Shown here: positions 1 to 64,000 of the stretch, piece by piece
Position numbering within the stretch: the first letter of the stretch is position 1
Layout of the letters: every line of letters starts with the position of its first letter
Assembly: GCF_002259595.1 (NCBI RefSeq)
Contig: NZ_MWWU01000002.1
Location: 310,001 to 374,000, forward strand
DNA from: Aeriscardovia aeriphila
GTDB taxonomy: Bacteria; Actinomycetota; Actinomycetes; Actinomycetales; Bifidobacteriaceae
Direction: 5' to 3'
DNA length: 64,000 nucleotides
The notes under the pieces: generated by a model
The model's input: only the letters and a program-made list of their open reading frames with translations
The model's database searches: none
Told to the model about the DNA's origin: nothing
Made by a program: the position numbers and the translations under genes

Positions 1-384
1 GCTGTTGTTATTGGCGATCCGTTGACGCTTGCCGGGAAGGTAGGCGCGGCTGCCAGAAAAGCAAAGCGCTGGGCCAAGCAACTCACTCTTCGCCTCGAAA
101 GGCTTGAGCTACCGGTTCCTCGAATTATTTTTCAGGATGAACGATTAACCACTGTGACTGCCCACCAACAGTTGAGAAGTGCCGGATATTCGCAAAGAAC
201 TGACCGGCAAATGGTTGATCAACAAGCTGCAGTGATAATCTTGCAAGCTGCTTTGGATGCTTACAATTATCCTGAGAAAAACCCGATACCTCCTCAAGAT
301 TTTCTCGATCCAATGCCGACGTTTGAAGAAATTGCTCTTTCTGACGACGATATTCCTGACGTTTTGAAAAAGTATTTCCAGTAA
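1..384 (+). CDS. ruvX: RuvX/YqgF Holliday-junction resolvase-like protein, 3' part
   Basis: The reading frame is open from base 1, so the gene enters from outside the window and its N-terminus, with the first catalytic Asp, is missing. The visible part carries the family core: a V-V-I-G-D-P-L strand, a helix rich in A and K, the DERLTT motif (about residue 46 of the visible part), and a D-x3-A-A-x-I-I-L-Q helix that supplies the last acidic residue. RuvX/YqgF has an RNase H fold and is linked to 16S rRNA 5'-end processing and Holliday-junction cleavage. It is followed after 15 bases by mltG, an order common in Gram-positives. A copy of the dispersed octamer TGATAATC (233-240) lies inside the codons of the conserved AAVIILQ helix. 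The tail of about 30 residues is acidic and variable. Confidence 0.9.
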   Translation, partial: AVVIGDPLTLAGKVGAAARKAKRWAKQLTLRLERLELPVPRIIFQDERLTTVTAHQQLRSAGYSQRTDRQMVDQQAAVIILQAALDAYNYPEKNPIPPQDFLDPMPTFEEIALSDDDIPDVLKKYFQ

Positions 385-399
385 GGGGAGAGGGCAACC

Positions 400-1812
400 A
401 TGAATGACAAAAACAAGCCAGCCTCTTCCTCTCCTCATGAGATGGAAGACTTCTTGCAACGCTTACAAGCATCGCAAGAAGAACAACAGCTCAATCAGCA
501 AATGCACGATTCCTCACTGGATGGTTTTGCTGACTTTACTGGTATGGACGAGGATGATGCACAGTCACTCTTCTCATTCGCTGATACTTCCGAAACTGCA
601 GGTGAGAATGATGGATCAGACACACCTGCATTAACTTCAGCAAGCAGCACCACCCAGAATGCTTCACCAGCATCTGGCCCCTCAAATGCTGCTCCAGCGC
701 CCGTTTTGACGCGCGTTGCCCTGCGTAATGAGAGACGACGCAAGAACATCCGTCGTGTGATAGGAATTATTGTCGCCATTGCACTCGTCATTGTGTTGGG
801 CTGGGCAGGCGTGAAAGTCTACCGTAAGGTGAGAAGCATTCAGGCTGCTAATCAGCAAGCACAACTGGAAGCGCAGACGGCGAAGCGGGCCACGGATTAC
901 CCAGGCCCGGGTGAAGGCTCGGTTGAATTCACTGTGGAGAAGGGTCAAGGTTCTGGTGAGATCGGCGAAAACCTTGTCAAACAAGGTATCGTCGCATCAG
1001 TCGCTGCCTTTGACGCTGCAGTGGTGAATGCCGATGCTGCTCAAAAGCTTCAGCCAGGCACCTTCCAATTGAAGTACAAGATGGCTTCGAAGGATGTTGT
1101 CGCGATCCTGGTGGACCCGACAAAGGCTGAAGGCATGATCAACGTGACAGCAAGTACTCGGGTTTCTGCTGTCATTTCTGCAGCTTCACAGCTAATGAAC
1201 CTTCCTCAGAGCGATTTCCAAGCCCTGTTGGATTCTCATGGTGATGGCATTCTTCCTCCTGAAGCTAAGGGGTCATTCGAGGGCTGGTTGCAACCAGATA
1301 CGTATAACCCGAAGGATTATTCTTCTGCGCACGATCTCTTTGCGGACATGGTCAAGAAGCGCATCGCCTTCCTGGATGAAAACAAAGTTCCTACCGGAGA
1401 TGAACGCGAGAACATTCTTATTCGTGCCTCCATCATTGGTGGAGAGGTGAATAGGGAAGAGTACTACGGTCAAGTATCGCGAGTGATTGAGAACCGCTTG
1501 AAGAAGAATATGCCTCTGGGAATGGATTCCACCGTGGCATATGGTTTCGGTGTGGACCCTCACGGTTTGACTCAAGCGATGCTTCAGGATGAATCGAACC
1601 CGTATAACTCGCGAATTCAGAAGGGCTTGCCGCCAACGCCGATCAATCAGCCGAATTTGGCAATGATTGATGCCGCAATGAACCCGACGCCTGGCGACTG
1701 GCTTTACTTTGTCACCGTCAATCTCAGCACTGGTGAGACGAAGTTCACTGCCGATTATTCCGAGTTTGAAAAGTATTCGCAGGAATACCAGCAGTGGGAA
1801 GCGAACAACTAA
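400..1812 (+). CDS. mltG: Endolytic murein transglycosylase MltG (YceG family)
   Basis: 470 aa. The ATG has a purine-rich RBS (AAGGGGAGAGG, 382-392). The first 110 residues are an acidic, Ser/Ala-rich cytoplasmic stretch, followed by RRRK and one membrane helix (about residues 119-141), giving a type II bitopic protein. The YceG/LysM-like domain starts near residue 165. The catalytic Glu is E349 in ASIIGGEVNREEY, followed by the family signature V-I-E-N-R-L, the D-S-T-V-A-Y-G strand and the NPYNS...GLPPTPI region. MltG cuts nascent glycan strands at the membrane and so sets their length. The long disordered N-terminus is typical of actinobacterial members. It lies directly downstream of ruvX and is probably co-transcribed with it. 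Confidence 0.95.
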   Translation: MNDKNKPASSSPHEMEDFLQRLQASQEEQQLNQQMHDSSLDGFADFTGMDEDDAQSLFSFADTSETAGENDGSDTPALTSASSTTQNASPASGPSNAAPAPVLTRVALRNERRRKNIRRVIGIIVAIALVIVLGWAGVKVYRKVRSIQAANQQAQLEAQTAKRATDYPGPGEGSVEFTVEKGQGSGEIGENLVKQGIVASVAAFDAAVVNADAAQKLQPGTFQLKYKMASKDVVAILVDPTKAEGMINVTASTRVSAVISAASQLMNLPQSDFQALLDSHGDGILPPEAKGSFEGWLQPDTYNPKDYSSAHDLFADMVKKRIAFLDENKVPTGDERENILIRASIIGGEVNREEYYGQVSRVIENRLKKNMPLGMDSTVAYGFGVDPHGLTQAMLQDESNPYNSRIQKGLPPTPINQPNLAMIDAAMNPTPGDWLYFVTVNLSTGETKFTADYSEFEKYSQEYQQWEANN

Positions 1813-1821
1813 ACGGGACTA

Positions 1822-1846
1822 TCTCATTCATGGCGGATGAATGAGA
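1822..1846. terminator. Hairpin at the mltG / membrane-protein convergence
   Basis: A perfect 10-bp inverted repeat (TCTCATTCAT, 1822-1831; ATGAATGAGA, 1837-1846) with a 5-base loop, 10 bases after the mltG stop. The stop codon of the convergent minus-strand ORF (1828-1830) lies inside the left arm. There is no T-run on either side, so it may act only with the stronger hairpin at 1893-1920. Confidence 0.45.
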
Positions 1847-2661
1847 AGGAGAGTGGGGATGAGCACGCTCCACGTCCACAACAGGTGAGGAAGAAGGCGG
1901 AGTTGTCGAGCTCCGCCTTCTTTGCGTTGCGGCTCCTTTTCCTCACGCTGATGGCTAATAAGTGCGTGCACTGATGTAGCGAACCATAGCAAACACCACA
2001 GCAACAGGGCGTCAGTTACTGGCCAGAGCAGTGTCAGAGTTTGTGCGCTCAGCGCTGCTGCCCAGACGTCAGCAAGGCCAAAACCGCTCTGAGGTGGCAG
2101 GTGGGGTGGCAGCTGACGAGATAACTCAGTTGGTGACGCAGCTTGAGTTTGAGCTGAATCGCTCGCCGTGACTCGAGCTGAAATCTTCGACTGTACTCCT
2201 GTACGCGCGTTGTGAATTGCAGCCGAGTCTTGACGTTTTCCTGCGATTTTCGTGAGCCGATGGCACAGGAAGCCCAGAGCGCATATACTTACTCCCACAC
2301 TCAGCGCAGTGACAATCTGGGTGAAAAGCTGGGTGACCATCGGGGTGGAAGCCTGGAGAGGTGAAGGCGCCGATGACGTGAGGCTTGAGGAGTCGAGGCC
2401 TGGCCGCGCAGAAGCCGAAGACTCGAGGCTCAGCCACTTGAGTCCAGAACCGTTAAGTTCCAACCAGTCGAAACCTCTCCAACCAACAAACCAAGCCCCA
2501 GTAACAACCGCCACGCTAGCCGCAAATTGGCAGGTAGCCGTGCGCAGGAAAGTTCGGCGGCGCACCAAGCCGCAGTGATAATCTTGGCGAGCAGCAGAGA
2601 GTAACGCCATGCTCGCGCTGACCACGAAAATGATGCGAAGAATAAGAGTGAGAGTTGTCAT
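1828..2661 (-). CDS. Polytopic membrane protein, possibly a degenerate prepilin-peptidase-like protein
   Basis: 277 aa with about five hydrophobic stretches: the N-terminal 18 residues, about 44-66, 108-135, 200-232, and the C-terminus. The stretch FGLADVWAAALSAQ followed by LLWP loosely resembles the GxGDVK...ALG...GWP region of A24 (TadV/GspO) prepilin peptidases, and the N-terminal D...LVRRR could match their first Asp region. However, that Asp falls in a stretch encoded by a copy of the dispersed octamer (2576-2583), so the match is weak. Residues 75-105 and 140-185 are Ser/Ala/Gln-rich linkers. The gene diverges from pyrG and converges on mltG, and its tail overlaps the mltG terminator. 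The function is inference only. Confidence 0.5.
   Translation of the reverse strand: MTTLTLILRIIFVVSASMALLSAARQDYHCGLVRRRTFLRTATCQFAASVAVVTGAWFVGWRGFDWLELNGSGLKWLSLESSASARPGLDSSSLTSSAPSPLQASTPMVTQLFTQIVTALSVGVSICALGFLCHRLTKIAGKRQDSAAIHNARTGVQSKISARVTASDSAQTQAASPTELSRQLPPHLPPQSGFGLADVWAAALSAQTLTLLWPVTDALLLWCLLWFATSVHALISHQREEKEPQRKEGGARQLRLLPHLLWTWSVLIPTLLLIHPP
1893..1924 (+). terminator. Rho-independent terminator of mltG
   Basis: GAAGGCGGAG (1893-1902) pairs with CTCCGCCTTC (1911-1920) across an 8-base loop, then TTTG. It lies within the C-terminal codons of the minus-strand ORF, so terminator and coding sequence overlap. Confidence 0.6.
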
Positions 2662-2801
2662 GAGGCCATCGTGACAGAGCAGACAAGAGCGAACAGGAAT
2701 TTTTCTGCAGTGTGGATAACTTGAGCAAAATCGGCGTGTTGGGCTCGTATGAAGCCAATCTCTCTGAGAGGTGAAATATGAGCGGCTCGAGTCGTGTCTG
2801 A

Positions 2802-4541
<1,740 letters not shown>

Positions 4542-4606
4542 CACTCAGGCTGGCTTTTAGCTCCTAGCTGAGAGTCGCTGGAGATTATCACTGTGATGAA
4601 AGCTGG

Positions 4607-4640
4607 AAGGCCGTTGTTCCGAAAGGGATAACGGCCTTTG
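4607..4640 (+). terminator. pyrG terminator
   Basis: AAGGCCGTT (4607-4615) pairs with AACGGCCTT (4630-4638), with TTCC/GGGA extending the stem and a short GAAA-type loop. It is followed by TTGCTGT. A dispersed-octamer copy (4583-4590) lies between the stop codon and this hairpin. Confidence 0.75.
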
Positions 4641-4651
4641 CTGTATGTGCC

Positions 4652-4669
4652 CCGCGCAAAATTGCGCGG
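4652..4669. promoter_or_regulatory. 18-bp perfect palindrome upstream of the suf operon
   Basis: CCGCGCAAAATTGCGCGG is a perfect palindrome about 150 bases before the sufB start. It sits in the only sizeable non-coding leader of the operon (4642-4817), where a second inverted repeat, CTGGGT/ACCCAG (4765-4786), also occurs. A dyad of this shape fits a dimeric repressor site, but no regulator gene is adjacent and I do not recognise the motif. Confidence 0.4.
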
Positions 4670-4817
4670 AAACTGATAGAGGAGCGGTACACCACAATGG
4701 CGTAATTCTGCGCTTTTCGAGCTATCTCTTTGCTCGACACTTCGGCGGGGCAAAGGTTAAGGGGCTGGGTAAGCTAAAAAACCCAGAGATAATTATTCCT
4801 ATATCGGGGGTGAAACT

Positions 4818-6344
4818 GTGGCGGAGAACAAACAGGCTCTCACGGCTGATAAGCCTGCGAATGAACGCGAGTCTGCCGACGTTGAGATGGGTCAATATGT
4901 TTTTGACCGCACCCGAGCTAATGACGACAAAATTGAAGCCGACGAGAAAATTCTCGCCGAGTTTGGCAATGGTTACAACTACGGTTGGCATGATTCTGAT
5001 GCTGCTGGCCAGGCTGCAAAGAAGGGTATTGACGAGAATGTCGTGCGCGAAATTTCAGCCGACAAGCATGAGCCAGAATGGATGCTGGACCTGCGTTTGA
5101 AAGGTTTCCAAGCATTCTTGGAAAAGCCAATGCCACAGTGGGGTGTTGACCTCTCTGGTTTCGATGCTCAGGATTTTAAATACTACGTTAAACCGATGGA
5201 CCATCAGGCAAAGTCATGGTCTGACCTTCCACCGGACATCAAGAACACTTATGACCGTTTGGGCATTCCCGAAGCAGAGAAGCAAAGGCTCGTCGCTGGT
5301 GTTGCAGCTCAGTATGAGTCGGAAGTGATTTACAATTCGATTCGCGAAGAGCTCGCGAGCCAAGGTGTTATCTTCTGTGACACAGATACTGCAGTGCAAA
5401 AGTACCCTGACTTGGTGAAGAAGTACTTCAACACTGTGGTCAGGTACAACGACAATAAGTTCGCCGCGTTGAACACTGCTGCATGGTCCGGTGGCTCCTT
5501 TGTGTATGTACCGAAGGGTGTTCACGTCACCATTCCACTGCAGGCTTATTTCCGTATTAACACGGAGAATATGGGTCAGTTCGAGCGCACGCTGATTATT
5601 GCCGACGAAGGCTCCTACGTGCACTATGTGGAAGGCTGCACAGCTCCTCTGTATTCCACGGATTCTTTGCATGCTGCTGTGGTGGAGATTATTGTGGAGC
5701 CTCACGCTCGCGTGCGCTACACAACCGTTCAGAACTGGTCGAATAACGTGTACAACTTGGTCACTCAACGTGCTTACGTCAAGGAAGGCGGAACTATGGA
5801 ATGGGTCGATGGCAACATCGGCTCGAAGGCTTCCATGAAGTATCCAGCATGCATTCTGGCTGGTGAGTATGCGAAGGCATCCACCCTTTCGCTTTCCTTC
5901 GCTGGCTCTGGCCAGTATCAGGATACGGGTGCCAAGATGATCCATCTGGCTCCTCACACTTCTTCGACGATTGTGTCGAAGTCCATTTCCAAGGGTGGTG
6001 GCCGCTCCTCGTACCGCGGTTTGGTGAAGATTCCGAAGGGTGCTTTTGACGCGCATTCTTCCGTTTCCTGCGATGCTTTGCTGGTGGATGAGTTCTCTCG
6101 CTCGGATACCTACCCACATGTGGATGTGCGTGAGGATGAGGTCACCATGTCGCACGAGGCTACTGTTTCCAAGGTTTCTCAGGATCAGCTCTTCTACCTG
6201 CAGCAGCGTGGTATCGAAGAGCGTGAGGCTATGGGAATGATCGTTCGCGGCTTCGTGGAGCCAATTTCGCGTGAGCTTCCTATGGAATACGCACTGGAAT
6301 TGAACCGTTTGGTCGAACTGCAGATGGAGGCTTCCGTCGGATGA
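4818..6344 (+). CDS. sufB: SUF scaffold subunit SufB
   Basis: 508 aa, GTG start preceded by GGGGGTG. SufB is the scaffold on which the SufBC2D complex assembles Fe-S clusters in the cytoplasm. Family features: the long beta-helix core, the [14 protein letters not shown] and [19 protein letters not shown] blocks (Cys and His regions involved in cluster or sulfur handling), [13 protein letters not shown], and the C-terminal [19 protein letters not shown] motif that binds SufC. The N-terminal 50 residues are a charged, variable extension. It is the first gene of sufB-D-C-S-U-T; its stop overlaps the sufD ATG (ATGA). Confidence 0.97.
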
Positions 6345-7804
6345 GTGAGAAAGAGATGAACACCACGTCAACGCCAGATTCTGACGGTTTCCGCCGCTCT
6401 GGTACCACAAAGCCAGTGGAAACTGCAGAGCAGAAGGCTCGTCGCGCTCAAGTTCAGGCTAATGCTTCGGAAGCGCAGCGTATTGAAAACGCGCGTCAGA
6501 AGGATCGCGAGCTCAAGAACGAGCAGAGTGCGTCAACTGCGTCAGAGGGTCAATCGGCTCCTGCTGAAGTTCGTATGCCGCGGTACGACCCGAAGGACCC
6601 GTATAAGTTCCCGGCTCAAATGCCGTCCAGTGCGGATTCCATGATTCGCTCCTTTGACCCTGCTGATTTCCCTCAGCCCAAGGCTAAGGACAATGAGTGG
6701 CGCTATTTGGACATGGACGAGATCAGCGAGTTCATGCAGCCTTTCACTCCCACGAACCTCGCCCAGGTGAGTGTCAGTTTTGAGGATGGTTCTGCGGTTC
6801 CTCAGCTTTCTGACAAGCAGACTAGCCGTGAGCTGGGCGTGAGCTTTGGTCAGATTAGCAAGAATGAGTATCCTGCGGGCTCGGTGAGCAAGCCCGTCGA
6901 TCTTACGGCAGCAATCCAGTGGCAGGTAACGCAGCGCGTGTACTGGCTCAACATCACCTCTAATGTAGAAAAGCCAGTGATCATTCGTGTGCACTCGAAT
7001 AATGCCGAGCGCGATGCCCTCCACTTCGTCATCACCGCTGCGGCGAATAGCCATGCAAGTGTGGTGGTCATGCATGATGGTTTGGCTCACTTGGCCGAAG
7101 GCATGGAGATTAGCACTGGTGCTGATTCCACTCTGAACTTCACCAGCGTTCAACAGTGGGATGAAGCCAGTAAGCATGTGGGCACCGAGCGCATCCGCGT
7201 GGGAGCAAACGCAGAATTGCGTCACCGCGTGGTCACTCTCTCCGGCAACTTCGTGCGTCTGCGCATGGACCCTGATTACGCCGGTAAGAAGGGCTTCCTT
7301 GATATGTTGGGCATCTACTACGTGCTGCCAGGCGATTACGCTGAGCATCGCACGATGGTGTGCCACAACCAAGCAGACTGCAAATCTCGTGTCATCTATA
7401 AAGGTGCTCTTGACGGTAAGGGTGCGCGTTCCGCGTGGGTGGGTAACGCTCTCATCCTTCCAACAGCACCGAATACCGATTCCTACGAGCTCAACCGCAA
7501 CCTCGTGCTCAAGCCCGGCGCCATTGCCGACTCGGAGCCACAGTTGGAGATTGAGAACGGTGACATCATCGGCGCAGGCCATGCTTCCAGCGTCGGCCGC
7601 TTTGAAGACGAGCAGCTCTTCTACTTGGAGTCGCGCGGCGTGAGCGAGGAGAATGCTCGCAAGCTCGTCGTTCGTGGCTTCTTCGAGGAGCTGATCAACC
7701 AGATCGGCGTTGAATCGGTTCAAACAGCCTTGATGCAACGTATTGAAGAAAGACTGGCCAAGGGTGAATCTGCGGCTATGACTCAAGTTTTGGAGGATAA
7801 GTGA
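6341..7804 (+). CDS. sufD: SUF scaffold subunit SufD
   Basis: 487 aa, with the ATG overlapping the sufB stop, so translational coupling is likely. SufD is the SufB paralogue that pairs with it and with SufC. The first 75 residues are Gln/Ala/Arg/Ser-rich and variable. The beta-helix domain follows, with the [16 protein letters not shown] and [15 protein letters not shown] region and the C-terminal [26 protein letters not shown] SufC-contact helix. It is longer than the usual 400-430 residues because of the N-terminal extension. Confidence 0.95.
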
Positions 7805-8610
7805 TGGCTGAAGTAGCAACCAATGTGAGCGAGCAGCACACCCTGGAAATTAGGGGATTGCGCGCAGGAGTGCAAACCAAGGAAGGTCGTAAGGAGATCC
7901 TCAAAGGCGTCGACCTGACCATCCACACCGGCGAAGTTCATGCCATCATGGGTCCGAATGGTTCGGGTAAGTCCACTTTGGCATACACTCTTGCTGGCCA
8001 CCCTAAGTATGAGGTGGATGGCGGCGAAGTGCTGCTTGACGGTCAGGATTTGTTGAAGATGAAGCCGTACGAGCGTGCTCGTGCAGGCCTTTTCCTGGCA
8101 ATGCAGTACCCCGTAGAAGTTCCTGGCGTTTCCATGACCAACTTCTTGCGTACTGCTGTCACCGAGGTTCAGGGTTCTGCTCCAAGCCTTCGCCAGTGGG
8201 TGGAGGAGCTGTCCACGGAGATGAAGCGTTTGCGCATGGACCCGAAGTTCGCTCAGCGTTCGGTCAACGAAGGCTTCTCTGGTGGTGAAAAGAAGCGTGC
8301 TGAGGTGCTGCAGATGGAGCTTCTCAAGCCAAAGTTCACCATCATGGATGAGACGGATTCTGGCCTGGACGTGGATGCTCTGCGCATTGTGTCGGAAGGT
8401 GTGAACCATGCAAAGGATGTCAACCACTTTGGTGTGATGCTCATCACCCATTACACGCGCATTCTTCGCTACATTCACCCTGATTTCGTGCACGTTTTCG
8501 CCGATGGCCACTTCGTCCGTGCTGGCGGTCCTGAGCTTGCTGATGAGCTGGAAGAGTCCGGTTACGATCAGTACCTGCCAGAAGGCGTGAGCGAATCGGC
8601 ACAGGCCTGA
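7804..8610 (+). CDS. sufC: SUF ATPase SufC
   Basis: 268 aa. The ATG at 7804 shares bases with the sufD stop (TGATG); a strong GGAGG lies 7 bases upstream (7792-7796), which favours it over the GTG at 7801. It is an ABC-type ATPase that is soluble and drives the SufBC2D complex: Walker A GPNGSGKST, Q-loop, signature SGGEKKRAEVLQM, Walker B with IMDETDSGLDVDAL and the switch His in LITHYTRIL. The D-E-T-D-S-G-L-D form of Walker B/D-loop is characteristic of SufC rather than of transporters. Confidence 0.97.
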   Translation: MAEVATNVSEQHTLEIRGLRAGVQTKEGRKEILKGVDLTIHTGEVHAIMGPNGSGKSTLAYTLAGHPKYEVDGGEVLLDGQDLLKMKPYERARAGLFLAMQYPVEVPGVSMTNFLRTAVTEVQGSAPSLRQWVEELSTEMKRLRMDPKFAQRSVNEGFSGGEKKRAEVLQMELLKPKFTIMDETDSGLDVDALRIVSEGVNHAKDVNHFGVMLITHYTRILRYIHPDFVHVFADGHFVRAGGPELADELEESGYDQYLPEGVSESAQA

Positions 8611-8656
8611 GCTCAGCAGGACGGCATCGGTAGATTATCAGCATGAATGAATCGGC

Positions 8657-10006
8657 ATGACTATGAGTTCCTCTGAATTTTCTGGCGAGCAAGGATGGCA
8701 GGAACGGGTCGTCTCACAGTTCCCGCTCTTGCAATCGCCTCGCGCGCAGAAGGGGTTTGGCTCAGCTGAACATCCTTCGCGTTTGGCTTACTTGGATACT
8801 GCGGCAACCTCGCAAAAACCGCAGGTGGTGATCCAAGCAGAGCAGGCATTCTATTCCTCGATTAACGCAGGAGTTCACCGAGGAACTCATCGTCTTGCCG
8901 TTGAAGCAACGCAAGCTTACGAAACCGCACGTGCACGCATTGCCACTTTTGTGAACGCGAGTTCTGAGGAAGGTCAAGAGGAGATTGTTTTCACCTCGGG
9001 TGCCACCGCAGGCCTCAACGAGTTGGCGATGAGCATTGGCTGGGCGAGCTTGCCGGCAGCTCTCTCTGACGTTGATGTGCAGGCTCGTGCTCGTTTCGGG
9101 CTTCATGAGGGTGATGAGATTCTCACCAGCATTGCAGAACACCATTCTGTGCTCCTGCCATTCCAACAGTTGGCTCGCCGCACGGGTGCCACGCTCACTA
9201 TTGCTGATGTTGAGGATGATGGTCGCCTCGACGCTCAAAAAGTGTGCGACAAGATTACCCCTCGCACGAAGATTGTCGCTTTGACGGCGGCGAGTAACGT
9301 TACTGGCGCTCTGACCCCGCTTAAAGCGATCGTGCAGAAGGCTCACCAGGTAGGCGCGCTGGTCATCGCTGATTTTTGCCAAGCTGCACCGCATCTGAGC
9401 CTCGATGTTGCGGACCTCGACGTGGACTTTGCCTGCTGGTCAGCGCATAAAATGTACGGTCCTACCGGCGTGGGCTTCCTCTACGGCAAGCGCGAGCTGC
9501 TGGAACTGCTGCCTCCAGCAAACTTTGGTGGTGAGATGGTGGACCTCGCTTGGCTGGATAAGCAGGCACAGTGGTCAGCCGCGCCTTTCAAGTTTGAGGC
9601 GGGAACGCAACCGGTAGCTCAAGTAGTTGCTGCTGGTGTGGCAGCTCAATGGCTTACTTCTGTCGGCTTTGACGCTCTTCAAGCTCATGAGCGTGAGATT
9701 GGCACTGCACTGTTGAAGGTTGCCGATATTCCTGGCATCCGTGTGCTCGGGCCCTTGGATATGAACGAGCGTCTCGCAACCGTGAGCTTTGAAGTTGAGG
9801 GCGTTCACCCTCATGATGTGGGTCAATTCCTCGATTCTTACGGTGTGGCAATCAGGACAGGTCACCACTGTGCTCAGCCTATTCACCGTCGTTTTGGTGT
9901 GTATTCTTCTAACCGTGCGTCGGCGGGGGTGTATACCACGGCGCAGGATGTTGAGCAGTTTATGGATGCGGTTGCTCAGATTCGCCCGTATTTCTTAGGT
10001 AAGTAG
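8657..10006 (+). CDS. sufS: Cysteine desulfurase SufS
   Basis: 449 aa, a PLP enzyme of fold type I, class V. It removes sulfur from cysteine for Fe-S assembly. It shows the YLDTAATSQKP start, the HRGTHRLA block, the PLP Lys in CWSAHKMYGPTGVGFLYGK, and the sulfur-carrying Cys in RTGHHCAQP, which fits group II (SufS-like, SufU-dependent). No clear Shine-Dalgarno precedes the ATG at 8657, and a dispersed-octamer copy (8633-8640) lies in the 46-base gap after sufC. ATG 8663 is an alternative start. The N-terminal 30 residues are not conserved. Confidence 0.95.
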   Translation: MTMSSSEFSGEQGWQERVVSQFPLLQSPRAQKGFGSAEHPSRLAYLDTAATSQKPQVVIQAEQAFYSSINAGVHRGTHRLAVEATQAYETARARIATFVNASSEEGQEEIVFTSGATAGLNELAMSIGWASLPAALSDVDVQARARFGLHEGDEILTSIAEHHSVLLPFQQLARRTGATLTIADVEDDGRLDAQKVCDKITPRTKIVALTAASNVTGALTPLKAIVQKAHQVGALVIADFCQAAPHLSLDVADLDVDFACWSAHKMYGPTGVGFLYGKRELLELLPPANFGGEMVDLAWLDKQAQWSAAPFKFEAGTQPVAQVVAAGVAAQWLTSVGFDALQAHEREIGTALLKVADIPGIRVLGPLDMNERLATVSFEVEGVHPHDVGQFLDSYGVAIRTGHHCAQPIHRRFGVYSSNRASAGVYTTAQDVEQFMDAVAQIRPYFLGK

Positions 10007-10025
10007 GAGTAGAAAGGAGAGCATG

Positions 10026-10730
10026 ATGTTTGACGATCCTTTCGCACTGAACTCACTCTTTGGAATTTCTGAGCAGGACAGTAGTGAAGACTCTGTTGTA
10101 GATCCCGCTTTGGAGCAGATGTACCAAGAGTTCATTTTGGAAGCGTCGCGCGATCCTCACGGTAAAACGCATTTCGCTCCTGATGTTGCTCAAGAGAATT
10201 CGGATCGGCGAGAAAACTCGGGTGATCAAGAGAACCAAGGTGCGCAAGAGACTCAAGGTACACGAGAGAATCAGCGCAGTGACAATCTCGTGTCGGCCTC
10301 GAGCAGCCAAGAGCAGAGCCATGAGTACTGCCAGGCGGACTCTCACCAATTCAACCCGACGTGCGGCGACGAGGTGACTGTGCGCGTTGCCATCAAGCAA
10401 GAAGAGGGCAAGCCGGCAGTTATCGAGCAGCTGATGTGGGATGGGCACGGTTGCTCAATTTACCAGGCGAGCCTGTCGGTTCTGCACGACATGGCGCAAG
10501 GCAAAAGCGTTGACGAATTCATGAAGCTGCATCGCGCTTTCCGCGAGCTGATGGATTCGCGAGGCAAGGGCGTCGACGATGCTGCGACCGCGGATGCTTT
10601 AGGCGATGCGATGGCTTTCCAAGGAGTCTCGCGATTCCCGATGCGCATTAAGTGCGCACTGCTGGGCTGGGAAGGTACGAGAGACGCTGTGGCGAAAGCT
10701 TTAGCAACAATTTCTCCAGATTATCAGTGA
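10026..10730 (+). CDS. sufU: SufU zinc-dependent sulfurtransferase with a low-complexity insert
   Basis: About 234 aa. ATGs at 10023 and 10026 are both possible; the second sits better behind AAAGGAG. SufU accepts persulfide sulfur from SufS. The zinc cysteines are in PTCGDEV, HGCSIYQAS and RIKCALLGW, and the M-x6-F-x-GVSRFPMRIKCALLGW end is typical. Usual SufU proteins have about 150 residues. Here about 45 residues rich in Glu, Gln, Asn, Ser and Gly (about positions 58-100) separate the N-terminal helix from the first zinc Cys. The insert holds a variant of the dispersed motif (CAGTGACAATCTCG, about 10277-10290), and an exact copy (10719-10726) supplies its last codons. Confidence 0.93.
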   Translation: MFDDPFALNSLFGISEQDSSEDSVVDPALEQMYQEFILEASRDPHGKTHFAPDVAQENSDRRENSGDQENQGAQETQGTRENQRSDNLVSASSSQEQSHEYCQADSHQFNPTCGDEVTVRVAIKQEEGKPAVIEQLMWDGHGCSIYQASLSVLHDMAQGKSVDEFMKLHRAFRELMDSRGKGVDDAATADALGDAMAFQGVSRFPMRIKCALLGWEGTRDAVAKALATISPDYQ

Positions 10731-10860
10731 GTTCACTGCATCGTCATGAGCTCACCGATTAGCAGCTGCAAGGTTGAAGCGGTAGGATTGCAGGATAGTC
10801 TGCTGAAACAACATCGAAAAATGAAATTCAGTGACAACAGCACAAAACGAAAGTAAAGCT

Positions 10861-11343
10861 ATGGCAGATAATAATTTTGAGCCGGAAGCCGTGCGCAAGG
10901 CTCGTGAATATGCGAGCTCGGGTGACTTCAACCCGTTCTCGGAACAATCTTTCGCCCCCACTTTGGAAGCAAGCCAAAAGGCGGGTGCTGCTCAACCACG
11001 CAAGGTTGAGTTGAAAGCTCACGATGAGGTGGGCGAGCAAACCGCACAGGCTGTCCTCGACGCAATGAAGGACGTCATCGACCCTGAGCTCGGCATCGAT
11101 GTAGTGAATCTAGGCTTGGTTTATGGTGTGGAAATCGATGAGAAGGGTCGTGCCATTTTGACGATGACTCTCACCACTCCCGCCTGTCCGCTAACAGATC
11201 TTATTGAAGATGAAGCAGCCAGCATGCTCGCACCTGTAGTGGAGTACTTCCGTGTTGACTGGGTGTGGACTCCTGCATGGGATGTGTCGATGATCACCGA
11301 AGATGGGCGCACCATGCTCAACGCGATTGGCTACGATTTCTGA
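10861..11343 (+). CDS. sufT: SufT-like MIP18/DUF59 iron-sulfur maturation protein
   Basis: 160 aa from the ATG at 10861; an in-frame GTG at 10831 would add ten residues, and neither has a strong RBS. It contains the DUF59 domain: VLDAMKDVIDPELGIDVVNLGLVYGVEI, then TMTLTTPACPLTDLIEDEA with the conserved reactive Cys, and the VDWVWTPAWDVSMITEDGRTMLNAIGY end. These proteins help deliver Fe-S clusters. The first 55 residues are variable. It is the last gene of the suf block, 130 bases after sufU, with the terminator at 11478-11503. Confidence 0.92.
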   Translation: MADNNFEPEAVRKAREYASSGDFNPFSEQSFAPTLEASQKAGAAQPRKVELKAHDEVGEQTAQAVLDAMKDVIDPELGIDVVNLGLVYGVEIDEKGRAILTMTLTTPACPLTDLIEDEAASMLAPVVEYFRVDWVWTPAWDVSMITEDGRTMLNAIGYDF

Positions 11344-11372
11344 GTTCCTGTGCTCATAGGCGCGATCGCGCG

Positions 11373-11474
11373 ATGAGATACGCGCGAATGAAGCGAAATC
11401 TCATGAGTGCATCTTATCGATCGCGCAAGCTGAAGCGCGCACAACGCAAGAGGCGAAGTTTGAAAGAGGTGTGA
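11373..11474 (+). CDS. Possible 33-residue very basic small protein
   Basis: ATG at 11373, TGA ending at 11474. The encoded peptide is about 40 percent Arg/Lys (ends KRAQRKRRSLKEV) and stops four bases before a strong terminator. The composition recalls small ribosomal or nucleic-acid-binding peptides, but the sequence does not match bS22 or bL36. There is no good RBS. It may be chance. Confidence 0.25.
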   Translation: MRYARMKRNLMSASYRSRKLKRAQRKRRSLKEV

Positions 11475-11477
11475 GAG

Positions 11478-11503
11478 GGGAGTAGCGAGAGCTACTCCCT
11501 TCT
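11478..11503 (+). terminator. Terminator of the suf operon
   Basis: Nine-base perfect stem GGGAGTAGC (11478-11486) / GCTACTCCC (11491-11499) with a GAGA loop, then TTCTT. It lies about 135 bases after the sufT stop. Confidence 0.7.
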
Positions 11504-11879
11504 TGCGTTGTGCACGATCACAACATTGCGGGCGACGACGCAGTTGCGCGGCGCTTCAAAAATTCGCAGCACCTCCAAAGTTGTGTGCAGTGCCTACACA
11601 ATTCACAGCGGCGGACTGCTTGCGCGCAAGCGTGAGAAATGCTAAGCTGATTACTTCTTCTCTGTGGCCGAGAAAGCGCAGTGATAATCTCGGGCGTGTC
11701 GTCAGGTAAAGAGAAGCGTTCTCCTATCTTATTCCTAGTGCTTTGTAACACTTTGTTAACATAACTGTAACCTTAAAGCCATTTAAGTAGCACAATCTAT
11801 CAAAGAACACAGTGCAAAAAGCACAGTGCCAGACCCACAACTATGTGCGAGCCCGGTGGGCAGCACGAAAGGGATAAAA

Positions 11880-13268
11880 ATGGCAGAAATGAAGAATATT
11901 TTCAGCTGGCAGCTGCACGGAGATGGCAAGCATCTCGGCCCAGGCGAGGTTGTTGCTCCATGGGAGCGTTTGAGCTGGGCACGTACAGCCTCCGTTGGCG
12001 CACAGCATGTTATTGCAATGTTCGGCGCCACCTTCTTGGTTCCAATTCTGACGGGCTTCGATCCATCCGTCACCCTGTTCTTCACCGCATTTTCAACGGT
12101 CCTGTTCTTGCTCATCAACAAGAACGTTCTTCCTAGCTACTTGGGCTCTTCCTTCGGCTTCATCGCTCCAGTTACCGCAGTGGTGAGCGCACACAAGGGT
12201 CTGGCAGTCGCATCCTTCGGTATTCTTTCCACTGGTCTGGTCCTGGCTCTGGTCGGCCTGATCGTCCACTTCGCAGGCTCTCGCTGGATTGACATTGTCA
12301 TGCCACCAGTCGTGACCGGCGCCATCGTGGCCATCATCGGCTTCAACCTGGCCCCAGCTGCTTGGAACAACTTCAAGCAGGCTCCAGACACCGCAGTCGT
12401 CACCCTCGTTGCAGTTCTCATCATCCCCGTCCTGCTGCGCGGTATGCTCGGCCGCTTGAACATTTTGCTCGGCGTTCTCGTCGGTTACTTCTACGCAGTC
12501 GCACGCGGCCAGGTCAACTTCAAGGCTGTGGAGCAGGCAGCATGGATCGGCCTGCCAGCATTCCACACTCCAAAGGTTGACTTCTCCGTACTCGCAATGT
12601 TCATCCCGGTCGTCCTCGTCCTCATCGCTGAGAACATCGGCCACGTCAAGTCTGTGGCTCTCATGACTGGCAAGAATTACGACGACCAGATTGGCACCGC
12701 ACTCTTCGCAGACGGCCTCGGCACCATGTTCGCCGGCTTCGGCGGCGGTTCCGGCACCACCACCTACGCTGAGAACATCGGCGTGATGGCTGCAACCAAG
12801 GTCTACTCCACCGCGGCTTACTGGTGCGCAGCAGGCTTCGCCTTCATCCTCTCCCTCTGCCCGAAGTTTGGCGCACTGATCAACACCATTCCAGTCGGCG
12901 TACTCGGCGGCGTCACCACCTTGCTCTACGGCATGATCGGTATGCTCGGCGTTCGAATCTGGGTGGAGAACCACGTTGACTTCTCCAGCAACGTCAACCT
13001 CTCCGTGGCCGCAGTCACCATGGTCATCGGTATCGCCGACTTCTCCTTCGCCATCAACGGCATCGGCTTCAACGGCATCGCCATCGGCTCCGTGCTCTGC
13101 CTGGTGATTTACCACTTCATGGCAGGCCTCGGCCGCTTGACTGGCACCGTCCTTCCTGAAGAAGCAAAGCCTCTGGAGGCCAACTCTCAGGGCGCCGGCG
13201 TCGGTGACGCTGCAGCTTCCGTCGAAACTCAGGAAAAGGTTGCCGCTGCAAAGGCAACCAAGGCCTGA
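11880..13268 (+). CDS. NCS2-family uracil/xanthine permease
   Basis: 462 aa from the ATG at 11880, preceded by GAAAGGG; the frame is open upstream to 11826 but that start has no RBS. There are about 12-14 hydrophobic segments. The NCS2 core is clear: QHVIAMFGATFLVP near the N-terminus, and the substrate region GFGGGSGTTTYAENIGVMAATKVYS, whose Glu is the nucleobase-binding residue. The TTTYAENIGVM form favours uracil (UraA/RutG type) over purines. It is a proton symporter in the cytoplasmic membrane. The C-terminal 45 residues are an Ala/Lys/Glu-rich cytoplasmic tail. The gene has its own terminator. Codon use looks highly biased, suggesting strong expression. Confidence 0.93.
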   Translation: MAEMKNIFSWQLHGDGKHLGPGEVVAPWERLSWARTASVGAQHVIAMFGATFLVPILTGFDPSVTLFFTAFSTVLFLLINKNVLPSYLGSSFGFIAPVTAVVSAHKGLAVASFGILSTGLVLALVGLIVHFAGSRWIDIVMPPVVTGAIVAIIGFNLAPAAWNNFKQAPDTAVVTLVAVLIIPVLLRGMLGRLNILLGVLVGYFYAVARGQVNFKAVEQAAWIGLPAFHTPKVDFSVLAMFIPVVLVLIAENIGHVKSVALMTGKNYDDQIGTALFADGLGTMFAGFGGGSGTTTYAENIGVMAATKVYSTAAYWCAAGFAFILSLCPKFGALINTIPVGVLGGVTTLLYGMIGMLGVRIWVENHVDFSSNVNLSVAAVTMVIGIADFSFAINGIGFNGIAIGSVLCLVIYHFMAGLGRLTGTVLPEEAKPLEANSQGAGVGDAAASVETQEKVAAAKATKA

Positions 13269-13284
13269 TGACAGCATAGTCTGA

Positions 13285-13373
13285 GATTATCAGCGCTAAA
13301 CGCAAGTGGGAGAGCAGATTTCTGCTCTCCCACTTTTTGTATGCGCAGCCTTGAGTTGTGCGGGCTGATAATC
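13285..13373. repeat. Inverted pair of the dispersed octamer around a terminator
   Basis: GATTATCA (13285-13292, in GAGATTATCAGCGC) and TGATAATC (13366-13373, in GGGCTGATAATCTG) face each other about 73 bases apart, with the terminator at 13304-13335 between them. Confidence 0.8.
13304..13338 (+). terminator. Permease terminator
   Basis: Fifteen-base stem: AAGTGGGAGAGCAGA (13304-13318), a TT loop, and TCTGCTCTCCCACTT (13321-13335), running into a T-run. It also lies downstream of the convergent methyltransferase, but lacks a T-run on that strand. Confidence 0.9.
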
Positions 13374-13383
13374 TGAAGAAATT

Positions 13384-14271
13384 CTAACTATTGACCAGCA
13401 AGCCTTGTGCCGCGCGGATCGCGTAGAAAGCCACCGCAGAACTTGCCGCAACATTGAGCGAATCAACATGGTGAGCCATCGGAATTTTCACCGTGTAATC
13501 AGCAGCGCGCAAAGTACGAGGCATGAGGCCCTCGCCTTCTGTACCAAAGATCAGCGCAACCTTACCGATATGCTCAGGAGCGTCTTTGGGCAGAGCACAA
13601 CGGCGGGCGAGCTCAGGAAGGGACAGAGAGTCGTCGCGCAAAGCCATCGCAACAGTAGTAAAACCAAGGTCTTTGAGCTCTTGAATCGATGGGTTTGGCC
13701 ACTGGTGGTAATCATCACCGCCAATGCGAGTCCACGGAACCTGAAAAACAGTGCCCATCGAAACGCGCACCGAACGGCGATAGAGGGGATCAGCGCAAGA
13801 AGGCGTGACCAGAACGGCATCCACGTTGAGAGCCGCGGCCGAGCGGACAATAGCGCCAATATTTTCGTGGTTGACCACATTCTCCAGCACTGCCACCAAG
13901 CTTGCCCCCTTGCACACCTCAGAAACGGAGGGGAGAGACCAGCGCTTCATAGCGGCCAGAGCGCCACGATGCAAGCGAAAACCAGTCAACTGAGTGAGAA
14001 GCTCCTCAGAAGCGACGAAAACGGGAACATCAGGGCCCCACGTGCGATCGACGAAATCAAACTCCTCCTGCATCTGGGCCAACCAGCGCTCTTCCAACAA
14101 GAAGCTCAACGGCTCAACATGGGCGGCGAGAGCGCGGTCAATCACCTTGGGCTGTTCGGCGATGAACAGGCCTTTGGCGGGCTCCAGGCGATTTCTTAAT
14201 TGCAGTTCAGTAAGATTAGTGTATGCCTGAACTTGAGGGTTATTCAGATCGGTAATAGGGATGATTTTCAC
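13384..14271 (-). CDS. SpoU/TrmH-family RNA 2'-O-methyltransferase
   Basis: 295 aa, SPOUT superfamily. The three SpoU motifs are visible: NHENIGAIVRSAAAL (motif 1, SAM/RNA-binding Asn and Arg), VALIFGTEGEGL (motif 2) and IPMAHHVDSLNVAASSAVAFYA (motif 3, forming the knot). The N-terminal 110 residues form a substrate-binding domain like that of 23S rRNA methyltransferases (LRNRLEPAKGLFIAEQPKVIDRAL). It probably methylates ribose in rRNA or tRNA; the exact site cannot be read from sequence. It is divergent from the next gene, with only 45 bases between the starts. Confidence 0.9.
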   Translation of the reverse strand: MKIIPITDLNNPQVQAYTNLTELQLRNRLEPAKGLFIAEQPKVIDRALAAHVEPLSFLLEERWLAQMQEEFDFVDRTWGPDVPVFVASEELLTQLTGFRLHRGALAAMKRWSLPSVSEVCKGASLVAVLENVVNHENIGAIVRSAAALNVDAVLVTPSCADPLYRRSVRVSMGTVFQVPWTRIGGDDYHQWPNPSIQELKDLGFTTVAMALRDDSLSLPELARRCALPKDAPEHIGKVALIFGTEGEGLMPRTLRAADYTVKIPMAHHVDSLNVAASSAVAFYAIRAAQGLLVNS

Positions 14272-14316
14272 CCTTGCAGTCTAGCAAGCAGTCAAGAGCC
14301 AGAGGGGGAGGCGGGT

Positions 14317-15831
14317 ATGGGCTTGCGAACGCCGAAGCAAGGCTCGAAGCGATACCGATACCTCCATGCTGCGCGCCTTCGTAAGCCGCGCGAACTCGTC
14401 AAATACCAGCATTGCCCAGCAACCGGGAAAGTCTGCTATGCGACTCAAGATGAAGCAATTCTCGTTCTGGGCAAGACGCAGTGGTCGAAGGATAGGGAGA
14501 AGCGCCACGAGAAGCGAGTCTATCAATGCCCCAACTGTCATCAGTGGCATCTCACTTCCGTTTCCCAGCTGAGCTACAAGCGGTATCTGCATCCGCGGGA
14601 GAAGGCGAAAGTTCTGCTGAGCCGGTGGAAGAACCTTGAGCGCTTCGGTGGCCACCGTCCGAAAGCTCTCGACGTGTACGTCGAAAGAATAGATGGGTAT
14701 TGGACGTACTCGATTGCTGAACTCGATGTGCGAGGCAAGGCTGAGACTGCTGCGAAGGCACGAGAATATACGCGTAAAGTGTTCCCTCATGACCTTCTTG
14801 AGGTTGGCCTCGAGTTTCATTACCTGCATGAAAAGTACTCTGACATCGAGTACGTTTATCAGCGCATGTGCGAGCAGAGATATGGAGTGATTTCTCAGCG
14901 TGCTTGGCGTGAGTGGATGAACAAGTTTGGCCTTGAGCCGGAGGAGGTTTTTGTGGTGCCGGAAGCCGCGGTGAAAGCTGGAGCTGCGGTGAAAGCGGAA
15001 CCGGAAGCTGCGCCGGAAACAGAAGCTGCGCCGGAAACAGTCGAAAAGGTACTGCCGGATGAGGTGGAAGCAGCACAGGAAGTCGCGCCGGAAGCAACAC
15101 AGGAAGCCGAGGAAAGAGAACCATCTGCCCCGCGCACTGCCCCGCGCTCTTCCTTCAAATTTCTGACGAAGAAAGTGGACTACCGCAAGCTCAGCCTTGC
15201 TCAAACCCAGTTCATGTACTTAGAGCCGCTGCTGGCTCAGATTCGCTCGGTGTTTTTCCGCCGTGGTTTCCGCTTCCGCAAGTATGACCCGCGCTACAAA
15301 TTCCTGCCTTCGATAGTCTTTCCCAAGTATCGCACTATGATTGTGGTGAAGCCTTGCTTGTGGCATGAGGATGAGAAGTGCGAGCGCCTTCCGCAGCTTT
15401 TCCCGCGTGCCCTCGAGCGATTCCGCGATGCTCATCTCGATGAGTGGATGGATATGATTGATGCGTATGAAGAGTTGCGCGCTCAGGGCTGGGATGTGCT
15501 CGAATGCTTCGAGTGTGAGCTCGACGGTCGCGTCGATGAGTTTGTGGATCAGACTGCTGCTCGCATGGTGCTGGTGAAGATGAAGCATGCTGGTGAGAAG
15601 CAGCTTTCTGACCAGTTCCTCGAGCGCTGGCAGGCGTATGCGAAGGAGCACGATTCTGCTGATCTTGTCCCCACTCTTGCTCGCCAATACAAAGAGATTT
15701 TCACTGAGTCTTTCTTCGCCGACGGCCCTGTGCACCTTCCTCGTCGTGAGCTTGCTCAGTGGCTCTACTGGTGTGTCACCTCCCAGCGACCGCGAGGGGA
15801 GTACCCGCTTCTTTCTCGTTGGAGAAGCTAG
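14317..15831 (+). CDS. Zinc-ribbon protein with an inactivated Vsr-endonuclease-like domain
   Basis: 504 aa; the ATG at 14317 has a strong GGGGGAGG RBS. Residues 30-81 form a zinc ribbon (C33, C40, C71, C74, H78) ending in HQWHLTS, the style of small phage or plasmid zinc proteins. Residues about 220-285 are an Ala/Glu/Pro repeat linker. Residues about 290-410 follow the very-short-patch (Vsr) endonuclease: RGFRFRKYD, then LPSIVFPKYRTMIVV, CLWHEDEKC, and QGWDVLECFECELDGR (compare GW.VL..WEC.L). The catalytic Asp of the P-D-x-V motif is Ser332, and the His of HGCFWH is Lys345; the cysteines C347 and C355 that match the Vsr zinc site and H350 remain. So the fold is kept but nuclease activity is unlikely. 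About 90 unassigned residues follow. Confidence 0.7.
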   Translation: MGLRTPKQGSKRYRYLHAARLRKPRELVKYQHCPATGKVCYATQDEAILVLGKTQWSKDREKRHEKRVYQCPNCHQWHLTSVSQLSYKRYLHPREKAKVLLSRWKNLERFGGHRPKALDVYVERIDGYWTYSIAELDVRGKAETAAKAREYTRKVFPHDLLEVGLEFHYLHEKYSDIEYVYQRMCEQRYGVISQRAWREWMNKFGLEPEEVFVVPEAAVKAGAAVKAEPEAAPETEAAPETVEKVLPDEVEAAQEVAPEATQEAEEREPSAPRTAPRSSFKFLTKKVDYRKLSLAQTQFMYLEPLLAQIRSVFFRRGFRFRKYDPRYKFLPSIVFPKYRTMIVVKPCLWHEDEKCERLPQLFPRALERFRDAHLDEWMDMIDAYEELRAQGWDVLECFECELDGRVDEFVDQTAARMVLVKMKHAGEKQLSDQFLERWQAYAKEHDSADLVPTLARQYKEIFTESFFADGPVHLPRRELAQWLYWCVTSQRPRGEYPLLSRWRS

Positions 15832-16173
15832 GGGAGTTTGCCAAGATTATCACTGCTGAGGAGACACACAGCTTTCGCGAATGGCGCTGAAAGAGAAGAG
15901 CGCTCGTAGCTCAAGGCTGCAAGTCATGTAATGAGGAAACCGATGAAAACGAATGAGAACAACTGAAGCGTACAGCTGAAAGTTGAGGGGGACTTGTTCT
16001 GAGGCTACTTGGCTGCTACCGGTGTTGAGGTGTTGCAGTAGCAAGGAAGGTCATGCAGGTTCCCCTTTCTCATGCTCTTATGCTCGAGAGAGGCAGAGGG
16101 GGTATGGAGTTGGTGGTGAGGGAAGGGTAACCTGAGATTAGCACCCCAAAGTCCGTACTATAGAGCACTGGAA
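15832..16173. other. Non-coding gap before the tRNA
   Basis: About 340 bases. It holds one dispersed-octamer copy (15845-15852, in CCAAGATTATCACTGCTG) 13 bases after the previous stop, and a relaxed copy (GAGATTAGCAC, 16134-16144). I see no convincing ORF or strong hairpin in the rest. Confidence 0.5.
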
Positions 16174-16206
16174 AAACAAAAACCGGTTCTGGAATCAGAA
16201 CCGGTT
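16174..16206 (-). terminator. Terminator of tRNA-Leu
   Basis: On the minus strand AACCGGTTCTG and CAGAACCGGTT (16206-16181) form an 11-bp stem with a 4-base loop, followed by TTTTTGTTTTT. It starts six bases after the tRNA 3' end. Confidence 0.9.
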
Positions 16207-16211
16207 ATGAG

Positions 16212-16299
16212 TGTCCGGAGCGGGAGTTGAACCCGCACGGCCGTATAAAGTGGCCACTAGCACCTCAAGCTAGCGCGTCTACCATTCCGCCACCCGGAC
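16212..16299 (-). tRNA. tRNA-Leu (anticodon GAG)
   Basis: 88 nt on the minus strand. The acceptor stem is GTCCGGG/TCCGGAC with a G-T closing pair and discriminator A. The D-arm region is TGGCGGAATGGTAGACGCG. The anticodon stem is CTAGC/GCTAG with loop TTGAGGT, so the anticodon is GAG, reading CUC/CUU. There is a long class II variable arm (TGGCCACTTTATACGGCCG) and a T-arm with GGTTCAACTCC. CCA is not encoded. The terminator follows immediately. Confidence 0.96.
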
Positions 16300-16491
16300 A
16301 GTGCCCGTAAGCAACAAAATAAAACTCTAACACAGATGAGCAAGTGTGCAAGGGGTTCGCGAAAAAATGAGTAGTTTCGGCGTGTCGATATGAAGAGAAA
16401 CCGCGTCATTTCAACAAAACACAGATTTTCAGCTCGGTTAGTACCTGGTGGCAAGATGGAGTAAAGAAGAACTCCACAGAAAAGAGCTGAT

Positions 16492-16833
16492 ATGAGCACG
16501 AACGATCCTGATTGCCTCTTCTGCAAGATTATCGCTGGTGATATTCCGAGCAGCAAGGTCTACGAAGACGAGCAGGTGTATGCCTTCAAGGATATTAATC
16601 CGAAGGCTAAGGTCCACGTTCTCGTGGTTCCTAAGGTGCATTATGCCAACGTTGCCGAGCTTGCCGAGAAGGACCCTGCACTGTTGGCACATGTTGTTCA
16701 AATCGCTCAGAAAATCGCTGACGAGCAGGCTGATGGCACCTTCCGCCTGATTTTCAACACGGGACGCAATGCAGGCCAGTCTGTATTCCACGTTCACGCT
16801 CATGTTTTGACCGGAGAGGTGTTGCCTGAGTGA
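16492..16833 (+). CDS. HIT-family nucleotide-binding hydrolase (HinT-like)
   Basis: 113 aa. The N-terminus CLFCKIIAGDIPSSKVYEDE is typical of bacterial HinT/YcfF. The active-site histidine triad is H100-V-H-A-H104 near the C-terminus, with NTGRNAGQSVFHVH in front. These enzymes hydrolyse AMP-linked phosphoramidates. The gene heads a tight operon: its stop (TGA, 16831-16833) overlaps the GTG start of phoH. It contains GATTATCG, a one-base relaxed version of the dispersed octamer, in the conserved KIIAG codons. Confidence 0.93.
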   Translation: MSTNDPDCLFCKIIAGDIPSSKVYEDEQVYAFKDINPKAKVHVLVVPKVHYANVAELAEKDPALLAHVVQIAQKIADEQADGTFRLIFNTGRNAGQSVFHVHAHVLTGEVLPE

Positions 16834-18119
16834 GTGCCCGTTACGGCCATACGGTTCGCGTTTTCACCATTCCTGAAAACGTGGATGCGACAGAAGTGCT
16901 CGGCCCTGTCGACGCGGTTTTGCATGAGGTGGAGAAATCATTCCCACGCCTCACTTTTGTGGTGCGAGGCCATAACATCTCCATCATTTCGCAAGACGTT
17001 TTGACAGAGCCAGAGGCGATTGCTGCAGAAAACCTGTTTGAACAGTTAAGCCAAGCAGCACAAGCGAAAGCAGCTTTAGATGCTGATTCTGTTCGCCGCC
17101 TGCTCTCAGCACGTCGTCGTCACTTCGATGCTCATGGCCGCGATGTGGAATACCTCAGTGAAATCACACACAAGCATGCCGCTGGTGAAAATGCTGCAAT
17201 CAAGGGTTCTGCAAGTAAGCATACTGGAACTCACCATACGGCAGATACTCGTGCTCCTCACAAGAGCGAGTATGACACTGCTCGCAAACGCTTGAGCAGA
17301 GCACAATTCTCACAGTTGACTGCGCACGAAACTCACACTGCTCGCACCCGTCAGTCGAGCCAAGTGGAAGGTGAACTGCCGGATGTGAGCATCCCTGCAG
17401 TCATCGCCTACGCCGGTGGAGTACCAGTGCGAGCGAAAACAGCAGGGCAGAGGCACTACGTTGCTCAAATTGCCAAGAACACCATCACATTTGGTATTGG
17501 CCCTGCAGGAACAGGTAAAACCTACCTCGCAGTAGCCATGGCAGTCCAAGCATTCCAAGAACACCGAGTCCGTCGCATCATCTTGACACGCCCTGCCGTC
17601 GAGGCCGGTGAAAATCTGGGTTACTTGCCAGGAACCCTCGCCGAAAAGATCGACCCTTACCTCAGGCCCCTCTACGACGCATTGTCCGACATGCTCGGAA
17701 GCATTCAGCTCAAGCAAGCCATGGACTCTGGAGCCATCGAAGTAGCGCCACTGGCTTACATGCGAGGAAGAACTCTCAATGACGCTTTCGTCATCCTCGA
17801 CGAAGCGCAGAACACCACCGAGGAACAGATGAAAATGTTCCTTACTCGCTTAGGTTACAACTCGCGCATGGTCGTCACCGGCGACATCACCCAGGTTGAC
17901 CTCGCCATTAGACGGTCCGGATTGCGATCCATTGAACACATTTTGCGAGGAATACCAGCAATCAGCTTCGTACATTTCACCGATAGCGACGTCGTGCGCC
18001 ATTCCCTCGTCGCCGCAATCGTCAACGCCTACAACAAGCACGATGAGGAACGCGAAGCACGCGCTGCACGTGCACATACTGACCCACAGCGCAACAGCCG
18101 CAACGAAAAGGAGAACTGA
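16830..18119 (+). CDS. phoH: PhoH-family ATPase
   Basis: 429 aa, GTG start with GGAGAGG upstream. An N-terminal KH-like domain (about 1-95) is followed by a P-loop ATPase domain with Walker A GPAGTGKT at 224-231, [15 protein letters not shown], Walker [12 protein letters not shown] and TGDITQVDL. PhoH/YbeZ proteins work with YbeY in RNA metabolism, and ybeY is the next gene. Between the two domains about 95 residues (about 110-205) are His/Thr/Ser/Arg-rich and unlike the family, one of several low-complexity inserts in this window. The C-terminus is charged. Confidence 0.94.
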
Positions 18120-18901
18120 TGAGCGTTGAAGTAGCAAACGAAACAGAGTGGAGCATCGACCCTAAACAGTTCTCCGACCTCGGAGCTTTCGTCCTCGACC
18201 AAATGAGAGTGAGCCCCGGCGCGGACCTCACCATTACCTTCGTTGATCCACAAACCATCGCCGACCTGCACGAGCGATGGATGGGCTTAATCGGGCCAAC
18301 CGACGTGATGAGCTTCCCCATGGACGAACTGCGCCCCGGAAAAGACGGCGCACTCACACCAGCTGGCATCCTCGGTGACATCGTGCTCTGCCCTGATGTG
18401 GCAATCCAACAAGCGCACGCATCCGGGCATTCCGGCATCGAAGAAATGCTGCTGCTCACCGCACACGGAATCCTGCACTTGCTCGGCTTCGACCACATGG
18501 AGCCCGAGCAGGAGCGAGCCATGTTCGACCTGCAGCGCCAACTCATGCTCCTCTTCATCGCCGCACGCGGAACAGCGGTCCACGAAATCGTGCTGCCCGA
18601 AGGTGCGGAGGACATGCTGGCCAGCTACTATCGCGACCATCCAGAACTGCCTCGCGCAGGTTCAGAAAAGTTCATCCACTCAGGCGCTTCCGATGGACCA
18701 ACACAAGGCTTGTCCGGCCAGCCGGAAGAGGATGACGCTGAAGTCCAGAGCGACGAGCAAATCAACTTCGAGCAGCTGAAAGCCAACGACGAACGTTTTG
18801 GCTTGCCACAAAACGACTGGGTCGGCAGGCCAGAAAGCGAGCCGGAACACAATAACGGCTCCGATGACGCGTCAAACACGTCACCATATAGTGAGAAGTG
18901 A
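18119..18901 (+). CDS. ybeY: Endoribonuclease YbeY with a long acidic C-terminal extension
   Basis: 260 aa; the ATG overlaps the phoH stop by one base and has AAAGGAG upstream. The zinc site is H116, H120 and H126 in [11 protein letters not shown]; the [12 protein letters not shown] and [10 protein letters not shown] blocks are standard. YbeY acts in 16S rRNA 3'-end maturation and ribosome quality control. The usual protein has about 155-180 residues. Here about 85 extra residues (from about 175) are acidic and Asn/Ser/Gln-rich without recognisable motifs. Confidence 0.93.
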
Positions 18902-20421
18902 GGCGAAGAGCAGTGGAAAAAATGACTCTGGAAATAGTTCTAGCCATAGTCTTCGGCCTGATCGCCATCCTCGACATGTGGTTCTCCATCGTGCTGGCCA
19001 GCCTCGAATCGGCAGTCATGCGCGTCACCCGAACCTCGCTCAACAACCGATCCCTGGCAATCCAATCCGATGAAGACCTTACCGACTTCGAACGCGCCCG
19101 CAAACTCAAGAAGATTACCAGGGTGCAAAATCTCGTGGCGAGTAGGAATGCCACCCAAGCCTCCGCATCCTTCCTTCGCGTAGTGCTGACCGCATTCTTC
19201 GGTGTACTCGTCGCCCTTATCGCCGTGCTCTTCGTCCCTGAATGGTGGGAAGCCGTGCTCATCGGCTTCGTTGCAGCCATCATCTTCGGCGTTATTGCGC
19301 TTATGGCACGCCCGCGCTTCAAAGCTACCGTTGACTTGCCTATTGACGTGATGGTCCGCCACTCGCGCCTGATGAGTATCGTCACGCGCATCTTCCCCTT
19401 CGCAGCCATCCGTTCGCTGCGCAAATCCTTTAGAGAAGAAGGAGATGGAAGCCTCGCTGACGACGAGCAGATCGAGAAAATCCAACAAGAAGAATCCAAG
19501 GCGATGGTTGACCGCATGGTGGAAACCACCGATGTGGACCCTCAAGTCGCAGAAATGCTGAGAAATGTTGTCTCGCTTTCTGACACTCTCACGCGTGAGA
19601 TCATGGTTCCTCGCACCGACATGGTCTGCCTCCCAGCTGACACGCCACTTGCTGACGCCCTCAAACTCTTCTCTCGTTCCGGTTTCTCTCGCATTCCTGT
19701 CATCGGCGACTCCATCGATGACTTGAGAGGCATGGCGTACCTCAAAGACGTCGTCCAACTCTTGGCCTTCGGTACCGCTAATGACGATAAAACCATTGGC
19801 AGCATTGCCCGAGAGCCGTTGCTCGTACCAGAATCCAAGCCTGTGGACGATCTGTTCCATCAAATGCAGCAGCAGCGTCAGCATATCGCCGTCGTCTTCG
19901 ACGAATACGGCGGAATTGCCGGAATCGTCACCATTGAGGACGCCATCGAACAGATCGTGGGTGAGCTGGAAGACGAACATGATCGCACTCAGCATCAAGA
20001 ACCGCGTCAAGTAGACGAACACGTGTGGGAAATGCCAGCACGCACACCGATCAACGATTTGGAAGAGATCTTCGAAATCGATATTGACGAAGACGATGTT
20101 GACACCGTTTACGGCCTGCTGACCAAGATTCTTGGCCACGTGCCGATCGTTGGGGAGTCGGGCCGCACACACGGCTTGCTGCTCACCGCCATCGACCAAG
20201 CAGGAAGGCGCAAGAAAGTTTCCATGCTGCGCGTTCAACCACTTTCCTTGCTCACCCATGACGAGCAGGAGAGGCAAGAAAAGCAGGAGAGTGCAGACTC
20301 AGCCGACAAGGCTGACAAGGCTGACAAGGCTGAACAGAACTCAGCACGCTCATCCCATTCAGCTAACCTATCGCATACTGCCCCGTCGCACACGGCCACC
20401 ACAGAGGAGAAAGACTCATGA
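18898..20421 (+). CDS. CNNM/CorC-type transmembrane CBS-domain protein
   Basis: Up to 507 aa. The GTG at 18898 overlaps the ybeY stop; GTG 18913 and ATG 18922 are in-frame alternatives and the true start is uncertain. An N-terminal CNNM/DUF21 domain has about four membrane segments (about 10-32, 90-150). A tandem CBS pair follows ([21 protein letters not shown] and the [26 protein letters not shown] block), then a CorC/HlyC C-terminal domain ([21 protein letters not shown]...VYGLL). These proteins are linked to magnesium efflux. The tail has a repeated [11 protein letters not shown] run and a Ser/His-rich end. The stop overlaps the era ATG. Confidence 0.9.
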
Positions 20422-21515
20422 GTGATTTCGACCCACTGACTTTCGACCCGGAAAATATTGACCCCGAAGAGCTTGCCGAGCTCGCAGGCGAAGAAAAGGA
20501 CAGTGATAATCTCGAGTCGGCTAGAGCAAGCCTCGACGACATCGCCCCAGAACATCGCGTACCAGAAGGCTTCCGCTCCGGCTTTGTTGCCATTGTGGGC
20601 AGGCCAAATGTGGGAAAGTCGACGCTCGTCAACGCGCTGGTTGGCCGCAAAGTGGTGATTACCTCCGATAGGCCGGAGACGACACGCCGTGATATTCGCG
20701 CCATCATGACCCGCCCCGACTCTCAGCTCGTCCTCGTTGACACACCAGGAATTCACCGCCCGCGCACCCTTCTGGGCAGGCGCCTGGACGATATGGTTGA
20801 CGAATCCCTCTCCGAAGTGGATGCCGTATGCTTCCTGCTGCCAGCCGACCAAAAGATCGGCCCTGGCGACGAGAGAATTCTGCGCAAACTGCAAGACCAG
20901 TTCGCCCGTACCAAAGAAGAGCCGACCTCGCCACGTTACTGGCGCAAACCAGTGATCTGCGTGGTCACCAAAATCGACCAGCTGAGCAAGAAGAAGCTCG
21001 TCGACAAGCTCATCGAAGTCGACCAGTTCGGCCATTTCTCCGAAATCGTCGCCGTTTCCGCACTCGAAGGCGATAACACCGATGAAGTGGCGAAGGTGCT
21101 CATCAACGCGGTGCCAGAAGGCCCGAAAATGTACCCCGATGACGTTCTCACCGAGGAAAGCGCCGAGCAGACTATCGCCGAGCTGATCCGTGAAGCTTTC
21201 TTGGAAGAGCTTAACGATGAGCTACCGCATTCTCTGGCCGTCGTCGTCGATGATATTGTGAAGCCAGAACCTGGCGAAACCGATGAGAATGGCAACCCGG
21301 CGAAAGCTCATGTTTATGTGAGCCTCTATGTGGAGAGAGATTCGCAGAAACCGATTATCATTGGACGCAAGGCAAAGAATCTCGTGTATGTGAAGAAGAG
21401 AGTGAGGACGGCGGTCAACAGAGCTGTTGGCATGCGCTCCAGCCTCGACCTTCACGTCAAACTGGCACGAGATTGGCAGTCTGATCCGCGCGCTTTGAAC
21501 CGCTTCGGCTTCTAA
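20418..21515 (+). CDS. era: GTPase Era
   Basis: 365 aa; ATGA overlap with the preceding gene and an AGAGGAG RBS. G1 GRPNVGKST, G2 region with ETTRRDIRAI, G3 DTPGIHRP, G4 TKIDQLS, and a C-terminal KH domain (VYVSLYVERDSQKPIIIGRKAKNL) that binds the 3' end of 16S rRNA. Era acts in 30S assembly. The N-terminal extension of about 50 residues is acidic and holds an exact copy of the dispersed octamer (20504-20511) encoding DSDNLES. It is the last gene of the HIT-phoH-ybeY-CNNM-era operon. Confidence 0.96.
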   Translation: MSDFDPLTFDPENIDPEELAELAGEEKDSDNLESARASLDDIAPEHRVPEGFRSGFVAIVGRPNVGKSTLVNALVGRKVVITSDRPETTRRDIRAIMTRPDSQLVLVDTPGIHRPRTLLGRRLDDMVDESLSEVDAVCFLLPADQKIGPGDERILRKLQDQFARTKEEPTSPRYWRKPVICVVTKIDQLSKKKLVDKLIEVDQFGHFSEIVAVSALEGDNTDEVAKVLINAVPEGPKMYPDDVLTEESAEQTIAELIREAFLEELNDELPHSLAVVVDDIVKPEPGETDENGNPAKAHVYVSLYVERDSQKPIIIGRKAKNLVYVKKRVRTAVNRAVGMRSSLDLHVKLARDWQSDPRALNRFGF

Positions 21516-21568
21516 AGCTGATGTTTGCGGTGGCTCTGCACATTTCGCGCGTAACTACGCAACTGCAA

Positions 21569-21624
21569 AGTACTGCAAACAAGCGAGTACTGGCAACACG
21601 GAGTACTGACCACAGGAGAGTACT
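21569..21624. repeat. Four AGTACT sites at 16-17 bp spacing in imperfect tandem repeats
   Basis: AGTACT at 21569, 21586, 21602 and 21619. The last three units read ACAAGCGAGTACTGGCA, ACACGGAGTACTGACC and ACAGGAGAGTACTAATG. The final unit overlaps the Shine-Dalgarno and reaches the start codon of the next gene. Confidence 0.75.
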
Positions 21625-21625
21625 A

Positions 21626-22714
21626 ATGACTCAACATTCAGAAACAATGCTGCAAGAAACAGCGTCGCAAGCAACAACATCACCGGAAAAGACACAGCCA
21701 GTGAATGTTGCGATTTTAGGCGCAGGCGATATTGCCCACGCCATGGCAACCACCCTCAACGGAATGCTCGCCGATGAGCGTTATGCAGGCTTGGTTCGCC
21801 CATATGCTGTTGCCACGCGCAACTCGAAGGAGCGTGCCCAAGAGTTTGCCAACAAATACGGCATCCCAGTAGCTTATGGCTCCTACGAGCAGCTGTACGA
21901 GGACCCCCAGGTTGACCTCGTCTACATTGCAACCCCTCACGCTTTGCACGCCGACCAGGCCATCGCATGCATGAAGCATGGTAAGGCCGTTCTGGTGGAG
22001 AAGTCCTTCACTGCGAACGCTCAGCAGGCTCGTCGCGTGCTCGAAGTGTCGCGCGACACCGGCCAAGCTTGCGTCGAGGCAATTTGGACGCGCTTCATGC
22101 CAAGCCGCAAGAAGCTGGTCGAACTCATCGACTCGGGCGTTATCGGCGAGGTGACTGATGTTTCAGCGAACCTCTCGTACCCGCTCGAACACAAGGCGCG
22201 CATCATGGACCCGCAGATGGCTGGTGGCGCTCTTCTCGACGTCGGCGTTTACACCATCAACTTCATCGACATGATGACTCCGGATTATCACCTCGATCGA
22301 CTCAACAGTGTGGCAAGCTTCACCTCTACGGGTGTTGACCAGCAATCCACCACAGCAATGTGGCGCAGCAAGCCAGGTAAGCCGACCGTCATGGCAACCG
22401 CAACTTCGTCGACTCTTTCTGTGGGAACTCGCCGTGGCATGGTGATGGGCACGAAGGGCTACATGATTGTCACGAATATCAACAATCCGGAAAAGGTTGA
22501 TATTTACAACAATCAGCACCAGCTCACCGATTCCATCACTCTCAATGAGGGGCAGATCACTGGTTATGAGTACCAAGTGGTGGAGGCTGCGAAAGCTCGG
22601 ATGAATGGTGAGATCGAAGCTCCAAGTATGCCTCATGCTGATACGCTGCGCGTGATGGAAATCATGGATAGCATTCGTGAGCAGTGGGGAGAGGTTTACC
22701 CCTTCGAACGCTGA
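21626..22714 (+). CDS. Gfo/Idh/MocA-family oxidoreductase
   Basis: 362 aa from the ATG at 21626 (AGGAGAG upstream); the frame is open to 21521 but the RBS and alignment favour 21626. An N-terminal Rossmann fold (VAILGAGDIA, residues about 23-32) is followed by the VYIATPHALHADQAIACMKHGKAVLVEKSF block, where Lys of the E-K pair is catalytic, and the dimer domain with EAIWTRFMP and GGALLDVGVYTINF. This form is closest to the trans-dihydrodiol/xylose dehydrogenase-like branch. It is NAD(P)-dependent; the substrate is unknown. Promoter-proximal AGTACT repeats suggest control at initiation. It is convergent with the acyl-CoA synthetase across a shared terminator. Confidence 0.9.
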   Translation: MTQHSETMLQETASQATTSPEKTQPVNVAILGAGDIAHAMATTLNGMLADERYAGLVRPYAVATRNSKERAQEFANKYGIPVAYGSYEQLYEDPQVDLVYIATPHALHADQAIACMKHGKAVLVEKSFTANAQQARRVLEVSRDTGQACVEAIWTRFMPSRKKLVELIDSGVIGEVTDVSANLSYPLEHKARIMDPQMAGGALLDVGVYTINFIDMMTPDYHLDRLNSVASFTSTGVDQQSTTAMWRSKPGKPTVMATATSSTLSVGTRRGMVMGTKGYMIVTNINNPEKVDIYNNQHQLTDSITLNEGQITGYEYQVVEAAKARMNGEIEAPSMPHADTLRVMEIMDSIREQWGEVYPFER

Positions 22715-22729
22715 GCTCGAAAGACAAAA

Positions 22730-22768
22730 GAAGGCGCCGGGTATCACCGATACTCAGCGCCTTCCTTT
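22730..22768. terminator. Bidirectional terminator
   Basis: GAAGGCGC (22730-22737) pairs with GCGCCTTC (22757-22764), with an inner GTATC/GATAC stem (22741-22753). It is followed by CTTTA on the plus strand and by TTTTGTCTTT on the minus strand, so it can end both the oxidoreductase and the convergent synthetase transcripts. Confidence 0.8.
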
Positions 22769-22857
22769 ATGCCTTGTGGTGGCAGCCCCAGTTGCGAGGC
22801 AGCCGCCTGAAACTATCTTCCGGCCACCCGAGTCGCAGTCGCGCCCCGCGCCACTTC

Positions 22858-24867
22858 TCAGTGCTTGTTCAGCGGCACATACATCTGTGTGTTGAGCAGA
22901 TCCTCATACCTCTTGAGCACCTTCGGGCGAATCACCTTCATCGAAGCGGTCAGCAAACCATTCTGCTGAGTGAAATCATCCGGAAGAATGATGAACTTAC
23001 GCACCGACTCAGCGCGGCTCTCGCCTTCATTCGCCTTGTCAACATACTGCTGAATCTCGGAGCGCACAGCAGCATTATTCGCTGCTTCCTCCAAGCTCAT
23101 GTTCTCATCCATGCCATGCGACTTCAGCCAACGCTTCACACCATCCGGGTCCAAAGTGACCAGAGCAGAAACGAAGGGGCGCTTATCGCCCAACACCAAA
23201 GCGTGCGAAACCAGAGGACTGCGAGCAATCTTTTCCTCCATCGGCCCTGGCGTCACATTCTTACCACCAGCAGTGATAATCAAGTCCTTAATGCGGCCGG
23301 TAATATACACATAGCCGTCGTTATCAATACGACCCAAGTCGCCGGTCTTCAACCAGCCATCCTTGGTGAAGCTTTCCTTGGTCGCCTTCGAATTCTTGTG
23401 GTACGTCGTGAAAGCAGCAGCACCCTTCACCTGCAACTCGCCCGTTTCAGCAACACGCAAGGTGAAACCAGGGAAGGCGATACCTACCGAACCCTCGCGG
23501 TACTCAGCAGTCAAAGGAGTGAAAGCGCAGGGAGCAGTCGTTTCCGTCATGCCATAGCCTTCAAACAGCGGGATTCCAGCACCACGGAAGAAGTTCATCA
23601 AACGCGGGTCCAAAGGAGCACCGCCGCATACCAGCCACTTAGCGCGGCCACCCAGTGCATCGCGCAACGTCTTGTATACCACAGGGTTAAACACGCCACG
23701 CATCAAGCGCACCGAACGATTTGCCTTACCCTGCTCGCTCATTTCATGCGAATAGGTTGTTGCCACGTTGACAGCGCCCTGGAACACGTAGCCTTGCAAG
23801 CCGGAGCCAGCCTTTTGGGAAGCCGCGTTGTAAATCTTCTCAAACACGCGAGGAACACCGATCATGATGGTCGGGCGTGCGTACTGCAAATCAGAGAGCA
23901 GCGTGGCAAACGACTCGGAAATGTACTCAGTAATATCCGAGTTCACCACGATGTAGTTGATGGCGCGAGCAAAAGAGTGCGCCTGAGGCAAGAACTGTAA
24001 CTCCGAATTGCGCGGGTCGGCAAGCAGGTCAGGCATGAAAGCGCGCAAATTCTTCGCCGTAGCGCAGAAGTACTCATGCGTCATCTCCACACCCTTTGGC
24101 AGGGCAGTAGAGCCAGACGTGTAGACGATGGAGCACAAATCCGTCTTCTTAATGCTGGCAATACGCTCGTCCAACTCGCGGTCAGAAACCGTCTCGCCGT
24201 AAGCCTGAATTGCCTCCAAGTCGCCCTGCTCGAGGCAGTACACCTTCACATTCTTGTAGTGCTCCAGTGCGTCCTCAATACGCTCGCGCATGGCATTGGT
24301 CTGCACGATGAGAATCTGGGCGTCGGAGTTGTCGAGAATATGCTCGACCTGAGGGGCAGAATCTGTGTCGTAAATCGTGGCTAGAACACCGCCGATGCTC
24401 ACTACAGCGGCGTCGACAACATCCCATTCATAGGATGTCGAGCACATGAAAGCCACGCCCGTGCCCTTCTTAATGCCGATATGCATCATGCCTTTCGCTG
24501 TGCGGCGAATATCGGCGAGCACCTGATGAGCCGTCTTGGAAATCCAGGAGCCGTGACGCTTAAACACGAAGAGAGGGGAGTCGCCCATACGCTCGGCACG
24601 CTCACGGTAAATGTCATAAATCGTGTATTCTTCAGGAATCGTGTCAGCGCCCTTGCTTTGCGTGAGCTTGAGGTTCGTGATGGGGTCGATGTAGGTACGC
24701 GTAGGATGGCCGAAGCCCAAGTCAATTTCGTATGGCAACTCTGGCTGGGGACGTTCCGGCTGGTTGGGATCGAGAGGAGCTGGCAGACCTAGCTTGCTGG
24801 ATACCTTACCAGCCAAACGGTAGGTTGCGTTAGAAAGTTTGTCGGCAAAAGGCAGATTCGCGCCCAT
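22858..24867 (-). CDS. Long-chain fatty-acid--CoA ligase (AMP-forming)
   Basis: 669 aa, ATG preceded by AGAGGAG. ANL-superfamily motifs: SIVYTSGSTALPKGVEMTH (A3; Ser-Ala replaces the usual Thr-Gly), YGMTETTAPCAFTP (A5), and GWLKTGDLGRIDNDGYVYITGRIKDLIITAGGKNVTPGPMEEKI (A7-A10 with the catalytic hinge and Lys). It activates free fatty acids to acyl-CoA through an acyl-adenylate. The length and the GKNVTPGPMEE form match the FadD15/AMP-dependent long-chain group of actinobacteria. A dispersed-octamer copy (23274-23281) falls in the ITAGGKN region. Confidence 0.93.
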   Translation of the reverse strand: MGANLPFADKLSNATYRLAGKVSSKLGLPAPLDPNQPERPQPELPYEIDLGFGHPTRTYIDPITNLKLTQSKGADTIPEEYTIYDIYRERAERMGDSPLFVFKRHGSWISKTAHQVLADIRRTAKGMMHIGIKKGTGVAFMCSTSYEWDVVDAAVVSIGGVLATIYDTDSAPQVEHILDNSDAQILIVQTNAMRERIEDALEHYKNVKVYCLEQGDLEAIQAYGETVSDRELDERIASIKKTDLCSIVYTSGSTALPKGVEMTHEYFCATAKNLRAFMPDLLADPRNSELQFLPQAHSFARAINYIVVNSDITEYISESFATLLSDLQYARPTIMIGVPRVFEKIYNAASQKAGSGLQGYVFQGAVNVATTYSHEMSEQGKANRSVRLMRGVFNPVVYKTLRDALGGRAKWLVCGGAPLDPRLMNFFRGAGIPLFEGYGMTETTAPCAFTPLTAEYREGSVGIAFPGFTLRVAETGELQVKGAAAFTTYHKNSKATKESFTKDGWLKTGDLGRIDNDGYVYITGRIKDLIITAGGKNVTPGPMEEKIARSPLVSHALVLGDKRPFVSALVTLDPDGVKRWLKSHGMDENMSLEEAANNAAVRSEIQQYVDKANEGESRAESVRKFIILPDDFTQQNGLLTASMKVIRPKVLKRYEDLLNTQMYVPLNKH

Positions 24868-25236
24868 GGGAACTCCTCTCGGTTAACTCCCGATCCTTTT
24901 TGTTCAACTTTAGCGGGAACCCTGCCTGACATTGTTCTGCCGTGGTGTTAATCTCAGAACTTGATGCTTTGGCGAGGGGAGAAATTCCCGTTATCGACTC
25001 GGCGTTTATACCTTCTCACAAGGAAGGCGAGCTGACAGGGCAGGCGGCTGGCAAAGTTGACGATGCTGGCTTACTTGCCAAGGGGCGCTCAAGATTATCA
25101 CTGCGCTTACTCGCGTGCGAGTGCTCAGTGCACATTCCTTGTGTTCGGGTGTGCTGCGACAGGCGATGCTTGTTGCACAGGCTCTGAAGGTCCGTCTTGT
25201 CCTCGCAAAGAAGCTCGTACAAGAAAGGATTTCATT
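24868..25236. other. Non-coding leader between the acyl-CoA ligase and rplY
   Basis: 369 bases with divergent genes on both sides, so it must hold two promoters. It contains a relaxed motif copy (GGTGTTAATCTCAG, about 24943-24956) and an exact dispersed octamer (25093-25100, in CTCAAGATTATCACTGCGC). A frame is open from 25057 into rplY, but only the ATG at 25237 has an RBS. No riboswitch or strong hairpin is recognised. Confidence 0.45.
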
Positions 25237-25857
25237 ATGGCAGAGCCAATTAAGCTCGAAGGTCACGTTCGTACCGAGTTCGGTAAGGGTTTCGCCCGCC
25301 GCATGCGCATGGCTGGCAACGTCCCAGCTTCCATTTATGCCAATGGCCAGGAGCCACTCTTCTTGCAGCTTCCTGAGCTGGATTTGAAGAACGCTCTTCG
25401 TCACTCCAATGCTGTGTACAACATCGTCTTCGGCGATGAGGATCGTCTCGCTGTCGTCAAGGATGTTCAGCGCAACCCAGTGAAGCGCTCCATCGAGCAC
25501 GTTGACTTCTATGAGGTCAAGCGTGGCGAGAAGATCGACGTCACCGTGCCAGTCTTCATCGAAGGTGAAACCAAGGGCTCTGGCGTCGCATTCGTTGACG
25601 TTCAGGAGTTGCACGTTCGCGCTGACGTGTCCAACCTGCCAGAGCGCTTCACCCTCTCCGTCGAGGGCATGCAGGACGGCGAGAAGATTCTCGCTAAGGA
25701 CATCACCCTTCCAGAAGGCACCGAGCTCGTCGATGTCGACCCAGAAGAGTCCGTCGTTTCCGTGCAGGTCCCAGCTGATGAGGCTGAGTCTCCTGCTGCT
25801 GCTCCAGCAGCAACCGCTCCAGCAGAGGCTCCAGCAGCTGACGCTGATGCTGAGTGA
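25237..25857 (+). CDS. rplY: 50S ribosomal protein bL25 (CTC/TL5 form)
   Basis: 206 aa from the ATG at 25237 (AAGAAAGGA upstream). The N-terminal L25 domain binds 5S rRNA (IKLEGHVRTEFGKGFARRMRMAGNVPASIYANG; KDVQRNPVKRSIEHVDFYEV). The C-terminal TL5/CTC domain (VPVFIEGETKGSG...LEHRADVSNLPE-like) is present, and the last 25 residues are an Ala/Pro/Glu tail. The stop TGA is part of an exact dispersed-octamer copy (25855-25862). It is a single-gene unit. Confidence 0.96.
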   Translation: MAEPIKLEGHVRTEFGKGFARRMRMAGNVPASIYANGQEPLFLQLPELDLKNALRHSNAVYNIVFGDEDRLAVVKDVQRNPVKRSIEHVDFYEVKRGEKIDVTVPVFIEGETKGSGVAFVDVQELHVRADVSNLPERFTLSVEGMQDGEKILAKDITLPEGTELVDVDPEESVVSVQVPADEAESPAAAPAATAPAEAPAADADAE

Positions 25858-25935
25858 TAATCTTTTGAGATTTTCATGCTGCGTTTTGCACCGGCCTGAC
25901 ATAAAGCTAGCAATGTAAAGGCGGGCGTAAGCGTA

Positions 25936-26009
25936 AAGAGGGCTGTTCCTTGCCTGGCTGGCCTCGTGTGTCTTAGCGAGACTGACCGGTGTGTGAGGAG
26001 CGGCCCTTT
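25936..26009 (+). terminator. Long imperfect hairpin after rplY
   Basis: GGGCTGTTCCT near 25940 can pair with AGGAGCGGCCC near 25997-26006 with mismatches. An inner CTCG/CGAG pair is present and TTTTGCT follows. The extended 70-base structure could be a terminator or a small structured RNA. Confidence 0.4.
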
Positions 26010-26022
26010 TGCTATTCTTAGC

Positions 26023-26050
26023 TGACAGTCACCCAGCTGTTGACAGTCAC
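26023..26050. repeat. Direct repeat TGACAGTCAC upstream of the TRIC-like gene
   Basis: TGACAGTCAC occurs at 26023-26032 and 26041-26050, 18 bases apart. The second copy includes TTGACA, a consensus -35 hexamer, but no good -10 follows at 17 bases. Confidence 0.45.
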
Positions 26051-26086
26051 AGCGCTAACCAAAGCATGAGCCCAAAGGAGCGGCAT

Positions 26087-26896
26087 ATGTCCCAACAGAT
26101 TGCTTTAGAAAGTAATGCTGTTTTCATGGGCATCGAATACTTCACCATTCTGGTCTCCGGCTTTGTGGGAGGCCTGGTCGGCGTGCGCAAAAAGTACGAC
26201 GGTTTCGCCATCATCGTGCTCGCCTGGGCGACGGCTCTGGGTGGCGGGCTCGTGCGTGACATTCTGCTCGGTGACATTCCGCCTGTTGGTGTGCGCGACC
26301 GCGCGATGGTGCTGATCGCCATCGCAGCAGGCGTGATCATCATGTTTATTCACCCTGAAATCGAGCGCATGCGCTGGACGCTGATCCTGCTCGATGCGGT
26401 GGCCATGGCGCTCTTCTCAGTGATCGGCACGGAAAAGGCTCTGGCCTGGGGAACAGGTGGCATGACGGCAGTCTTCCTTGGCATGGCAACGGCTTTTGCT
26501 GGTGGCGTGCTGCGCGACGTTTTGGTAGGTGAGGTGCCGGTGGTGATTCGTGACAAGCACCTTTACGCGGTCCCCTCGGCGGTGGCCTGCATCCTTACCA
26601 TCATTTCGCATCGCATTATTTTGGCGCGTGGCGGCACGATTAACACCGAGATTTTCTGGGACGTCGTCATCGTTGTTTTCATCGTTTTCATCCGTTTCGC
26701 CTCGGTGAAATGGAACCTCACTGTTCCTGGCGCGTCAAAGCGTTCCGAAGCCTACATGTTCCGCGCGCCTCGCCGGCACAAAGTTTCTCCAGATTATCAG
26801 GCCGATGTTATGGACTCCGGAGAGATCATCGAGCGTGATGAAGCCCCGCAGGACGAGCCTGCGGTCACGAAAAGCGGGAATGCTCGCCAGCGCTGA
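26087..26896 (+). CDS. TRIC-like / UPF0126 (YicG/YadS) membrane protein
   Basis: 269 aa from the ATG at 26087 with an AAAGGAG RBS. It shows the duplicated glycine-rich UPF0126 repeat: ATALGGGLVRDILLGDIPPVGV, then ATAFAGGVLRDVLVGEVPVVIRDKHLYA. The family has seven membrane helices and is homologous to TRIC cation channels; a role as a cation channel or glycine-related transporter is proposed for bacterial members. A C-terminal cytoplasmic tail of about 55 residues is variable and contains an octamer-derived SPDYQAD (26792-26799). The stop codon is itself inside a further copy (26894-26901). Confidence 0.88.
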   Translation: MSQQIALESNAVFMGIEYFTILVSGFVGGLVGVRKKYDGFAIIVLAWATALGGGLVRDILLGDIPPVGVRDRAMVLIAIAAGVIIMFIHPEIERMRWTLILLDAVAMALFSVIGTEKALAWGTGGMTAVFLGMATAFAGGVLRDVLVGEVPVVIRDKHLYAVPSAVACILTIISHRIILARGGTINTEIFWDVVIVVFIVFIRFASVKWNLTVPGASKRSEAYMFRAPRRHKVSPDYQADVMDSGEIIERDEAPQDEPAVTKSGNARQR

Positions 26897-26917
26897 TAAT
26901 CTGCCCTTCTGATAATC
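26894..26917 (+). repeat. Two dispersed octamers in direct orientation at a gene end
   Basis: TGATAATC at 26894-26901 (includes the stop TGA of the TRIC-like gene) and at 26910-26917, separated by eight bases. Confidence 0.85.
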
Positions 26918-26955
26918 TGTCAGCCTGCTCATTTGTCATAGCGCCTGTTGCGGCA

Positions 26956-26983
26956 ACAAAAAGCCCTTCCCGAAGGAAGGGCT
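26956..26983 (-). terminator. rpsT terminator
   Basis: On the minus strand AGCCCTTCC (26983-26975) pairs with GGAAGGGCT (26970-26962) over a TTCG loop, then TTTTTGTTG. It is 68 bases after the rpsT stop. Confidence 0.9.
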
Positions 26984-27050
26984 AGAGAGGGCAGTGCGTC
27001 AGAGACTGATGTGACGCGTAAGCTCGACCTGCTTTTGAGATACGGAAAGA

Positions 27051-27311
27051 TCAGAGCTTGTTGATGGCAAGAGCCAAAGCAGACTTGCGGTTTGCAGCCT
27101 GGTTCTTGTGGATGATGCCACGGCCTGCAGCGCGATCGAGCTGACGAGCGGCAACGGCGAATGCCTCTTCAGCAGCCTTCTTGTCGCCAGCCTCAACGGC
27201 TTCGCGGACCTTGCGGATCTCCGTCTTGAGCATGCTCTTGAAGGCGACGTTACGCTGATGTGCCTTCTCGTTAGTGATAACACGCTTCTTCTGAGACTTG
27301 ATGTTTGCCAT
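27051..27311 (-). CDS. rpsT: 30S ribosomal protein bS20
   Basis: 86 aa starting [21 protein letters not shown]; an upstream in-frame ATG (27335) would add eight non-conserved residues and is rejected. It is a basic helical protein with K-T-x-I-R-K-V, [29 protein letters not shown], exactly the family end. It binds the 5' domain of 16S rRNA. It is divergent from lepA, as in many Gram-positives. Confidence 0.97.
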
Positions 27312-27472
27312 GAATGTACTCCAAATGACGTTCACTGCCTACAAATACAAGCCCCTATGATACACCACAGGCAGACTAAATCTGCCAACTACGAAAATAT
27401 GCCCTACACTAGAAAGCAGTGTGACAAAAGCCCAGCCAGGCCATAAAGCCAACCAAGCCATGAGGAGCAGTT

Positions 27473-29353
27473 GTGAAGCAGCAGGTCAATCAGCCAGGTT
27501 CGACCCCACAGTCGTTGATCAGGAATTTCTGCATTATTGCGCATATTGATCACGGCAAGTCCACCGTTGCTGACCGTATTTTGCAATTGTCCGGTGTGGT
27601 AGATGCTCACGACATGCGCAACCAGTTCCTCGACAAAATGGACATCGAACGCGAGCGTGGAATCACTATTAAATCCCAGGCTGTGCGCGTTCCGTGGGCG
27701 GTAGACGGCACTGAATACACACTGGGCATGATCGACACGCCAGGCCACGTCGACTTTACGTACGAGGTTTCCCGCTCGCTCGCCGCATGCGAAGGAGCCG
27801 TCCTGCTCGTCGACGCTACCCAGGGCATCGAAGCGCAGACCTTGTCCAACTTGTACATGGCGTTGGATGACGACCTGGAAATCATCCCGGTGCTCAACAA
27901 AATTGACCTGCCTTCTGCCGAGCCAGAAAAGTATGGTGAGGAGATTGCCAATCTGATTGGCTGCGACCCCGACGATATTCTGCGCGTTTCGGGTAAGACG
28001 GGTGAAGGCATCCCTGAGCTTTTGGACACGATCGTCAAGAAGATTCCTGCCCCGCACGGCGACCCTGATGCTCCTGCTCGCGCACTGATCTTCGACTCCG
28101 TGTACGACTCCTATCGCGGCATCGTCACCTACATTCGTATGGAGGACGGCGAAATTCACTCTCGCGAGCGTGTGCGCCAAATGGGTTTGGGCTCGGCTCA
28201 CGACCCGATCGAGCTGGGTGTGATCAGCCCGGATATGCAGCCGACGCAGTCGCTGGGTGCCGGTGAGGTTGGCTACATTATTACGGGCGTGAAGGATGTG
28301 TCGCAAAGTAAGGTGGGCGATACCATTACCACGGAAAAGAACCCGGCCACGGAGGTTCTGCCTGGTTACCGTGAGCCAGAGCCGATGGTGTATGCCGGCA
28401 TTTTCCCGATGGATAACGTCGATTACCCTGACCTTCGCGACGCGCTAGATAAGCTCGTTCTTAACGACGCTTCTTTGGTTTATCAGCCAGAAACCTCCGT
28501 CGCTTTGGGCTTTGGCTTCCGCTGCGGCTTCTTGGGCTTGCTGCACATGCAGATTATCGTCGAGCGTTTGCGCCGCGAGTTCGGCCTCGAACTGATTACC
28601 ACTGCGCCGAACGTCCACTACCGTGTGATTGCTGAAGACAGTTCTGAAATTACCGTGACGAACCCGAGCGAATACCCCGAAGGTAAGATTCGCGCAGTGT
28701 ACGAGCCTGTTGCTGATGCGGACATCATCACTCCGAAGGAGTTTGTGGGTGACGTGATGGACCTGTGCCAAGAGCATCGCGGCAATATGAAGAATATGGA
28801 GTACCTCTCCACCGAGCGCGTTGACTTGCACTATGAGCTTCCTCTCGGCGAGATCGTTTTCGACTTCTTCGACCAGCTCAAGTCGCGCACGAAGGGTTAC
28901 GCAACCTTGAACTATGAGCTTTCTGGCGAGCAGGAAGCTGACTTGGTGAAGGTTGACATTCTCATTCAAGGCGAGCGCGTCGATGCGTTCTCGGCCATCG
29001 TCCACCGCGATAAGGCGTATGCGTATGGCGTGATGATGACGAAGAAGCTGCAAAAGCTCATCCCTCGCCAGCTCTTCGAAATTCCGTTGCAGGCGGCGAT
29101 TGGCGCTCGCATTATTGCGCGTGAGACGATTTCTGCACTGCGTAAGGATGTGTTGGCCAAGTGCTACGGCGGCGATATCACTCGTAAGAGGAAGCTGCTC
29201 GAAAAGCAGAAGGCTGGCAAGAAGAAGATGAAGATGCTCGGGCGTGTGGAAGTGCCGCAGGAAGCCTTCATCGCTGCTTTGTCGACGGATGACACGACGG
29301 ATCGTGATACTCGCGAGAAGATTCGTGCGGCGAAGAAGAAGGCCAGCCTGTGA
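27473..29353 (+). CDS. lepA: Elongation factor 4 (LepA)
   Basis: 626 aa, GTG start with GAGGAG 6-12 bases upstream. Translational GTPase: G1 [10 protein letters not shown]2 RGITIK, G3 DTPGHVDF, G4 NKIDLPSA, and the LepA-specific C-terminal domain ([22 protein letters not shown]). It back-translocates or remodels ribosomes under stress. It contains no exact dispersed octamer in nearly 1.9 kb. It is followed by hemW with a 4-base overlap (GTGA), so the two genes are coupled. Confidence 0.97.
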
Positions 29354-30813
29354 GCGAGCTCGATACCACTGGCACTCCTGACTCTCGCGGCTGGGAAATC
29401 CCCACCATCGGCGGCGTCGACTGGCAAGATAACCCCGACCCGGTGGAGGAGAGTGACCCTCTGGGCCTGGGCAAAGGCGTGTACCGCTCGGAGGGCAAAG
29501 TTCCCCGCGGCTTCCGTCCGACAGCTTCCCCTCAGGCTCTCGAAAAACTGCGCCAAGATTATCAGCACGCTGGCGAGCAGGCTGCAGCTTTCGAGCAGGG
29601 TAAGGACATTCCTTTCGAAGTTTACGTGCACGTTCCCTTCTGCTACCGCCGTTGTGGCTACTGTGATTTCAACACGTACACCACCATGGATTTCGGCGAA
29701 GGCGCGAGCCGAGAGAACTTCGCTAACGAGCTCATCAAAGAGATGGAGCTCTACGCTCTCTGGCAACAAAGTGCGGGGATGAAGCTCAAGCCGGCATCCA
29801 CCGTCTACTTTGGTGGCGGAACTCCGACGATCCTTCCTGCGGCAGACTTGGTGAGGATGCTCACCCGCGTGCGTCAGATCTGGGGCTTGCTCCCTGCCAA
29901 TCTTCAGCCTGATAATCTGGGCTACGAGGCGAGTACTGAGGCCAACCCGGACACGGTCAGCGAAAAGAGTATCAACGAGCTTGCCGAGGGTGGTTTTACG
30001 CGTATTTCTCTGGGCATGCAGTCGGCCGTTCCTCATGTTTTGCAGGTTCTGGACCGCACGCATAACCAAGCGAATGTCGTTTCGGCGGTCGGCTGGGCTA
30101 AAAAAGCGGGCCTTTCCACTTCGCTCGACCTCATTTACGGGGCTCCAGGGGAGAGCGTGGACGATTGGAAGCGCTCTCTCGACGCGGTTCTGAGCTTGGA
30201 GCCTGACCATATTTCCTGCTACGCGCTCACTGTGGCGCCAGGCACGAAGATGGGCCAGCGCATTGCCCACGGCGAGCTGGAAACTCCTCGCGATGATGAC
30301 GAAGCGCACAAGTATGAGATTGCGTGCGAGCAGCTAGCTCAGGCGGGCTACCAGTGGTATGAGGTGAGTAATTGGGCGAAGCCGGGGCATGAGGATCGTC
30401 ACAATCTGGGCTACTGGCGAGGTGCCGATTGGGCTGGTTTAGGCCCGGGGGCTCATGCGCACGCTGGTAACTTGCGCTCCTGGGATACAAGGCACCCGAA
30501 GGTGTGGACGCGACAGGTGGAAGCGGGTATTTTGCCGTGGGCAGGCCATGAGATTATCACTGGCCAGGAAGCCCGCGAGGAAAAGCTCATGCTTTCCCTG
30601 CGCTTGTACGAAGGAATTGCTTTCGACGAGCTGGTTTCTACCATCGCCGATGGCGATGTCACCCAGCGAGCTCAGGCCCGCGAACAGGTGAACAGTTTCT
30701 GCGAGCAGGGTTTGCTGGAGCGTTTCACCGACAAGAGTGGGCAGTTGCGTGTGCGGCCAACCGTGAAGGGCAAGTTGCTTAACGATGGCATGATCGAAGC
30801 GTTCTTGGGTTAA
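29350..30813 (+). CDS. hemW: HemW-like radical SAM protein
   Basis: 487 aa, GTG start overlapping the lepA stop. The radical SAM cluster motif is [13 protein letters not shown] (C-x3-C-x2-C) near residue 98-104. It is followed by [11 protein letters not shown], the [29 protein letters not shown] block, and the HemN C-terminal domain ([32 protein letters not shown]). HemW is a heme chaperone rather than a true coproporphyrinogen oxidase. The N-terminal 85 residues are an extension. Three exact dispersed-octamer copies (29557, 29910, 30552) lie in it, one encoding RQDYQHA in the extension. Confidence 0.92.
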
Positions 30814-30896
30814 TTTCCCCAAATTCCGCGTATTGCGTAGTATAGGAGCAGTGAGTTTGCGCAGAAGCGCAAAACAATGTCGTGAGGAGATGTGCA

Positions 30897-31313
30897 GTGG
30901 CGAATAGAGCACAGCGCCGCGCAGCCGCGCGTATGAAGGATGAAGAAACCAAGGGCGTTTCTTCTCAGCGCAAGTTTGATAACCAGGCAGACCGTGTTGC
31001 TCGCACCAAGAACGGCGAGTGGCGTCCAAGCCGCGTGGATAAGCCAGTCGAGGAGCCAGCAAGCTCTCAGGATGATGTCAACCTGACCATCGCTCGCAAG
31101 CGCACTCCTCGTGAATGGGCCAAGTTCTTCAGCTGGCTGTTCATCGTCGTGTCTGCCGTGGCATTCCTCATCGTCATGTGGATTCCACGCCTTCCACTCG
31201 CCGCAATCGTGGCGGTGACCGTCGTCTTCGTCATCGGCGTGGTCAGCCTCTTCTTCGTGCGCTCCGATCACGACCGCAACCCGTATGTTGACGAAAACGG
31301 AACCGCAGTCTGA
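30897..31313 (+). CDS. Small two-helix membrane protein, unknown function
   Basis: 138 aa from the GTG at 30897 (GAGGAG at 30883-30888). The N-terminal half is strongly basic (ANRAQRRAAARMK) and hydrophilic; two adjacent membrane helices follow (about residues 81-98 and 100-120), then a short acidic tail. It resembles the small conserved actinobacterial membrane proteins found in many bifidobacterial genomes, but I cannot assign a family. It has its own terminator. Confidence 0.7.
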   Translation: MANRAQRRAAARMKDEETKGVSSQRKFDNQADRVARTKNGEWRPSRVDKPVEEPASSQDDVNLTIARKRTPREWAKFFSWLFIVVSAVAFLIVMWIPRLPLAAIVAVTVVFVIGVVSLFFVRSDHDRNPYVDENGTAV

Positions 31314-31330
31314 TCGCATTATCAGCGTGT

Positions 31331-31356
31331 GCCGGGAGCTTGCTCCCGGCTTTTTT
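31331..31356 (+). terminator. Terminator after the small membrane protein
   Basis: GCCGGGAGC (31331-31339), TT loop, GCTCCCGGC (31342-31350), then TTTTTT. It is flanked by CATTATCAGCG (31318-31328, one base off the dispersed octamer) on the left and an exact TGATAATC (31362-31369) on the right, in inverted orientation. Confidence 0.93.
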
Positions 31357-31397
31357 GTTTCTGATAATCTCAAGAAAGACGACTAGAGGAGGCTAGA

Positions 31398-32672
31398 GTG
31401 GCGCGTGCATTTCAAGCCGGCGAAAAGGTACAACTGAGCGATAAAAAAGCCAAAAAAGTGACGATTCAACTGGCCAGCGGGCAAGTGTCGGAAACCGGCC
31501 ACGGCCTGATTCGCCACGACGATATTATCGGCCAGATGCCAGGTACCATCGTCACTTCGGTAAGCAAAGTCAGGCGTGCGGGCGAGGAATCGCGTAAGAA
31601 TGCGAAGGCTATCGGCGGCTGGGAGTACCTGTGCCTGCGCCCCAGGATGATGGATTATCAGCTCTCCATGCCTCGCGGCGCACAGATTATGTACCCCAAG
31701 GATATTGCGCTCACGCTCATGTACGGCGATATTCGCTCGGGTATGCGCGTGATGGAGTCGGGTGGCGGCTCAGGGGCAATGAGCTTGGCGCTGATCGATG
31801 CTGTCGGTGAAACAGGGCATGTGACGACCATTGAGAAACGCCCGGAGTTTGCAGAAATTTCGGCGGCCAACGTCGAGCTGTATTTCGGCATGCCACCTAG
31901 CCAGTGGAATATCGAGGTCGGCGGTTTCGACGAGGTGGCAGCGAGCCTCGACGAGCATTCGTACGATCGCTTGGTTTTCGACTTGTTGGACCCGTGGAAC
32001 CACACCAGCCAAGCATGGCGAATTTTGCAGCCGGGTGCTGTGATGACCTGCTATGTGACAACAACAACGCAGATGAGCCGGTTGTGCGAGCAGCTCAGGG
32101 CGGAGGATCGCTGGACAGAGCCCGAGATATACGAGCTGATGGAGCGCACCTGGAAGGCAGAGGGCCTTGCTGTCAGGCCAAACCACGACATGATTGGGCA
32201 CACTGGTTTCTTGGTGATTGCGCGCACGATGGCTGCTGGTGTGGAGCCGTTGAAGAAGAACCGTCATGGTTCGAAGGATGTGTATTCGGATGTGGACCGC
32301 ACGGGTCAGCGCGCGGGGGAAGCGCTGGCTGACGCCGCCGGTGGTGCCGAGGAAGTTGGTGCTGCTGGTGCTTCTGCACCAGCCTCTGGCGCTTCCCATT
32401 CGCAGGCTGCGCTCGATGCACAAGATGCCCTCGATCTGCTGGAATCGTTGGATGCGCGCACGATTTCTGACCACAAGATTCGCCGCGTGTTGCGCGACCT
32501 TCACGCTCAGGTCACGCTGTTGCGCTCGCTCACCTCGGATGGCGAACAAAGTGCCGAGCCTAACAACAAGCTTTCTCACCCTGCGGCTGGCAGCGAGCCG
32601 GCTGACGAGCTTTCCAATCACGCCGCGGAAAGTGAACCTACTAACGAGCCTTCCCACGAGGAAGAAGAGTAG
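31398..32672 (+). CDS. trmI: tRNA (adenine-58-N1)-methyltransferase TrmI
   Basis: 424 aa, GTG start with GAGGAGG. An N-terminal beta domain (GHGLIRHDDIIGQ) precedes a class I methyltransferase: YPKDIALTLMYGDIRSGMRVMESGGGSGAMSLAL (SAM motif I), TTIEKRPEFA, VFDLLDPWN (catalytic Asp region), and GHTGFLVIARTM at the end of the fold. It makes m1A58 in the T-loop of tRNA. About 140 C-terminal residues form an Ala/Ser/Glu-rich extension. The gene lies 2 bases before glnE. Confidence 0.94.
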   Translation: MARAFQAGEKVQLSDKKAKKVTIQLASGQVSETGHGLIRHDDIIGQMPGTIVTSVSKVRRAGEESRKNAKAIGGWEYLCLRPRMMDYQLSMPRGAQIMYPKDIALTLMYGDIRSGMRVMESGGGSGAMSLALIDAVGETGHVTTIEKRPEFAEISAANVELYFGMPPSQWNIEVGGFDEVAASLDEHSYDRLVFDLLDPWNHTSQAWRILQPGAVMTCYVTTTTQMSRLCEQLRAEDRWTEPEIYELMERTWKAEGLAVRPNHDMIGHTGFLVIARTMAAGVEPLKKNRHGSKDVYSDVDRTGQRAGEALADAAGGAEEVGAAGASAPASGASHSQAALDAQDALDLLESLDARTISDHKIRRVLRDLHAQVTLLRSLTSDGEQSAEPNNKLSHPAAGSEPADELSNHAAESEPTNEPSHEEEE

Positions 32673-32674
32673 CG

Positions 32675-35600
32675 ATGGAAGAATCTGCACTGCACCTGGC
32701 TGAACGAGCCCGCCTGACACCCGCTCACCGCTTTGCTCGCCTGGGCTTGGCGAGCCTCACAAGCTTAGGATTATCAGCACGCCCGCAGCAGGAGCAAGAA
32801 GGCTTCCTTCAGGCGCTGTTTTCCGCCGTCACGCTCAGTGCAGATCCGGACACTGCCATGGTGGCCTACTCGCGCCTTGCAGATTTGTGGGGTGATAAGA
32901 CCGTTGCCCCTGCTGTTTCAGATGAGCCGTTGGAGCAAGCTGATCAGTCCCAACAATCTGATCAGTCCAACCAGCCTGCTCAACCTCAGCGCGTTCTTCC
33001 GCTTCCCAGTTCCGACACGGCCTTCGTATCGCTGATTCGCGTGCTCGGAGCTTCACGGCAAATGGGAATGCTCATGAACTCGCGAGCAGACCTCATCCAA
33101 GCGGCAATGCGCAGGCAATGCTGCTCGTGGAATCAAGAACAGCGGCATGATGCAATGGGTGCTGCCATGAATGCTGCAGTTAAAGCAGCGAGTACAGTCT
33201 CAGCGGTCCCAAGTTCATCTGCTGCCACATCTCAGCCCGAGCAGCTGCTCGCCATCAAACTCAGCGCGATGCGTCGCGAATACTACCGTCAACTGGCAAG
33301 CGTGATGGCATGGGATTTGGAGAACGATCCGCTCAGCATTCAACCCCAGGTGTCTGCCGCGCTGTCGTCTTTGGCAAGCGCAGCGATTGAAAGTGCTTAT
33401 GAGCTGGCAATCTCCACTACTCCTCAGGCTGAGCACGTGAAGTTTGTGGTGGTGGCCATGGGAAAGTTGGGTGCTCAGGAGCTCAACTATGTGTCGGACT
33501 GTGACCTCGTGTTTGTCTGCGATCCGGCCTGCGACCAAGCCCCCACCTCAGCCACGCTCGGTGCCGAGCAGGTGCGGGCCATCGGCACCACAATCGCGCA
33601 GAAAATCCAGAAATTCTGCTCGCAAACCTTGCCTAACGTCAACGAGCCAGCCTTATGGGATATCGACACCGCCTTGCGCCCCGAAGGCAAAGACGGACCA
33701 CTCGTACGCACTCTCGAAGCTTTTGACACTTACTACAGCAAATGGGCTCAAAATTGGGAGTTCCAAGCTCTCCTCAAAGCTCGTCCTATCGGAGGCGACA
33801 ACACTCTCGCCGAGCAGTTTACGCAGATGGCCACGCACTACGTGTGGTCAGCAGCAGCGCGGCCGAACTTTGTGTACGAATGCCGTGCCATGCGCGAGCG
33901 CGTCGAAAGCCTCATCCCTCTCCACCTCAAAGATCGTGAGATTAAACTCGGCAAAGGCGGCCTGCGCGATGTGGAATTCACCGTGCAAATGCTGCAACTC
34001 GTCCACGGGCGCAGTGACGAAAGCCTGCGTTGCACCGCAACTCTCGATGCCCTCAAAGCTCTCGTCGCTGGAGGCTATGTGGGCAAGAAGCCGGGTGCAA
34101 AACTCGACGAATGCTACCGTTTCGAGCGGGTTCTCGAGCATCGCCAGCAAATGTGGGAGCTCAAGCGTACGCATCTTTTCCCCGACCTCGGCGAGCAGGG
34201 CAATGGTGGTCTCGATTCTGCCCGGCAAATTTCCGTGGCCAAGATGGGTGCGAATGCTCAGCTGCGCCGTCTGGCTCGCGAGCTCTCCTTGCTGCCCGAC
34301 GAGTTAGTTCGACGCTTTGACCAAACCCGCCGCCAGGTTCGCCGCCTGCATGAGGAAATCTACTTCCGCCCGCTGCTGCCACTGCTCGCCGAATGGAGCG
34401 AGGATGACCTGAGCCTGACCACTCAAGCTGCCCGCCAGCGCTACGCTTCCATTGGTTTTGCCGACCCTGACGTAGCGATGAAGCGTGTGGCGCGTTTAAC
34501 CCAAGGTTTTAGTAGGGCTGCTCGCATTAACCGCATCATTTTCCCCTCTCTGCTCGCGCACTTGGGTGAGGGGCAGGACCCGGACATGGGTTTGCTCGCT
34601 CTCGAGCGCATTGAAGAGCGTTTCCCGGAGGGCTCGCGCTACTTGGGTTTGTTGCGCGATAGCTCTCAGGCGGCTCAGAGGCTGTGTTGGATTGTCTCCA
34701 ATTCGCGTTTCTTGGGTGATTTGTTGGCGAAGTCGGTGGAGTCAGTCAGTTGGCTTGCTCTCGACGCTGATCTGCAAGCGCGCACTCGCGAAAGCTTGGA
34801 CGTTCAATGTTTGGCCCAGGAGCTGCGTTTTGGTGATGATATGCCTGGCTTTGCCCAGTCGTTGCGCGCCTTGTACCGTCAAGAGGTGGAACGCTTGGCT
34901 TTGGGCTGGGTTGTTCAGGTGGTCAGCGCCTCCCAGCTGCGCAAAGGCTTGACGGCCTTGTTGGAGGCGGTGATTGCTTCGGCCTGGCGGTGGACGGCGA
35001 AAGCCCACCCTGCCCCGGGTGTGAGCGCTATTTTGCTGGGTTTGGGCCGCTTTGGTGGCCAGGAAACAGCCTTCAGCTCCGATGCTGATTTGATGTGCGT
35101 TTACGAGGCGCAAGAAGGCGTTGACCCTGAACTTGCCCGCTCGGTGACGCTCGCCCGCATCAACGACCTCACCCAGATTATCAGCGCGCCGATGGGCTCC
35201 GAGCGCGGCATCGACCTCGACTTCGACTTGCGCCCGGAAGGCAAAAACGGGCCTTTGGTCCGCTCCTTCGACTCGGTGGCCGCCTATTACTCCCAGTGGG
35301 CGCAAACCTGGGAATTCCAGGCTCTTTTGCGCGCCCGTTTCGTCGCCGGTGAGCCCGACTTAGGCACCAAGATTATCAGCACGATCATCAATCCCGTGCG
35401 CTACCCACAATCAGGGCTGACGAGCAGCCAGGTGAGCGAAATCCAGCGGATGAAAGCTCGCGTCGAAGCAGAACGCCTGCCCAGAGCTATGAGTAGGCAG
35501 CGGGCGTTGAAACTGGGCTGGGGAGGCTTGTCCGACGTCGAATGGCTCGTTCAAACCGTGCAATTGCAACACGCTGGTGAGTTTGAAAATCTGCGCACCA

Positions 35601-35899
35601 CCTCAACACTGGACGCGCTCGATGCAGCCCAAACTGATAATCTCATTTCGGCTGAGGATGCCCAGATACTGCGAGCTGCGTGGAGTATGGTTGCCGACGC
35701 AAGAAATGCCGCATATTTGTGGCAAGGGCGAGCCGAGCGTGCCGACCAGCTACCAGACGACGAGTACTCACTGGGTGCGATGGCCGCCTGCATGGGTTTG
35801 GGTGCGCATAGGGGAGAGTGGTTCGAAAACGAGATTCTGGCCCTCATGCGACGCGCCCGCCACGTGTTTGACAGCAACTTCTATTCTGAGCAGCACTAA
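32675..35899 (+). CDS. glnE: Bifunctional glutamine synthetase adenylyltransferase/adenylyl-removing enzyme
   Basis: 1074 aa. Two nucleotidyltransferase domains are visible: MGKLGAQELNYVSDCDLVFVC near residue 265-285 (adenylyl-removing half) and GLGRFGGQETAFSSDADLMCVYE near residue 790-810 (adenylyl-transferase half). Each is followed by the DxDLRPEGKxGPLVR motif (DTALRPEGKDGPLVR; DFDLRPEGKNGPLVR) and a GlnD-UR_UTase helical domain. It adjusts glutamine synthetase activity to nitrogen status in the cytoplasm. Residues about 85-110 are a Gln/Ser/Pro-rich insert. Three dispersed octamers (35176, 35371, 35635) lie in the C-terminal half and one (32769) near the N-terminus. Confidence 0.95.
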   Translation: MEESALHLAERARLTPAHRFARLGLASLTSLGLSARPQQEQEGFLQALFSAVTLSADPDTAMVAYSRLADLWGDKTVAPAVSDEPLEQADQSQQSDQSNQPAQPQRVLPLPSSDTAFVSLIRVLGASRQMGMLMNSRADLIQAAMRRQCCSWNQEQRHDAMGAAMNAAVKAASTVSAVPSSSAATSQPEQLLAIKLSAMRREYYRQLASVMAWDLENDPLSIQPQVSAALSSLASAAIESAYELAISTTPQAEHVKFVVVAMGKLGAQELNYVSDCDLVFVCDPACDQAPTSATLGAEQVRAIGTTIAQKIQKFCSQTLPNVNEPALWDIDTALRPEGKDGPLVRTLEAFDTYYSKWAQNWEFQALLKARPIGGDNTLAEQFTQMATHYVWSAAARPNFVYECRAMRERVESLIPLHLKDREIKLGKGGLRDVEFTVQMLQLVHGRSDESLRCTATLDALKALVAGGYVGKKPGAKLDECYRFERVLEHRQQMWELKRTHLFPDLGEQGNGGLDSARQISVAKMGANAQLRRLARELSLLPDELVRRFDQTRRQVRRLHEEIYFRPLLPLLAEWSEDDLSLTTQAARQRYASIGFADPDVAMKRVARLTQGFSRAARINRIIFPSLLAHLGEGQDPDMGLLALERIEERFPEGSRYLGLLRDSSQAAQRLCWIVSNSRFLGDLLAKSVESVSWLALDADLQARTRESLDVQCLAQELRFGDDMPGFAQSLRALYRQEVERLALGWVVQVVSASQLRKGLTALLEAVIASAWRWTAKAHPAPGVSAILLGLGRFGGQETAFSSDADLMCVYEAQEGVDPELARSVTLARINDLTQIISAPMGSERGIDLDFDLRPEGKNGPLVRSFDSVAAYYSQWAQTWEFQALLRARFVAGEPDLGTKIISTIINPVRYPQSGLTSSQVSEIQRMKARVEAERLPRAMSRQRALKLGWGGLSDVEWLVQTVQLQHAGEFENLRTTSTLDALDAAQTDNLISAEDAQILRAAWSMVADARNAAYLWQGRAERADQLPDDEYSLGAMAACMGLGAHRGEWFENEILALMRRARHVFDSNFYSEQH

Positions 35900-35915
35900 T
35901 ACTAAGCTAGGAGTT

Positions 35916-36653
35916 ATGCAGGCTACAGCGAGAATTCAACAACTTCTGTTCGATCTTCAGGTTACCGACACGAAGATCCGCCACATCCGCAACGAAGCAG
36001 AAGAGCTTGAGGAAACGCGCAAGCTCAAAATGCTCATCGAACAGCGCAAAGTGCTTGCCATGCAGCAAGCCCAACTTTCCTCGCGCGCACAGAAGGCTCA
36101 GCTCGCCCTCGACGACATCGCCCAGCAGGAAAGCAAGCTTGCCGAGCATCTTGACCAGTTGACCACCAGTCAGCAGGCGACCAGCGATTCAGCGAAACTC
36201 GCGACTATCGCTCAAAAGAGAGTCGCCGCTCAAGCTCGCCTCAAGGAACTGGACGGTGAAAAGGCGAGTGCGCAGGATGTGAAAGCCCAGTGCGAGCATT
36301 CCATCACTATTTTGGGCAAGAATGACGAGCGTTTGCGCGATTCTGGCATGGCGCTCAAGCGTCGTCGTGAAGCCGTTCTTCACCATTTGGGCGAGAAGAT
36401 TACCATTCAGAAGGAACGCCGCGGCATTGCGGTGCATGCACTTCCGCCTGAGCTGGTAGAAACGTATATGCGTTTTAACAAGGCGAAAGCGGAAAGTGAG
36501 GAAGGCGGGCCGGTGGTGGTTCGCTTTACGCACGGCGAGCTGGAATCGCAAAAGGTGAGTCTGAGTGCGCAGGAGTTGAGTGAAGTTCAGGCAGCGCACC
36601 CTTATGATGTGGTGGCTTTGGAAGGTGCGCACGTGCTCGTGTGCGTGATGTGA
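35916..36653 (+). CDS. Coiled-coil DUF164-family protein lacking the zinc ribbon
   Basis: 245 aa from the ATG at 35916 (TAGGAG upstream). Residues about 15-165 form a long antiparallel coiled coil (Glu/Lys/Gln/Ala heptads). The C-terminal region (LPPELVETYMRFNKAKAESEEGGPVVVRF...) matches the part that in relatives carries a C-x2-C...C-x2-C zinc ribbon, but the four cysteines are absent here; only the final VCVM has one. The family's role is unclear and it often sits near nucleic-acid genes. The gene follows glnE closely and may be co-transcribed. Confidence 0.8.
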   Translation: MQATARIQQLLFDLQVTDTKIRHIRNEAEELEETRKLKMLIEQRKVLAMQQAQLSSRAQKAQLALDDIAQQESKLAEHLDQLTTSQQATSDSAKLATIAQKRVAAQARLKELDGEKASAQDVKAQCEHSITILGKNDERLRDSGMALKRRREAVLHHLGEKITIQKERRGIAVHALPPELVETYMRFNKAKAESEEGGPVVVRFTHGELESQKVSLSAQELSEVQAAHPYDVVALEGAHVLVCVM

Positions 36654-36685
36654 CACTGCCGCCGCGCGCTGTTAGCGTGAAGCAC

Positions 36686-36731
36686 AGCGCAATCAGCGCA
36701 ATCAGTTCCGCGCCGTGAGCGCAGCGCAATC
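36686..36731. repeat. Repeated AGCGCAATC upstream of pyrB
   Basis: AGCGCAATC occurs as a tandem pair (36686-36694, 36695-36703) and a third time at 36723-36731, 20 bases before the pyrB start. It is a possible operator for the pyr operon; no known PyrR-type anti-terminator structure is visible. Confidence 0.45.
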
Positions 36732-36751
36732 AACCCAGAGAGTGAGGACGT

Positions 36752-37792
36752 ATGGCTCAACAACTCGAGCAGCTGAAAGGTTCGCATCTCGTCTCCTTGG
36801 ACGAGTGGAGTGCCGAGCAGATTTTGCATCTGCTACGCCTCGCCGAATGGATGCGCACTCACCGCGATGACGCTTCCCAATTGGCAGCAGGCTCGGTAAT
36901 GGCAACCCTGTTCTACCAGCCGTCTACCCGCACTCGTTTGAGCTTTGAAACCGCCATGCTGCGCCTAGGTGGGCATGTTGCCGAATATGAGGGCCGCTCG
37001 CTCGACACCGATGATCTGGTTTTCCGCGAGACCATTCACGACCTCATCCGCTCGCTCTCTCAAATTGACGATATCATCGTCATCCGTCACCCTCGCGAAG
37101 GCTCAGCTTTGGTGGCTGCTCGCGCTTCTGACGTGCCGGTGATTAACGCTGGGGACGGTGGGCATTTGCACCCGACGCAAACCCTGGCTGACCTTGCCAC
37201 CTTGTTGCGTTTGAAGGGTGGAAAGTTAAGAAACTTGACTATTGGCCTGTGTGGTAATCTCGCGGCTTCCCGTACCGCTCACTCGCTGGTGACGACTTTG
37301 TGCCGCTTGGGCCATAACCTGCATTTCGTGCTGGTCAGCACTCGGCAAAATCGCATGCCGGATTGGGTTTTGGCGCGTTTGGATCGCACGCCGGGCTTTA
37401 GCTACGAGGAGGTGGACTCGCTCAGGCCTGTCATCTCCAGCTTGGACGTGCTGTATATGACGAGTTTTTACCCCACTCAAGTCGAGCCTACCGGTCAAGC
37501 TCGTCAGGCCAGTAACTCGACGGCAAATGGCAAAAGATTATCACGCGACTATAGGGTGACCCCCGAGTTGCTGCGGGCTGCGAAGCCTGATCTGGCGATC
37601 TTGCACCCTCTTCCGCGAGGTTTGGAAATTGATAGGGCAGTGGATGATGACCCGCGCGCCGCTTATTTCACGCAGATCAGTTTGGGTGTGGATGTGCGTA
37701 TGGCGTTGATTGCCACGCTGTTGGGAAAGTTGCCTCAGCAGTTTGATGAGTCTGTTGTGTTTGCCGAGCAGGGAAGTGATGTCGATGAGTGA
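36752..37792 (+). CDS. pyrB: Aspartate carbamoyltransferase catalytic subunit
   Basis: 346 aa. Carbamoyl-phosphate site FYQPSTRTRLSFETAM (S-T-R-T-R), then RHPREGSALVA, NAGDGGHLHPTQTLADL, and HPLPRGLEID near the end. It catalyses the second step of de novo pyrimidine synthesis in the cytoplasm. A short Ala/Ser/Asn insert (about residues 247-263) contains the exact dispersed octamer (37536-37543). PyrI follows with overlapping codons, implying the two-subunit enzyme regulated by nucleotides. Confidence 0.97.
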   Translation: MAQQLEQLKGSHLVSLDEWSAEQILHLLRLAEWMRTHRDDASQLAAGSVMATLFYQPSTRTRLSFETAMLRLGGHVAEYEGRSLDTDDLVFRETIHDLIRSLSQIDDIIVIRHPREGSALVAARASDVPVINAGDGGHLHPTQTLADLATLLRLKGGKLRNLTIGLCGNLAASRTAHSLVTTLCRLGHNLHFVLVSTRQNRMPDWVLARLDRTPGFSYEEVDSLRPVISSLDVLYMTSFYPTQVEPTGQARQASNSTANGKRLSRDYRVTPELLRAAKPDLAILHPLPRGLEIDRAVDDDPRAAYFTQISLGVDVRMALIATLLGKLPQQFDESVVFAEQGSDVDE

Positions 37793-38312
37793 GCTCAACA
37801 CAAGTGCTGCAATAACCCCTGCTGCTGCAAGCCCAGTAGTCGCCGCAACCCCAGTAACCACCGGCGCTGACGAGGTGAATGACCTCATCCTCACCCGCCT
37901 AGCCGCCGTGCTGGGCCGCGGTTACGTCATCGAGCATGTGCCTGCCGGCGGTTCCTTGAGTCTGCTCAATTACTTGAAGATCGACCCTAGCGAAGAAACC
38001 GTTGTTATCGCGACGAATGTTGCCTCGCGCGCAGCAGGCCACGAGGATTTATTGGGTGTGCGCGTTGACGAGATCGACACGGATATGCTCGCTCTCTTCG
38101 CTCCTCACGCCATCATCGCCCGCGTTGAAGAAGGCAAACCGGTGCGTACTGTTGACCCAGTGTTACCCGCTCGCGTAGTCAACACGATTCGGTGTGTGAA
38201 CCCGCGCTGTGTGACACAGACAGAACCGTATTTGGATCAGGTTTTTGTGCTCGCAGATAAAAACCTCGGGGAGTACCGCTGCGAATATTGCTCAGCTGCC
38301 GCACAATTCTGA
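37785..38312 (+). CDS. pyrI: Aspartate carbamoyltransferase regulatory subunit
   Basis: 175 aa from the ATG at 37785; GGGAAG at 37771-37776 fits this start better than the ATG at 37779. It overlaps the pyrB end by eight bases. The first 25 residues are an Ala/Thr/Pro extension. The nucleotide domain (YVIEHVPAGGSLSLLNYLKID) is followed by the zinc domain with CVNPRC and YRCEYC, whose cysteines hold the contact with PyrB. It transmits CTP/ATP control. Confidence 0.95.
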   Translation: MSELNTSAAITPAAASPVVAATPVTTGADEVNDLILTRLAAVLGRGYVIEHVPAGGSLSLLNYLKIDPSEETVVIATNVASRAAGHEDLLGVRVDEIDTDMLALFAPHAIIARVEEGKPVRTVDPVLPARVVNTIRCVNPRCVTQTEPYLDQVFVLADKNLGEYRCEYCSAAAQF

Positions 38313-38393
38313 GGCTGAGCTACGTCGTAGTGATAATCTCGGTTTGTCCCGCCGAGGCCTGTCGCTAGACTAGTAAGGCTTAAAGGAGGAAGC

Positions 38394-39950
38394 ATGTCAT
38401 CTGTTTTTATGGGTTCCGTCCGCCTTGCCAACATCAAGGTGTGGGATACCGGCGAGATTATTGATATCATCGCGCAAACTCGCCACTCGCACCTCATTGG
38501 CGAAACCATCGACTGCACCGGAGTCACCGTCACCCCTGGCTTGGTTGACATGCACGTGCACTTCTTCGACCCAGGCAACACTCAGCGTGAGGATATTCGT
38601 TCCGGTTCTGCTGCTGCTTCTGCCGGCGGTTTCACGGATGTGGCAATGATGCCCGATACGCTTCCTGCTGCGGACGGCGAGCCGTTTATGGAGGGCCAGG
38701 CCAGCCGCGAGGAGCTGATTGGCCAAGGTTTCAGCTCGGTTTTGGATTACTGGCAGCGTTATGCTGACTCTTTTGACCCTAACCAGCCGATCGACTATTG
38801 CATGGTTGCGGCCGCTACCGTTGACCGGCAGGGTCGCCGCGTCTCGCGTGAGCGCATGTGGGAGCGTTTCCTGCGCGGTTCTGATTCGGTGAAGCGTTAT
38901 GGCCACCCGGTGGTTGCTTTGAGTGATGACCCTCGCGCGATCTCCGAGCGCATGCTGGATCGCGTGATGGAGTTGGCTCATGTCAATGATCTCGTGGTGA
39001 TGGACCATTGCGAAAACCACACGAGCGGCATGATCAATGAAGGCGAGCTTTCCCGTCGTCTCGGTGTGCCGGGTATTCCGGATTCTGCTGAGATTGATGT
39101 GATTCGTCGCGATATTGAATCCTGCCGTCGCACGGGTGCGCGCCTGCATTTGCAGCATGTCACCACTGCCGGTGGTTTTGACCTCATTCGTGAGGCCAAG
39201 CAGGAGGGCTTGCCAGTGACGTGTGAGACTGCTCCGCACTATTTCGCTTTGACGGATAAGGATGTGGAGCGTTATGGCGCGTATGCGAAGGTGAATCCGC
39301 CTCTGCGTTCGGCTGCTGACCGTCTGGCCACTTTGGAGGCTATTGCTGACGGCACGGTGGACGCGATTGCTACCGACCACACGCCTCTGACTTTGGCTGA
39401 CCGTCAGGCTCACGCGCTCTCTGCTTTGGATGGTATTTCTGGTTTGGAAACCTCGTACGCTCTGGCACACACTCTGCTGGTGACGACCGGTGTGATTGGT
39501 GACCGCCGTTTGGTGGAGTTGATGAGTTTGGGTCCTGCTCAGATTTTGGGTTTGAACCGCAACCGCATTTCGATGATGCTTACTCAGGACCCTGCTCTTG
39601 CTGCTCAGGAGAGCTTGAAGGCGTTGGCTACTCGCGTCACGGTGAACCCGGAGGCGTCGGAGACTTCCGATTTCGACCAGATTGCCGCTTCTTCACAGTC
39701 TGCTGGTCAGAAGGCTCACCGCGTGCTTGACCTCACTGATGGCCGTCACCAGCATGTGCGTTTGAGCTTGGTCGCGCCGAAGCAAAAGTGGAATATCGAT
39801 ACTCGCCGCTTCTTCTCCAACGGTCACAATTCGCCGTTTAATGGTTGGAAGGTTCACGGCATGCCGATTGCCACGATTATGGGCTCGCGTTTACACGATG
39901 TTGCTCAGCACATTCGCAACAAGGAAGCTCATGGTCGCTGGAATATCTAG
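38394..39950 (+). CDS. pyrC: Dihydroorotase
   Basis: 518 aa, AAAGGAGG RBS. It is an amidohydrolase-superfamily TIM barrel: DMHVHFFDPG (metal H-x-H), DHCENH, HLQHVTTAGG, CETAPHYFALTD, and AIATDHTPLT (catalytic Asp). It is type I like other Gram-positive PyrC but longer, with about 60 extra residues near the C-terminus around TRVTVNPEASETSDFDQIAASSQSAG. It is the last recognisable gene of the pyrBIC unit: pyrF, pyrK and pyrD do not follow. A dispersed octamer (38331-38338) sits between pyrI and pyrC. Confidence 0.95.
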   Translation: MSSVFMGSVRLANIKVWDTGEIIDIIAQTRHSHLIGETIDCTGVTVTPGLVDMHVHFFDPGNTQREDIRSGSAAASAGGFTDVAMMPDTLPAADGEPFMEGQASREELIGQGFSSVLDYWQRYADSFDPNQPIDYCMVAAATVDRQGRRVSRERMWERFLRGSDSVKRYGHPVVALSDDPRAISERMLDRVMELAHVNDLVVMDHCENHTSGMINEGELSRRLGVPGIPDSAEIDVIRRDIESCRRTGARLHLQHVTTAGGFDLIREAKQEGLPVTCETAPHYFALTDKDVERYGAYAKVNPPLRSAADRLATLEAIADGTVDAIATDHTPLTLADRQAHALSALDGISGLETSYALAHTLLVTTGVIGDRRLVELMSLGPAQILGLNRNRISMMLTQDPALAAQESLKALATRVTVNPEASETSDFDQIAASSQSAGQKAHRVLDLTDGRHQHVRLSLVAPKQKWNIDTRRFFSNGHNSPFNGWKVHGMPIATIMGSRLHDVAQHIRNKEAHGRWNI

Positions 39951-39972
39951 TATTTCGAGTTGAGAAAGTCTC

Positions 39973-40015
39973 TGGGGTGCAGGCAAGCATGATTTTTCCA
40001 TGAGCCTGTATCCCA
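39973..40015. terminator. Hairpin after pyrC
   Basis: A 12-base imperfect stem (TGGGGTGCAGGC, 39973-39984; GCCTGTATCCCA, 40004-40015, two G-T pairs) with an inner CATG/CATG. It lies between pyrC and the convergent ORF; no strong T-run is present. Confidence 0.55.
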
Positions 40016-40023
40016 AAGTTATA

Positions 40024-40569
40024 TTATACAGATTCGATTTTCCGTTTCACTGCGGCAGGTGTTTCATCCGACCAATCTTCCTCAACTTGGGCAACGGTAA
40101 TGATACTGTCTAGCGGAATGCTCGATATCTTTGGTATAAGCATCTCGCTGAAGATTCCAGTTGTACTTATGTATAGGTTTTCTTTTTCAGTCGAGAAAAT
40201 TAAACCGTGAGATTGCTTAATGCGGAATGGAGTTGAGGAAAATGAAATATCATCATCAACAATCTCAACTCCTTTTATTGCACCATAGAGTGCATATTTA
40301 TTAAGAGGCTGTGCCCCCTGGATTGGTACTTTTTCTTCTCTCCTGAAGACAGAGACTCGCAAACGTGGAATCTGCTCGATTTCATCAAAGTATGGTGTAT
40401 CTTCTTCATAGTTTGTTACTACGATAAGATGGTTTTCCGTTTCCACGTCGATGCGCCCATAGGTGTATCTCTTCTGATCAAGCGAGTCACAAGAGATTGA
40501 GCAGAGTCGCTCTCTCCTTAGTGCATGCAAGTTATTCCTCGCGATCAGTGGAATTGTTGTATCAATCAT
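40024..40569 (-). CDS. Orphan protein of unknown function, AT-richer than its surroundings
   Basis: 181 aa, hydrophilic and acidic, with no signal peptide or membrane segment. It starts MIDTTIPLIARNN and ends AAVKRKIESV. Predicted strands (RLRVSVFRREE, KYALYGAIKGVEIVDD, ITVAQVEEDW) suggest an all-beta or alpha/beta fold. Its base composition and codons (many ATA, TTT, AAA, AGA) differ clearly from the GC-rich genes on both sides, and no RBS is obvious. It sits where the rest of the pyr operon might be expected. This fits recent gain by transfer, for example an immunity-like cargo protein, but I have no direct evidence for function. Confidence 0.6.
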   Translation of the reverse strand: MIDTTIPLIARNNLHALRRERLCSISCDSLDQKRYTYGRIDVETENHLIVVTNYEEDTPYFDEIEQIPRLRVSVFRREEKVPIQGAQPLNKYALYGAIKGVEIVDDDISFSSTPFRIKQSHGLIFSTEKENLYISTTGIFSEMLIPKISSIPLDSIITVAQVEEDWSDETPAAVKRKIESV

Positions 40570-40587
40570 GATTCAACTGACGAGGAA

Positions 40588-41934
40588 TTAGTGTTGAGAA
40601 TTCTGATGGCGCTGGTCGCGGCGCTTCCTGCTCTGCTCATCCACCGGGTCGATTTCATCGTCTTCTGGACGGAAGAACACGGAACCAGCTTCCGTAGAAG
40701 CAAGGTCCATCAGGTTCTCAGCGGAATCTTCAGAAACGCGAGCGCGCTCGTCAGCGCCAATCTTTGCGCTCACCCCGCCCAGAGCACTCGAACCAGCAGC
40801 GGTACCCACCACAGAGCCCAAAGTTGCGTTATCACCGGGCTCTTGCGGTACACGCGCCGGCTGCATTTGTGTGCCCGAACTTGCTTGAGAAGGCGAACCT
40901 GAACGCGGTGCCAGTAAGTGGTCGACGACTTCGGCTTCCGTTAATCTTCCTGTAGCCGAATTATGAACCATCGCCGCACTCTTCTCTTTGAGCTCGGCGA
41001 CCAAAGTCTTCGGGTCAATCAGCTTGTAACCCTTACGAACGATGATGTGCTGCAAATGCTTGAGGTAGTTCACGGCACCTTCAGAAAGCTGAGTGCGCTG
41101 AGGCTTAATCCAGCCGATAATCATCGTGCGGTCCGTATCCAAACGCACAGTCGCCACTTTATCGGGGTTCAAATCCTCATTATCAATGCCAGTCGAAATA
41201 GTGTAAGCGTTCACAGTCTGGATAAGGTTGAGCATGGAAGCGCGGTCAGAAATCGTAATGACCTTGCTCGGCTTATTCGGCCAGATTGCCTCTTCAGCGA
41301 AGAAGAGAGATGAATCATCGCCCTGTTCGTACTTGATGAACGGGTAGTCGCGCAACTCGTCCAAGCTCACGCGGTCTCGGTCGGCCAGCGGATTGTTCGA
41401 GGAAAGGAACACGTGCAAATTCGCGCGGAAGAGAGGGTAGAAGGTCAAGTGCTTGGTGCGCAGCATGCGAGTGATGATGTCGCGGTTGTATTCGCTCAGG
41501 TACAGGATGCCGATGTCCGAGCGCATCTGTGCCACTTGCTCGATGATGTCGCGAGTAGTGGTTTCGCGCAGTGCCACCTCATACGATTCTGTGCGCTCGG
41601 TTCTCAACTGCTCAGCCAAAGCCTCCAAAGCGAACATGAAGTGCTGAGTGGAGATCGTGCACAGTTGGTTGCGTCCGCTCTTTTTGAGGAAGCGGTCTTC
41701 GATCATGCTGGCCTGCTCGACGAGCTGGCGAGCGTAGACCAAGAAGTGTGCGCCTTCCGAGGTCAGGGAGATTCCCTGGTGGGAGCGTTGGAAAATGGAG
41801 AACCCTAATTCTTCTTCGAGGTCGCGAACTTGTGCAGAAAGGGTTGGCTGGGAAATATAGAGATCCCTGGCCGCCTCGTTCATGCTTCCGGCTTCGACGA
41901 TCTTGATGATGTACTGCAATTGCAGAAGGGTCAT
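40588..41934 (-). CDS. LysR-family transcription regulator with a long C-terminal extension
   Basis: 448 aa from the ATG at 41934 (GGGAGCAGGA upstream); the frame extends further but lacks an RBS. The HTH is residues 1-60 (LQYIIKIVEAGSMNEAARDLYISQPTLSAQVRDLEEELGFSIF), followed by a type 2 periplasmic-binding effector domain (about 90-300). The HTH resembles the CysB/CmbR branch that controls sulfur genes, but the ligand cannot be read. A C-terminal extension of about 150 residues (Ser/Gly/Ala/Asp-rich, ending in a basic RKRRDQR segment) is not part of the family. There is only one Cys in the effector domain, so it is not OxyR-like. Confidence 0.88.
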   Translation of the reverse strand: MTLLQLQYIIKIVEAGSMNEAARDLYISQPTLSAQVRDLEEELGFSIFQRSHQGISLTSEGAHFLVYARQLVEQASMIEDRFLKKSGRNQLCTISTQHFMFALEALAEQLRTERTESYEVALRETTTRDIIEQVAQMRSDIGILYLSEYNRDIITRMLRTKHLTFYPLFRANLHVFLSSNNPLADRDRVSLDELRDYPFIKYEQGDDSSLFFAEEAIWPNKPSKVITISDRASMLNLIQTVNAYTISTGIDNEDLNPDKVATVRLDTDRTMIIGWIKPQRTQLSEGAVNYLKHLQHIIVRKGYKLIDPKTLVAELKEKSAAMVHNSATGRLTEAEVVDHLLAPRSGSPSQASSGTQMQPARVPQEPGDNATLGSVVGTAAGSSALGGVSAKIGADERARVSEDSAENLMDLASTEAGSVFFRPEDDEIDPVDEQSRKRRDQRHQNSQH

Positions 41935-42028
41935 TCCTGCTCCCTCTCGAGACACTTTTCTCCATAGATTACAGCATTCTTGTGAACACGTTATTACTCG
42001 GTGAAATGCCTGTCGGTATGAGGGCGCA

Positions 42029-42150
42029 CACCGTACAAGCCCCTGAGGTGCGTAGGTTGCTGGGGGGGGGTAAACTCCATCGCGCAAATACTCGCCGTAT
42101 AAGCCCTGACGTGAGGGGGCTTGCGGGGGGGGGGCTACTCCATCGTCACC
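42029..42150. repeat. Duplicated segment with two poly-G tracts between lysR and the ABC-F gene
   Basis: Two related segments, each running GTA(C/T)AAGCCC...TTGC(T)-poly-G-...ACTCCATCG. The G tracts are 9 bases (42062-42070) and 10 bases (42125-42134). The second abuts the stop codon of the ABC-F gene. Such long homopolymers occur nowhere else in the window. Confidence 0.75.
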
Positions 42151-43736
42151 AGCTCAAGGTAGGAATCATCCCACAAATCCTCATCACCATCGGGCAGCAA
42201 CAGCACACGCTCCGGGCGCAAAGCCTCCACAGCACCCTGATCGTGGGTCACCAAAACAATCGCACCCTCATACTTGGAAATAGCAGAGAGAATCTGATCG
42301 CGCGACTGCGGATCCAAGTTGTTGGTCGGCTCATCGAGCAGCAGAACATTAGCCTTCGACGTCACCAAAGTGGCCAGTGCTAATCTTGTTTTCTCACCAC
42401 CAGAAAGCACCGAGGTAGGCTTATCAGCGTCTTCACCCGAGAAGAGGAAAGAGCCCAAAATAGTGCGCGTCTGCGTGTTATCCAACTCAGGAGCCACATG
42501 CTGCAGATTCTCCAACACCGTGGCGTCATTATCCAAAGTGTCGTGTTCCTGAGCGAAATAGCCAATTTTGCAGCCATGCCCGTAAATCACTTCACCGGAA
42601 TCCGTCTGCTCCTGGCCAGCCAAAATACGTAAAGTCGTCGTCTTACCGGCGCCGTTATAGCCCAAGATTACCACCCTGGAACCGCGGTCAATCGCCAAAT
42701 CAATTCCAGTAAACACTTCGTTGGAGCCGAAGCTCTTGGAAATATTCTTGGCCATGATCGGCGTACGGCCAACCGGAGCTGGGGTAGGGAAGCGCAAATC
42801 AGCTACTTTCTCTGCCTTCTCCACCGGCTGAGTCTCGGCCAACAGCTTTTCAGCGCGACGAATCATCTGCTGAGCAGCCACAGCCTTCGTTGCCTTCGCG
42901 TGCAAGCGGATGCCTTCCTTCATCAAACGCTCCGCCTTCTTCTGAGCAACCTCACGCTCACGGCGAATGCGCTCCTCATCGGCGGCACGCTGCTTCAAAT
43001 ACGCCGACCAACCCAAGTTATACACGGTGATCGTTGCCGTGCGAGCATCCAAATGCCACACACGATTCACCGTTTCATCCAGCAGCTCAGTGGAGTGGGA
43101 AATGACGAGGAAACCACCCGGGTAGTTTTGCAAGAAGCGCTTCAACCATTCAATAGAATCCGCATCCAGATGGTTCGTCGGCTCATCCAAAATCAAGGTA
43201 TCCGCATCCGAGAAAAGAATGCGCGCCAACTCAATACGCCTACGCTGACCGCCGGAAAGAGTACCCAAAGGCTGGCGAAGAGTGCTCTCCTCAAGCCCCA
43301 AAGCCATACCCATCTTGATAGCCTCTGACTGAGCGGCATAGCCACCCGCATTGTCAAATTCAGCCAGAGTGCGGTCGTAGCGGTTCATCGCCTTTTCCAT
43401 CACGGCAGGGTCAGAGGAGGTCATCTCCTTCTCCGTCTTACGAAGGCGCTTCAAAAGATTACCAATATCGCGTGCATCCATAATGCGATCCAAAGCCATC
43501 TGCTGCGCATCGCCTACGTGCGTCGACTGCGGAAGGTAACCCAACTTGCCCGAAACATGAACAAAACCGGAAGCAGGCAGCATATCACCAGTGATGACGC
43601 GGGTCAGCGTCGTTTTGCCAGCACCGTTGCGGCCAACCAAACCCACGTGATCTCCCTTGGCAATATGGAAATTCATAGGAGCAAGCAGCTGACGTGCTCC
43701 GATACGGATTTCCAAATTCTGCGCTTCGATTCCCAC
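42135..43736 (-). CDS. ABC-F family ATPase
   Basis: 533 aa, GTG start with AGGAAAA upstream. Two soluble ABC domains without membrane segments: Walker A GRNGAGKTT and GYNGAGKTT, signatures LSGGQRRRIELARIL and LSGGEKTRLALATLV, and LDEPTNHLD and LDEPTNNLD. The ~80-residue linker between them (RRIRREREVAQKKAERLMKEG region) is Lys/Glu-rich, as in ABC-F proteins that enter the ribosomal E site. It acts in translation, either housekeeping or antibiotic protection; which cannot be told by eye. The gene is divergent from pyruvate oxidase. Confidence 0.93.
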   Translation of the reverse strand: MGIEAQNLEIRIGARQLLAPMNFHIAKGDHVGLVGRNGAGKTTLTRVITGDMLPASGFVHVSGKLGYLPQSTHVGDAQQMALDRIMDARDIGNLLKRLRKTEKEMTSSDPAVMEKAMNRYDRTLAEFDNAGGYAAQSEAIKMGMALGLEESTLRQPLGTLSGGQRRRIELARILFSDADTLILDEPTNHLDADSIEWLKRFLQNYPGGFLVISHSTELLDETVNRVWHLDARTATITVYNLGWSAYLKQRAADEERIRREREVAQKKAERLMKEGIRLHAKATKAVAAQQMIRRAEKLLAETQPVEKAEKVADLRFPTPAPVGRTPIMAKNISKSFGSNEVFTGIDLAIDRGSRVVILGYNGAGKTTTLRILAGQEQTDSGEVIYGHGCKIGYFAQEHDTLDNDATVLENLQHVAPELDNTQTRTILGSFLFSGEDADKPTSVLSGGEKTRLALATLVTSKANVLLLDEPTNNLDPQSRDQILSAISKYEGAIVLVTHDQGAVEALRPERVLLLPDGDEDLWDDSYLELVTME

Positions 43737-43987
43737 TTTTCCTCATTTCCGTGCACTTGTTTCGCCCCAACAGCCTAGCCGATAGAAAGGACGGGAGTGG
43801 GAGGAGAGGTGTGCGCGAGAAACGCAAGAAAAACAGGAAAATCTCTGTGGGTTACGCGCCAAGCGATTTTCTACTGGAGGTGATTGTCCACGCGATAACA
43901 TGAGTCGAAGGCACTGAAAAGTGCAGGCTTTCGCTTGCGCTCACAGTATCAACTGAGAGAGCCCCGTCAATGCTGACAGGAGAAATT

Positions 43988-45799
43988 ATGACTGAAGAAA
44001 AGAAGACAGTTCCAGCCTCTGTCGCCATGCTCAAGGTTCTTGAGGCATGGGGTGTCAAGAACGTTTATGGTTACCCAGGTGGTTCCTTCAACTCCACCAT
44101 GAACGCTCTGGACTTGGAGAAGGACAATATTAACTACGTTCAAATTCGTCACGAGCAGGTGGGTGCTTTGGCAGCAGCCGCTCATGCCAAGCTGACTGGT
44201 GAAATCGGCGTGTGCTTCGGCTCTGCTGGCCCAGGTGCTGTGAACCTTCTCAACGGCTTGTATGACGCTCGCGAGGATCATGCTCCTGTTCTTGCACTTG
44301 TTGGTCAGGTTCCTCACACCAACATGAACTACAACTACTTCCAGGAGTTCTCTGAGCTGCCAATGTTCTCCGATGTGGCTTGCTATAACCGCACCGTGAT
44401 GACTGCTGAGAGCCTTCCTTACGTCGTTGACAAGGCAATCCGCGAGGCTTACCGCAACCGTGGTGTCGCCGTCGTCATCATTCCAAACGATTTCGGCTAT
44501 GTTCAGATTCCTGACGAGCCATACGCTTCCGTCACCGTCGATGACAAGCCAGCTCCACTGCCAGTGGCAACCGATGATGAGGTGAGCCGCTTCCTCGAGC
44601 TCGTCAAGAAGGCAAAGCGTCCAGTCTTCCACGTTGGTTCTGGTATCAAGGGCAACGCCGATCTGCTCATGAAGCTTTCCGAGAAGCTGCAGATTCCAGT
44701 CACCATCACTGGTTTGGCCAAAGGCCTCGTCCCAGACGACTTCCCAGCAAACCTCGGCACTTTGAACCGTGCTGCAAGCAAGGCTGCTGATGAGGTGTTC
44801 GCTTCTGCTGATCTCGTGATCGCACTGGGCGCTGACTTCCCATTCGCCAACCTCGTCTACCGCACTCATCCATTTACCTTCGTCCAGATCGACGCCGAGC
44901 GTGCACAGTTCGGCCGTCACCACTTCCTGGATATGGGTATTTGGTCTGATTCGGGTGCCTTCTTGCAGAAGGCTCTCGACATGAGCACCCCAGCTGAGCC
45001 AAGCGGCTTCTACCAGGCAGCTGTTGAGGATATGAAGGGTTGGAAGGAATACCTGACTGGCCTGATGAACAAGGCTGACGGTCCACTCGAGTACGAGCAG
45101 ATTTATCGCGAGATCAACCGCGTCTCTGATCCAAACGCAGTGTACGGCATCGACGTTGGTGATAACATCATCAACTCCTTCCGCTTCCTCAACCTCACCA
45201 AGGATAAGAAGTGGACGATTTCCGCACTCTTCGCCACCATGGGTTACGGCGTTCCGGCTGCTATCGCAGGTAAGCTCGCCTTCCCAGACCGCCAGGTGTT
45301 CAACATCTCTGGTGATGGCGCCTTCTCCATGGTGATGCAGGATCTGCTCACCGAGGTGAAGTACAACTTGCCAATCATCAACATCGTCACCTCCAACGCC
45401 GCTCTGGGCTTCATTCGCTCCGAGCAGGAGGATGTCAAGATGAACTTCTCCGGCATCGATCTGCTTGACGCTGACTACGCCAAGGTTGCTGAGGCAATGG
45501 GTGTTGTTGGCATCACCGTTCGTACTTTGGACGAACTGGTTCCAGCATTCGATAAGGCTGTGGAAGTCACGAAGTCTGGCCGTCCAGTCCTGCTCGATTG
45601 CAAGATCACCAAGAAGCGTGGTCTGCCAGTTGAGGAGCTGGAGATTTCGTGGAAGGATGGCAAGGCTGTGGAGACCGTGTCTCAGGCATATCAGGACACC
45701 CATAAGCCGATGAGCGTGGAAGAGTTCTTCGAGTCCTATGATGGCTCTGCACTCAAGCCACTGCCATACTACTTCGAGAAGTTTGGCGTCACTGAGTGA
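43988..45799 (+). CDS. Pyruvate oxidase (phosphate-dependent, H2O2-forming)
   Basis: 603 aa from the ATG at 43988 (GGAG upstream), the same length as I recall for Lactobacillus plantarum Pox. It is a ThDP/FAD enzyme: YGYPGGSFNSTMNAL, the RHEQVGALAAAAHAKLTG block with the catalytic Glu, FGSAGPGAVNLLNGLYDAREDHAPVLALVGQ, the NYNYFQEFSEL segment, and a C-terminal ThDP fold with GDGAFSMVMQDLLTEVKYNLPIINIVTSNAALGFI. The close block-by-block match to lactobacillary Pox separates it from acetolactate synthase and oxalyl-CoA decarboxylase. It converts pyruvate, phosphate and O2 to acetyl-phosphate, CO2 and H2O2. Codon use is that of a highly expressed gene. A convergent NADH oxidase follows. Confidence 0.9.
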   Translation: MTEEKKTVPASVAMLKVLEAWGVKNVYGYPGGSFNSTMNALDLEKDNINYVQIRHEQVGALAAAAHAKLTGEIGVCFGSAGPGAVNLLNGLYDAREDHAPVLALVGQVPHTNMNYNYFQEFSELPMFSDVACYNRTVMTAESLPYVVDKAIREAYRNRGVAVVIIPNDFGYVQIPDEPYASVTVDDKPAPLPVATDDEVSRFLELVKKAKRPVFHVGSGIKGNADLLMKLSEKLQIPVTITGLAKGLVPDDFPANLGTLNRAASKAADEVFASADLVIALGADFPFANLVYRTHPFTFVQIDAERAQFGRHHFLDMGIWSDSGAFLQKALDMSTPAEPSGFYQAAVEDMKGWKEYLTGLMNKADGPLEYEQIYREINRVSDPNAVYGIDVGDNIINSFRFLNLTKDKKWTISALFATMGYGVPAAIAGKLAFPDRQVFNISGDGAFSMVMQDLLTEVKYNLPIINIVTSNAALGFIRSEQEDVKMNFSGIDLLDADYAKVAEAMGVVGITVRTLDELVPAFDKAVEVTKSGRPVLLDCKITKKRGLPVEELEISWKDGKAVETVSQAYQDTHKPMSVEEFFESYDGSALKPLPYYFEKFGVTE

Positions 45800-45994
45800 G
45801 TCAAAGTTCAAGTTTCGAGTTCTGGCCGGCGTCTCATTGTAGCCGGCCAGTAGCTCACAAGCTTCCTCGGGAGGCTCTCAGTACAGTCGGTTGATGCGCG
45901 AGTTTCATGAGCTTTGTGGTGTAAGCGCAGTGTAGTTTCATCATTGCGCAGTGTCTCACTGCAGGATGCGAATGTTCTTGAGCATTAACTGACG

Positions 45995-46033
45995 AATGGC
46001 GTGTGATGGTTTTCATCACGCGCCATTTTTTGT
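45995..46033 (+). terminator. Terminator of pyruvate oxidase
   Basis: AATGGCGTGTGATG (45995-46008) pairs with CATCACGCGCCATT (46014-46027, one T-G pair), then TTTTTG. It lies about 200 bases after the stop, beyond a first hairpin at 45822-45850. Confidence 0.85.
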
Positions 46034-46143
46034 TGCTGGGCGTTCGCTGTGTTCCTGTCGCCCGTCTGGTTTGCATCCGCTTTGTGTAGCGCCGATCTGA
46101 GGATGTGCTCGCTGTGTACATTACTCGTTTCGGGCATAGAAAA

Positions 46144-46175
46144 GGGCCTATCTCGCAGGAGATAGGCCCAAAATT
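46144..46175. terminator. NADH oxidase terminator (bidirectional shape)
   Basis: GGGCCTATCTC (46144-46154), GCAG loop, GAGATAGGCCC (46159-46169). It is followed by TTTTCT on the minus strand and AAAATTTTTT on the plus strand. Confidence 0.85.
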
Positions 46176-46265
46176 TTTTGGCTCACAGTCGGTGAACTGA
46201 GTTCACGCTCTGCGCTCGCTCACGCTCAGCCACTCGGCAGATTAGCCGCGCAGCTGTTCAGCTAC

Positions 46266-47615
46266 TCAGCGCAGTGCTTGCAAAGCTGCTTCGTTGATGT
46301 AGCTGTGAGGCTGGTTGAAGTGAGGCATGAAGAAGATGTCGCTCAGAGCAATCTTCTCAATGGTCACGCGCTCCTGAATGGCAAGGGAGAACATGTGAAT
46401 GGTCGCCGACATATCGTACTCACTCATCAGTTGAGCGCCGATCACCTCATGATTATCGCGACGATAGACGATGCGAATCTTCACCTCAGGGTTCTCACCT
46501 ACCTCGTTCATGAAGGCTGGCTTCTGCGTATCAGTGAGGTCCACCTGTTCAGCCTGAATACCACTCTGAGCAGCAGTTTCCACAGTCTGGCCGGTGCACA
46601 CCATCTTCAAATCGAACAAGCACAAGCCGGACGAGCCTTCAACACCGCAGGATTCAATATCGCGACCGGCAATATTCATGCCAGCGATCATGCCTGAACG
46701 AACAGCATTCGTTGCCAGAGCAATGTAGGACGTGGCCTGAATGGAGTTGTCGAAAGTGGTAGCGCAATCGCCCACAGCATACACATCTGGGTCGCTCGTG
46801 CGCTGATGCTTGTCAACGAGAATGGCGCCGTTACGGAACAGCTGCAAGTGGCCGCGGGCCAAAGAGGTGTTCGGACGGAAGCCGATGCACATAATCACCA
46901 GGTCGGTGTCATACGTGCCCTTGTTGGTCACGACAGAGCGGACGCGATCCTCGCCCTCGAAACGCTGAACGAGCTCACCCAGGTGAATTTCAATGCCCTT
47001 GGAACGCATGCGATCAGCCATGACTTCGGAGAAGTCACGATCAAAGTGAGTTCCCAGAATGCGGTCGAGAGCATCGATAAGAATAACCTTCTTACCTGCA
47101 CGCTGGTAAGCCTCAGCAAGTTCGGCTCCAATGTAACCAGCACCAACAACGGTGACTGTCTTGACACTGTCATCATGCTTCAGCTGTTCAACAGCCTTCT
47201 GAGCATCCTCATACTGCTTTGCACGCTGAACATAAGGCAGGTCAATTCCTGGAAGACGAGGGATGATAGGCGAGGAGCCGGTGGCCAGCACCAGCTTGTC
47301 GTAGCTTTCGCTTCCTTCCTCACCATCCTTGGTCTTGTATGTGACAGTCTTCTTCTCATAGTCGATGCCAGTGATCTCAGTTTCCGTGCTCACCTTGGCA
47401 CCTGCAGCTTCCAACTGTTCGCGGCTGGAATAGAACAGACCGTCACCAGTGCTGATCTGGTTTCCAATCCACAGAGCCATACCGCATGCGAGGAAGCTCA
47501 TATATTTATCGGCATCAAAAACGTGAACCTGTGCGTCCTTATCGAGGTCCAACACATGCGTTGTAGCGGAGATACCGGCATGGTTTGCACCGATGACGAT
47601 GACCTTCTGACCCAT
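46266..47615 (-). CDS. NADH oxidase (water-forming, Nox family)
   Basis: 449 aa from the ATG at 47615 (AAAGGAG upstream). It is a FAD/NAD-linked disulfide-reductase-fold enzyme: FAD site KVIVIGANHAGISATTHV, His12, the single redox Cys44 in SFLACGMALWIG, NAD site VTVVGAGYIGAELAEAYQRAGKKV, and VYAVGDCATT. This pattern is that of the cysteine-sulfenic-acid Nox of streptococci and lactobacilli, which reduces O2 to water. The CoA-disulfide reductase of the same family is the alternative. It regenerates NAD+ and removes O2 beside a pyruvate oxidase. Its terminator is at 46144-46175. Confidence 0.92.
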   Translation of the reverse strand: MGQKVIVIGANHAGISATTHVLDLDKDAQVHVFDADKYMSFLACGMALWIGNQISTGDGLFYSSREQLEAAGAKVSTETEITGIDYEKKTVTYKTKDGEEGSESYDKLVLATGSSPIIPRLPGIDLPYVQRAKQYEDAQKAVEQLKHDDSVKTVTVVGAGYIGAELAEAYQRAGKKVILIDALDRILGTHFDRDFSEVMADRMRSKGIEIHLGELVQRFEGEDRVRSVVTNKGTYDTDLVIMCIGFRPNTSLARGHLQLFRNGAILVDKHQRTSDPDVYAVGDCATTFDNSIQATSYIALATNAVRSGMIAGMNIAGRDIESCGVEGSSGLCLFDLKMVCTGQTVETAAQSGIQAEQVDLTDTQKPAFMNEVGENPEVKIRIVYRRDNHEVIGAQLMSEYDMSATIHMFSLAIQERVTIEKIALSDIFFMPHFNQPHSYINEAALQALR

Positions 47616-47708
47616 GATTCTCCTTTGAAGTCGGACAGTAAGTGATCCACCCTTCATCTTAACGAAGAAAGATGGTTAAGAAGGCATCAGTTACAAAATT
47701 ACGCTGTA

Positions 47709-47753
47709 GAAAAAGGCCAGGCGACAGGCTTTAGTTTTGTCGCGAGGCCTTTA
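47709..47753 (-). terminator. Terminator of fetAB
   Basis: On the minus strand AAAGGCCTCGCGACA (47753-47739) pairs with TGTCGCCTGGCCTTT (47726-47712), with two mismatched positions. A T-run follows. It lies 27 bases after the fetB stop. Confidence 0.75.
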
Positions 47754-47779
47754 CTGTACTGACAATCTGGAGAAATGCT

Positions 47780-48715
47780 TTAGGAGCGAGGCTTGAGATT
47801 ACCAAAGACGCTGACTCGGCTGTCCGAAGTGACAGGGCTGTACTGGTCTCGGGAGGTGAAGCTCGTCTTGTAAATCAGCAGCAAGATCAGTGACGCCGAG
47901 GTGAGGGTCAAGGAAGCCAGCGCGTACAGGATGACCAGCTGGTAAGCGGCGGCTCCACGGGGGTCAAGGCCTGCGATAACCTGACCTGCCATCATGCCAG
48001 GGATCAACACCAAACCAGAGCTTGCCAAAGTGGCCACCGTCGGCAACATTCCCAGGCGAATTGCGGAGAGAACCGAGGTTCGCGAGGACTCCCATGGGGT
48101 GGCGCCCAAGGCGAGCATCATGTCAATCTCGTCGGCTCGGGAGCGCATGGATTCATAGAAGCGCGACATAGCAACAGCGGTAGCTGACACCGTATTGCCC
48201 AAAATCATGCCGGTAATCGGAATGACGACCTGCGGCGAGTACCAGGGGCGTGGGCGAATGACGGCCTCCACCAAAATGCCCATAATGAGCAGGGTTGTGA
48301 TGAGAAGGGTGAGGAAAACAGGTAAAGCCATGCCGTGAGGGATGCCTTTAGCGCGAGAAATCGTGATTTGCACGCCGCCGACGATCATGAGAGCGACCAA
48401 GCTGAAAACAATGATCACGTTGTTTTGTTGAATGACCCACTGGATGATGAGAGCCATGGCGAGCAGCTGGAGGGCGGCGCGGGCTGCGGAGAAGAGCAGG
48501 GATTTGCTTACTTCGAGCCTGAGAGCCCAGGAGATTGCTGCGGCAACGAGAATCATGGCAAGCGCGACCAGCAAGCCCCACTGGTCAACGATGTAGGTTC
48601 CTGCCGGTTGCAGTCCGTTGGACCGGGTGGCAAGAGTTGCATGGGCTGCGAGAGTCGGCTGGGCAGTAAGTGTTGCCTGTGCGGCAAGGGGTGTGAGAAG
48701 CGAAAGTGTGGCCAT
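47780..48715 (-). CDS. fetB: Iron-export ABC transporter permease FetB-like (UPF0014/YbbM)
   Basis: 311 aa with about seven membrane helices. Family marks: SAARAALQLLAMALIIQW, IPITGMILGNTVSATAVAMSRFYESMRSRADEIDMMLALGATPWE, AIRLGMLPTVATLASSGLVLIPGMMAGQVIAGLDPRGAAAYQLVIL. In E. coli FetAB exports iron and helps against oxidative stress. An N-terminal extension of about 40 residues consists of repeated T-L-A-A-x-A-T-L/Q-P pieces. FetA lies 11 bases upstream, so the two form one operon. It is next to the oxygen-consuming enzymes, which fits the proposed role. Confidence 0.9.
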   Translation of the reverse strand: MATLSLLTPLAAQATLTAQPTLAAHATLATRSNGLQPAGTYIVDQWGLLVALAMILVAAAISWALRLEVSKSLLFSAARAALQLLAMALIIQWVIQQNNVIIVFSLVALMIVGGVQITISRAKGIPHGMALPVFLTLLITTLLIMGILVEAVIRPRPWYSPQVVIPITGMILGNTVSATAVAMSRFYESMRSRADEIDMMLALGATPWESSRTSVLSAIRLGMLPTVATLASSGLVLIPGMMAGQVIAGLDPRGAAAYQLVILYALASLTLTSASLILLLIYKTSFTSRDQYSPVTSDSRVSVFGNLKPRS

Positions 48716-48726
48716 AATTATCCTCT

Positions 48727-49461
48727 TTACTCCTCAGAAGTCGAATCGTGTACAGGCATTACATGTAAGCCGGTGGAGTCGAGCAGCAGCGTTCGTGAGG
48801 CGAAGCCATCAGGAGCACGGTGGCGAACACGCAGTGCTGATAATCCAAAGTCGGCGGCCAAACGAGCAACATACTCGCCTTCAGTGTGCGCCGACTCATC
48901 GTCCAAAGCGGCGTCGATCTCATCAGCCAGCAGCACGCGCGGGCGGGTGAGAAGGGTACGCAGCAGGCTCACACGGGCCAGCTGACCGCCGGAGAGGGAA
49001 GCGGTTTCGCGCTCCAGCTCAACATCGGGCAAGAGCAAGGCATCCAAGCCTTCGCGAAGCTGTTGGTCGGTAGGGCGAGTGGCGCCGTTATGATGCGCGA
49101 TTTGCAGCGACCAGGGCATGAGCAGTGCCTCACGAACGGTGTTGCCCGTCAGAATGGCTTTTTGATGCACATAAGCCACCTGCCTACGCCACATCTGCGG
49201 GGACATGGTGCTAGCGGCAACACCGTCGAGCTCCAAAGTTGCTGTGCCGTGCGGGCGAAGCTGAGCGATAGTCTCCAAAAAGCTCGATTTACCCGAGCCA
49301 GAAGGGCCGGTGATGTCGATAATCTCGCCGGGGAAGACGTCGAGGGACAGATCATTGAACACCTCAACATGTACCGTCGAGCCCTCGCGAGGGTGGTCGA
49401 CGGCGTAATGAGCATTGCGCACTCGCAGCAGCGGAGTAGACGATGAGGATGTGTGATTCAT
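48727..49461 (-). CDS. fetA: ABC transporter ATPase FetA-like
   Basis: 244 aa from the ATG at 49461 with a GGAGG RBS; the frame stays open to 50334 but that part is antisense to the next gene. Walker A GPSGSGKSS, Q-loop VHQKAIL, signature LSGGQLARVSLLRTLL, Walker B RVLLADEIDAALDDE. It partners the UPF0014 permease directly downstream. A dispersed octamer (48838-48845) falls in its C-terminal third. It is divergent from the Tet(M)-like gene with 84 bases between. Confidence 0.88.
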   Translation of the reverse strand: MNHTSSSSTPLLRVRNAHYAVDHPREGSTVHVEVFNDLSLDVFPGEIIDITGPSGSGKSSFLETIAQLRPHGTATLELDGVAASTMSPQMWRRQVAYVHQKAILTGNTVREALLMPWSLQIAHHNGATRPTDQQLREGLDALLLPDVELERETASLSGGQLARVSLLRTLLTRPRVLLADEIDAALDDESAHTEGEYVARLAADFGLSALRVRHRAPDGFASRTLLLDSTGLHVMPVHDSTSEE

Positions 49462-49545
49462 GGCCTCCAGAGTACCAGCACTCGGGGCCGGCAAAGCTAG
49501 CGTAGACAAGCCGATCAACCGCTGAGATGGAGAGGAAAAGGTAAA

Positions 49546-51843
49546 GTGGAAGCCATGAATTTGCCCCTCAGAAAAACTGCTGAACAGCCTCGCCGCCCGC
49601 TGGTCATCGGCCTGATGGCTCACGTCGACGCAGGAAAAACCACGCTTTCCGAAGGCCTGCTCTACACGGCCGGGTCGCTGCGATCTTTGGGCCGCGTCGA
49701 TGAGCGCACCTCCTTTCTCGACCCCGAAAAGCTGGAAAAGCAGCGCGGCATCACGATTTTCACCCACCAAGCCCAGCTGGATTACCGCGGCCAGCCCATC
49801 ACGCTGCTGGACATGCCTGGCCACATCGATTTTGCGGACCAAGTGGAGCAATCCTTGGCTGTTCTCGACGTGGCAATCTTGGTGGTTTCGGCTTCTGATG
49901 GGGTAGAGGCGACGACCTTGTTGTGGTGGCAGATTCTGGCTCGCTTGGGCATTCCGACAATCCTCGTCGTCAACAAGATTGACACTGCAGGCTTTGATCG
50001 CGCGGCGCTGCTCGCGCATATTCAGGCGCGTCTGGGCGAAAAGTGCATTGATTACGGCGGTCCGGACGATGTTGTGCCACGGGGTGGAGCTTCGACGGAG
50101 GTTGATGGCGAGCATGATTCTTCTGTCGTTGGGCTTGCCGATTACCTCACTTCTGAGGCGGCCGAGCAGTTGGCGGGTCTCGACGATCGCCTCCTCATGC
50201 GTTACCTCGACGATGGCAGCCTTGACGAGCAAGTGGTGCGCGAGCTTTTCGCCACCCGCGCGCTCGTCCCCGTTCTCTTTGCCTCCGCTTTGCATCTGCA
50301 AGGTGTGACGCGCTTGCTTTCCTTGCTCACACACTTGGCCGAACCAAGATTTCCACAGCAGGGAATCAGTGGCGAAGGAGAGCTTTCCAGCAGTGATAAT
50401 CTAGGGCCACACCAGGGCGAGTTTGGGGCGAGAGTTTTCCGAATTTCGCATGATTCCAAGGGTTTGCGCCTTACCTGGGTGCGCGTGACCAGCGGGCAGT
50501 TGGCAGCCAAGCAGGAAGTGAAGCACCAAGCCGCGAGGGTGAGTGGCGGGCAGGCTGGAGGCGAATGCTTCGAATCGGCAACCAACTGGCTGAAACAAGG
50601 CGACGAGCAGGGCGAAAAAGTCGACGAAATTCGCGTATACGACGGCGCCAAGTTCACCACAGTCTCGAGCGTGCAAGCAGGAGACGTGTGCACCCTGGTC
50701 GGCCCACAAAAAACGTGGCCAGGGCAGGGTTTGGGGTGTGAATCTGATTGCGCACCAGCAAGCGTGAGGCCAGTGCTGCTTTATTCTGCCCACCCAGCCC
50801 CGGGCGAGCAAGCCGACGACCATGCCGTTCTTGTTGCGCTGCGACAACTGGCCGAGGAAGACCCTCTGCTCAACGTGATTTGGAATGAGACTGCCCAGCG
50901 CGTCGAACTGAGCATTATGGGAGAAATCCAGCTCGAAACTATCACCCAACGGCTTCGCGACGAATACCACCTCGCCGTGGAATGTGAAGATGCGGGCGTC
51001 GTGTACCAAGAGACGATCAGTAAGCCCATCGAGGGAGTGGGTCATTTTGAGCCGTTGCGCCACTATGCCGAGGTTCACGTGCTGCTCGAGCCAGGCCCAC
51101 GGGGCAGTGGAATCAGTTTGAGGAACGCGACGCCAGCCAACAGCTTGGCACCCCACTGGCAGCGCGACATCATGCACCATCTTGCCGAGAAAATGCATAA
51201 GGGAGTGCTGCTTGGCGCGCCACTGACCGATGTGAAAATCACCCTGCTGGGAGGTGCGGCCAATATTAAGCACACGTCGGGTGGAGATTTTCGTGAGGCC
51301 ACCTATCGTGCAGTTCGCGAAGGCCTGATGTTTTTGAAGCAGCAGCAGGCGTGCGTGTTGCTGGAGCCGTGGTATCGCTTCCGTTTGGAGGTGCCCGTCG
51401 AGCAGCTGGGCCGTGCGATGAGCGATGTGGAGCGCATGCATGGAAGGATGGATCCGCCGCAGATGCCAGGTGGTGCGACAGCTGGTGGTGCTGGCGTAAG
51501 CGGTGGTGCTGGTGCCTCGGGTGGTGCTGGAGCTGCTGGCTTTGGGGCTGGCTTTGCTGTAGTCGAGGGCGAGGCTCCGGTGTCGCAAATGCGCGGGTAT
51601 GCGAGGGAAGTTCGCGCCTATACGCAGGGCAAAGGCAGTTTCTCTTGTGTTTTCGCCTCTTCAGCTCCTGTCGACGACCAAGAATCTGTTGTTGAAGCCG
51701 CCCAGTACGACCCGATGGAGGGCGGGGAGGATACTCCGGATTCGGTGTTTTGCGCGCATGGTGCTGGTTTTACCGTTGACTGGAAGGATGTTCCTCGTTT
51801 CCAGCATCTGCCGAATTTCTGGCAGCTTGGTGGTGGGCACTGA
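49546..51843 (+). CDS. Tet(M)/Tet(W)-like ribosomal-protection GTPase with inserts
   Basis: 765 aa, GTG start with GAGGAAAAGG upstream. EF-G-like: G1 AHVDAGKTTL, G2 RGITIF, G3 DMPGHIDF, G4 NKID, then domains III-V like Tet(M) (the VEQLGRAMSDVERMHGRM and SQMRGYAREVRAYTQGKGSFSCVF blocks). Tet(M) has about 640 residues. Here an acidic insert follows domain II, and a Gly/Ala repeat (about 643-672) sits in the domain IV/V region close to where Tet(M) reaches the drug site. It looks chromosomal and native to the family rather than a mobile tetracycline-resistance gene, and resistance should not be assumed. One dispersed octamer at 50394-50401. Confidence 0.85.
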   Translation: MEAMNLPLRKTAEQPRRPLVIGLMAHVDAGKTTLSEGLLYTAGSLRSLGRVDERTSFLDPEKLEKQRGITIFTHQAQLDYRGQPITLLDMPGHIDFADQVEQSLAVLDVAILVVSASDGVEATTLLWWQILARLGIPTILVVNKIDTAGFDRAALLAHIQARLGEKCIDYGGPDDVVPRGGASTEVDGEHDSSVVGLADYLTSEAAEQLAGLDDRLLMRYLDDGSLDEQVVRELFATRALVPVLFASALHLQGVTRLLSLLTHLAEPRFPQQGISGEGELSSSDNLGPHQGEFGARVFRISHDSKGLRLTWVRVTSGQLAAKQEVKHQAARVSGGQAGGECFESATNWLKQGDEQGEKVDEIRVYDGAKFTTVSSVQAGDVCTLVGPQKTWPGQGLGCESDCAPASVRPVLLYSAHPAPGEQADDHAVLVALRQLAEEDPLLNVIWNETAQRVELSIMGEIQLETITQRLRDEYHLAVECEDAGVVYQETISKPIEGVGHFEPLRHYAEVHVLLEPGPRGSGISLRNATPANSLAPHWQRDIMHHLAEKMHKGVLLGAPLTDVKITLLGGAANIKHTSGGDFREATYRAVREGLMFLKQQQACVLLEPWYRFRLEVPVEQLGRAMSDVERMHGRMDPPQMPGGATAGGAGVSGGAGASGGAGAAGFGAGFAVVEGEAPVSQMRGYAREVRAYTQGKGSFSCVFASSAPVDDQESVVEAAQYDPMEGGEDTPDSVFCAHGAGFTVDWKDVPRFQHLPNFWQLGGGH
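51473..51560 (+). repeat. GGTGGTGCTGG-type minisatellite inside the Tet(M)-like gene
   Basis: About five imperfect copies of GGTGGTGCTGGx encoding Gly-Gly-Ala-Gly units. In-frame length change would keep the protein intact. Confidence 0.7.
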
Positions 51844-51875
51844 GCTCAGGGCGAACGGCCTTGAGGTGACGAGTG

Positions 51876-51914
51876 TTGGTTGCGCGCATCAGGTAAAATA
51901 TCGAACAAATGTTC
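51876..51914 (+). promoter_or_regulatory. Candidate uvrA promoter with overlapping LexA (SOS) box
   Basis: GAACAAATGTTC (51903-51914) is GAAC-N4-GTTC, the core of the Gram-positive/actinobacterial LexA site, preceded by C and A/T-rich inside. A TTGGTT (51876-51881) with 17-base spacing to TATCGA (51899-51904) would put the -10 over the box, the geometry expected for repression. Confidence 0.8.
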
Positions 51915-51916
51915 TA

Positions 51917-51955
51917 GAGATTATCACTGTGGGCTCATTCCTCCGTGATAATCTC
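51917..51955. repeat. Perfect inverted pair of the dispersed motif in the uvrA leader
   Basis: GAGATTATCAC (51917-51927) and GTGATAATCTC (51945-51955) are exact reverse complements, 11 bases each, with a 17-base loop. They start three bases after the LexA box and lie about 40 bases before the uvrA start. Confidence 0.9.
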
Positions 51956-51995
51956 AGGACGACAGAAACGAGAAGGCTGAGGGGAGAGAAGTACG

Positions 51996-54900
51996 GTGAC
52001 AGTGCAGGATCAGGCTGAGCACACGGTCAATTCTGAAAACGCCCAGAAGGCTGAGCATTCCGAGCAGGATGTGCAGATCACATCCTCCGCTATGCTCCAA
52101 CGGCTCAACCCCAGCGGCGAGTGGAAAAGCGTGAAATCGGCGCCAGGAACAGTGGTGACCGACCTTTCCCACGTGCCCAATGACGCCAAAATCACCATTC
52201 AAGGTGCGCGCGAACACAACCTGAAGAACGTGGACCTCGAATTCCCGCGTAACGCCATCACCGTGTTCACCGGTCTGTCTGGCTCGGGTAAGTCCTCCCT
52301 AGCATTCGACACCCTCTTCGCCGAAGGTCAGCGCCGCTACGTGCAATCCCTGTCGGCCTACGCCCGCCAGTTCCTCGGTCAAATGGACAAGCCGGCCGTG
52401 GACAAAATCGAAGGCCTCTCGCCAGCTGTTTCCATCGACCAGAAAACCACGAACCGCAACCCGCGCTCTACCGTCGGAACGATCACCGAAATCTACGATT
52501 ATCTGCGTCTTCTCTTCGCCCGTACCGGCGTTCCTCACTGCCCCGTGTGCGGCTCTCTCATCTCGGCTCAAACCCCACAGCAGATGGTCGATACGCTGCT
52601 CGACTACCCTCAGCGCACTCGCTTCCAGCTTCTTGCCCCCGTTGTGCGCGGTAAAAAGGGTGAGTTTGTCGAAGAACTGCGTGACCTGCGCGCCCAGGGC
52701 TTCGCCCGCGCTCTCATTGACGGGCAGATGCAACAGCTTAACAGCGATATCAAGCTCACCAAGCAAAAGAAGCACACCATCGAAGTCGTCGTCGACCGCC
52801 TGGTCGTCAAAGATTCCGTCCAGCAGCGTTTGACTGACTCCATTGAAACTGCTCTGCGCCTGTCCAACGGCGTCGTCATCGCTGACTTTGTCGATGAGCC
52901 GGAAGATTCTGCGAACCGTCGTCAACCCTTCAGCGAGCATCGCGCATGCCCGAACGGTCACGCTCTCTCCTTGGAAGAGATTGAGCCGCGAACCTTCTCC
53001 TTCAACGCTCCCTACGGTGCATGCCCTGAGTGCACGGGCATCGGTTTTAAGCTGGAAATTGACCCGGAGCTCATCATCCCTGACCCTTCGAAGAGTTTGA
53101 GGGAAGGTGCCATCGAACCATGGTCGGGCGGTAAAACCACCACCGAGTACTACCAGCATTTGTTGGAAGGTCTCGCCAAAGAGACTGGCCTCGACCTCGA
53201 CACCCCATGGGAAGAGCTGTCTGAAGAGCAGCGCCATAACGTGCTCTACGGTCACGATTTCAAAGTGGAAGTGCGCTACCGCAACCGTTGGGGCCGTATG
53301 CGCGAATACTCCACCGGCTTCGAGGGCGTCATTCGCTCGCTCATGCGTCGCCACGACGAAACCGACTCGCAGCAGATGCGCGAATACTACGAGTCCTACA
53401 TGCGTGAAATTCCATGCCCCGTGTGCAACGGCAAGAGGCTCAAGCCGGAAGTTCTCGCCGTCACCGTCGCTGACGAATCCATCGCCGACGTATGCGATAT
53501 GCCCGTGAGTGAAGAGCTTGCTTGGGTGAACTCGCTGAAGCTCAGCGGTTCCGCCTTGCGAATTGCGAGCGAAGTTCTCAAGGAAATCCGTTCTCGCCTG
53601 CAATTCCTCAACGATGTGGGCCTGAACTACCTCACCCTCTCCAGGGCGGCGAAAACACTTTCTGGCGGTGAAGCACAGCGCATTCGCCTGGCCACCCAGA
53701 TCGGCTCTGGCCTCGTAGGAGTGATGTATGTTCTCGACGAGCCATCCATCGGCCTGCACCAGCGCGACAACTCGCGAATGATCGCCACCCTCGATAAACT
53801 GCGCGACCTGGGCAACACGTTGGTCGTCGTTGAACACGACCAAGAGACGATGGAAAAGGCAGACTGGCTGGTCGACGTCGGCCCAGGAGCCGGCGAAAAC
53901 GGCGGAGAAATCATCTACTCCGGCCCTGCCCGCGGCATCGCCCGAGCCTCCAAGTCCGTCACTGGCGACTATCTGACTGGTAGGCGCAGCATCCCCGTAC
54001 CACAAACACGGCGCAAGATTGACAGGACGCATGAACTCACCATTGTGGGAGCTCGTCAAAACAACCTGAAAAACCTCACCGTCCACCTGCCATTGGGAGT
54101 GATGACTTGCATCACTGGTGTGTCCGGCTCGGGTAAATCCACTCTGATTGACGATATTTTGTACCCAGTGCTCGCCGACAAGCTCAATGGAGCTCGCATC
54201 GTGCCAGGCAAGTACACGCGCGTCGAAGGAGTCGACCAGCTCGACAAGGTCATTCATGTTGACCAAACGCCAATCGGCAGAACACCACGTTCAAACCCAG
54301 CAACCTACACAGGTGTGTGGGATAAAATCCGCGACCTGTTCGCTAAAACTCCGGAAGCTCAAGTGCGCGGTTATGGTCCAGGCCGCTTCTCCTTCAACGT
54401 CAAGGGCGGCAGGTGCGAAAACTGCCACGGTGATGGAACCATCAAGATCGAGATGAACTTCCTGCCAGACGTCTACGTGCAATGCGAAGTCTGCCACGGA
54501 ACGCGCTACAACCGCGAAACCTTGGATATTAAGTGGAATGGCAAGAATGTTGCTGACGTGCTCAATATGCCAATCTCTGAAGCAGCTCAGTTCTTCCACC
54601 GCTACCCGTCCATCGCCCGCTACCTTGACACCTTGGTGAGCGTGGGCTTGGGTTACATTCGCCTCGGCCAGTCCGCCACCACACTCTCCGGCGGTGAATC
54701 CCAGCGCGTCAAACTCGCTACCGAACTTCAGCGTCGCTCCACCGGTGGAACCATCTACATTCTCGACGAGCCAACCACCGGTTTGCACTTTGAAGATGTG
54801 CGCAAGCTTCTCGTCGTGCTCCAAGGCTTGGTGGACAAGGGTAATACCGTTGTCGTCATCGAACACAACCTCGACGTCGTCAAATCCGCTGACTGGATTA

Positions 54901-55079
54901 TCGACCTCGGCCCGGAAGGTGGCTCCGGTGGTGGAACTGTCGTGGCTCAAGGAACCCCAGAACAGGTGAGTAAGGATGAACACTCTTGGACGGGCAAGTA
55001 CTTGAAACCCATGCTTGACCCTGCTGAAGTAGAAAAGTCGCATTCTTTCTTCTTAGAGAAGGTCCATCACGATGAGTGA
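51996..55079 (+). CDS. uvrA: Excinuclease ABC subunit A
   Basis: 1027 aa, GTG start with GGGGAGAG upstream. A 65-residue variable N-terminus precedes [21 protein letters not shown]. Two ABC modules: Walker [10 protein letters not shown] and GVSGSGKST, signatures [13 protein letters not shown] and [13 protein letters not shown]; zinc modules ([17 protein letters not shown]...; [13 protein letters not shown]...[10 protein letters not shown]). It recognises bulky lesions and loads UvrB. No exact dispersed octamer occurs in its 3 kb. The stop overlaps the uvrC start by eight bases, so uvrA-uvrC form an SOS-controlled pair. Confidence 0.98.
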
Positions 55080-57426
55080 CGAAGAAGGCTTTCGCCCCAC
55101 CCGACGCAACACACCAGCACCAGCAGTAGGTGATATTGCTCATGCTGGTGAAATCGTCACGCCCAGAAACCCCACCGGCGACCCCAACCTCAACCGCAAC
55201 GGGGAACCGCTCCTAGGTGATACGCGAGACCTGTTCCGCCCCAACACCTCGGATATTCCTACCAACCCGGGAGTGTACAAGTGGCGTGATGCGAACGGGC
55301 GCGTCATCTACGTGGGCAAGGCGAAAAACCTTCGCAACCGTCTCACCTTCTACTTCCAGCCTCTCAACCAGCTGCACCCCAGAACGCAGAACATGGTTCT
55401 GACCGCTCGATCTTTGGAATGGACCGTGGTGGGAACAGAGATGGAAGCCCTCACCTTGGAATACACGTGGATCAAAGAGTTTGATCCACGCTTTAACGTC
55501 GTCTTCCGCGACGATAAAACCTACCCGTACCTCGCCGTCTCTTTTGGTGAGGAAATCCCGCGTATTTGGGTGACGAGGTCAAAAAATACGAAGAAAACCC
55601 GCTACTTTGGCCCGTACACCAAAGTGTGGGATATGAGAAACTCGCTGGATAGTCTTCTCAAAACCTTCCCCGTGCGCACCTGCACTCCAGCAACCCTGCA
55701 TCGCGCACAAATGAGCGGAAGGCCGTGCCTGCTCGCCTCCATCGGCAAATGCTCCGCACCCTGTGTCGGCAGAATCTCGCTGGAAGAGCATCGCGAAATG
55801 ATGCGCGAACTCACCTCCATTCTCACCGGCAGGCGAGGGGAGAAGTACATTAAAACCCTCACCGCGCAGATGAAAGAAGCCGCCAGCAACCTCGACTTTG
55901 AAAAAGCAGCCAAACTGCGCGACCAAGCAGCAGCCATGAAAAACGTCGTACAAGAAAACGCCGTCGTATTCTCCGATGACGTCGACTGCGACATTTTCGG
56001 CCTCACAGGTGACGAACTCGAAGCGAGCGTTCACGCTTTCTTCGTGCGCTCCGGCACCATCCGCGGCGAGCGCAATTGGAGCGTGGAAAAGGTAGAAGAC
56101 ATCACCGATTCCCAGCTCATGTCCGACATGATCGCCCAAGTCTACTCACAGATGGAAGACGACGAACAAAAGGAAATCAACGCCGTTGCACCGAAACTGT
56201 CAGGCAATGTCGACATCACCACTCGCAGAGACGCTGTTTCCTCCGCAGAAAACCTCAGCTCCCAAACCTCCGTCGAACGAGCAGCGGCGACGAGGAAGCG
56301 AAGGGAGAGGGAGAACCAGACTGGCCGTGACGACCTATTCAGTGAGGAAAGTGCCATCCCACCCGAGATCATCGTTCCTGTTCAGCCCGATGACACCGAG
56401 CGCCTCGAACAGTGGTTGAGCTCCCTGCGCGGCTCGAAGGTGGTTATTCATGTGGCCCAACGCGGTGACAAGAAAACCCTTCTCGAACGCGCCACCTCGA
56501 ACGCAGCCATTGGCTTGAAGCAGAGCAAGCAGCATCGCACGGCAGATATCGCTGCACGTGAAGAAGCCATGAATGACGTCAAACGCGAACTCGGCCTTCC
56601 TCAAGCGCCGCTGCGCATCGAAGGCTACGATATTTCCAACGCTGCAGGTGGCGGCTACCAAGTGGCTTCCATGGTGGTGTTTGAAGATGGCATGGCCCGC
56701 CGCTCGGAATACCGCCGTTTCGCCATCAAGGGCAAGGATGGCAAAGGTGCTCTCGACGATCTGAGCGCAGTCTACGAAACCATCACTCGCCGCTTCAAAC
56801 ATGGCAACATTGCTGGCGACTCCGGTGACTCGTTGGAAGCCCAAGCCAAGATTGCCAAAGCTGCTGAATCTGGCGACCCCACAAATCTGGGTGAAGACGT
56901 TGTTCAGCAGGACACCAACCCGCGGCATTTCGCTTACAAGCCAAACCTGATCCTCGTCGACGGTGGTGCTAATCAGGTGAAAGCCGTCCAACAAGCCCTT
57001 GCCGACTGTGGCGTGGACGATGTAGCAGTCTGCGGTCTGGCGAAAAGGCTGGAAGAAGTGTGGCTTCCAGACGAAGAGTACCCGCTCATTTTGAACCGGC
57101 AATCGCAAGGAATGTACTTGTTGCAGCGCGTGCGCGATGAGTCACACCGCTTCGCTATCACCTACCATCGCACCAAGCGGCGCAAGGGAGAAATCCACTC
57201 TGAGCTCGACTCGATTGACGGCATCGGCCCCGTGTATGCCAAGAGGCTGTTGCGCGCATTCGGTTCGTTCAAAAAGCTCAAGCAAGCCAGCATGGACGAG
57301 ATTATCAATGTGAAAGGTATCGGAGAAAGCAGAGCGCAGAGCATCTACGCGAGCTTGCACAAAGACGACGAACAAGAGCAGAGTATACAAGAACAACTGC
57401 GACGCGAGGCGGGACTCGACGAATAG
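55072..57426 (+). CDS. uvrC: Excinuclease ABC subunit C with low-complexity inserts
   Basis: 784 aa. A 60-residue Pro/Asn/Arg-rich N-terminus precedes the GIY-YIG nuclease ([26 protein letters not shown]). A UVR (UvrB-binding) helix follows ([17 protein letters not shown]), then an insert of about 80 residues (about 355-430, Arg/Glu/Ser-rich). The RNase H-like endonuclease has [27 protein letters not shown] and [12 protein letters not shown], and the end is a tandem HhH ([30 protein letters not shown]). It makes both incisions. The dispersed octamer at 57300 lies in conserved [10 protein letters not shown] codons. Confidence 0.96.
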
Positions 57427-57436
57427 TGTGCCGCTG

Positions 57437-57536
57437 TGTCGCGCTCGTGTCGACTGCGTTGCGCTCTTGTCAACTGAATCACCCTTGTGACGGCTGTGTC
57501 ACCTTTGTGTCGACTTGTTGCCCTCGTGTTGGCTAC
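57437..57536. repeat. Five tandem imperfect 20-bp repeats between uvrC and rapZ
   Basis: Units begin at 57437, 57457, 57477, 57497 and 57517 and follow roughly NGTCRCCCTTGTGTCGACTG; unit 1 is TGTCGCGCTCGTGTCGACTG. They start just after the uvrC stop and end about 50 bases before rapZ. No function is recognised. Confidence 0.7.
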
Positions 57537-57588
57537 AGAGTGCGACTAGGCTAGCTAGAAGATAACCGCAGGTGCGGAAGGACAAGCA

Positions 57589-58647
57589 ATGACAGACGAG
57601 ACTGTGAACCACAAGCCCAGCCAAGGCATGCTATTCGACCCCAGCGAAGAAGATGGCTCACCCGAAGCCACCTTCGAAGTTCTCCTCGTCACCGGCATGT
57701 CCGGCGCAGGACGAACCCGCGCGGCAGATGCTTTGGAAGACATGGGATGGTACGTCATTGATAATCTTCCGCCAAAAATGCTCGTGCCACTCGTCGATAT
57801 GATGACTTCTGCAGGCTCAACCATCCACAAGCTGGCCGCCGTCATCGACGTGCGCTCCCGCGACTACTTCTACGACTTGCTGAAAGTGATGAACCACCTC
57901 GAAGAGCTCAACGTACGCTCGCGCATCCTCTTCCTCGACTGCGACGACGACGTTTTGGTCAAACGCTACGAGTTTGCCCGCCGCCCGCACCCACTGCAGC
58001 ACGGCCGCCGCCTCATCGACGGCATTCATGAAGAACGCGAACTGCTGACCGCGCTCAAGAAGGAAGCCGATATCGTCATCGACACGTCTCTTCTCAACAT
58101 TCATCAGCTCTCCACTCGCCTGTATGAAGTGTTGCTCGGCCAAGGCCCGGAGACTGTTCGCGTGCATGTGTTCAGCTTTGGCTTCAAATACGGCCTGCCC
58201 ACGGACGCTGATTTCATTGCCGACGTGCGCTTCCTACCGAACCCGTTCTGGGTGCCGGAGCTGAAAGGCCAGACAGGTTTGGATAAGCCGGTGCAGGAGT
58301 ATGTGATGGATTCGCCTGGCGCTCAGCGTTTCCTGGCGGACTATTCTCGTGCTTTGATGACGGCGATCACCGGGTTTGCAAAGGAAGATAAGCATTACGT
58401 CACGATTGGTGTGGGCTGCACAGGTGGTCAACATCGCTCAGTGGTGATGGCTCAGGAGTTGGCGCAAACCCTGCGTCGTCACGGATTATCAGTGACGGTT
58501 TCAGCGCGCGAGATCGATGCGGGCCGCTACCAGAGCGCGCAGAAGAGTGAGCGGAAGTCCGCCCCCGATTCGAAGGACGATACTGATTCGAAAGGCGCCG
58601 CCACCTCAGACAGCGCCACACAGAAGGAAGGTGGCGCTCATGAGTGA
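57589..58647 (+). CDS. rapZ: RNase adapter / nucleotide-binding protein RapZ (YvcJ)
   Basis: 352 aa, ATG preceded by GGAAGGAC. Walker A GMSGAGRT near residue 36-43, the GWYVIDNLPP strand, Walker B-like LFLDCDDDVLVKRYEFARRPHPL, and the C-terminal domain with FGFKYGLPTDADFIADVRFLPNPFW and IGVGCTGGQHRSVVMA. In Gram-positives this ATP/GTPase works next to YvcK and WhiA. The C-terminal 45 residues are a charged, variable tail. It overlaps yvcK by eight bases. Octamer copies at 57759 (conserved VIDNLPP codons) and 58484. Confidence 0.96.
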   Translation: MTDETVNHKPSQGMLFDPSEEDGSPEATFEVLLVTGMSGAGRTRAADALEDMGWYVIDNLPPKMLVPLVDMMTSAGSTIHKLAAVIDVRSRDYFYDLLKVMNHLEELNVRSRILFLDCDDDVLVKRYEFARRPHPLQHGRRLIDGIHEERELLTALKKEADIVIDTSLLNIHQLSTRLYEVLLGQGPETVRVHVFSFGFKYGLPTDADFIADVRFLPNPFWVPELKGQTGLDKPVQEYVMDSPGAQRFLADYSRALMTAITGFAKEDKHYVTIGVGCTGGQHRSVVMAQELAQTLRRHGLSVTVSAREIDAGRYQSAQKSERKSAPDSKDDTDSKGAATSDSATQKEGGAHE

Positions 58648-59707
58648 TCCGCAATGCACCACCACCATCCCTGTGGTCAACCCCGCACTTCCTCCCGCAC
58701 CGCTCAGCCTATTGACGGGCGATCCGCAACAAGTGCACGCCGCATGGCCAGCACACCACCGCGACCATATTAAAGTTGCCGCGCTGGGCGGCGGCCACGG
58801 CCTTCATGCCACCTTGGAAGCATTGCGCTTGCTCACCAACGATGTGACTGCAATCGTCTGCGTCGGCGACAACGGTGGCTCGTCTGGTCGCCTGCGCCAA
58901 GAGTTTCCCGGAATCCTTCCACCAGGCGATATTCGCATGGCACTGTCCGCTCTGGCATCGCAAGAGGCCAGAGAAAGTGGCGTTGTTAATCTTTTGCAGC
59001 ACCGCTTCGTGTCAGCAGGCCCGCTCAACGGCCATTCGCTGGGAAACCTCATCATGACGGCGGAATACCAGCGAACCGGCGGCGATACCATGCGCTCCAT
59101 CCGCACTGTCCAGGAAATGCTGGGAATCGGCGGGCGAGTGGTGCCAGGAGCGAGTGTTGCTCTCGACCTGACTGCGCAAGTCAAGTTTGCCGACGGCAGT
59201 GTGCACACGCTCACCGGCCAGCGCAACATCGCGAAAACCAGCGGTCAAGTGCTCGACATGCATATCAGCCCGAGTGATCCTCCCGTCTTTGAGGAAGCGG
59301 TGAAAGCCATCGAAGAGGCGGACCTCGTCACCCTCGGCCCAGGCTCTTGGTACACCTCGCTGCTGGTGCACGTGATGGTTCCACGCATCCGCGAAGCTTT
59401 GCACAAGAGTGCGGCGAAAAAGATTCTGATAATGGATCTGGTCTCCGATGCTGAAACTCGCGGGCTGACTTTGCAAGGCCAGTTGGACGCTTTTGCTCGC
59501 TACTCTCAAGATTTGCCGGTGGACGCTATTGTCGCTGGCCCGCAACAGCCTGGTGAGTCGTCACTTCGCGTTCCTGCGTCGACGGCAGTAATTCGTCGCC
59601 GGCTCAATATGACCGGAAAGCCAGCAGTCCACGATCGCGTGAGATTAGCAGTCGGCATTAAGGATGCGTGCGACTTCTTCATGGAAAACGCATCGGCCGG
59701 GAAGTAG
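58640..59707 (+). CDS. yvcK: YvcK-like gluconeogenesis factor (CofD family)
   Basis: 355 aa from the ATG at 58640 (GGAAGGTGG upstream), overlapping the rapZ end. The core is VAALGGGHGLHATLEALR, VCVGDNGGSSGRLRQEF, PPGDIRMALSALA, HSLGNLIMTAEY, and LGPGSWYTSLLVHVMVPRIREAL. YvcK binds UDP-sugars and links carbon metabolism to cell-wall growth in related Gram-positives. The first 40 residues are a Pro-rich extension. Confidence 0.95.
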   Translation: MSDPQCTTTIPVVNPALPPAPLSLLTGDPQQVHAAWPAHHRDHIKVAALGGGHGLHATLEALRLLTNDVTAIVCVGDNGGSSGRLRQEFPGILPPGDIRMALSALASQEARESGVVNLLQHRFVSAGPLNGHSLGNLIMTAEYQRTGGDTMRSIRTVQEMLGIGGRVVPGASVALDLTAQVKFADGSVHTLTGQRNIAKTSGQVLDMHISPSDPPVFEEAVKAIEEADLVTLGPGSWYTSLLVHVMVPRIREALHKSAAKKILIMDLVSDAETRGLTLQGQLDAFARYSQDLPVDAIVAGPQQPGESSLRVPASTAVIRRRLNMTGKPAVHDRVRLAVGIKDACDFFMENASAGK

Positions 59708-60038
59708 CCTCGCACCGCATTTTTTGCATACTGTCAAAAATTACCCTCAGAGGAAAATAAATGAATCTGAGCTGGGGAAGAAGTGCGCAGTGATAATCTC
59801 AAGCGATGTGAGAGATTGCAAGGCTCGCGTGCGAAACGCCGGGAAATTTCAGCAATTTCACAGTTTTGACCAGCAGAAAAAATGAGCGGGAAAGCTGGCT
59901 GAGGCTGGGCGCAAAAGTCCAGACACTCAAGTAAGACTACTGAGAAGTTCGTGGCGAGTCGCAGACAGACTTGCCGACAACGATTCTTGATTTCGTGACA
60001 AATGACCGTGAAATCGGTCACGTATGTGGGGAGTGGTC
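59708..60038. other. Non-coding gap upstream of whiA
   Basis: 331 bases. It has an exact dispersed octamer (59791-59798, in GCGCAGTGATAATCTCAAG) and the inverted repeat TGACCG/CGGTCA (60003-60020) directly before the whiA RBS. No terminator with a clear T-run follows yvcK, so read-through is possible. Confidence 0.5.
60003..60020. promoter_or_regulatory. Inverted repeat before whiA
   Basis: TGACCG-TGAAAT-CGGTCA, arms of six bases with a 6-base spacer, ending 18 bases before the GTG start. It is placed to act as an operator on whiA. Confidence 0.4.
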
Positions 60039-60992
60039 GTGGCGCTTATTGACGACGTGAAGGATGAGCTTGTTTCTTACACTTCGGATTCTGAAGCTGT
60101 AGTTCGTGCTCAAGCTTCGGCCATGATACGTTTCGCAGGTGGTCTGCACATTGTGAAGCGTCATATTGTGATCGAAGCACAATTCGCCGAACAGTCTGTC
60201 GCCGAATGGCTCTCGAACACCATTGAAAACGTGTATCACCATGATACCGAGCTGCTGCAAGTGCATCACCAGTCTCCTTTGGGCGACTTGACGCGTTTTT
60301 CTGTTCGCGTGATGCAGCAGGGTGGCCCGCTGGCTTTGGAAACTGGCCTTCTGACCAACAAGAAGCAGCCAGTGCTCGGCCTTCCTCATGGCTTGCTCAC
60401 TGGAGAAGTGGAGATTGCCAAGGCGGCATGGCGTGGTGCGTTCCTCGCTCATGGTGAACTGTCTGACCCAGGTCGCGCATCCATGCTCGAGATCATCTGC
60501 CCGGGCTACCAGTCGGCCATCGACATGGTCAAGCTCGCCAAGCTTCTCGACGTCAACGCACAGATTCGCAATTATCGCAACTCTCAGCGCGTCAATATTC
60601 GCGACGCTGCTGACATTGAGCGCATGCTGCTACTCATGGGTGCTCGTCGCACTTCGCGCGACTGGTCGGGCAAGCGTCAAGATGGCTTGCACCGTGGTAA
60701 GGCAAACCGTTTGGCTAACTTCGATGACGCCAACATGCGTCGTTCGGCCAAGGCTGCTGTTGAGGCTATTGCTAAGGTGAAGCACGCTTTCGAGGTTCTG
60801 GGCGATGACATTCCAGAGAATCTGCGTTCTGCAGGCCAGGTGCGTCTCGACCATCCGGATGCAACTCTGGAGGAGTTGGGCCGTCTGTCCAACCCGCCGA
60901 TCTCCAAGGATGCTGTTGCTGGCCGCATTCGTCGTCTTTTCCAGTTGAGTGACAGGGTGGAAGCTCAGCGCGCTGAACAGCAGAGCGAGTAA
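60039..60992 (+). CDS. whiA: Sporulation/division transcription factor WhiA
   Basis: 317 aa from the GTG at 60039 (GTGGGGAG upstream), which gives the typical start VALIDDVKDELV; ATG 60024 is less likely. An N-terminal LAGLIDADG-like fold (residues about 15-210; GLLTGEVEIAKAAWRGAFLAHGELSDP) precedes the C-terminal HTH with LDHPDATLEELGRLSNPPISKDAVAGRIRRLFQL. In actinobacteria WhiA binds DNA to control division genes. It forms the usual rapZ-yvcK-whiA block. Its terminator is at 61034-61063. Confidence 0.96.
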   Translation: MALIDDVKDELVSYTSDSEAVVRAQASAMIRFAGGLHIVKRHIVIEAQFAEQSVAEWLSNTIENVYHHDTELLQVHHQSPLGDLTRFSVRVMQQGGPLALETGLLTNKKQPVLGLPHGLLTGEVEIAKAAWRGAFLAHGELSDPGRASMLEIICPGYQSAIDMVKLAKLLDVNAQIRNYRNSQRVNIRDAADIERMLLLMGARRTSRDWSGKRQDGLHRGKANRLANFDDANMRRSAKAAVEAIAKVKHAFEVLGDDIPENLRSAGQVRLDHPDATLEELGRLSNPPISKDAVAGRIRRLFQLSDRVEAQRAEQQSE

Positions 60993-61033
60993 GTCGCAAC
61001 ACTGACTGCATCGCTAGGCGCAACACACATGAC

Positions 61034-61063
61034 AAGCCGCAGCCTCAGGGTTGCGGCTTTCTA
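61034..61063 (+). terminator. whiA terminator
   Basis: AAGCCGCA (61034-61041) pairs with TGCGGCTT (61052-61059), with an inner CCT/AGG; TCTACTTT follows. Confidence 0.75.
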
Positions 61064-61194
61064 CTTTCATTGCCGCGCTTTCCTCGCGAGACTTTCTTCG
61101 CCGTACTTTTCGCTGTGCTGGCGGGCGTAAATGCTAAGATTAGCAACGGTTGCACGTGAGCTACCCTCCGATTTTTCGGATGAAAGGATGAAAT

Positions 61195-62391
61195 ATGAAG
61201 ACTCTGAAGGATCTCGGTGATCTTTCCGGCAAGCGCGTTTTGGTGCGCGCCGATTTTAATGTCCCGCTCGATGGCACGAAGATTACTGATGATGGTCGTA
61301 TTCGTGCTGCACTCCCAACTTTGACCGAACTGCACAATGAGGGTGCCAAGGTCATCGTGATGGCTCATCTCGGCCGTCCAAAGGGCCAGGTTGTTCCTGA
61401 GCTCTCTCTCGCTCCTGTTGCTGCCCGCCTCGGTGAGCTCATGGGTGTGAACGTCGTTCTCGCACATGACACCTATGGTGAGGATGCTCAGGCCAAGGTT
61501 GCAGCCATGAAGGATGGCGACGTCGTTCTGCTCGAGAACGTGCGCTTCAACCCAGAAGAGACCTCCAAGGATGAGGCTGTTCGCCACGAGTATGCTGAGA
61601 AGCTCGCCAAGCTCGCTGACGTCTTCGTTTCCGACGGCTTCGGCGTGGTTCACCGCGCACAGGGCTCCGACTACGATGTCGCAACCATTCTGCCAAGTGC
61701 AGCTGGCCTGCTCATCCAGAAGGAAGTCAAGGCACTCTCTCGCGCTACCGAAAGCCCAGAGCGCCCATTCACCGTCGTTCTCGGTGGCTCCAAGGTCTCC
61801 GACAAGCTCGGCGTCATCAAGAACTTGCTCGACAAAGCTGATCGCCTCGTCATCGGCGGCGGCATGCTCTTCACCTTCCTCAAGGCTCAGGGCTACGAAA
61901 TCGGCAAGTCCCTCGTTGAAGAGGACATGATTGACACCGTCAAGGGCTACATGGAGACCGCAAAGAAGAACGGCGTCGAGCTCGTTCTCCCAGTCGACGT
62001 TGTGGCTGCTGATAAGTTCGCTGCTGACTCCCCAGCAGTGTCCGTCCCAGCTGACCAGATTCCAGCTGACAAGATGGGCTTGGATATTGCTGAAAAGTCC
62101 CAGAAGCTTTTCCACGACAAGATCGTCGACTCCAAGACCGTCGTGTGGAACGGCCCAATGGGTGTGTTTGAGTTCCCACGCTTCGCAGCCGGCACCAAGG
62201 CTGTGGCTCAGGGCCTCGTTGACGCCACCAAGGCTGGCGCATTCACCATCGTCGGCGGTGGCGACTCTGCTTCTGCAGTGCGTAACCTCGGCTTCAAGGA
62301 TGATGAGTTCTCTCACATCTCCACTGGTGGTGGCGCTTCCCTCGAGTTCTTGGAGGGCAAGGAGCTTCCTGGCCTCAAGGTTCTCGACTGA
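61195..62391 (+). CDS. pgk: Phosphoglycerate kinase
   Basis: 398 aa, ATG preceded by AAAGGATGA. It starts [27 protein letters not shown]; other marks are [23 protein letters not shown], the [20 protein letters not shown] nucleotide region and [13 protein letters not shown]...[14 protein letters not shown] at the end. It makes ATP in lower glycolysis (bifid shunt). Strong codon bias and absence of exact octamers fit high expression. It is separated from tpiA by its own terminator. Confidence 0.98.
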
Positions 62392-62466
62392 GCTCACACT
62401 CATATCACATCAGTGAGAACACATTGAGATTGACAGTGAACTTGGTGAAATTCACTGCAGGTTCTC

Positions 62467-62497
62467 GGCGGCTCAACCCACTGAGCCGCCTTCTTTT
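62467..62497 (+). terminator. pgk terminator
   Basis: GGCGGCTCA (62467-62475) and TGAGCCGCC (62482-62490) with an ACCCAC loop, then TTCTTTT. An exact dispersed octamer (62517-62524) follows 20 bases later. Confidence 0.9.
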
Positions 62498-62604
62498 GCC
62501 TGCTGCAGAAGACAACTGATAATCTCACGGCATTCTGTAGCAAGCTAGCCAAGCTGCTAACAAACGAGAGTTTGGCATTCATGCGAAAGACGAAAGAAGG
62601 ATGC

Positions 62605-63408
62605 ATGGCTCGCACTGCGCTCGTCGCTGGTAATTGGAAGATGAACTTCGATCATTTTCAAGCTACCTACTTCATGCAGAAGCTCGCATGGCTGCTCAGA
62701 GACGCGCATTACGACTTTGACGACGCAGAAATCGCCATCATGCCTCCTTTCACCTCCATTCGCTCGGTCCAAGTTCTCGTCGAATCCGAGAACATGAAAA
62801 TCAAAATTGGTGCACAAAACGTCTCTGAGATGAGTGGCGGCGCCTTCACCGGAGATGTTTCCGCAGAAATGTTGGAAAAGCTGGGCTGCTCGTACACTAT
62901 CATCGGCCATTCGGAGAGGCGCAAGTACCATCCCGAAGATGACGTCAACCTGGTCGATAAGGTTCGCGCCACTTTAGCCGCTGGTATGCAGCCGATTTTG
63001 TGCGTGGGAGAGAGCTTTGAGGAGCGTCGCCAGGGCATTGAGCTCACCTACGCGACCAACCAGGTTGCTGACGTGACGCGCGACCTCTCTGCAGGCCAGG
63101 CTCGCCGTATGCTTGTTGCGTATGAGCCTGTTTGGGCTATTGGCAGGGGAGCTTCTGCTACTCCTCAGGATGCTCAAGATGCTGCTGCGGCAATCAGGCG
63201 TCACTTCGCTCAAGCTTTTGATGAGGATGTTGCCAATGATGTGCGTATTCTCTATGGTGGCTCGGTGAAAGCGGCGAATGCGATGGACCTCATGGCTGGC
63301 CCTGACGTCGACGGCTTCCTGATCGGTGGCGCGAGCCTCGATCCCGAAGAGTTCAGCAAGATTGCCAGAATTGTTGCGCTGGCGGCCCGCAGGCGTCGTA
63401 AGCAGTGA
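62605..63408 (+). CDS. tpiA: Triosephosphate isomerase
   Basis: 267 aa from the ATG at 62605 (GAAGGA upstream); the frame is open 11 codons further upstream, but the family start is ARTALVAGNWKMN. Catalytic Lys12 in NWKMN, His in IIGHSERRKY, Glu in VAYEPVWAIGRG, and the phosphate loop LYGGSVKAANA. It interconverts the triose phosphates. The basic tail ends RRRRKQ. The stop is directly followed by an exact motif copy (CAGTGAGATTATCACTG, 63403-63419). Confidence 0.97.
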   Translation: MARTALVAGNWKMNFDHFQATYFMQKLAWLLRDAHYDFDDAEIAIMPPFTSIRSVQVLVESENMKIKIGAQNVSEMSGGAFTGDVSAEMLEKLGCSYTIIGHSERRKYHPEDDVNLVDKVRATLAAGMQPILCVGESFEERRQGIELTYATNQVADVTRDLSAGQARRMLVAYEPVWAIGRGASATPQDAQDAAAAIRRHFAQAFDEDVANDVRILYGGSVKAANAMDLMAGPDVDGFLIGGASLDPEEFSKIARIVALAARRRRKQ

Positions 63409-63484
63409 GATTATCACTGCGCGTTAATCAGACGTATACAGCACAACAGCAGAGCAGCACTTGGGCAATGGCTCAGTGATAATC
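63409..63484. repeat. Inverted pair of the dispersed motif between tpiA and secG
   Basis: GATTATCA (63409-63416) and TGATAATC (63477-63484) face each other. Extended arms GATTATCACTG and CAGTGATAATC match exactly, with about 57 bases between. Confidence 0.85.
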
Positions 63485-63569
63485 TTAAGAAATTTTGATT
63501 TCACGCTTTTCTTTCTGTGGTTTCGTGTACAGTAGAGTGCAGTAAAGAGCAAGACTTTCGGAGGTAACT

Positions 63570-63818
63570 GTGCAAGCAGTGAAGATTATTCTCGACATTA
63601 TTGTCGTGTTGGCGAGCATCTTGTTGACCATGCTCATCCTCATGCATAAGGGCAAGGGTGGCGGTATCTCCGATATGTTCGGCGGTGGTATCGGCGCTTC
63701 TGCCTCCACCTCTGGCGTGGCAGAGAAGAACCTGAACCGTTTGACGGTGATCGTGGGCCTCGTGTGGGTGGCTGTGATCATCGCTTTGGGCTTGCTCACT
63801 AAGTTTGGTCTGATCTGA
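63570..63818 (+). CDS. secG: Preprotein translocase subunit SecG
   Basis: 82 aa, GTG start with GGAGG at 63559-63563. Two membrane helices (about 3-23 and 55-78) flank the conserved cytoplasmic loop MHKGKGGGISDMFGGG. It assists SecYE during protein export. The position after tpiA is the usual one in Gram-positives. A strong terminator follows. Confidence 0.96.
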   Translation: MQAVKIILDIIVVLASILLTMLILMHKGKGGGISDMFGGGIGASASTSGVAEKNLNRLTVIVGLVWVAVIIALGLLTKFGLI

Positions 63819-63844
63819 TTTCATTCTGACTGCACATGAGTGCG

Positions 63845-63869
63845 AGGCCGCCTGTAGGCGGCCTTTTTC
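63845..63869 (+). terminator. secG terminator
   Basis: AGGCCGCC (63845-63852), TGTA loop, GGCGGCCT (63857-63864), then TTTTC. Confidence 0.93.
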
Positions 63870-64000
63870 TTTACCCCATTTCACGAGTTCTCCGAGTCTG
63901 ACTGAGGCGTCCGCGAGTTTTCCTCGAGTTCCTCGTGCTCCTCGTATTCCTGACACAGCGCCACTCGACACACTGTCCCGCCTCACAGTTGAGCGCAGTG

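Follow-up and report, generated by a model that had tools for sequence, protein, structure and literature searches.

Why should a bacterium keep intact a 504-aa protein containing the fold of a very-short-patch repair (Vsr) endonuclease whose catalytic aspartate has been replaced? The question is raised by a forward-strand gene (14317..15831) in the window analysed here, a 64,000-nt stretch of DNA from a genome (1.63 Mb, 84% complete) of Aeriscardovia, a gut-type member of the Bifidobacteriaceae related to Bifidobacterium. Its frame runs from an ATG at 14317 to a stop codon at 15829-15831, exactly as given in a preliminary description made from the sequence alone. A Shine-Dalgarno-like GAGGGGGAGG can be read upstream of the ATG (14302-14311, forward strand), and the N-terminus, MGLRTPKQ, is conserved among relatives as MG(L/I)(R/K)TPKQ. 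In order, the protein consists of a zinc ribbon, a tentatively HicB-like domain, an Ala/Glu/Pro linker, a pseudo-Vsr domain and a domain resembling the putative immunity proteins of phage MuF loci; the preliminary description had recognized the ribbon, the linker and the Vsr fold, and had missed the other two parts.

The proposal of a Vsr fold, for which structure prediction had been suggested as a check, is supported by profiles, alignment and structure for residues ~300-402 (15214..15522, forward strand). Pfam PF03852 (Vsr) matches residues 308-353 with E=2.6e-8, above its gathering score; TIGR00632 matches residues 307-401 with E=1.1e-8, yet scores 35.4 bits where its cutoff is 97.85. A profile of the protein's own family finds E. 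coli Vsr (1CW0) with E=4e-13, and PADLOC returns the Vsr model as its sole significant match. The AlphaFold model of the whole protein (mean pLDDT 64) is confident in three places only, namely the ribbon, a portion of the middle domain, and the Vsr domain, where the pLDDT reaches about 90-95 over most of residues 301-410; Foldseek places 1VSR and 1CW0 in the first two ranks for this model (probability 1.00, E about 1e-3). The likeness to Vsr extends to the order of motifs, to a zinc core of CxWHx4C and WEC type, and to an equivalent of H69. There are also differences: D51 is replaced by Ser and D97 by Met, M14 and F67 are lost, G65 has become Pro, there are extra N- and C-terminal domains, and no tie to a C5-methylase is seen.

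How far has the domain been disarmed? The mismatch is contacted in E. coli Vsr by M14, F67 and W68. The active site of that enzyme is given as E25, D51, H64, H69 and D97 (PMC12907096). Residues at these positions were compared between 34 genuine Vsrs of Bifidobacteriaceae and their relatives and ten members of the family, with a reference sequence identical to 1CW0. M14, E25, D51, F67, W68, H69 and D97 are present in all 34 genuine Vsrs; D97, M14 and F67 are present in none of the family members, F67 being replaced by Leu. D51 divides the family: it is found in all eight Bifidobacterium-type members (the name being assigned to genera g7 and g13 by family and content, not by label) and in neither Aeriscardovia member, both of which have Ser. 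Retained throughout are C66, W68, H69 and C73 (10/10), as is C117 in the nine members whose sequence reaches that position.

In the 504-aa protein, the equivalent of the catalytic Asp51 is Ser332 (codon 15310..15312, forward strand) and that of Asp97 is Met380. The zinc and active-site motif C347-L-W-H350-x4-C355 lies at 15355..15381 (forward strand), with L348 in place of F67, so that W68 alone survives from the mismatch-contact set. C347, C355 and C400 correspond to the zinc ligands C66, C73 and C117, and H350 to H69; the fourth ligand, H71, has become Asp352. The alignment thus bears out the residues named in the preliminary description (S332, K345, C347, H350, C355), together with the loss of the catalytic Asp. 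Two of the interpretations placed on them are not supported. Lys345 had been taken for a lost catalytic His, but 32 of the 34 genuine Vsrs have Asn at the H64 position, so this residue has no diagnostic value for lost catalysis. Nor does the Asp-to-Ser change appear to be the defining event: in the eight Bifidobacterium-type homologues the Asp is present, yet D97, M14 and F67 have gone. The pattern points instead to stepwise disarming, with Ser332 as the last step. A survey of homologues for this change had been proposed: Ser332 is common to two Aeriscardovia genomes, which rules out a simple strain mutation, though it does rest on two sequences, the gene being present in two of four Aeriscardovia genomes.

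Catalytic residues can move within PD-(D/E)XK nucleases, and this lends support to the main rival explanation, that the protein is a still-active nuclease with a rearranged site in which metal is bound by E303, displaced by one turn of the helix, together with H350 and further residues invariant in the family. The position of E25 is occupied by Leu306 in an ungapped alignment; if a three-residue insertion in the helix is allowed, it is occupied by Glu303, which is invariant in the family. D51 and H69 are also kept in the Bifidobacterium members, so these, with E25 perhaps retained as E303, could still cut. Set against this are the loss of D97 in all ten members and of the mismatch contacts M14 and F67, and the replacement of D51 in both Aeriscardovia by an uncharged Ser with no conserved acidic substitute nearby. 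A rearranged active site is accordingly more plausible for the Bifidobacterium members than for Aeriscardovia, and as an account of the 504-aa protein it is rather unlikely. From the same losses we infer that the Aeriscardovia protein has lost cleavage; with its Cys/His core kept, the pseudo-Vsr domain should still fold around zinc.

Another possibility, raised in the preliminary description, is that the protein acts as a regulator of, or a sensor for, methylated or mismatched DNA, retaining the T:G/5mC-related recognition of Vsr. Its Vsr ancestry and the conserved W68 are in keeping with this; the loss of M14 and the change of F67 to Leu in every member, affecting the residues that intercalate at the mismatch, are not. 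The genomic record also speaks against it: a C5-cytosine methylase is absent from five of the nine genomes that carry the family, four of them 99% complete, leaving a role linked to methylation unsupported. A search for methylase genes near homologues had been recommended, and in the window none of this kind adjoins the gene and no C5-methylase occurs within the 64 kb; the genome's one C5-methylase is on another contig. As a positive control, a genuine Vsr and a C5-methylase lie about 4 kb apart in Bifidobacterium-type genome G085, whose family gene is on another contig. Of the seven Bifidobacterium genomes with the family gene, five have a genuine Vsr as well, so the family does not serve as its replacement. 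Among the four Aeriscardovia genomes the 504-aa type of gene, where present, is the sole Vsr-type match, although the two carriers are about 84% complete and the absence of other genes from them is weak evidence. A role in methylation or very-short-patch repair was rejected on the missing C5-methylases together with the lost contact residues, and methylation or mismatch sensing in any form is very improbable.

Is the gene maintained at all? Family members with the order zinc ribbon, middle domain, Vsr form one clade (SH-aLRT 100), found sporadically in 9 of 189 Bifidobacteriaceae genomes; the sole relative among named genomes is in the Aeriscardovia aeriphila assembly CASERW010000001.1. The 504-aa gene lies between a divergent SpoU-type rRNA methyltransferase gene (13384..14271, reverse strand) and tRNA-Leu(gag) (16211..16299, reverse strand), in a core region whose other genes include permease, HIT, PhoH and YbeY-like ones. 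A third Aeriscardovia genome, G001, has no copy; between its SpoU and tRNA-Leu(gag) genes is a glutamine-amidotransferase-like ORF (contig L091, 6601-7287), marking a variable spot beside the tRNA, so the 504-aa gene occupies the site in only part of Aeriscardovia. No att-like duplication was seen around the gene, the repeats there being mainly those of its own linker. An origin as a prophage gene was considered and rejected, there being no phage or plasmid record with useful similarity; two IMG/VR contigs do contain relatives, at the contig edge and adjoining an integrase or tRNA-Pro. Bifidobacterium family members on contigs L067 (6718-8139), L118 (592-1757), L031 (9320-10833) and L068 (5348-7695) lie 0.1-1.5 kb from tRNA-Pro(ggg), a frequent site of prophage integration. 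A DUF1304-like membrane-protein ORF, recognized by eye, is near the family gene on L065, L066 and L068.

The gene could on this account be a decaying, functionless passenger of phage integration sites, as its sporadic distribution, the proximity of several copies to tRNA-Pro or an integrase, and frameshifts or a stop in three Bifidobacterium copies (L031, L068, L069) might suggest. Those broken copies point to ongoing local loss of the family. Between the two Aeriscardovia genes, however, there are 33 nonsynonymous and 55 synonymous differences, giving a dN/dS of 0.151 (0.17 for the Vsr part), and the frame is open in both genomes; such purifying selection argues that the gene is maintained there and not decaying, in agreement with the original impression that it had been kept intact. 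In the same pair of genomes, adjoining genes have dN/dS of 0.06-0.08, and YbeY has no nonsynonymous change at all. Intact copies are present in five other genomes, and decay is an improbable explanation.

What, then, do the flanking domains contribute? The HLTS-type zinc ribbon described at the N-terminus is confirmed at residues 28-95 (14398..14601, forward strand; C33, C71, C74 and H78, also C40) by a match to phrog_3424 with E=2.6e-8, a profile matched by all seven family members tested. It is basic (pI 10.3) and shares its C-x37-CxxC-x3-H pattern, ending in HLTS, with small stand-alone proteins of phages and Bifidobacteriaceae; in the latter these proteins or ORFs are ~94-135 aa long, whereas in Aeriscardovia the ribbon forms the N-terminus of a larger, 504-aa protein. 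The linker said to join it to the Vsr domain is real (residues ~216-284, 14962..15168, forward strand): it is acidic, is modeled with low confidence and is absent from the Bifidobacterium homologues, and residues 205-285 are 56% Ala, Glu and Pro with a pI of 4.3. The join is not direct, however, as a domain of about 60 residues intervenes (residues ~115-170; 14662..14826, forward strand).

This middle domain is tentatively assigned a HicB-like fold. The AlphaFold secondary structure has the beta-beta-beta-alpha-beta order of HicB-like antitoxins, Foldseek gives weak matches to the HicB-like 2yzt and 3k6q, and a structure search pairs the domain, again weakly, with a Mycobacterium phage Nibb antitoxin that is itself HicB-like (probability 1.00, target TM 0.67); a model of the domain by itself has a pLDDT of 44. 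Sequence and profile searches found no HicB match, so the assignment, being structural, stays provisional, and no HicA partner was seen. Its profile occurs in the same nine of 189 Bifidobacteriaceae genomes, always in one gene with the Vsr-like domain, and has no match in any other of the 297 genomes sampled from the order or the 397 from the phylum.

The C-terminus had been described as about 90 further residues. The extra stretch is there, and residues 424-504 (15586..15828, forward strand) form a recognizable domain, homologous to a small ORF that directly follows phage MuF-zincin genes. The homology is found in both directions (a stand-alone query from genome G035 retrieves the window protein at E=1.6e-8); the stand-alone forms are about 71-110 aa long and ~40-45% identical to the domain. 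They adjoin genes for head morphogenesis (weak phrog_4728 matches, with an HExxH zincin-like motif) and head scaffolding (phrog_9857), and the order in phage-derived loci is MuF, small ORF, scaffold. On IMG/VR phage contig L122 (IMGVR_UViG_3300006154_000290), a MuF-type protein (2385-3896) has HETAHMLD in its C-terminal part and the homologue of residues 424-504 (3893-4144) follows directly, overlapping the MuF gene by 4 nt. The arrangement of a MuF-type head protein with HETAHMLD and then a small ORF is seen at L122 2385-4144, L111 2367-3675 and L071 6762-8076. The small ORF family is undescribed, with no Pfam or PHROG match, and AlphaFold, working almost without relatives (the viral ORF of L122 was misplaced in the MAFFT alignment), modeled the C-terminal domain poorly.

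Among the MuF polymorphic toxins of temperate phages, 89.4% of the genes have a small ORF after them, interpreted as an immunity gene, and 20% of the putative toxins have a metallopeptidase domain (Jamet et al., PMC5576092). By this parallel in gene position, the MuF-zincin gene and small ORF of bifidobacterial phages and prophages are a candidate toxin-immunity pair, the small protein having the immunity role, and residues 424-504 are most simply read as a captured, putative immunity-type domain. Unlike the MuF systems, the domain in Aeriscardovia is fused to a chromosomal pseudo-Vsr, and no toxin gene adjoins it: its neighbors are the permease, SpoU methylase, tRNA-Leu, HIT and PhoH genes. 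On contig L092 (from G123; about 1500-2588) a genuine Vsr gene stands immediately ahead of one encoding a C-terminal-domain protein, and an adjacency of this kind could have been the source of the Aeriscardovia fusion.

Might the main role of the protein be chromosomally encoded immunity to the MuF-zincin toxins of phages, with the pseudo-Vsr and ribbon as mere carriers? The 4-nt overlap of the homologous ORF with its MuF-zincin gene, and the head-morphogenesis and scaffold neighbors of the stand-alone copies, speak for this. The Bifidobacterium family members, however, have no C-terminal domain, and the identity to stand-alone forms is modest, their own immunity function being itself putative; a mainly protective role is rather unlikely.

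The explanation preferred here, judged to have an even chance of being right, is that this is a Bifidobacteriaceae-specific pseudo-Vsr acting as a non-catalytic, zinc-stabilized binding scaffold, which in Aeriscardovia has been fused to a MuF-immunity-like domain and possibly serves in phage defense. A genuine Vsr nuclease domain would have been joined behind a zinc ribbon and HicB-like domain in a small family confined to Bifidobacteriaceae. The whole family would first have lost the active-site Asp97 and the mismatch-inserting M14 and F67; Aeriscardovia would then have lost the metal-binding Asp51; there the pseudo-nuclease also has the acidic linker in front of it and the MuF-cassette-type domain behind it. 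The basic zinc-ribbon end and pseudo-Vsr scaffold may bind nucleic acid, and the C-terminal domain may bind another protein, which by analogy would be a MuF-type toxin on its way into the cell or the capsid protein of that toxin; the whole would act as a chromosomal binding or immunity protein. There is a precedent for reuse of the fold: FASTKD4 has a Vsr-like fold without nuclease activity and acts on RNA (PMC11879112). The likeness to the FASTK family (RAP domain) is one of fold and of function through binding in place of cleavage; these proteins are mitochondrial and have unrelated accessory domains. In a bolder version, distinctly unlikely as it stands, the dead mismatch-repair nuclease is a nucleic-acid platform with a captured MuF immunity domain, neutralizing phage-particle toxins at the place of phage DNA entry or binding, and would represent a novel class of anti-phage or anti-toxin protein encoded on the chromosome.

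For the Bifidobacteriaceae, the locus appears to be a case of a bacterial Vsr fold reused after the loss of its active site, with relatives that reveal the order of the losses, and it brings this pseudo-nuclease together with a domain known from the MuF toxin cassettes of phages. Should the immunity role prove real, the gene would illustrate the capture by a host of the antidote that a phage itself encodes. An old nuclease has apparently been put to a new use, which may be to deal with phages.

Follow-up and report, generated by a model that had tools for sequence, protein, structure and literature searches.

The window, which is the whole 64,000-nucleotide stretch of DNA that was analysed, comes from Aeriscardovia aeriphila LMG 21773, and Aeriscardovia is a relative of bifidobacteria. 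Four intact genes occupy positions 43988-49461: a pyruvate oxidase gene (pox), an NADH oxidase gene (nox), and a permease and ATPase pair that resembles FetB and FetA. The pox and nox genes are convergent, and nox, the fetB-like gene and the fetA-like gene share one direction. The features of the region are listed below, with identities for the flanking genes given relative to the two other sequenced Aeriscardovia species, which are referred to as G002 and G003.

42135..43736, minus strand: flanking gene for an ABC-F ribosomal-protection-like ATPase (NF000355, 406 bits, cut-off 380; 83-84% identity in G002 and G003)
43737..49545, no strand assigned: inserted block that holds pox, nox, fetB and fetA and separates the divergent ABC-F and EF-G-like genes
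43988..45799, plus strand: pox, SpxB/LpPOX-type pyruvate oxidase, 603 aa (TIGR02720, 812 bits; best PDB match LpPOX 1y9d)
45994..46028, plus strand: terminator-like hairpin of 16 pairs downstream of pox (count of such sites in the region at shuffle level)
46144..46169, both strands: terminator-like hairpin of 11 pairs between the convergent pox and nox (site count at shuffle level)
46266..47615, minus strand: nox, predicted Streptococcus-type water-forming NADH oxidase, 449 aa, with H12 and C44 (NF046103, 646 bits; best PDB match 2bc0)
47780..48715, minus strand: fetB-like gene, UPF0014-family ABC permease (PF03649, 217 bits)
48727..49461, minus strand: fetA-like gene, ABC ATPase, with fetB 11 bp downstream (NF007601, 132 bits, under cut-off)
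49546..51843, plus strand: flanking gene for an EF-G/Tet-protection-like GTPase (NF012153, 352 bits, cut-off of 775 missed; 43-49% identity in G002 and G003)

The block is a real unit of gain, beyond what chance would produce, on the basis of two congeneric empty sites and of purifying selection. In both G002 (L137) and G003 (L138) there are no pox, nox or fet genes at the site; these species keep the order LysR - ABC-F - EF-G-like - UvrA - UvrC, and the stretch that separates the aligned parts of the ABC-F and EF-G-like genes measures at most 195 bp in G002 and at most 124 bp in G003. The block is present in both of the A. aeriphila genomes (2/2), between which the pN/pS values of 0.056 for pox, 0.058 for nox and 0.048 for fetB correspond to purifying selection. 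Breakpoint alignment gave no clear insertion junction, and no insertion mechanism is claimed, because the repeats at the ends of the block are imperfect and overlap ribosome-binding sites. A search for a promoter or regulator shared by the block found none, with 2 promoter-like sites compared to 2.7 in shuffles; the 6 terminator-like sites in the region are likewise at chance level (5.5 in shuffles), and an Rfam search returned no match.

The sequence-only reading of this locus had named the first gene a Lactobacillus-type pyruvate oxidase, and the profile comparison bears this out. The gene has an ATG start and the ribosome-binding site AGGAGAAATT, and its product passes the cut-off of the TIGR02720 model pyruv_oxi_spxB (812 bits against 638) over profile positions 1-574 of 575. 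The residues aligned with LpPOX S36, E59, F121, Q122, R264, D447, N474, F479 and E483, positions which we take to be the TPP, phosphate-site and electron-relay residues, are identical in 9/9 cases. The protein resembles the SpxB/LpPOX enzymes of Lactobacillaceae and Streptococcus in its full-length match, in its active-site residues, and in an identity that reaches 76% to Lactobacillaceae genomes, and differs from them in its host, an actinobacterium without pyruvate formate-lyase (PFL). It is scarcely credible that pox instead encodes an acetolactate-synthase-like enzyme, which the earlier reading had named as one outcome that would overturn it, or a quinone-linked PoxB-like enzyme: the TPP-enzyme fold is common to all of these and models of these kinds also match the protein, but the best acetolactate-synthase model reaches 295 bits and the quinone-dependent enzyme 339, both under cut-off, compared to 812 for SpxB, and the gene is placed within the lactobacillar SpxB tree.

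In that tree the A. aeriphila gene nests inside the Lactobacillaceae, where it groups (93/89) with the genes of three genomes that are 72-76% identical, which shows a lactic-acid-bacterial origin with Lactobacillaceae ancestry. The exact sister is unsure, since a clade of the five nearest Lactobacillaceae genes that excludes A. aeriphila is not rejected (p = 0.16). The GC3 of pox is 64.7% in A. aeriphila compared to 14.7 and 41.2% in the two nearest relatives, and this gap indicates that the gain of pox is old and that the gene has since been ameliorated. An apparent identity of 80% to the pox of Lacticaseibacillus pantheris was set aside as an artefact of scoring the best segment, since that gene is split into frames and is 61% identical overall.

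Pyruvate oxidases recognized by the TIGR02720 model occur in 51 of the 189 Bifidobacteriaceae genomes. The Alloscardovia gene is, like that of A. aeriphila, a lactobacillar-type pox in a member of the Bifidobacteriaceae (68% identity in A. criceti), but it takes a separate place in the Lactobacillaceae tree, the A. criceti pox has no adjacent nox, and a single clade of Aeriscardovia and Alloscardovia genes is rejected (p = 6e-6). Eight other pox genes of the family that were included in the tree form a distant group at 42-46% identity. The pyruvate oxidases of Bifidobacterium asteroides and B. tibiigranuli are discussed as O2-related in PMC3447821 and PMC9004370. The pox-nox neighbourhood is absent from all other pox loci examined. 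If the module reading given below holds, this mostly anaerobic family would have gained the use of oxygen from lactobacilli on at least two occasions and along separate routes.

The second gene had been described as a water-forming NADH oxidase convergent to pox, and this too agrees with the analysis. Its product passes the cut-off of NF046103, the model for H2O-forming NADH oxidase (646 bits against 600), its best solved relative is the NADH oxidase 2bc0, and like these enzymes it keeps the histidine (H12) and the cysteine (C44, within FLACG). The single redox-active cysteine of H2O-forming NADH oxidase is needed for four-electron reduction, according to the accessible text of PMC9004370. By family, nox would thus be of the water-forming type, with water as its predicted product. 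The earlier reading had proposed trees of both oxidases against lactic-acid bacteria; such an origin holds for pox but not clearly for nox, whose nearest relative is that of Parascardovia denticolens at 73% identity, while Lactobacillales reach no more than 55% by the figure that the search itself gave. A Bifidobacteriaceae clade joining nox with Gardnerella-type copies is not rejected (p = 0.08). Because the nearest relatives of pox and nox differ, it is not clear that the two genes were gained jointly.

The remaining pair had been read as an iron exporter. Its membership in the UPF0014/FetAB family and its position beside nox stand, the permease scoring 217 bits against PF03649 (gathering score 22.6), but both equivalog cut-offs are missed, by the permease for FetB (TIGR00245, 116 bits against 410) and by the ATPase for FetA (NF007601, 132 bits against 292). 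The pair is like E. coli FetAB (YbbLM) in combining a UPF0014 permease with an adjacent ATPase, and unlike it in these scores and in a pairwise identity to the K-12 proteins of 27% for FetB and 34% for FetA; the matches of the fetB-like protein in the PDB have E values of 0.19 or worse. The name FetAB is accordingly one of similarity, and a role in iron export is putative. In Salmonella, YbbLM contribute to resistance against H2O2, as stated in PMC5719062, and the literature search found no published iron-export test for FetAB of any Bifidobacteriaceae. FetAB-like genes are present in 101/189 genomes of the family, including Bifidobacterium adolescentis, and are frequent among anaerobic relatives, so that they are no marker of oxygen or of an oxic niche; their neighbours differ across the genomes compared. 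The earlier proposal of adaptation to such a niche is thus supported in part: the enzyme types are borne out, but pox is not exceptional alone, given its frequency in the family.

PFL, previously put forward as one of the normal routes for pyruvate in bifidobacteria, was found by profile search in 168/189 genomes of the family but in 0/4 Aeriscardovia genomes, an absence which strengthens the argument; the A. aeriphila genome is 84% complete, which makes single absences weak, but the genus agrees, two genomes being 92-93% complete. The two A. aeriphila genomes are the only ones in the family set that have pox and lack PFL. The family is reported in the accessible part of PMC11707648 to be without pyruvate dehydrogenase, with PFOR only in termite symbionts, and because the genus also lacks PFL, pox would be the only known route from pyruvate to acetyl-phosphate here. 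Acetate kinase, on which the anticipated gain of ATP from acetyl-phosphate depends, is present in this genome and in all four Aeriscardovia genomes, and no catalase was found in the genus by profile search. The co-occurrence of pox, acetate kinase and NADH oxidase in A. aeriphila makes up the gene set of the aerobic POX-acetate kinase pathway, which operates in aerobic lactobacilli according to the accessible part of PMC4053349.

The main reading, to which a probability of roughly two in three is assigned, takes the block for an acquired module of aerobic pyruvate metabolism: the POX-acetate kinase bypass of lactic-acid bacteria, with nox sparing lactate dehydrogenase. With O2, pox would convert pyruvate, phosphate and O2 to acetyl-phosphate, CO2 and H2O2, as is the reaction of its family, and acetate kinase would convert the acetyl-phosphate to ATP and acetate. 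The nox product would reoxidize NADH with O2, forming H2O, so that lactate formation would be unneeded and pyruvate, spared reduction to lactate, would be free for pox. The FetAB-like pair may reduce free iron during the formation of peroxide, which is the least certain step. Points that weigh against this reading are the failure to find a shared promoter or regulator, the different nearest relatives of pox and nox, the frequency of FetAB-like genes in anaerobic relatives, and the lack of catalase in the genus. The enzyme activities, flux, regulation, iron export and benefit from air are predictions. If the reading is right, the absence of PFL makes for a clear-cut prediction: pyruvate should end up as lactate when O2 is lacking, and when O2 is present a share of it should be routed to acetate and ATP by a single gene. 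Aeriscardovia is described as aerotolerant in PMC2045100, and the module, if real, would offer a concrete genetic explanation, open to test, of the air tolerance to which the species owes its name.

The enzymes are known; it is the host and the arrangement that are new. Aeriscardovia or Alloscardovia with a pyruvate oxidase was not found in print in the literature searched, mostly outside subscription journals, and the accessible part of the B. asteroides genome paper names Aeriscardovia merely in the title of a reference. The same search found nothing that joins Bifidobacteriaceae, pyruvate oxidase and horizontal gene transfer beyond that genome paper, and nothing beyond one paper that joins Bifidobacteriaceae, PFL and Aeriscardovia.

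A more far-reaching form of the module reading can be offered as a tentative possibility: that A. aeriphila has shifted its pyruvate-to-acetyl step from the oxygen-killed PFL, gone genus-wide, to an O2-requiring lactobacillar pox, making air an energy substrate without a respiratory chain, and that pox, nox and fetBA were gathered at one site and retained as a selected module. It is rather doubtful, conversely, that the block is a chance accretion, in which the genes arrived separately in an insertion-tolerant gap between ABC-F and EF-G-like genes, pox and nox work but the block does not act as one unit, and fetBA was merely carried along and serves ordinary metal handling. The differing nearest relatives of pox and nox fit such an account, as do the commonness and varied neighbours of FetAB-like genes, the confinement of the pox-nox pairing to this locus among those examined, and the failure to find a shared promoter, but it would make the meeting of three functions tied to oxygen or peroxide in a single place a striking coincidence, and the whole block is retained in both A. 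aeriphila genomes under purifying selection.

Peroxide as a weapon has been described for oral streptococci and lactobacilli, and H2O2 release is a property of SpxB at the level of the family. If pox were kept mainly to produce H2O2 against neighbours, with nox and FetAB shielding the producer, this family property would be put to use and the absence of catalase would let peroxide build up. Such a role is nonetheless unlikely, since the habitat of A. aeriphila, the pig caecum (PMC5540593), is largely anoxic, and the loss of PFL favours a metabolic role for pox.

In A. aeriphila, the interval between the genes for an ABC-F protein and an EF-G-like GTPase holds the cluster that the sequence-only reading had observed, comprising a pyruvate oxidase (pox), an NADH oxidase (nox) and a FetAB-like ABC pair:

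43988-45799, forward strand: pox, SpxB pyruvate oxidase model (812 bits, curated cut-off 638)
46266-47615, reverse strand: nox, water-forming NADH oxidase model (646 bits, cut-off 600)
47780-48715, reverse strand, following nox: fetB-like gene, UPF0014 permease (217 bits)
48727-49461, reverse strand: fetA-like gene, ABC ATPase

The interpretation of this cluster as an oxygen adaptation stands in part, and is sharpened by three findings beyond the reach of the sequence-only reading: the site is empty in the congeners, pox was gained from lactobacilli independently, and pyruvate formate-lyase (PFL) is absent. The two remaining genomes of the genus (G002 and G003), both without pox, have the gene order LysR, ABC-F, EF-G-like, UvrA, UvrC, with identities to the window's copies of 83-84% for ABC-F and 76-80% for UvrA, and the aligned ends of their ABC-F and EF-G-like genes are separated by at most 195 and 124 bp, while the same interval in the window spans 5.8 kb and holds pox, nox, fetB and fetA. 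Because the congeners keep the flanking order with this short gap, the block is, as judged from the alignments, an insertion in the A. aeriphila lineage. It is found in both A. aeriphila genomes and in neither of the other two congeners; in the second A. aeriphila genome the contig stops within fetA. Entries G001, G190 and L002, which appear to be one MAG, were counted once. The same pox stands on an A. aeriphila contig, with 99% identity to that of the window.

The assignment of pox as a pyruvate oxidase is borne out by its SpxB score, since in profile searches the model of the quinone-dependent enzyme reached 339 bits and no acetolactate synthase model more than 295 bits, both short of their own cut-offs and far below the 812 bits of SpxB. 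The nearest solved structures in the PDB are those of the Lactobacillus plantarum pyruvate oxidase, and nine of nine checked residues of importance in that enzyme are conserved in the alignment.

A phylogeny of 47 pyruvate oxidases places the A. aeriphila gene within the Lactobacillaceae, grouped with G221, G324 and G348 (72-76% identity; support 93/89, not starred), which were identified in 350 Lactobacillaceae genomes sampled from a larger set. The Alloscardovia-type oxidases occupy a different position within the Lactobacillaceae part of the tree, and uniting them with the Aeriscardovia gene in a single clade is rejected (132 log-likelihood units worse, p-AU 6e-6); the tree therefore indicates at least two separate gains of pox from lactobacilli in the Bifidobacteriaceae. 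The family's eight other oxidases included in the tree fall into a distant group (42-46% identity). The GC3 of the window's pox (64.7%) is near that of the other window genes measured (61-69%) and unlike that of two of its nearest relatives (14.7 and 41.2%), which fits an old gain. Elsewhere in the tree, the Alloscardovia-type pox of G154 (L044, group g6) is nested inside that clade, which suggests a transfer within the Bifidobacteriaceae, and G140, G141, G148, G149 and others each have at least two different above-cut-off pyruvate oxidase genes, of types which fall into deeply separate groups. The pox genes of Alloscardovia omnicolens DSM 21503 (L026, 8001-9816) and Lacticaseibacillus pantheris (L027, 8001-9810) are spread over reading frames, and that of G006, apparently the same A. 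omnicolens, has an internal stop; these are either pseudogenes or sequencing errors.

The water-forming type proposed for nox likewise holds at the level of sequence: besides the model score, the closest solved chain is the NADH oxidase 2bc0, and both H12 and C44 are kept, the equivalent of the latter being described in PMC9004370 as decisive for water formation. An origin in lactic-acid bacteria is not clear for nox, the nearest gene being that of Parascardovia denticolens (73% identity, joined at 100/98) and the best match among 395 Lactobacillales genomes only 55% identical. The model is passed in 15 of 189 Bifidobacteriaceae genomes, namely P. denticolens, the two A. aeriphila and twelve small-genome members of group g4, presumably Gardnerella; the other two g15 genomes do not pass it. 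This distribution partially matches the genera named as aerotolerant (Scardovia, Aeriscardovia, Parascardovia and Gardnerella) in PMC2045100.

Genes for PFL, the enzyme by which bifidobacteria normally handle pyruvate, are usual in the family, where a search with profile TIGR01255 detects them in 168 of 189 genomes and 151 of 161 good ones. In Aeriscardovia the search detected PFL in none of the four genomes of the genus and gave no first-look candidate. The other 17 misses comprise 14 in groups g10, g12 and g13 (at most 1.4 Mb) and three genomes less than 77% complete (G068, G161 and, by inference, G188). Among the 51 family genomes with an above-cut-off pyruvate oxidase, the two A. aeriphila alone are PFL-negative, and they alone also have a Streptococcus-type nox. 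Pyruvate dehydrogenase is absent from all Bifidobacteriaceae, and PFOR from those outside a termite-associated clade, according to PMC11707648. Because PFL is missing, pox would be the sole route among those known from pyruvate to a C2 compound in A. aeriphila, and it needs O2. The likely scheme follows the POX-acetate kinase pathway of aerobic lactobacilli (PMC4053349). With O2, nox would reoxidise NADH, bypassing lactate dehydrogenase, and pox would convert pyruvate to acetyl-phosphate, yielding one extra ATP per pyruvate together with H2O2; without it, pyruvate would go mostly to lactate and acetyl units would come from the phosphoketolase shunt, a general trait of the family. Acetate kinase is present in all four Aeriscardovia, and catalase was found by profile search in none. 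Iron export by the FetAB-like pair could counter Fenton chemistry, which for A. aeriphila is a conjecture; Salmonella ybbL and ybbM mutants are H2O2-sensitive (PMC5719062).

The pair is named FetAB-like because it resembles the E. coli proteins (27% identity to FetB, 34% to FetA) but misses both curated cut-offs by a wide margin. Such genes occur in 101 of 189 Bifidobacteriaceae genomes, including G002 and G003, where they lie away from the ABC-F/EF-G-like site. Their neighbours differ between these two, and between both and B. adolescentis and G154, and fetBA therefore seems to move often in the family.

Several results argue against the block being a functional module. The trees give pox and nox different nearest relatives, and no close nox lies beside pox in the other pox loci examined (flanks mostly of about 1.5 to 8 kb). 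Promoter-like and terminator-like sites around the block occur at chance number, although the hairpins between the convergent pox and nox are long, and no RNA family matches the block. The wide spread of FetAB-like genes, in 101 of the 189 family genomes, counts against a module as well. Pox, nox and fetB are under purifying selection, which shows that the genes are used, not that they are used jointly. Each enzyme is of a known kind; the host and the arrangement are new within the searchable literature. Strain LMG 21773 came from pig caecum (PMC5540593).

The flanks of the block show features of their own. The ABC-F gene (42135-43736), above its ribosomal-protection cut-off, is divergent from the EF-G/Tet-protection-like GTPase gene (49546-51843), which is below its cut-off; this ribosome-acting pair is conserved in the genus, separated by the block in A. 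aeriphila, and possibly contributes candidate genes of intrinsic drug tolerance. Congeneric copies of the 449-residue LysR regulator (40588-41937) align to residues 2-313 only, and its C-terminal 135 or so residues look like an extension private to A. aeriphila. An imperfect inverted repeat of 32 nt (72%) lies at the block's two ends (43713-43744 and 49532-49563), where it overlaps the beginnings of both flanking genes, ABC-F and EF-G-like, and may be due to chance.
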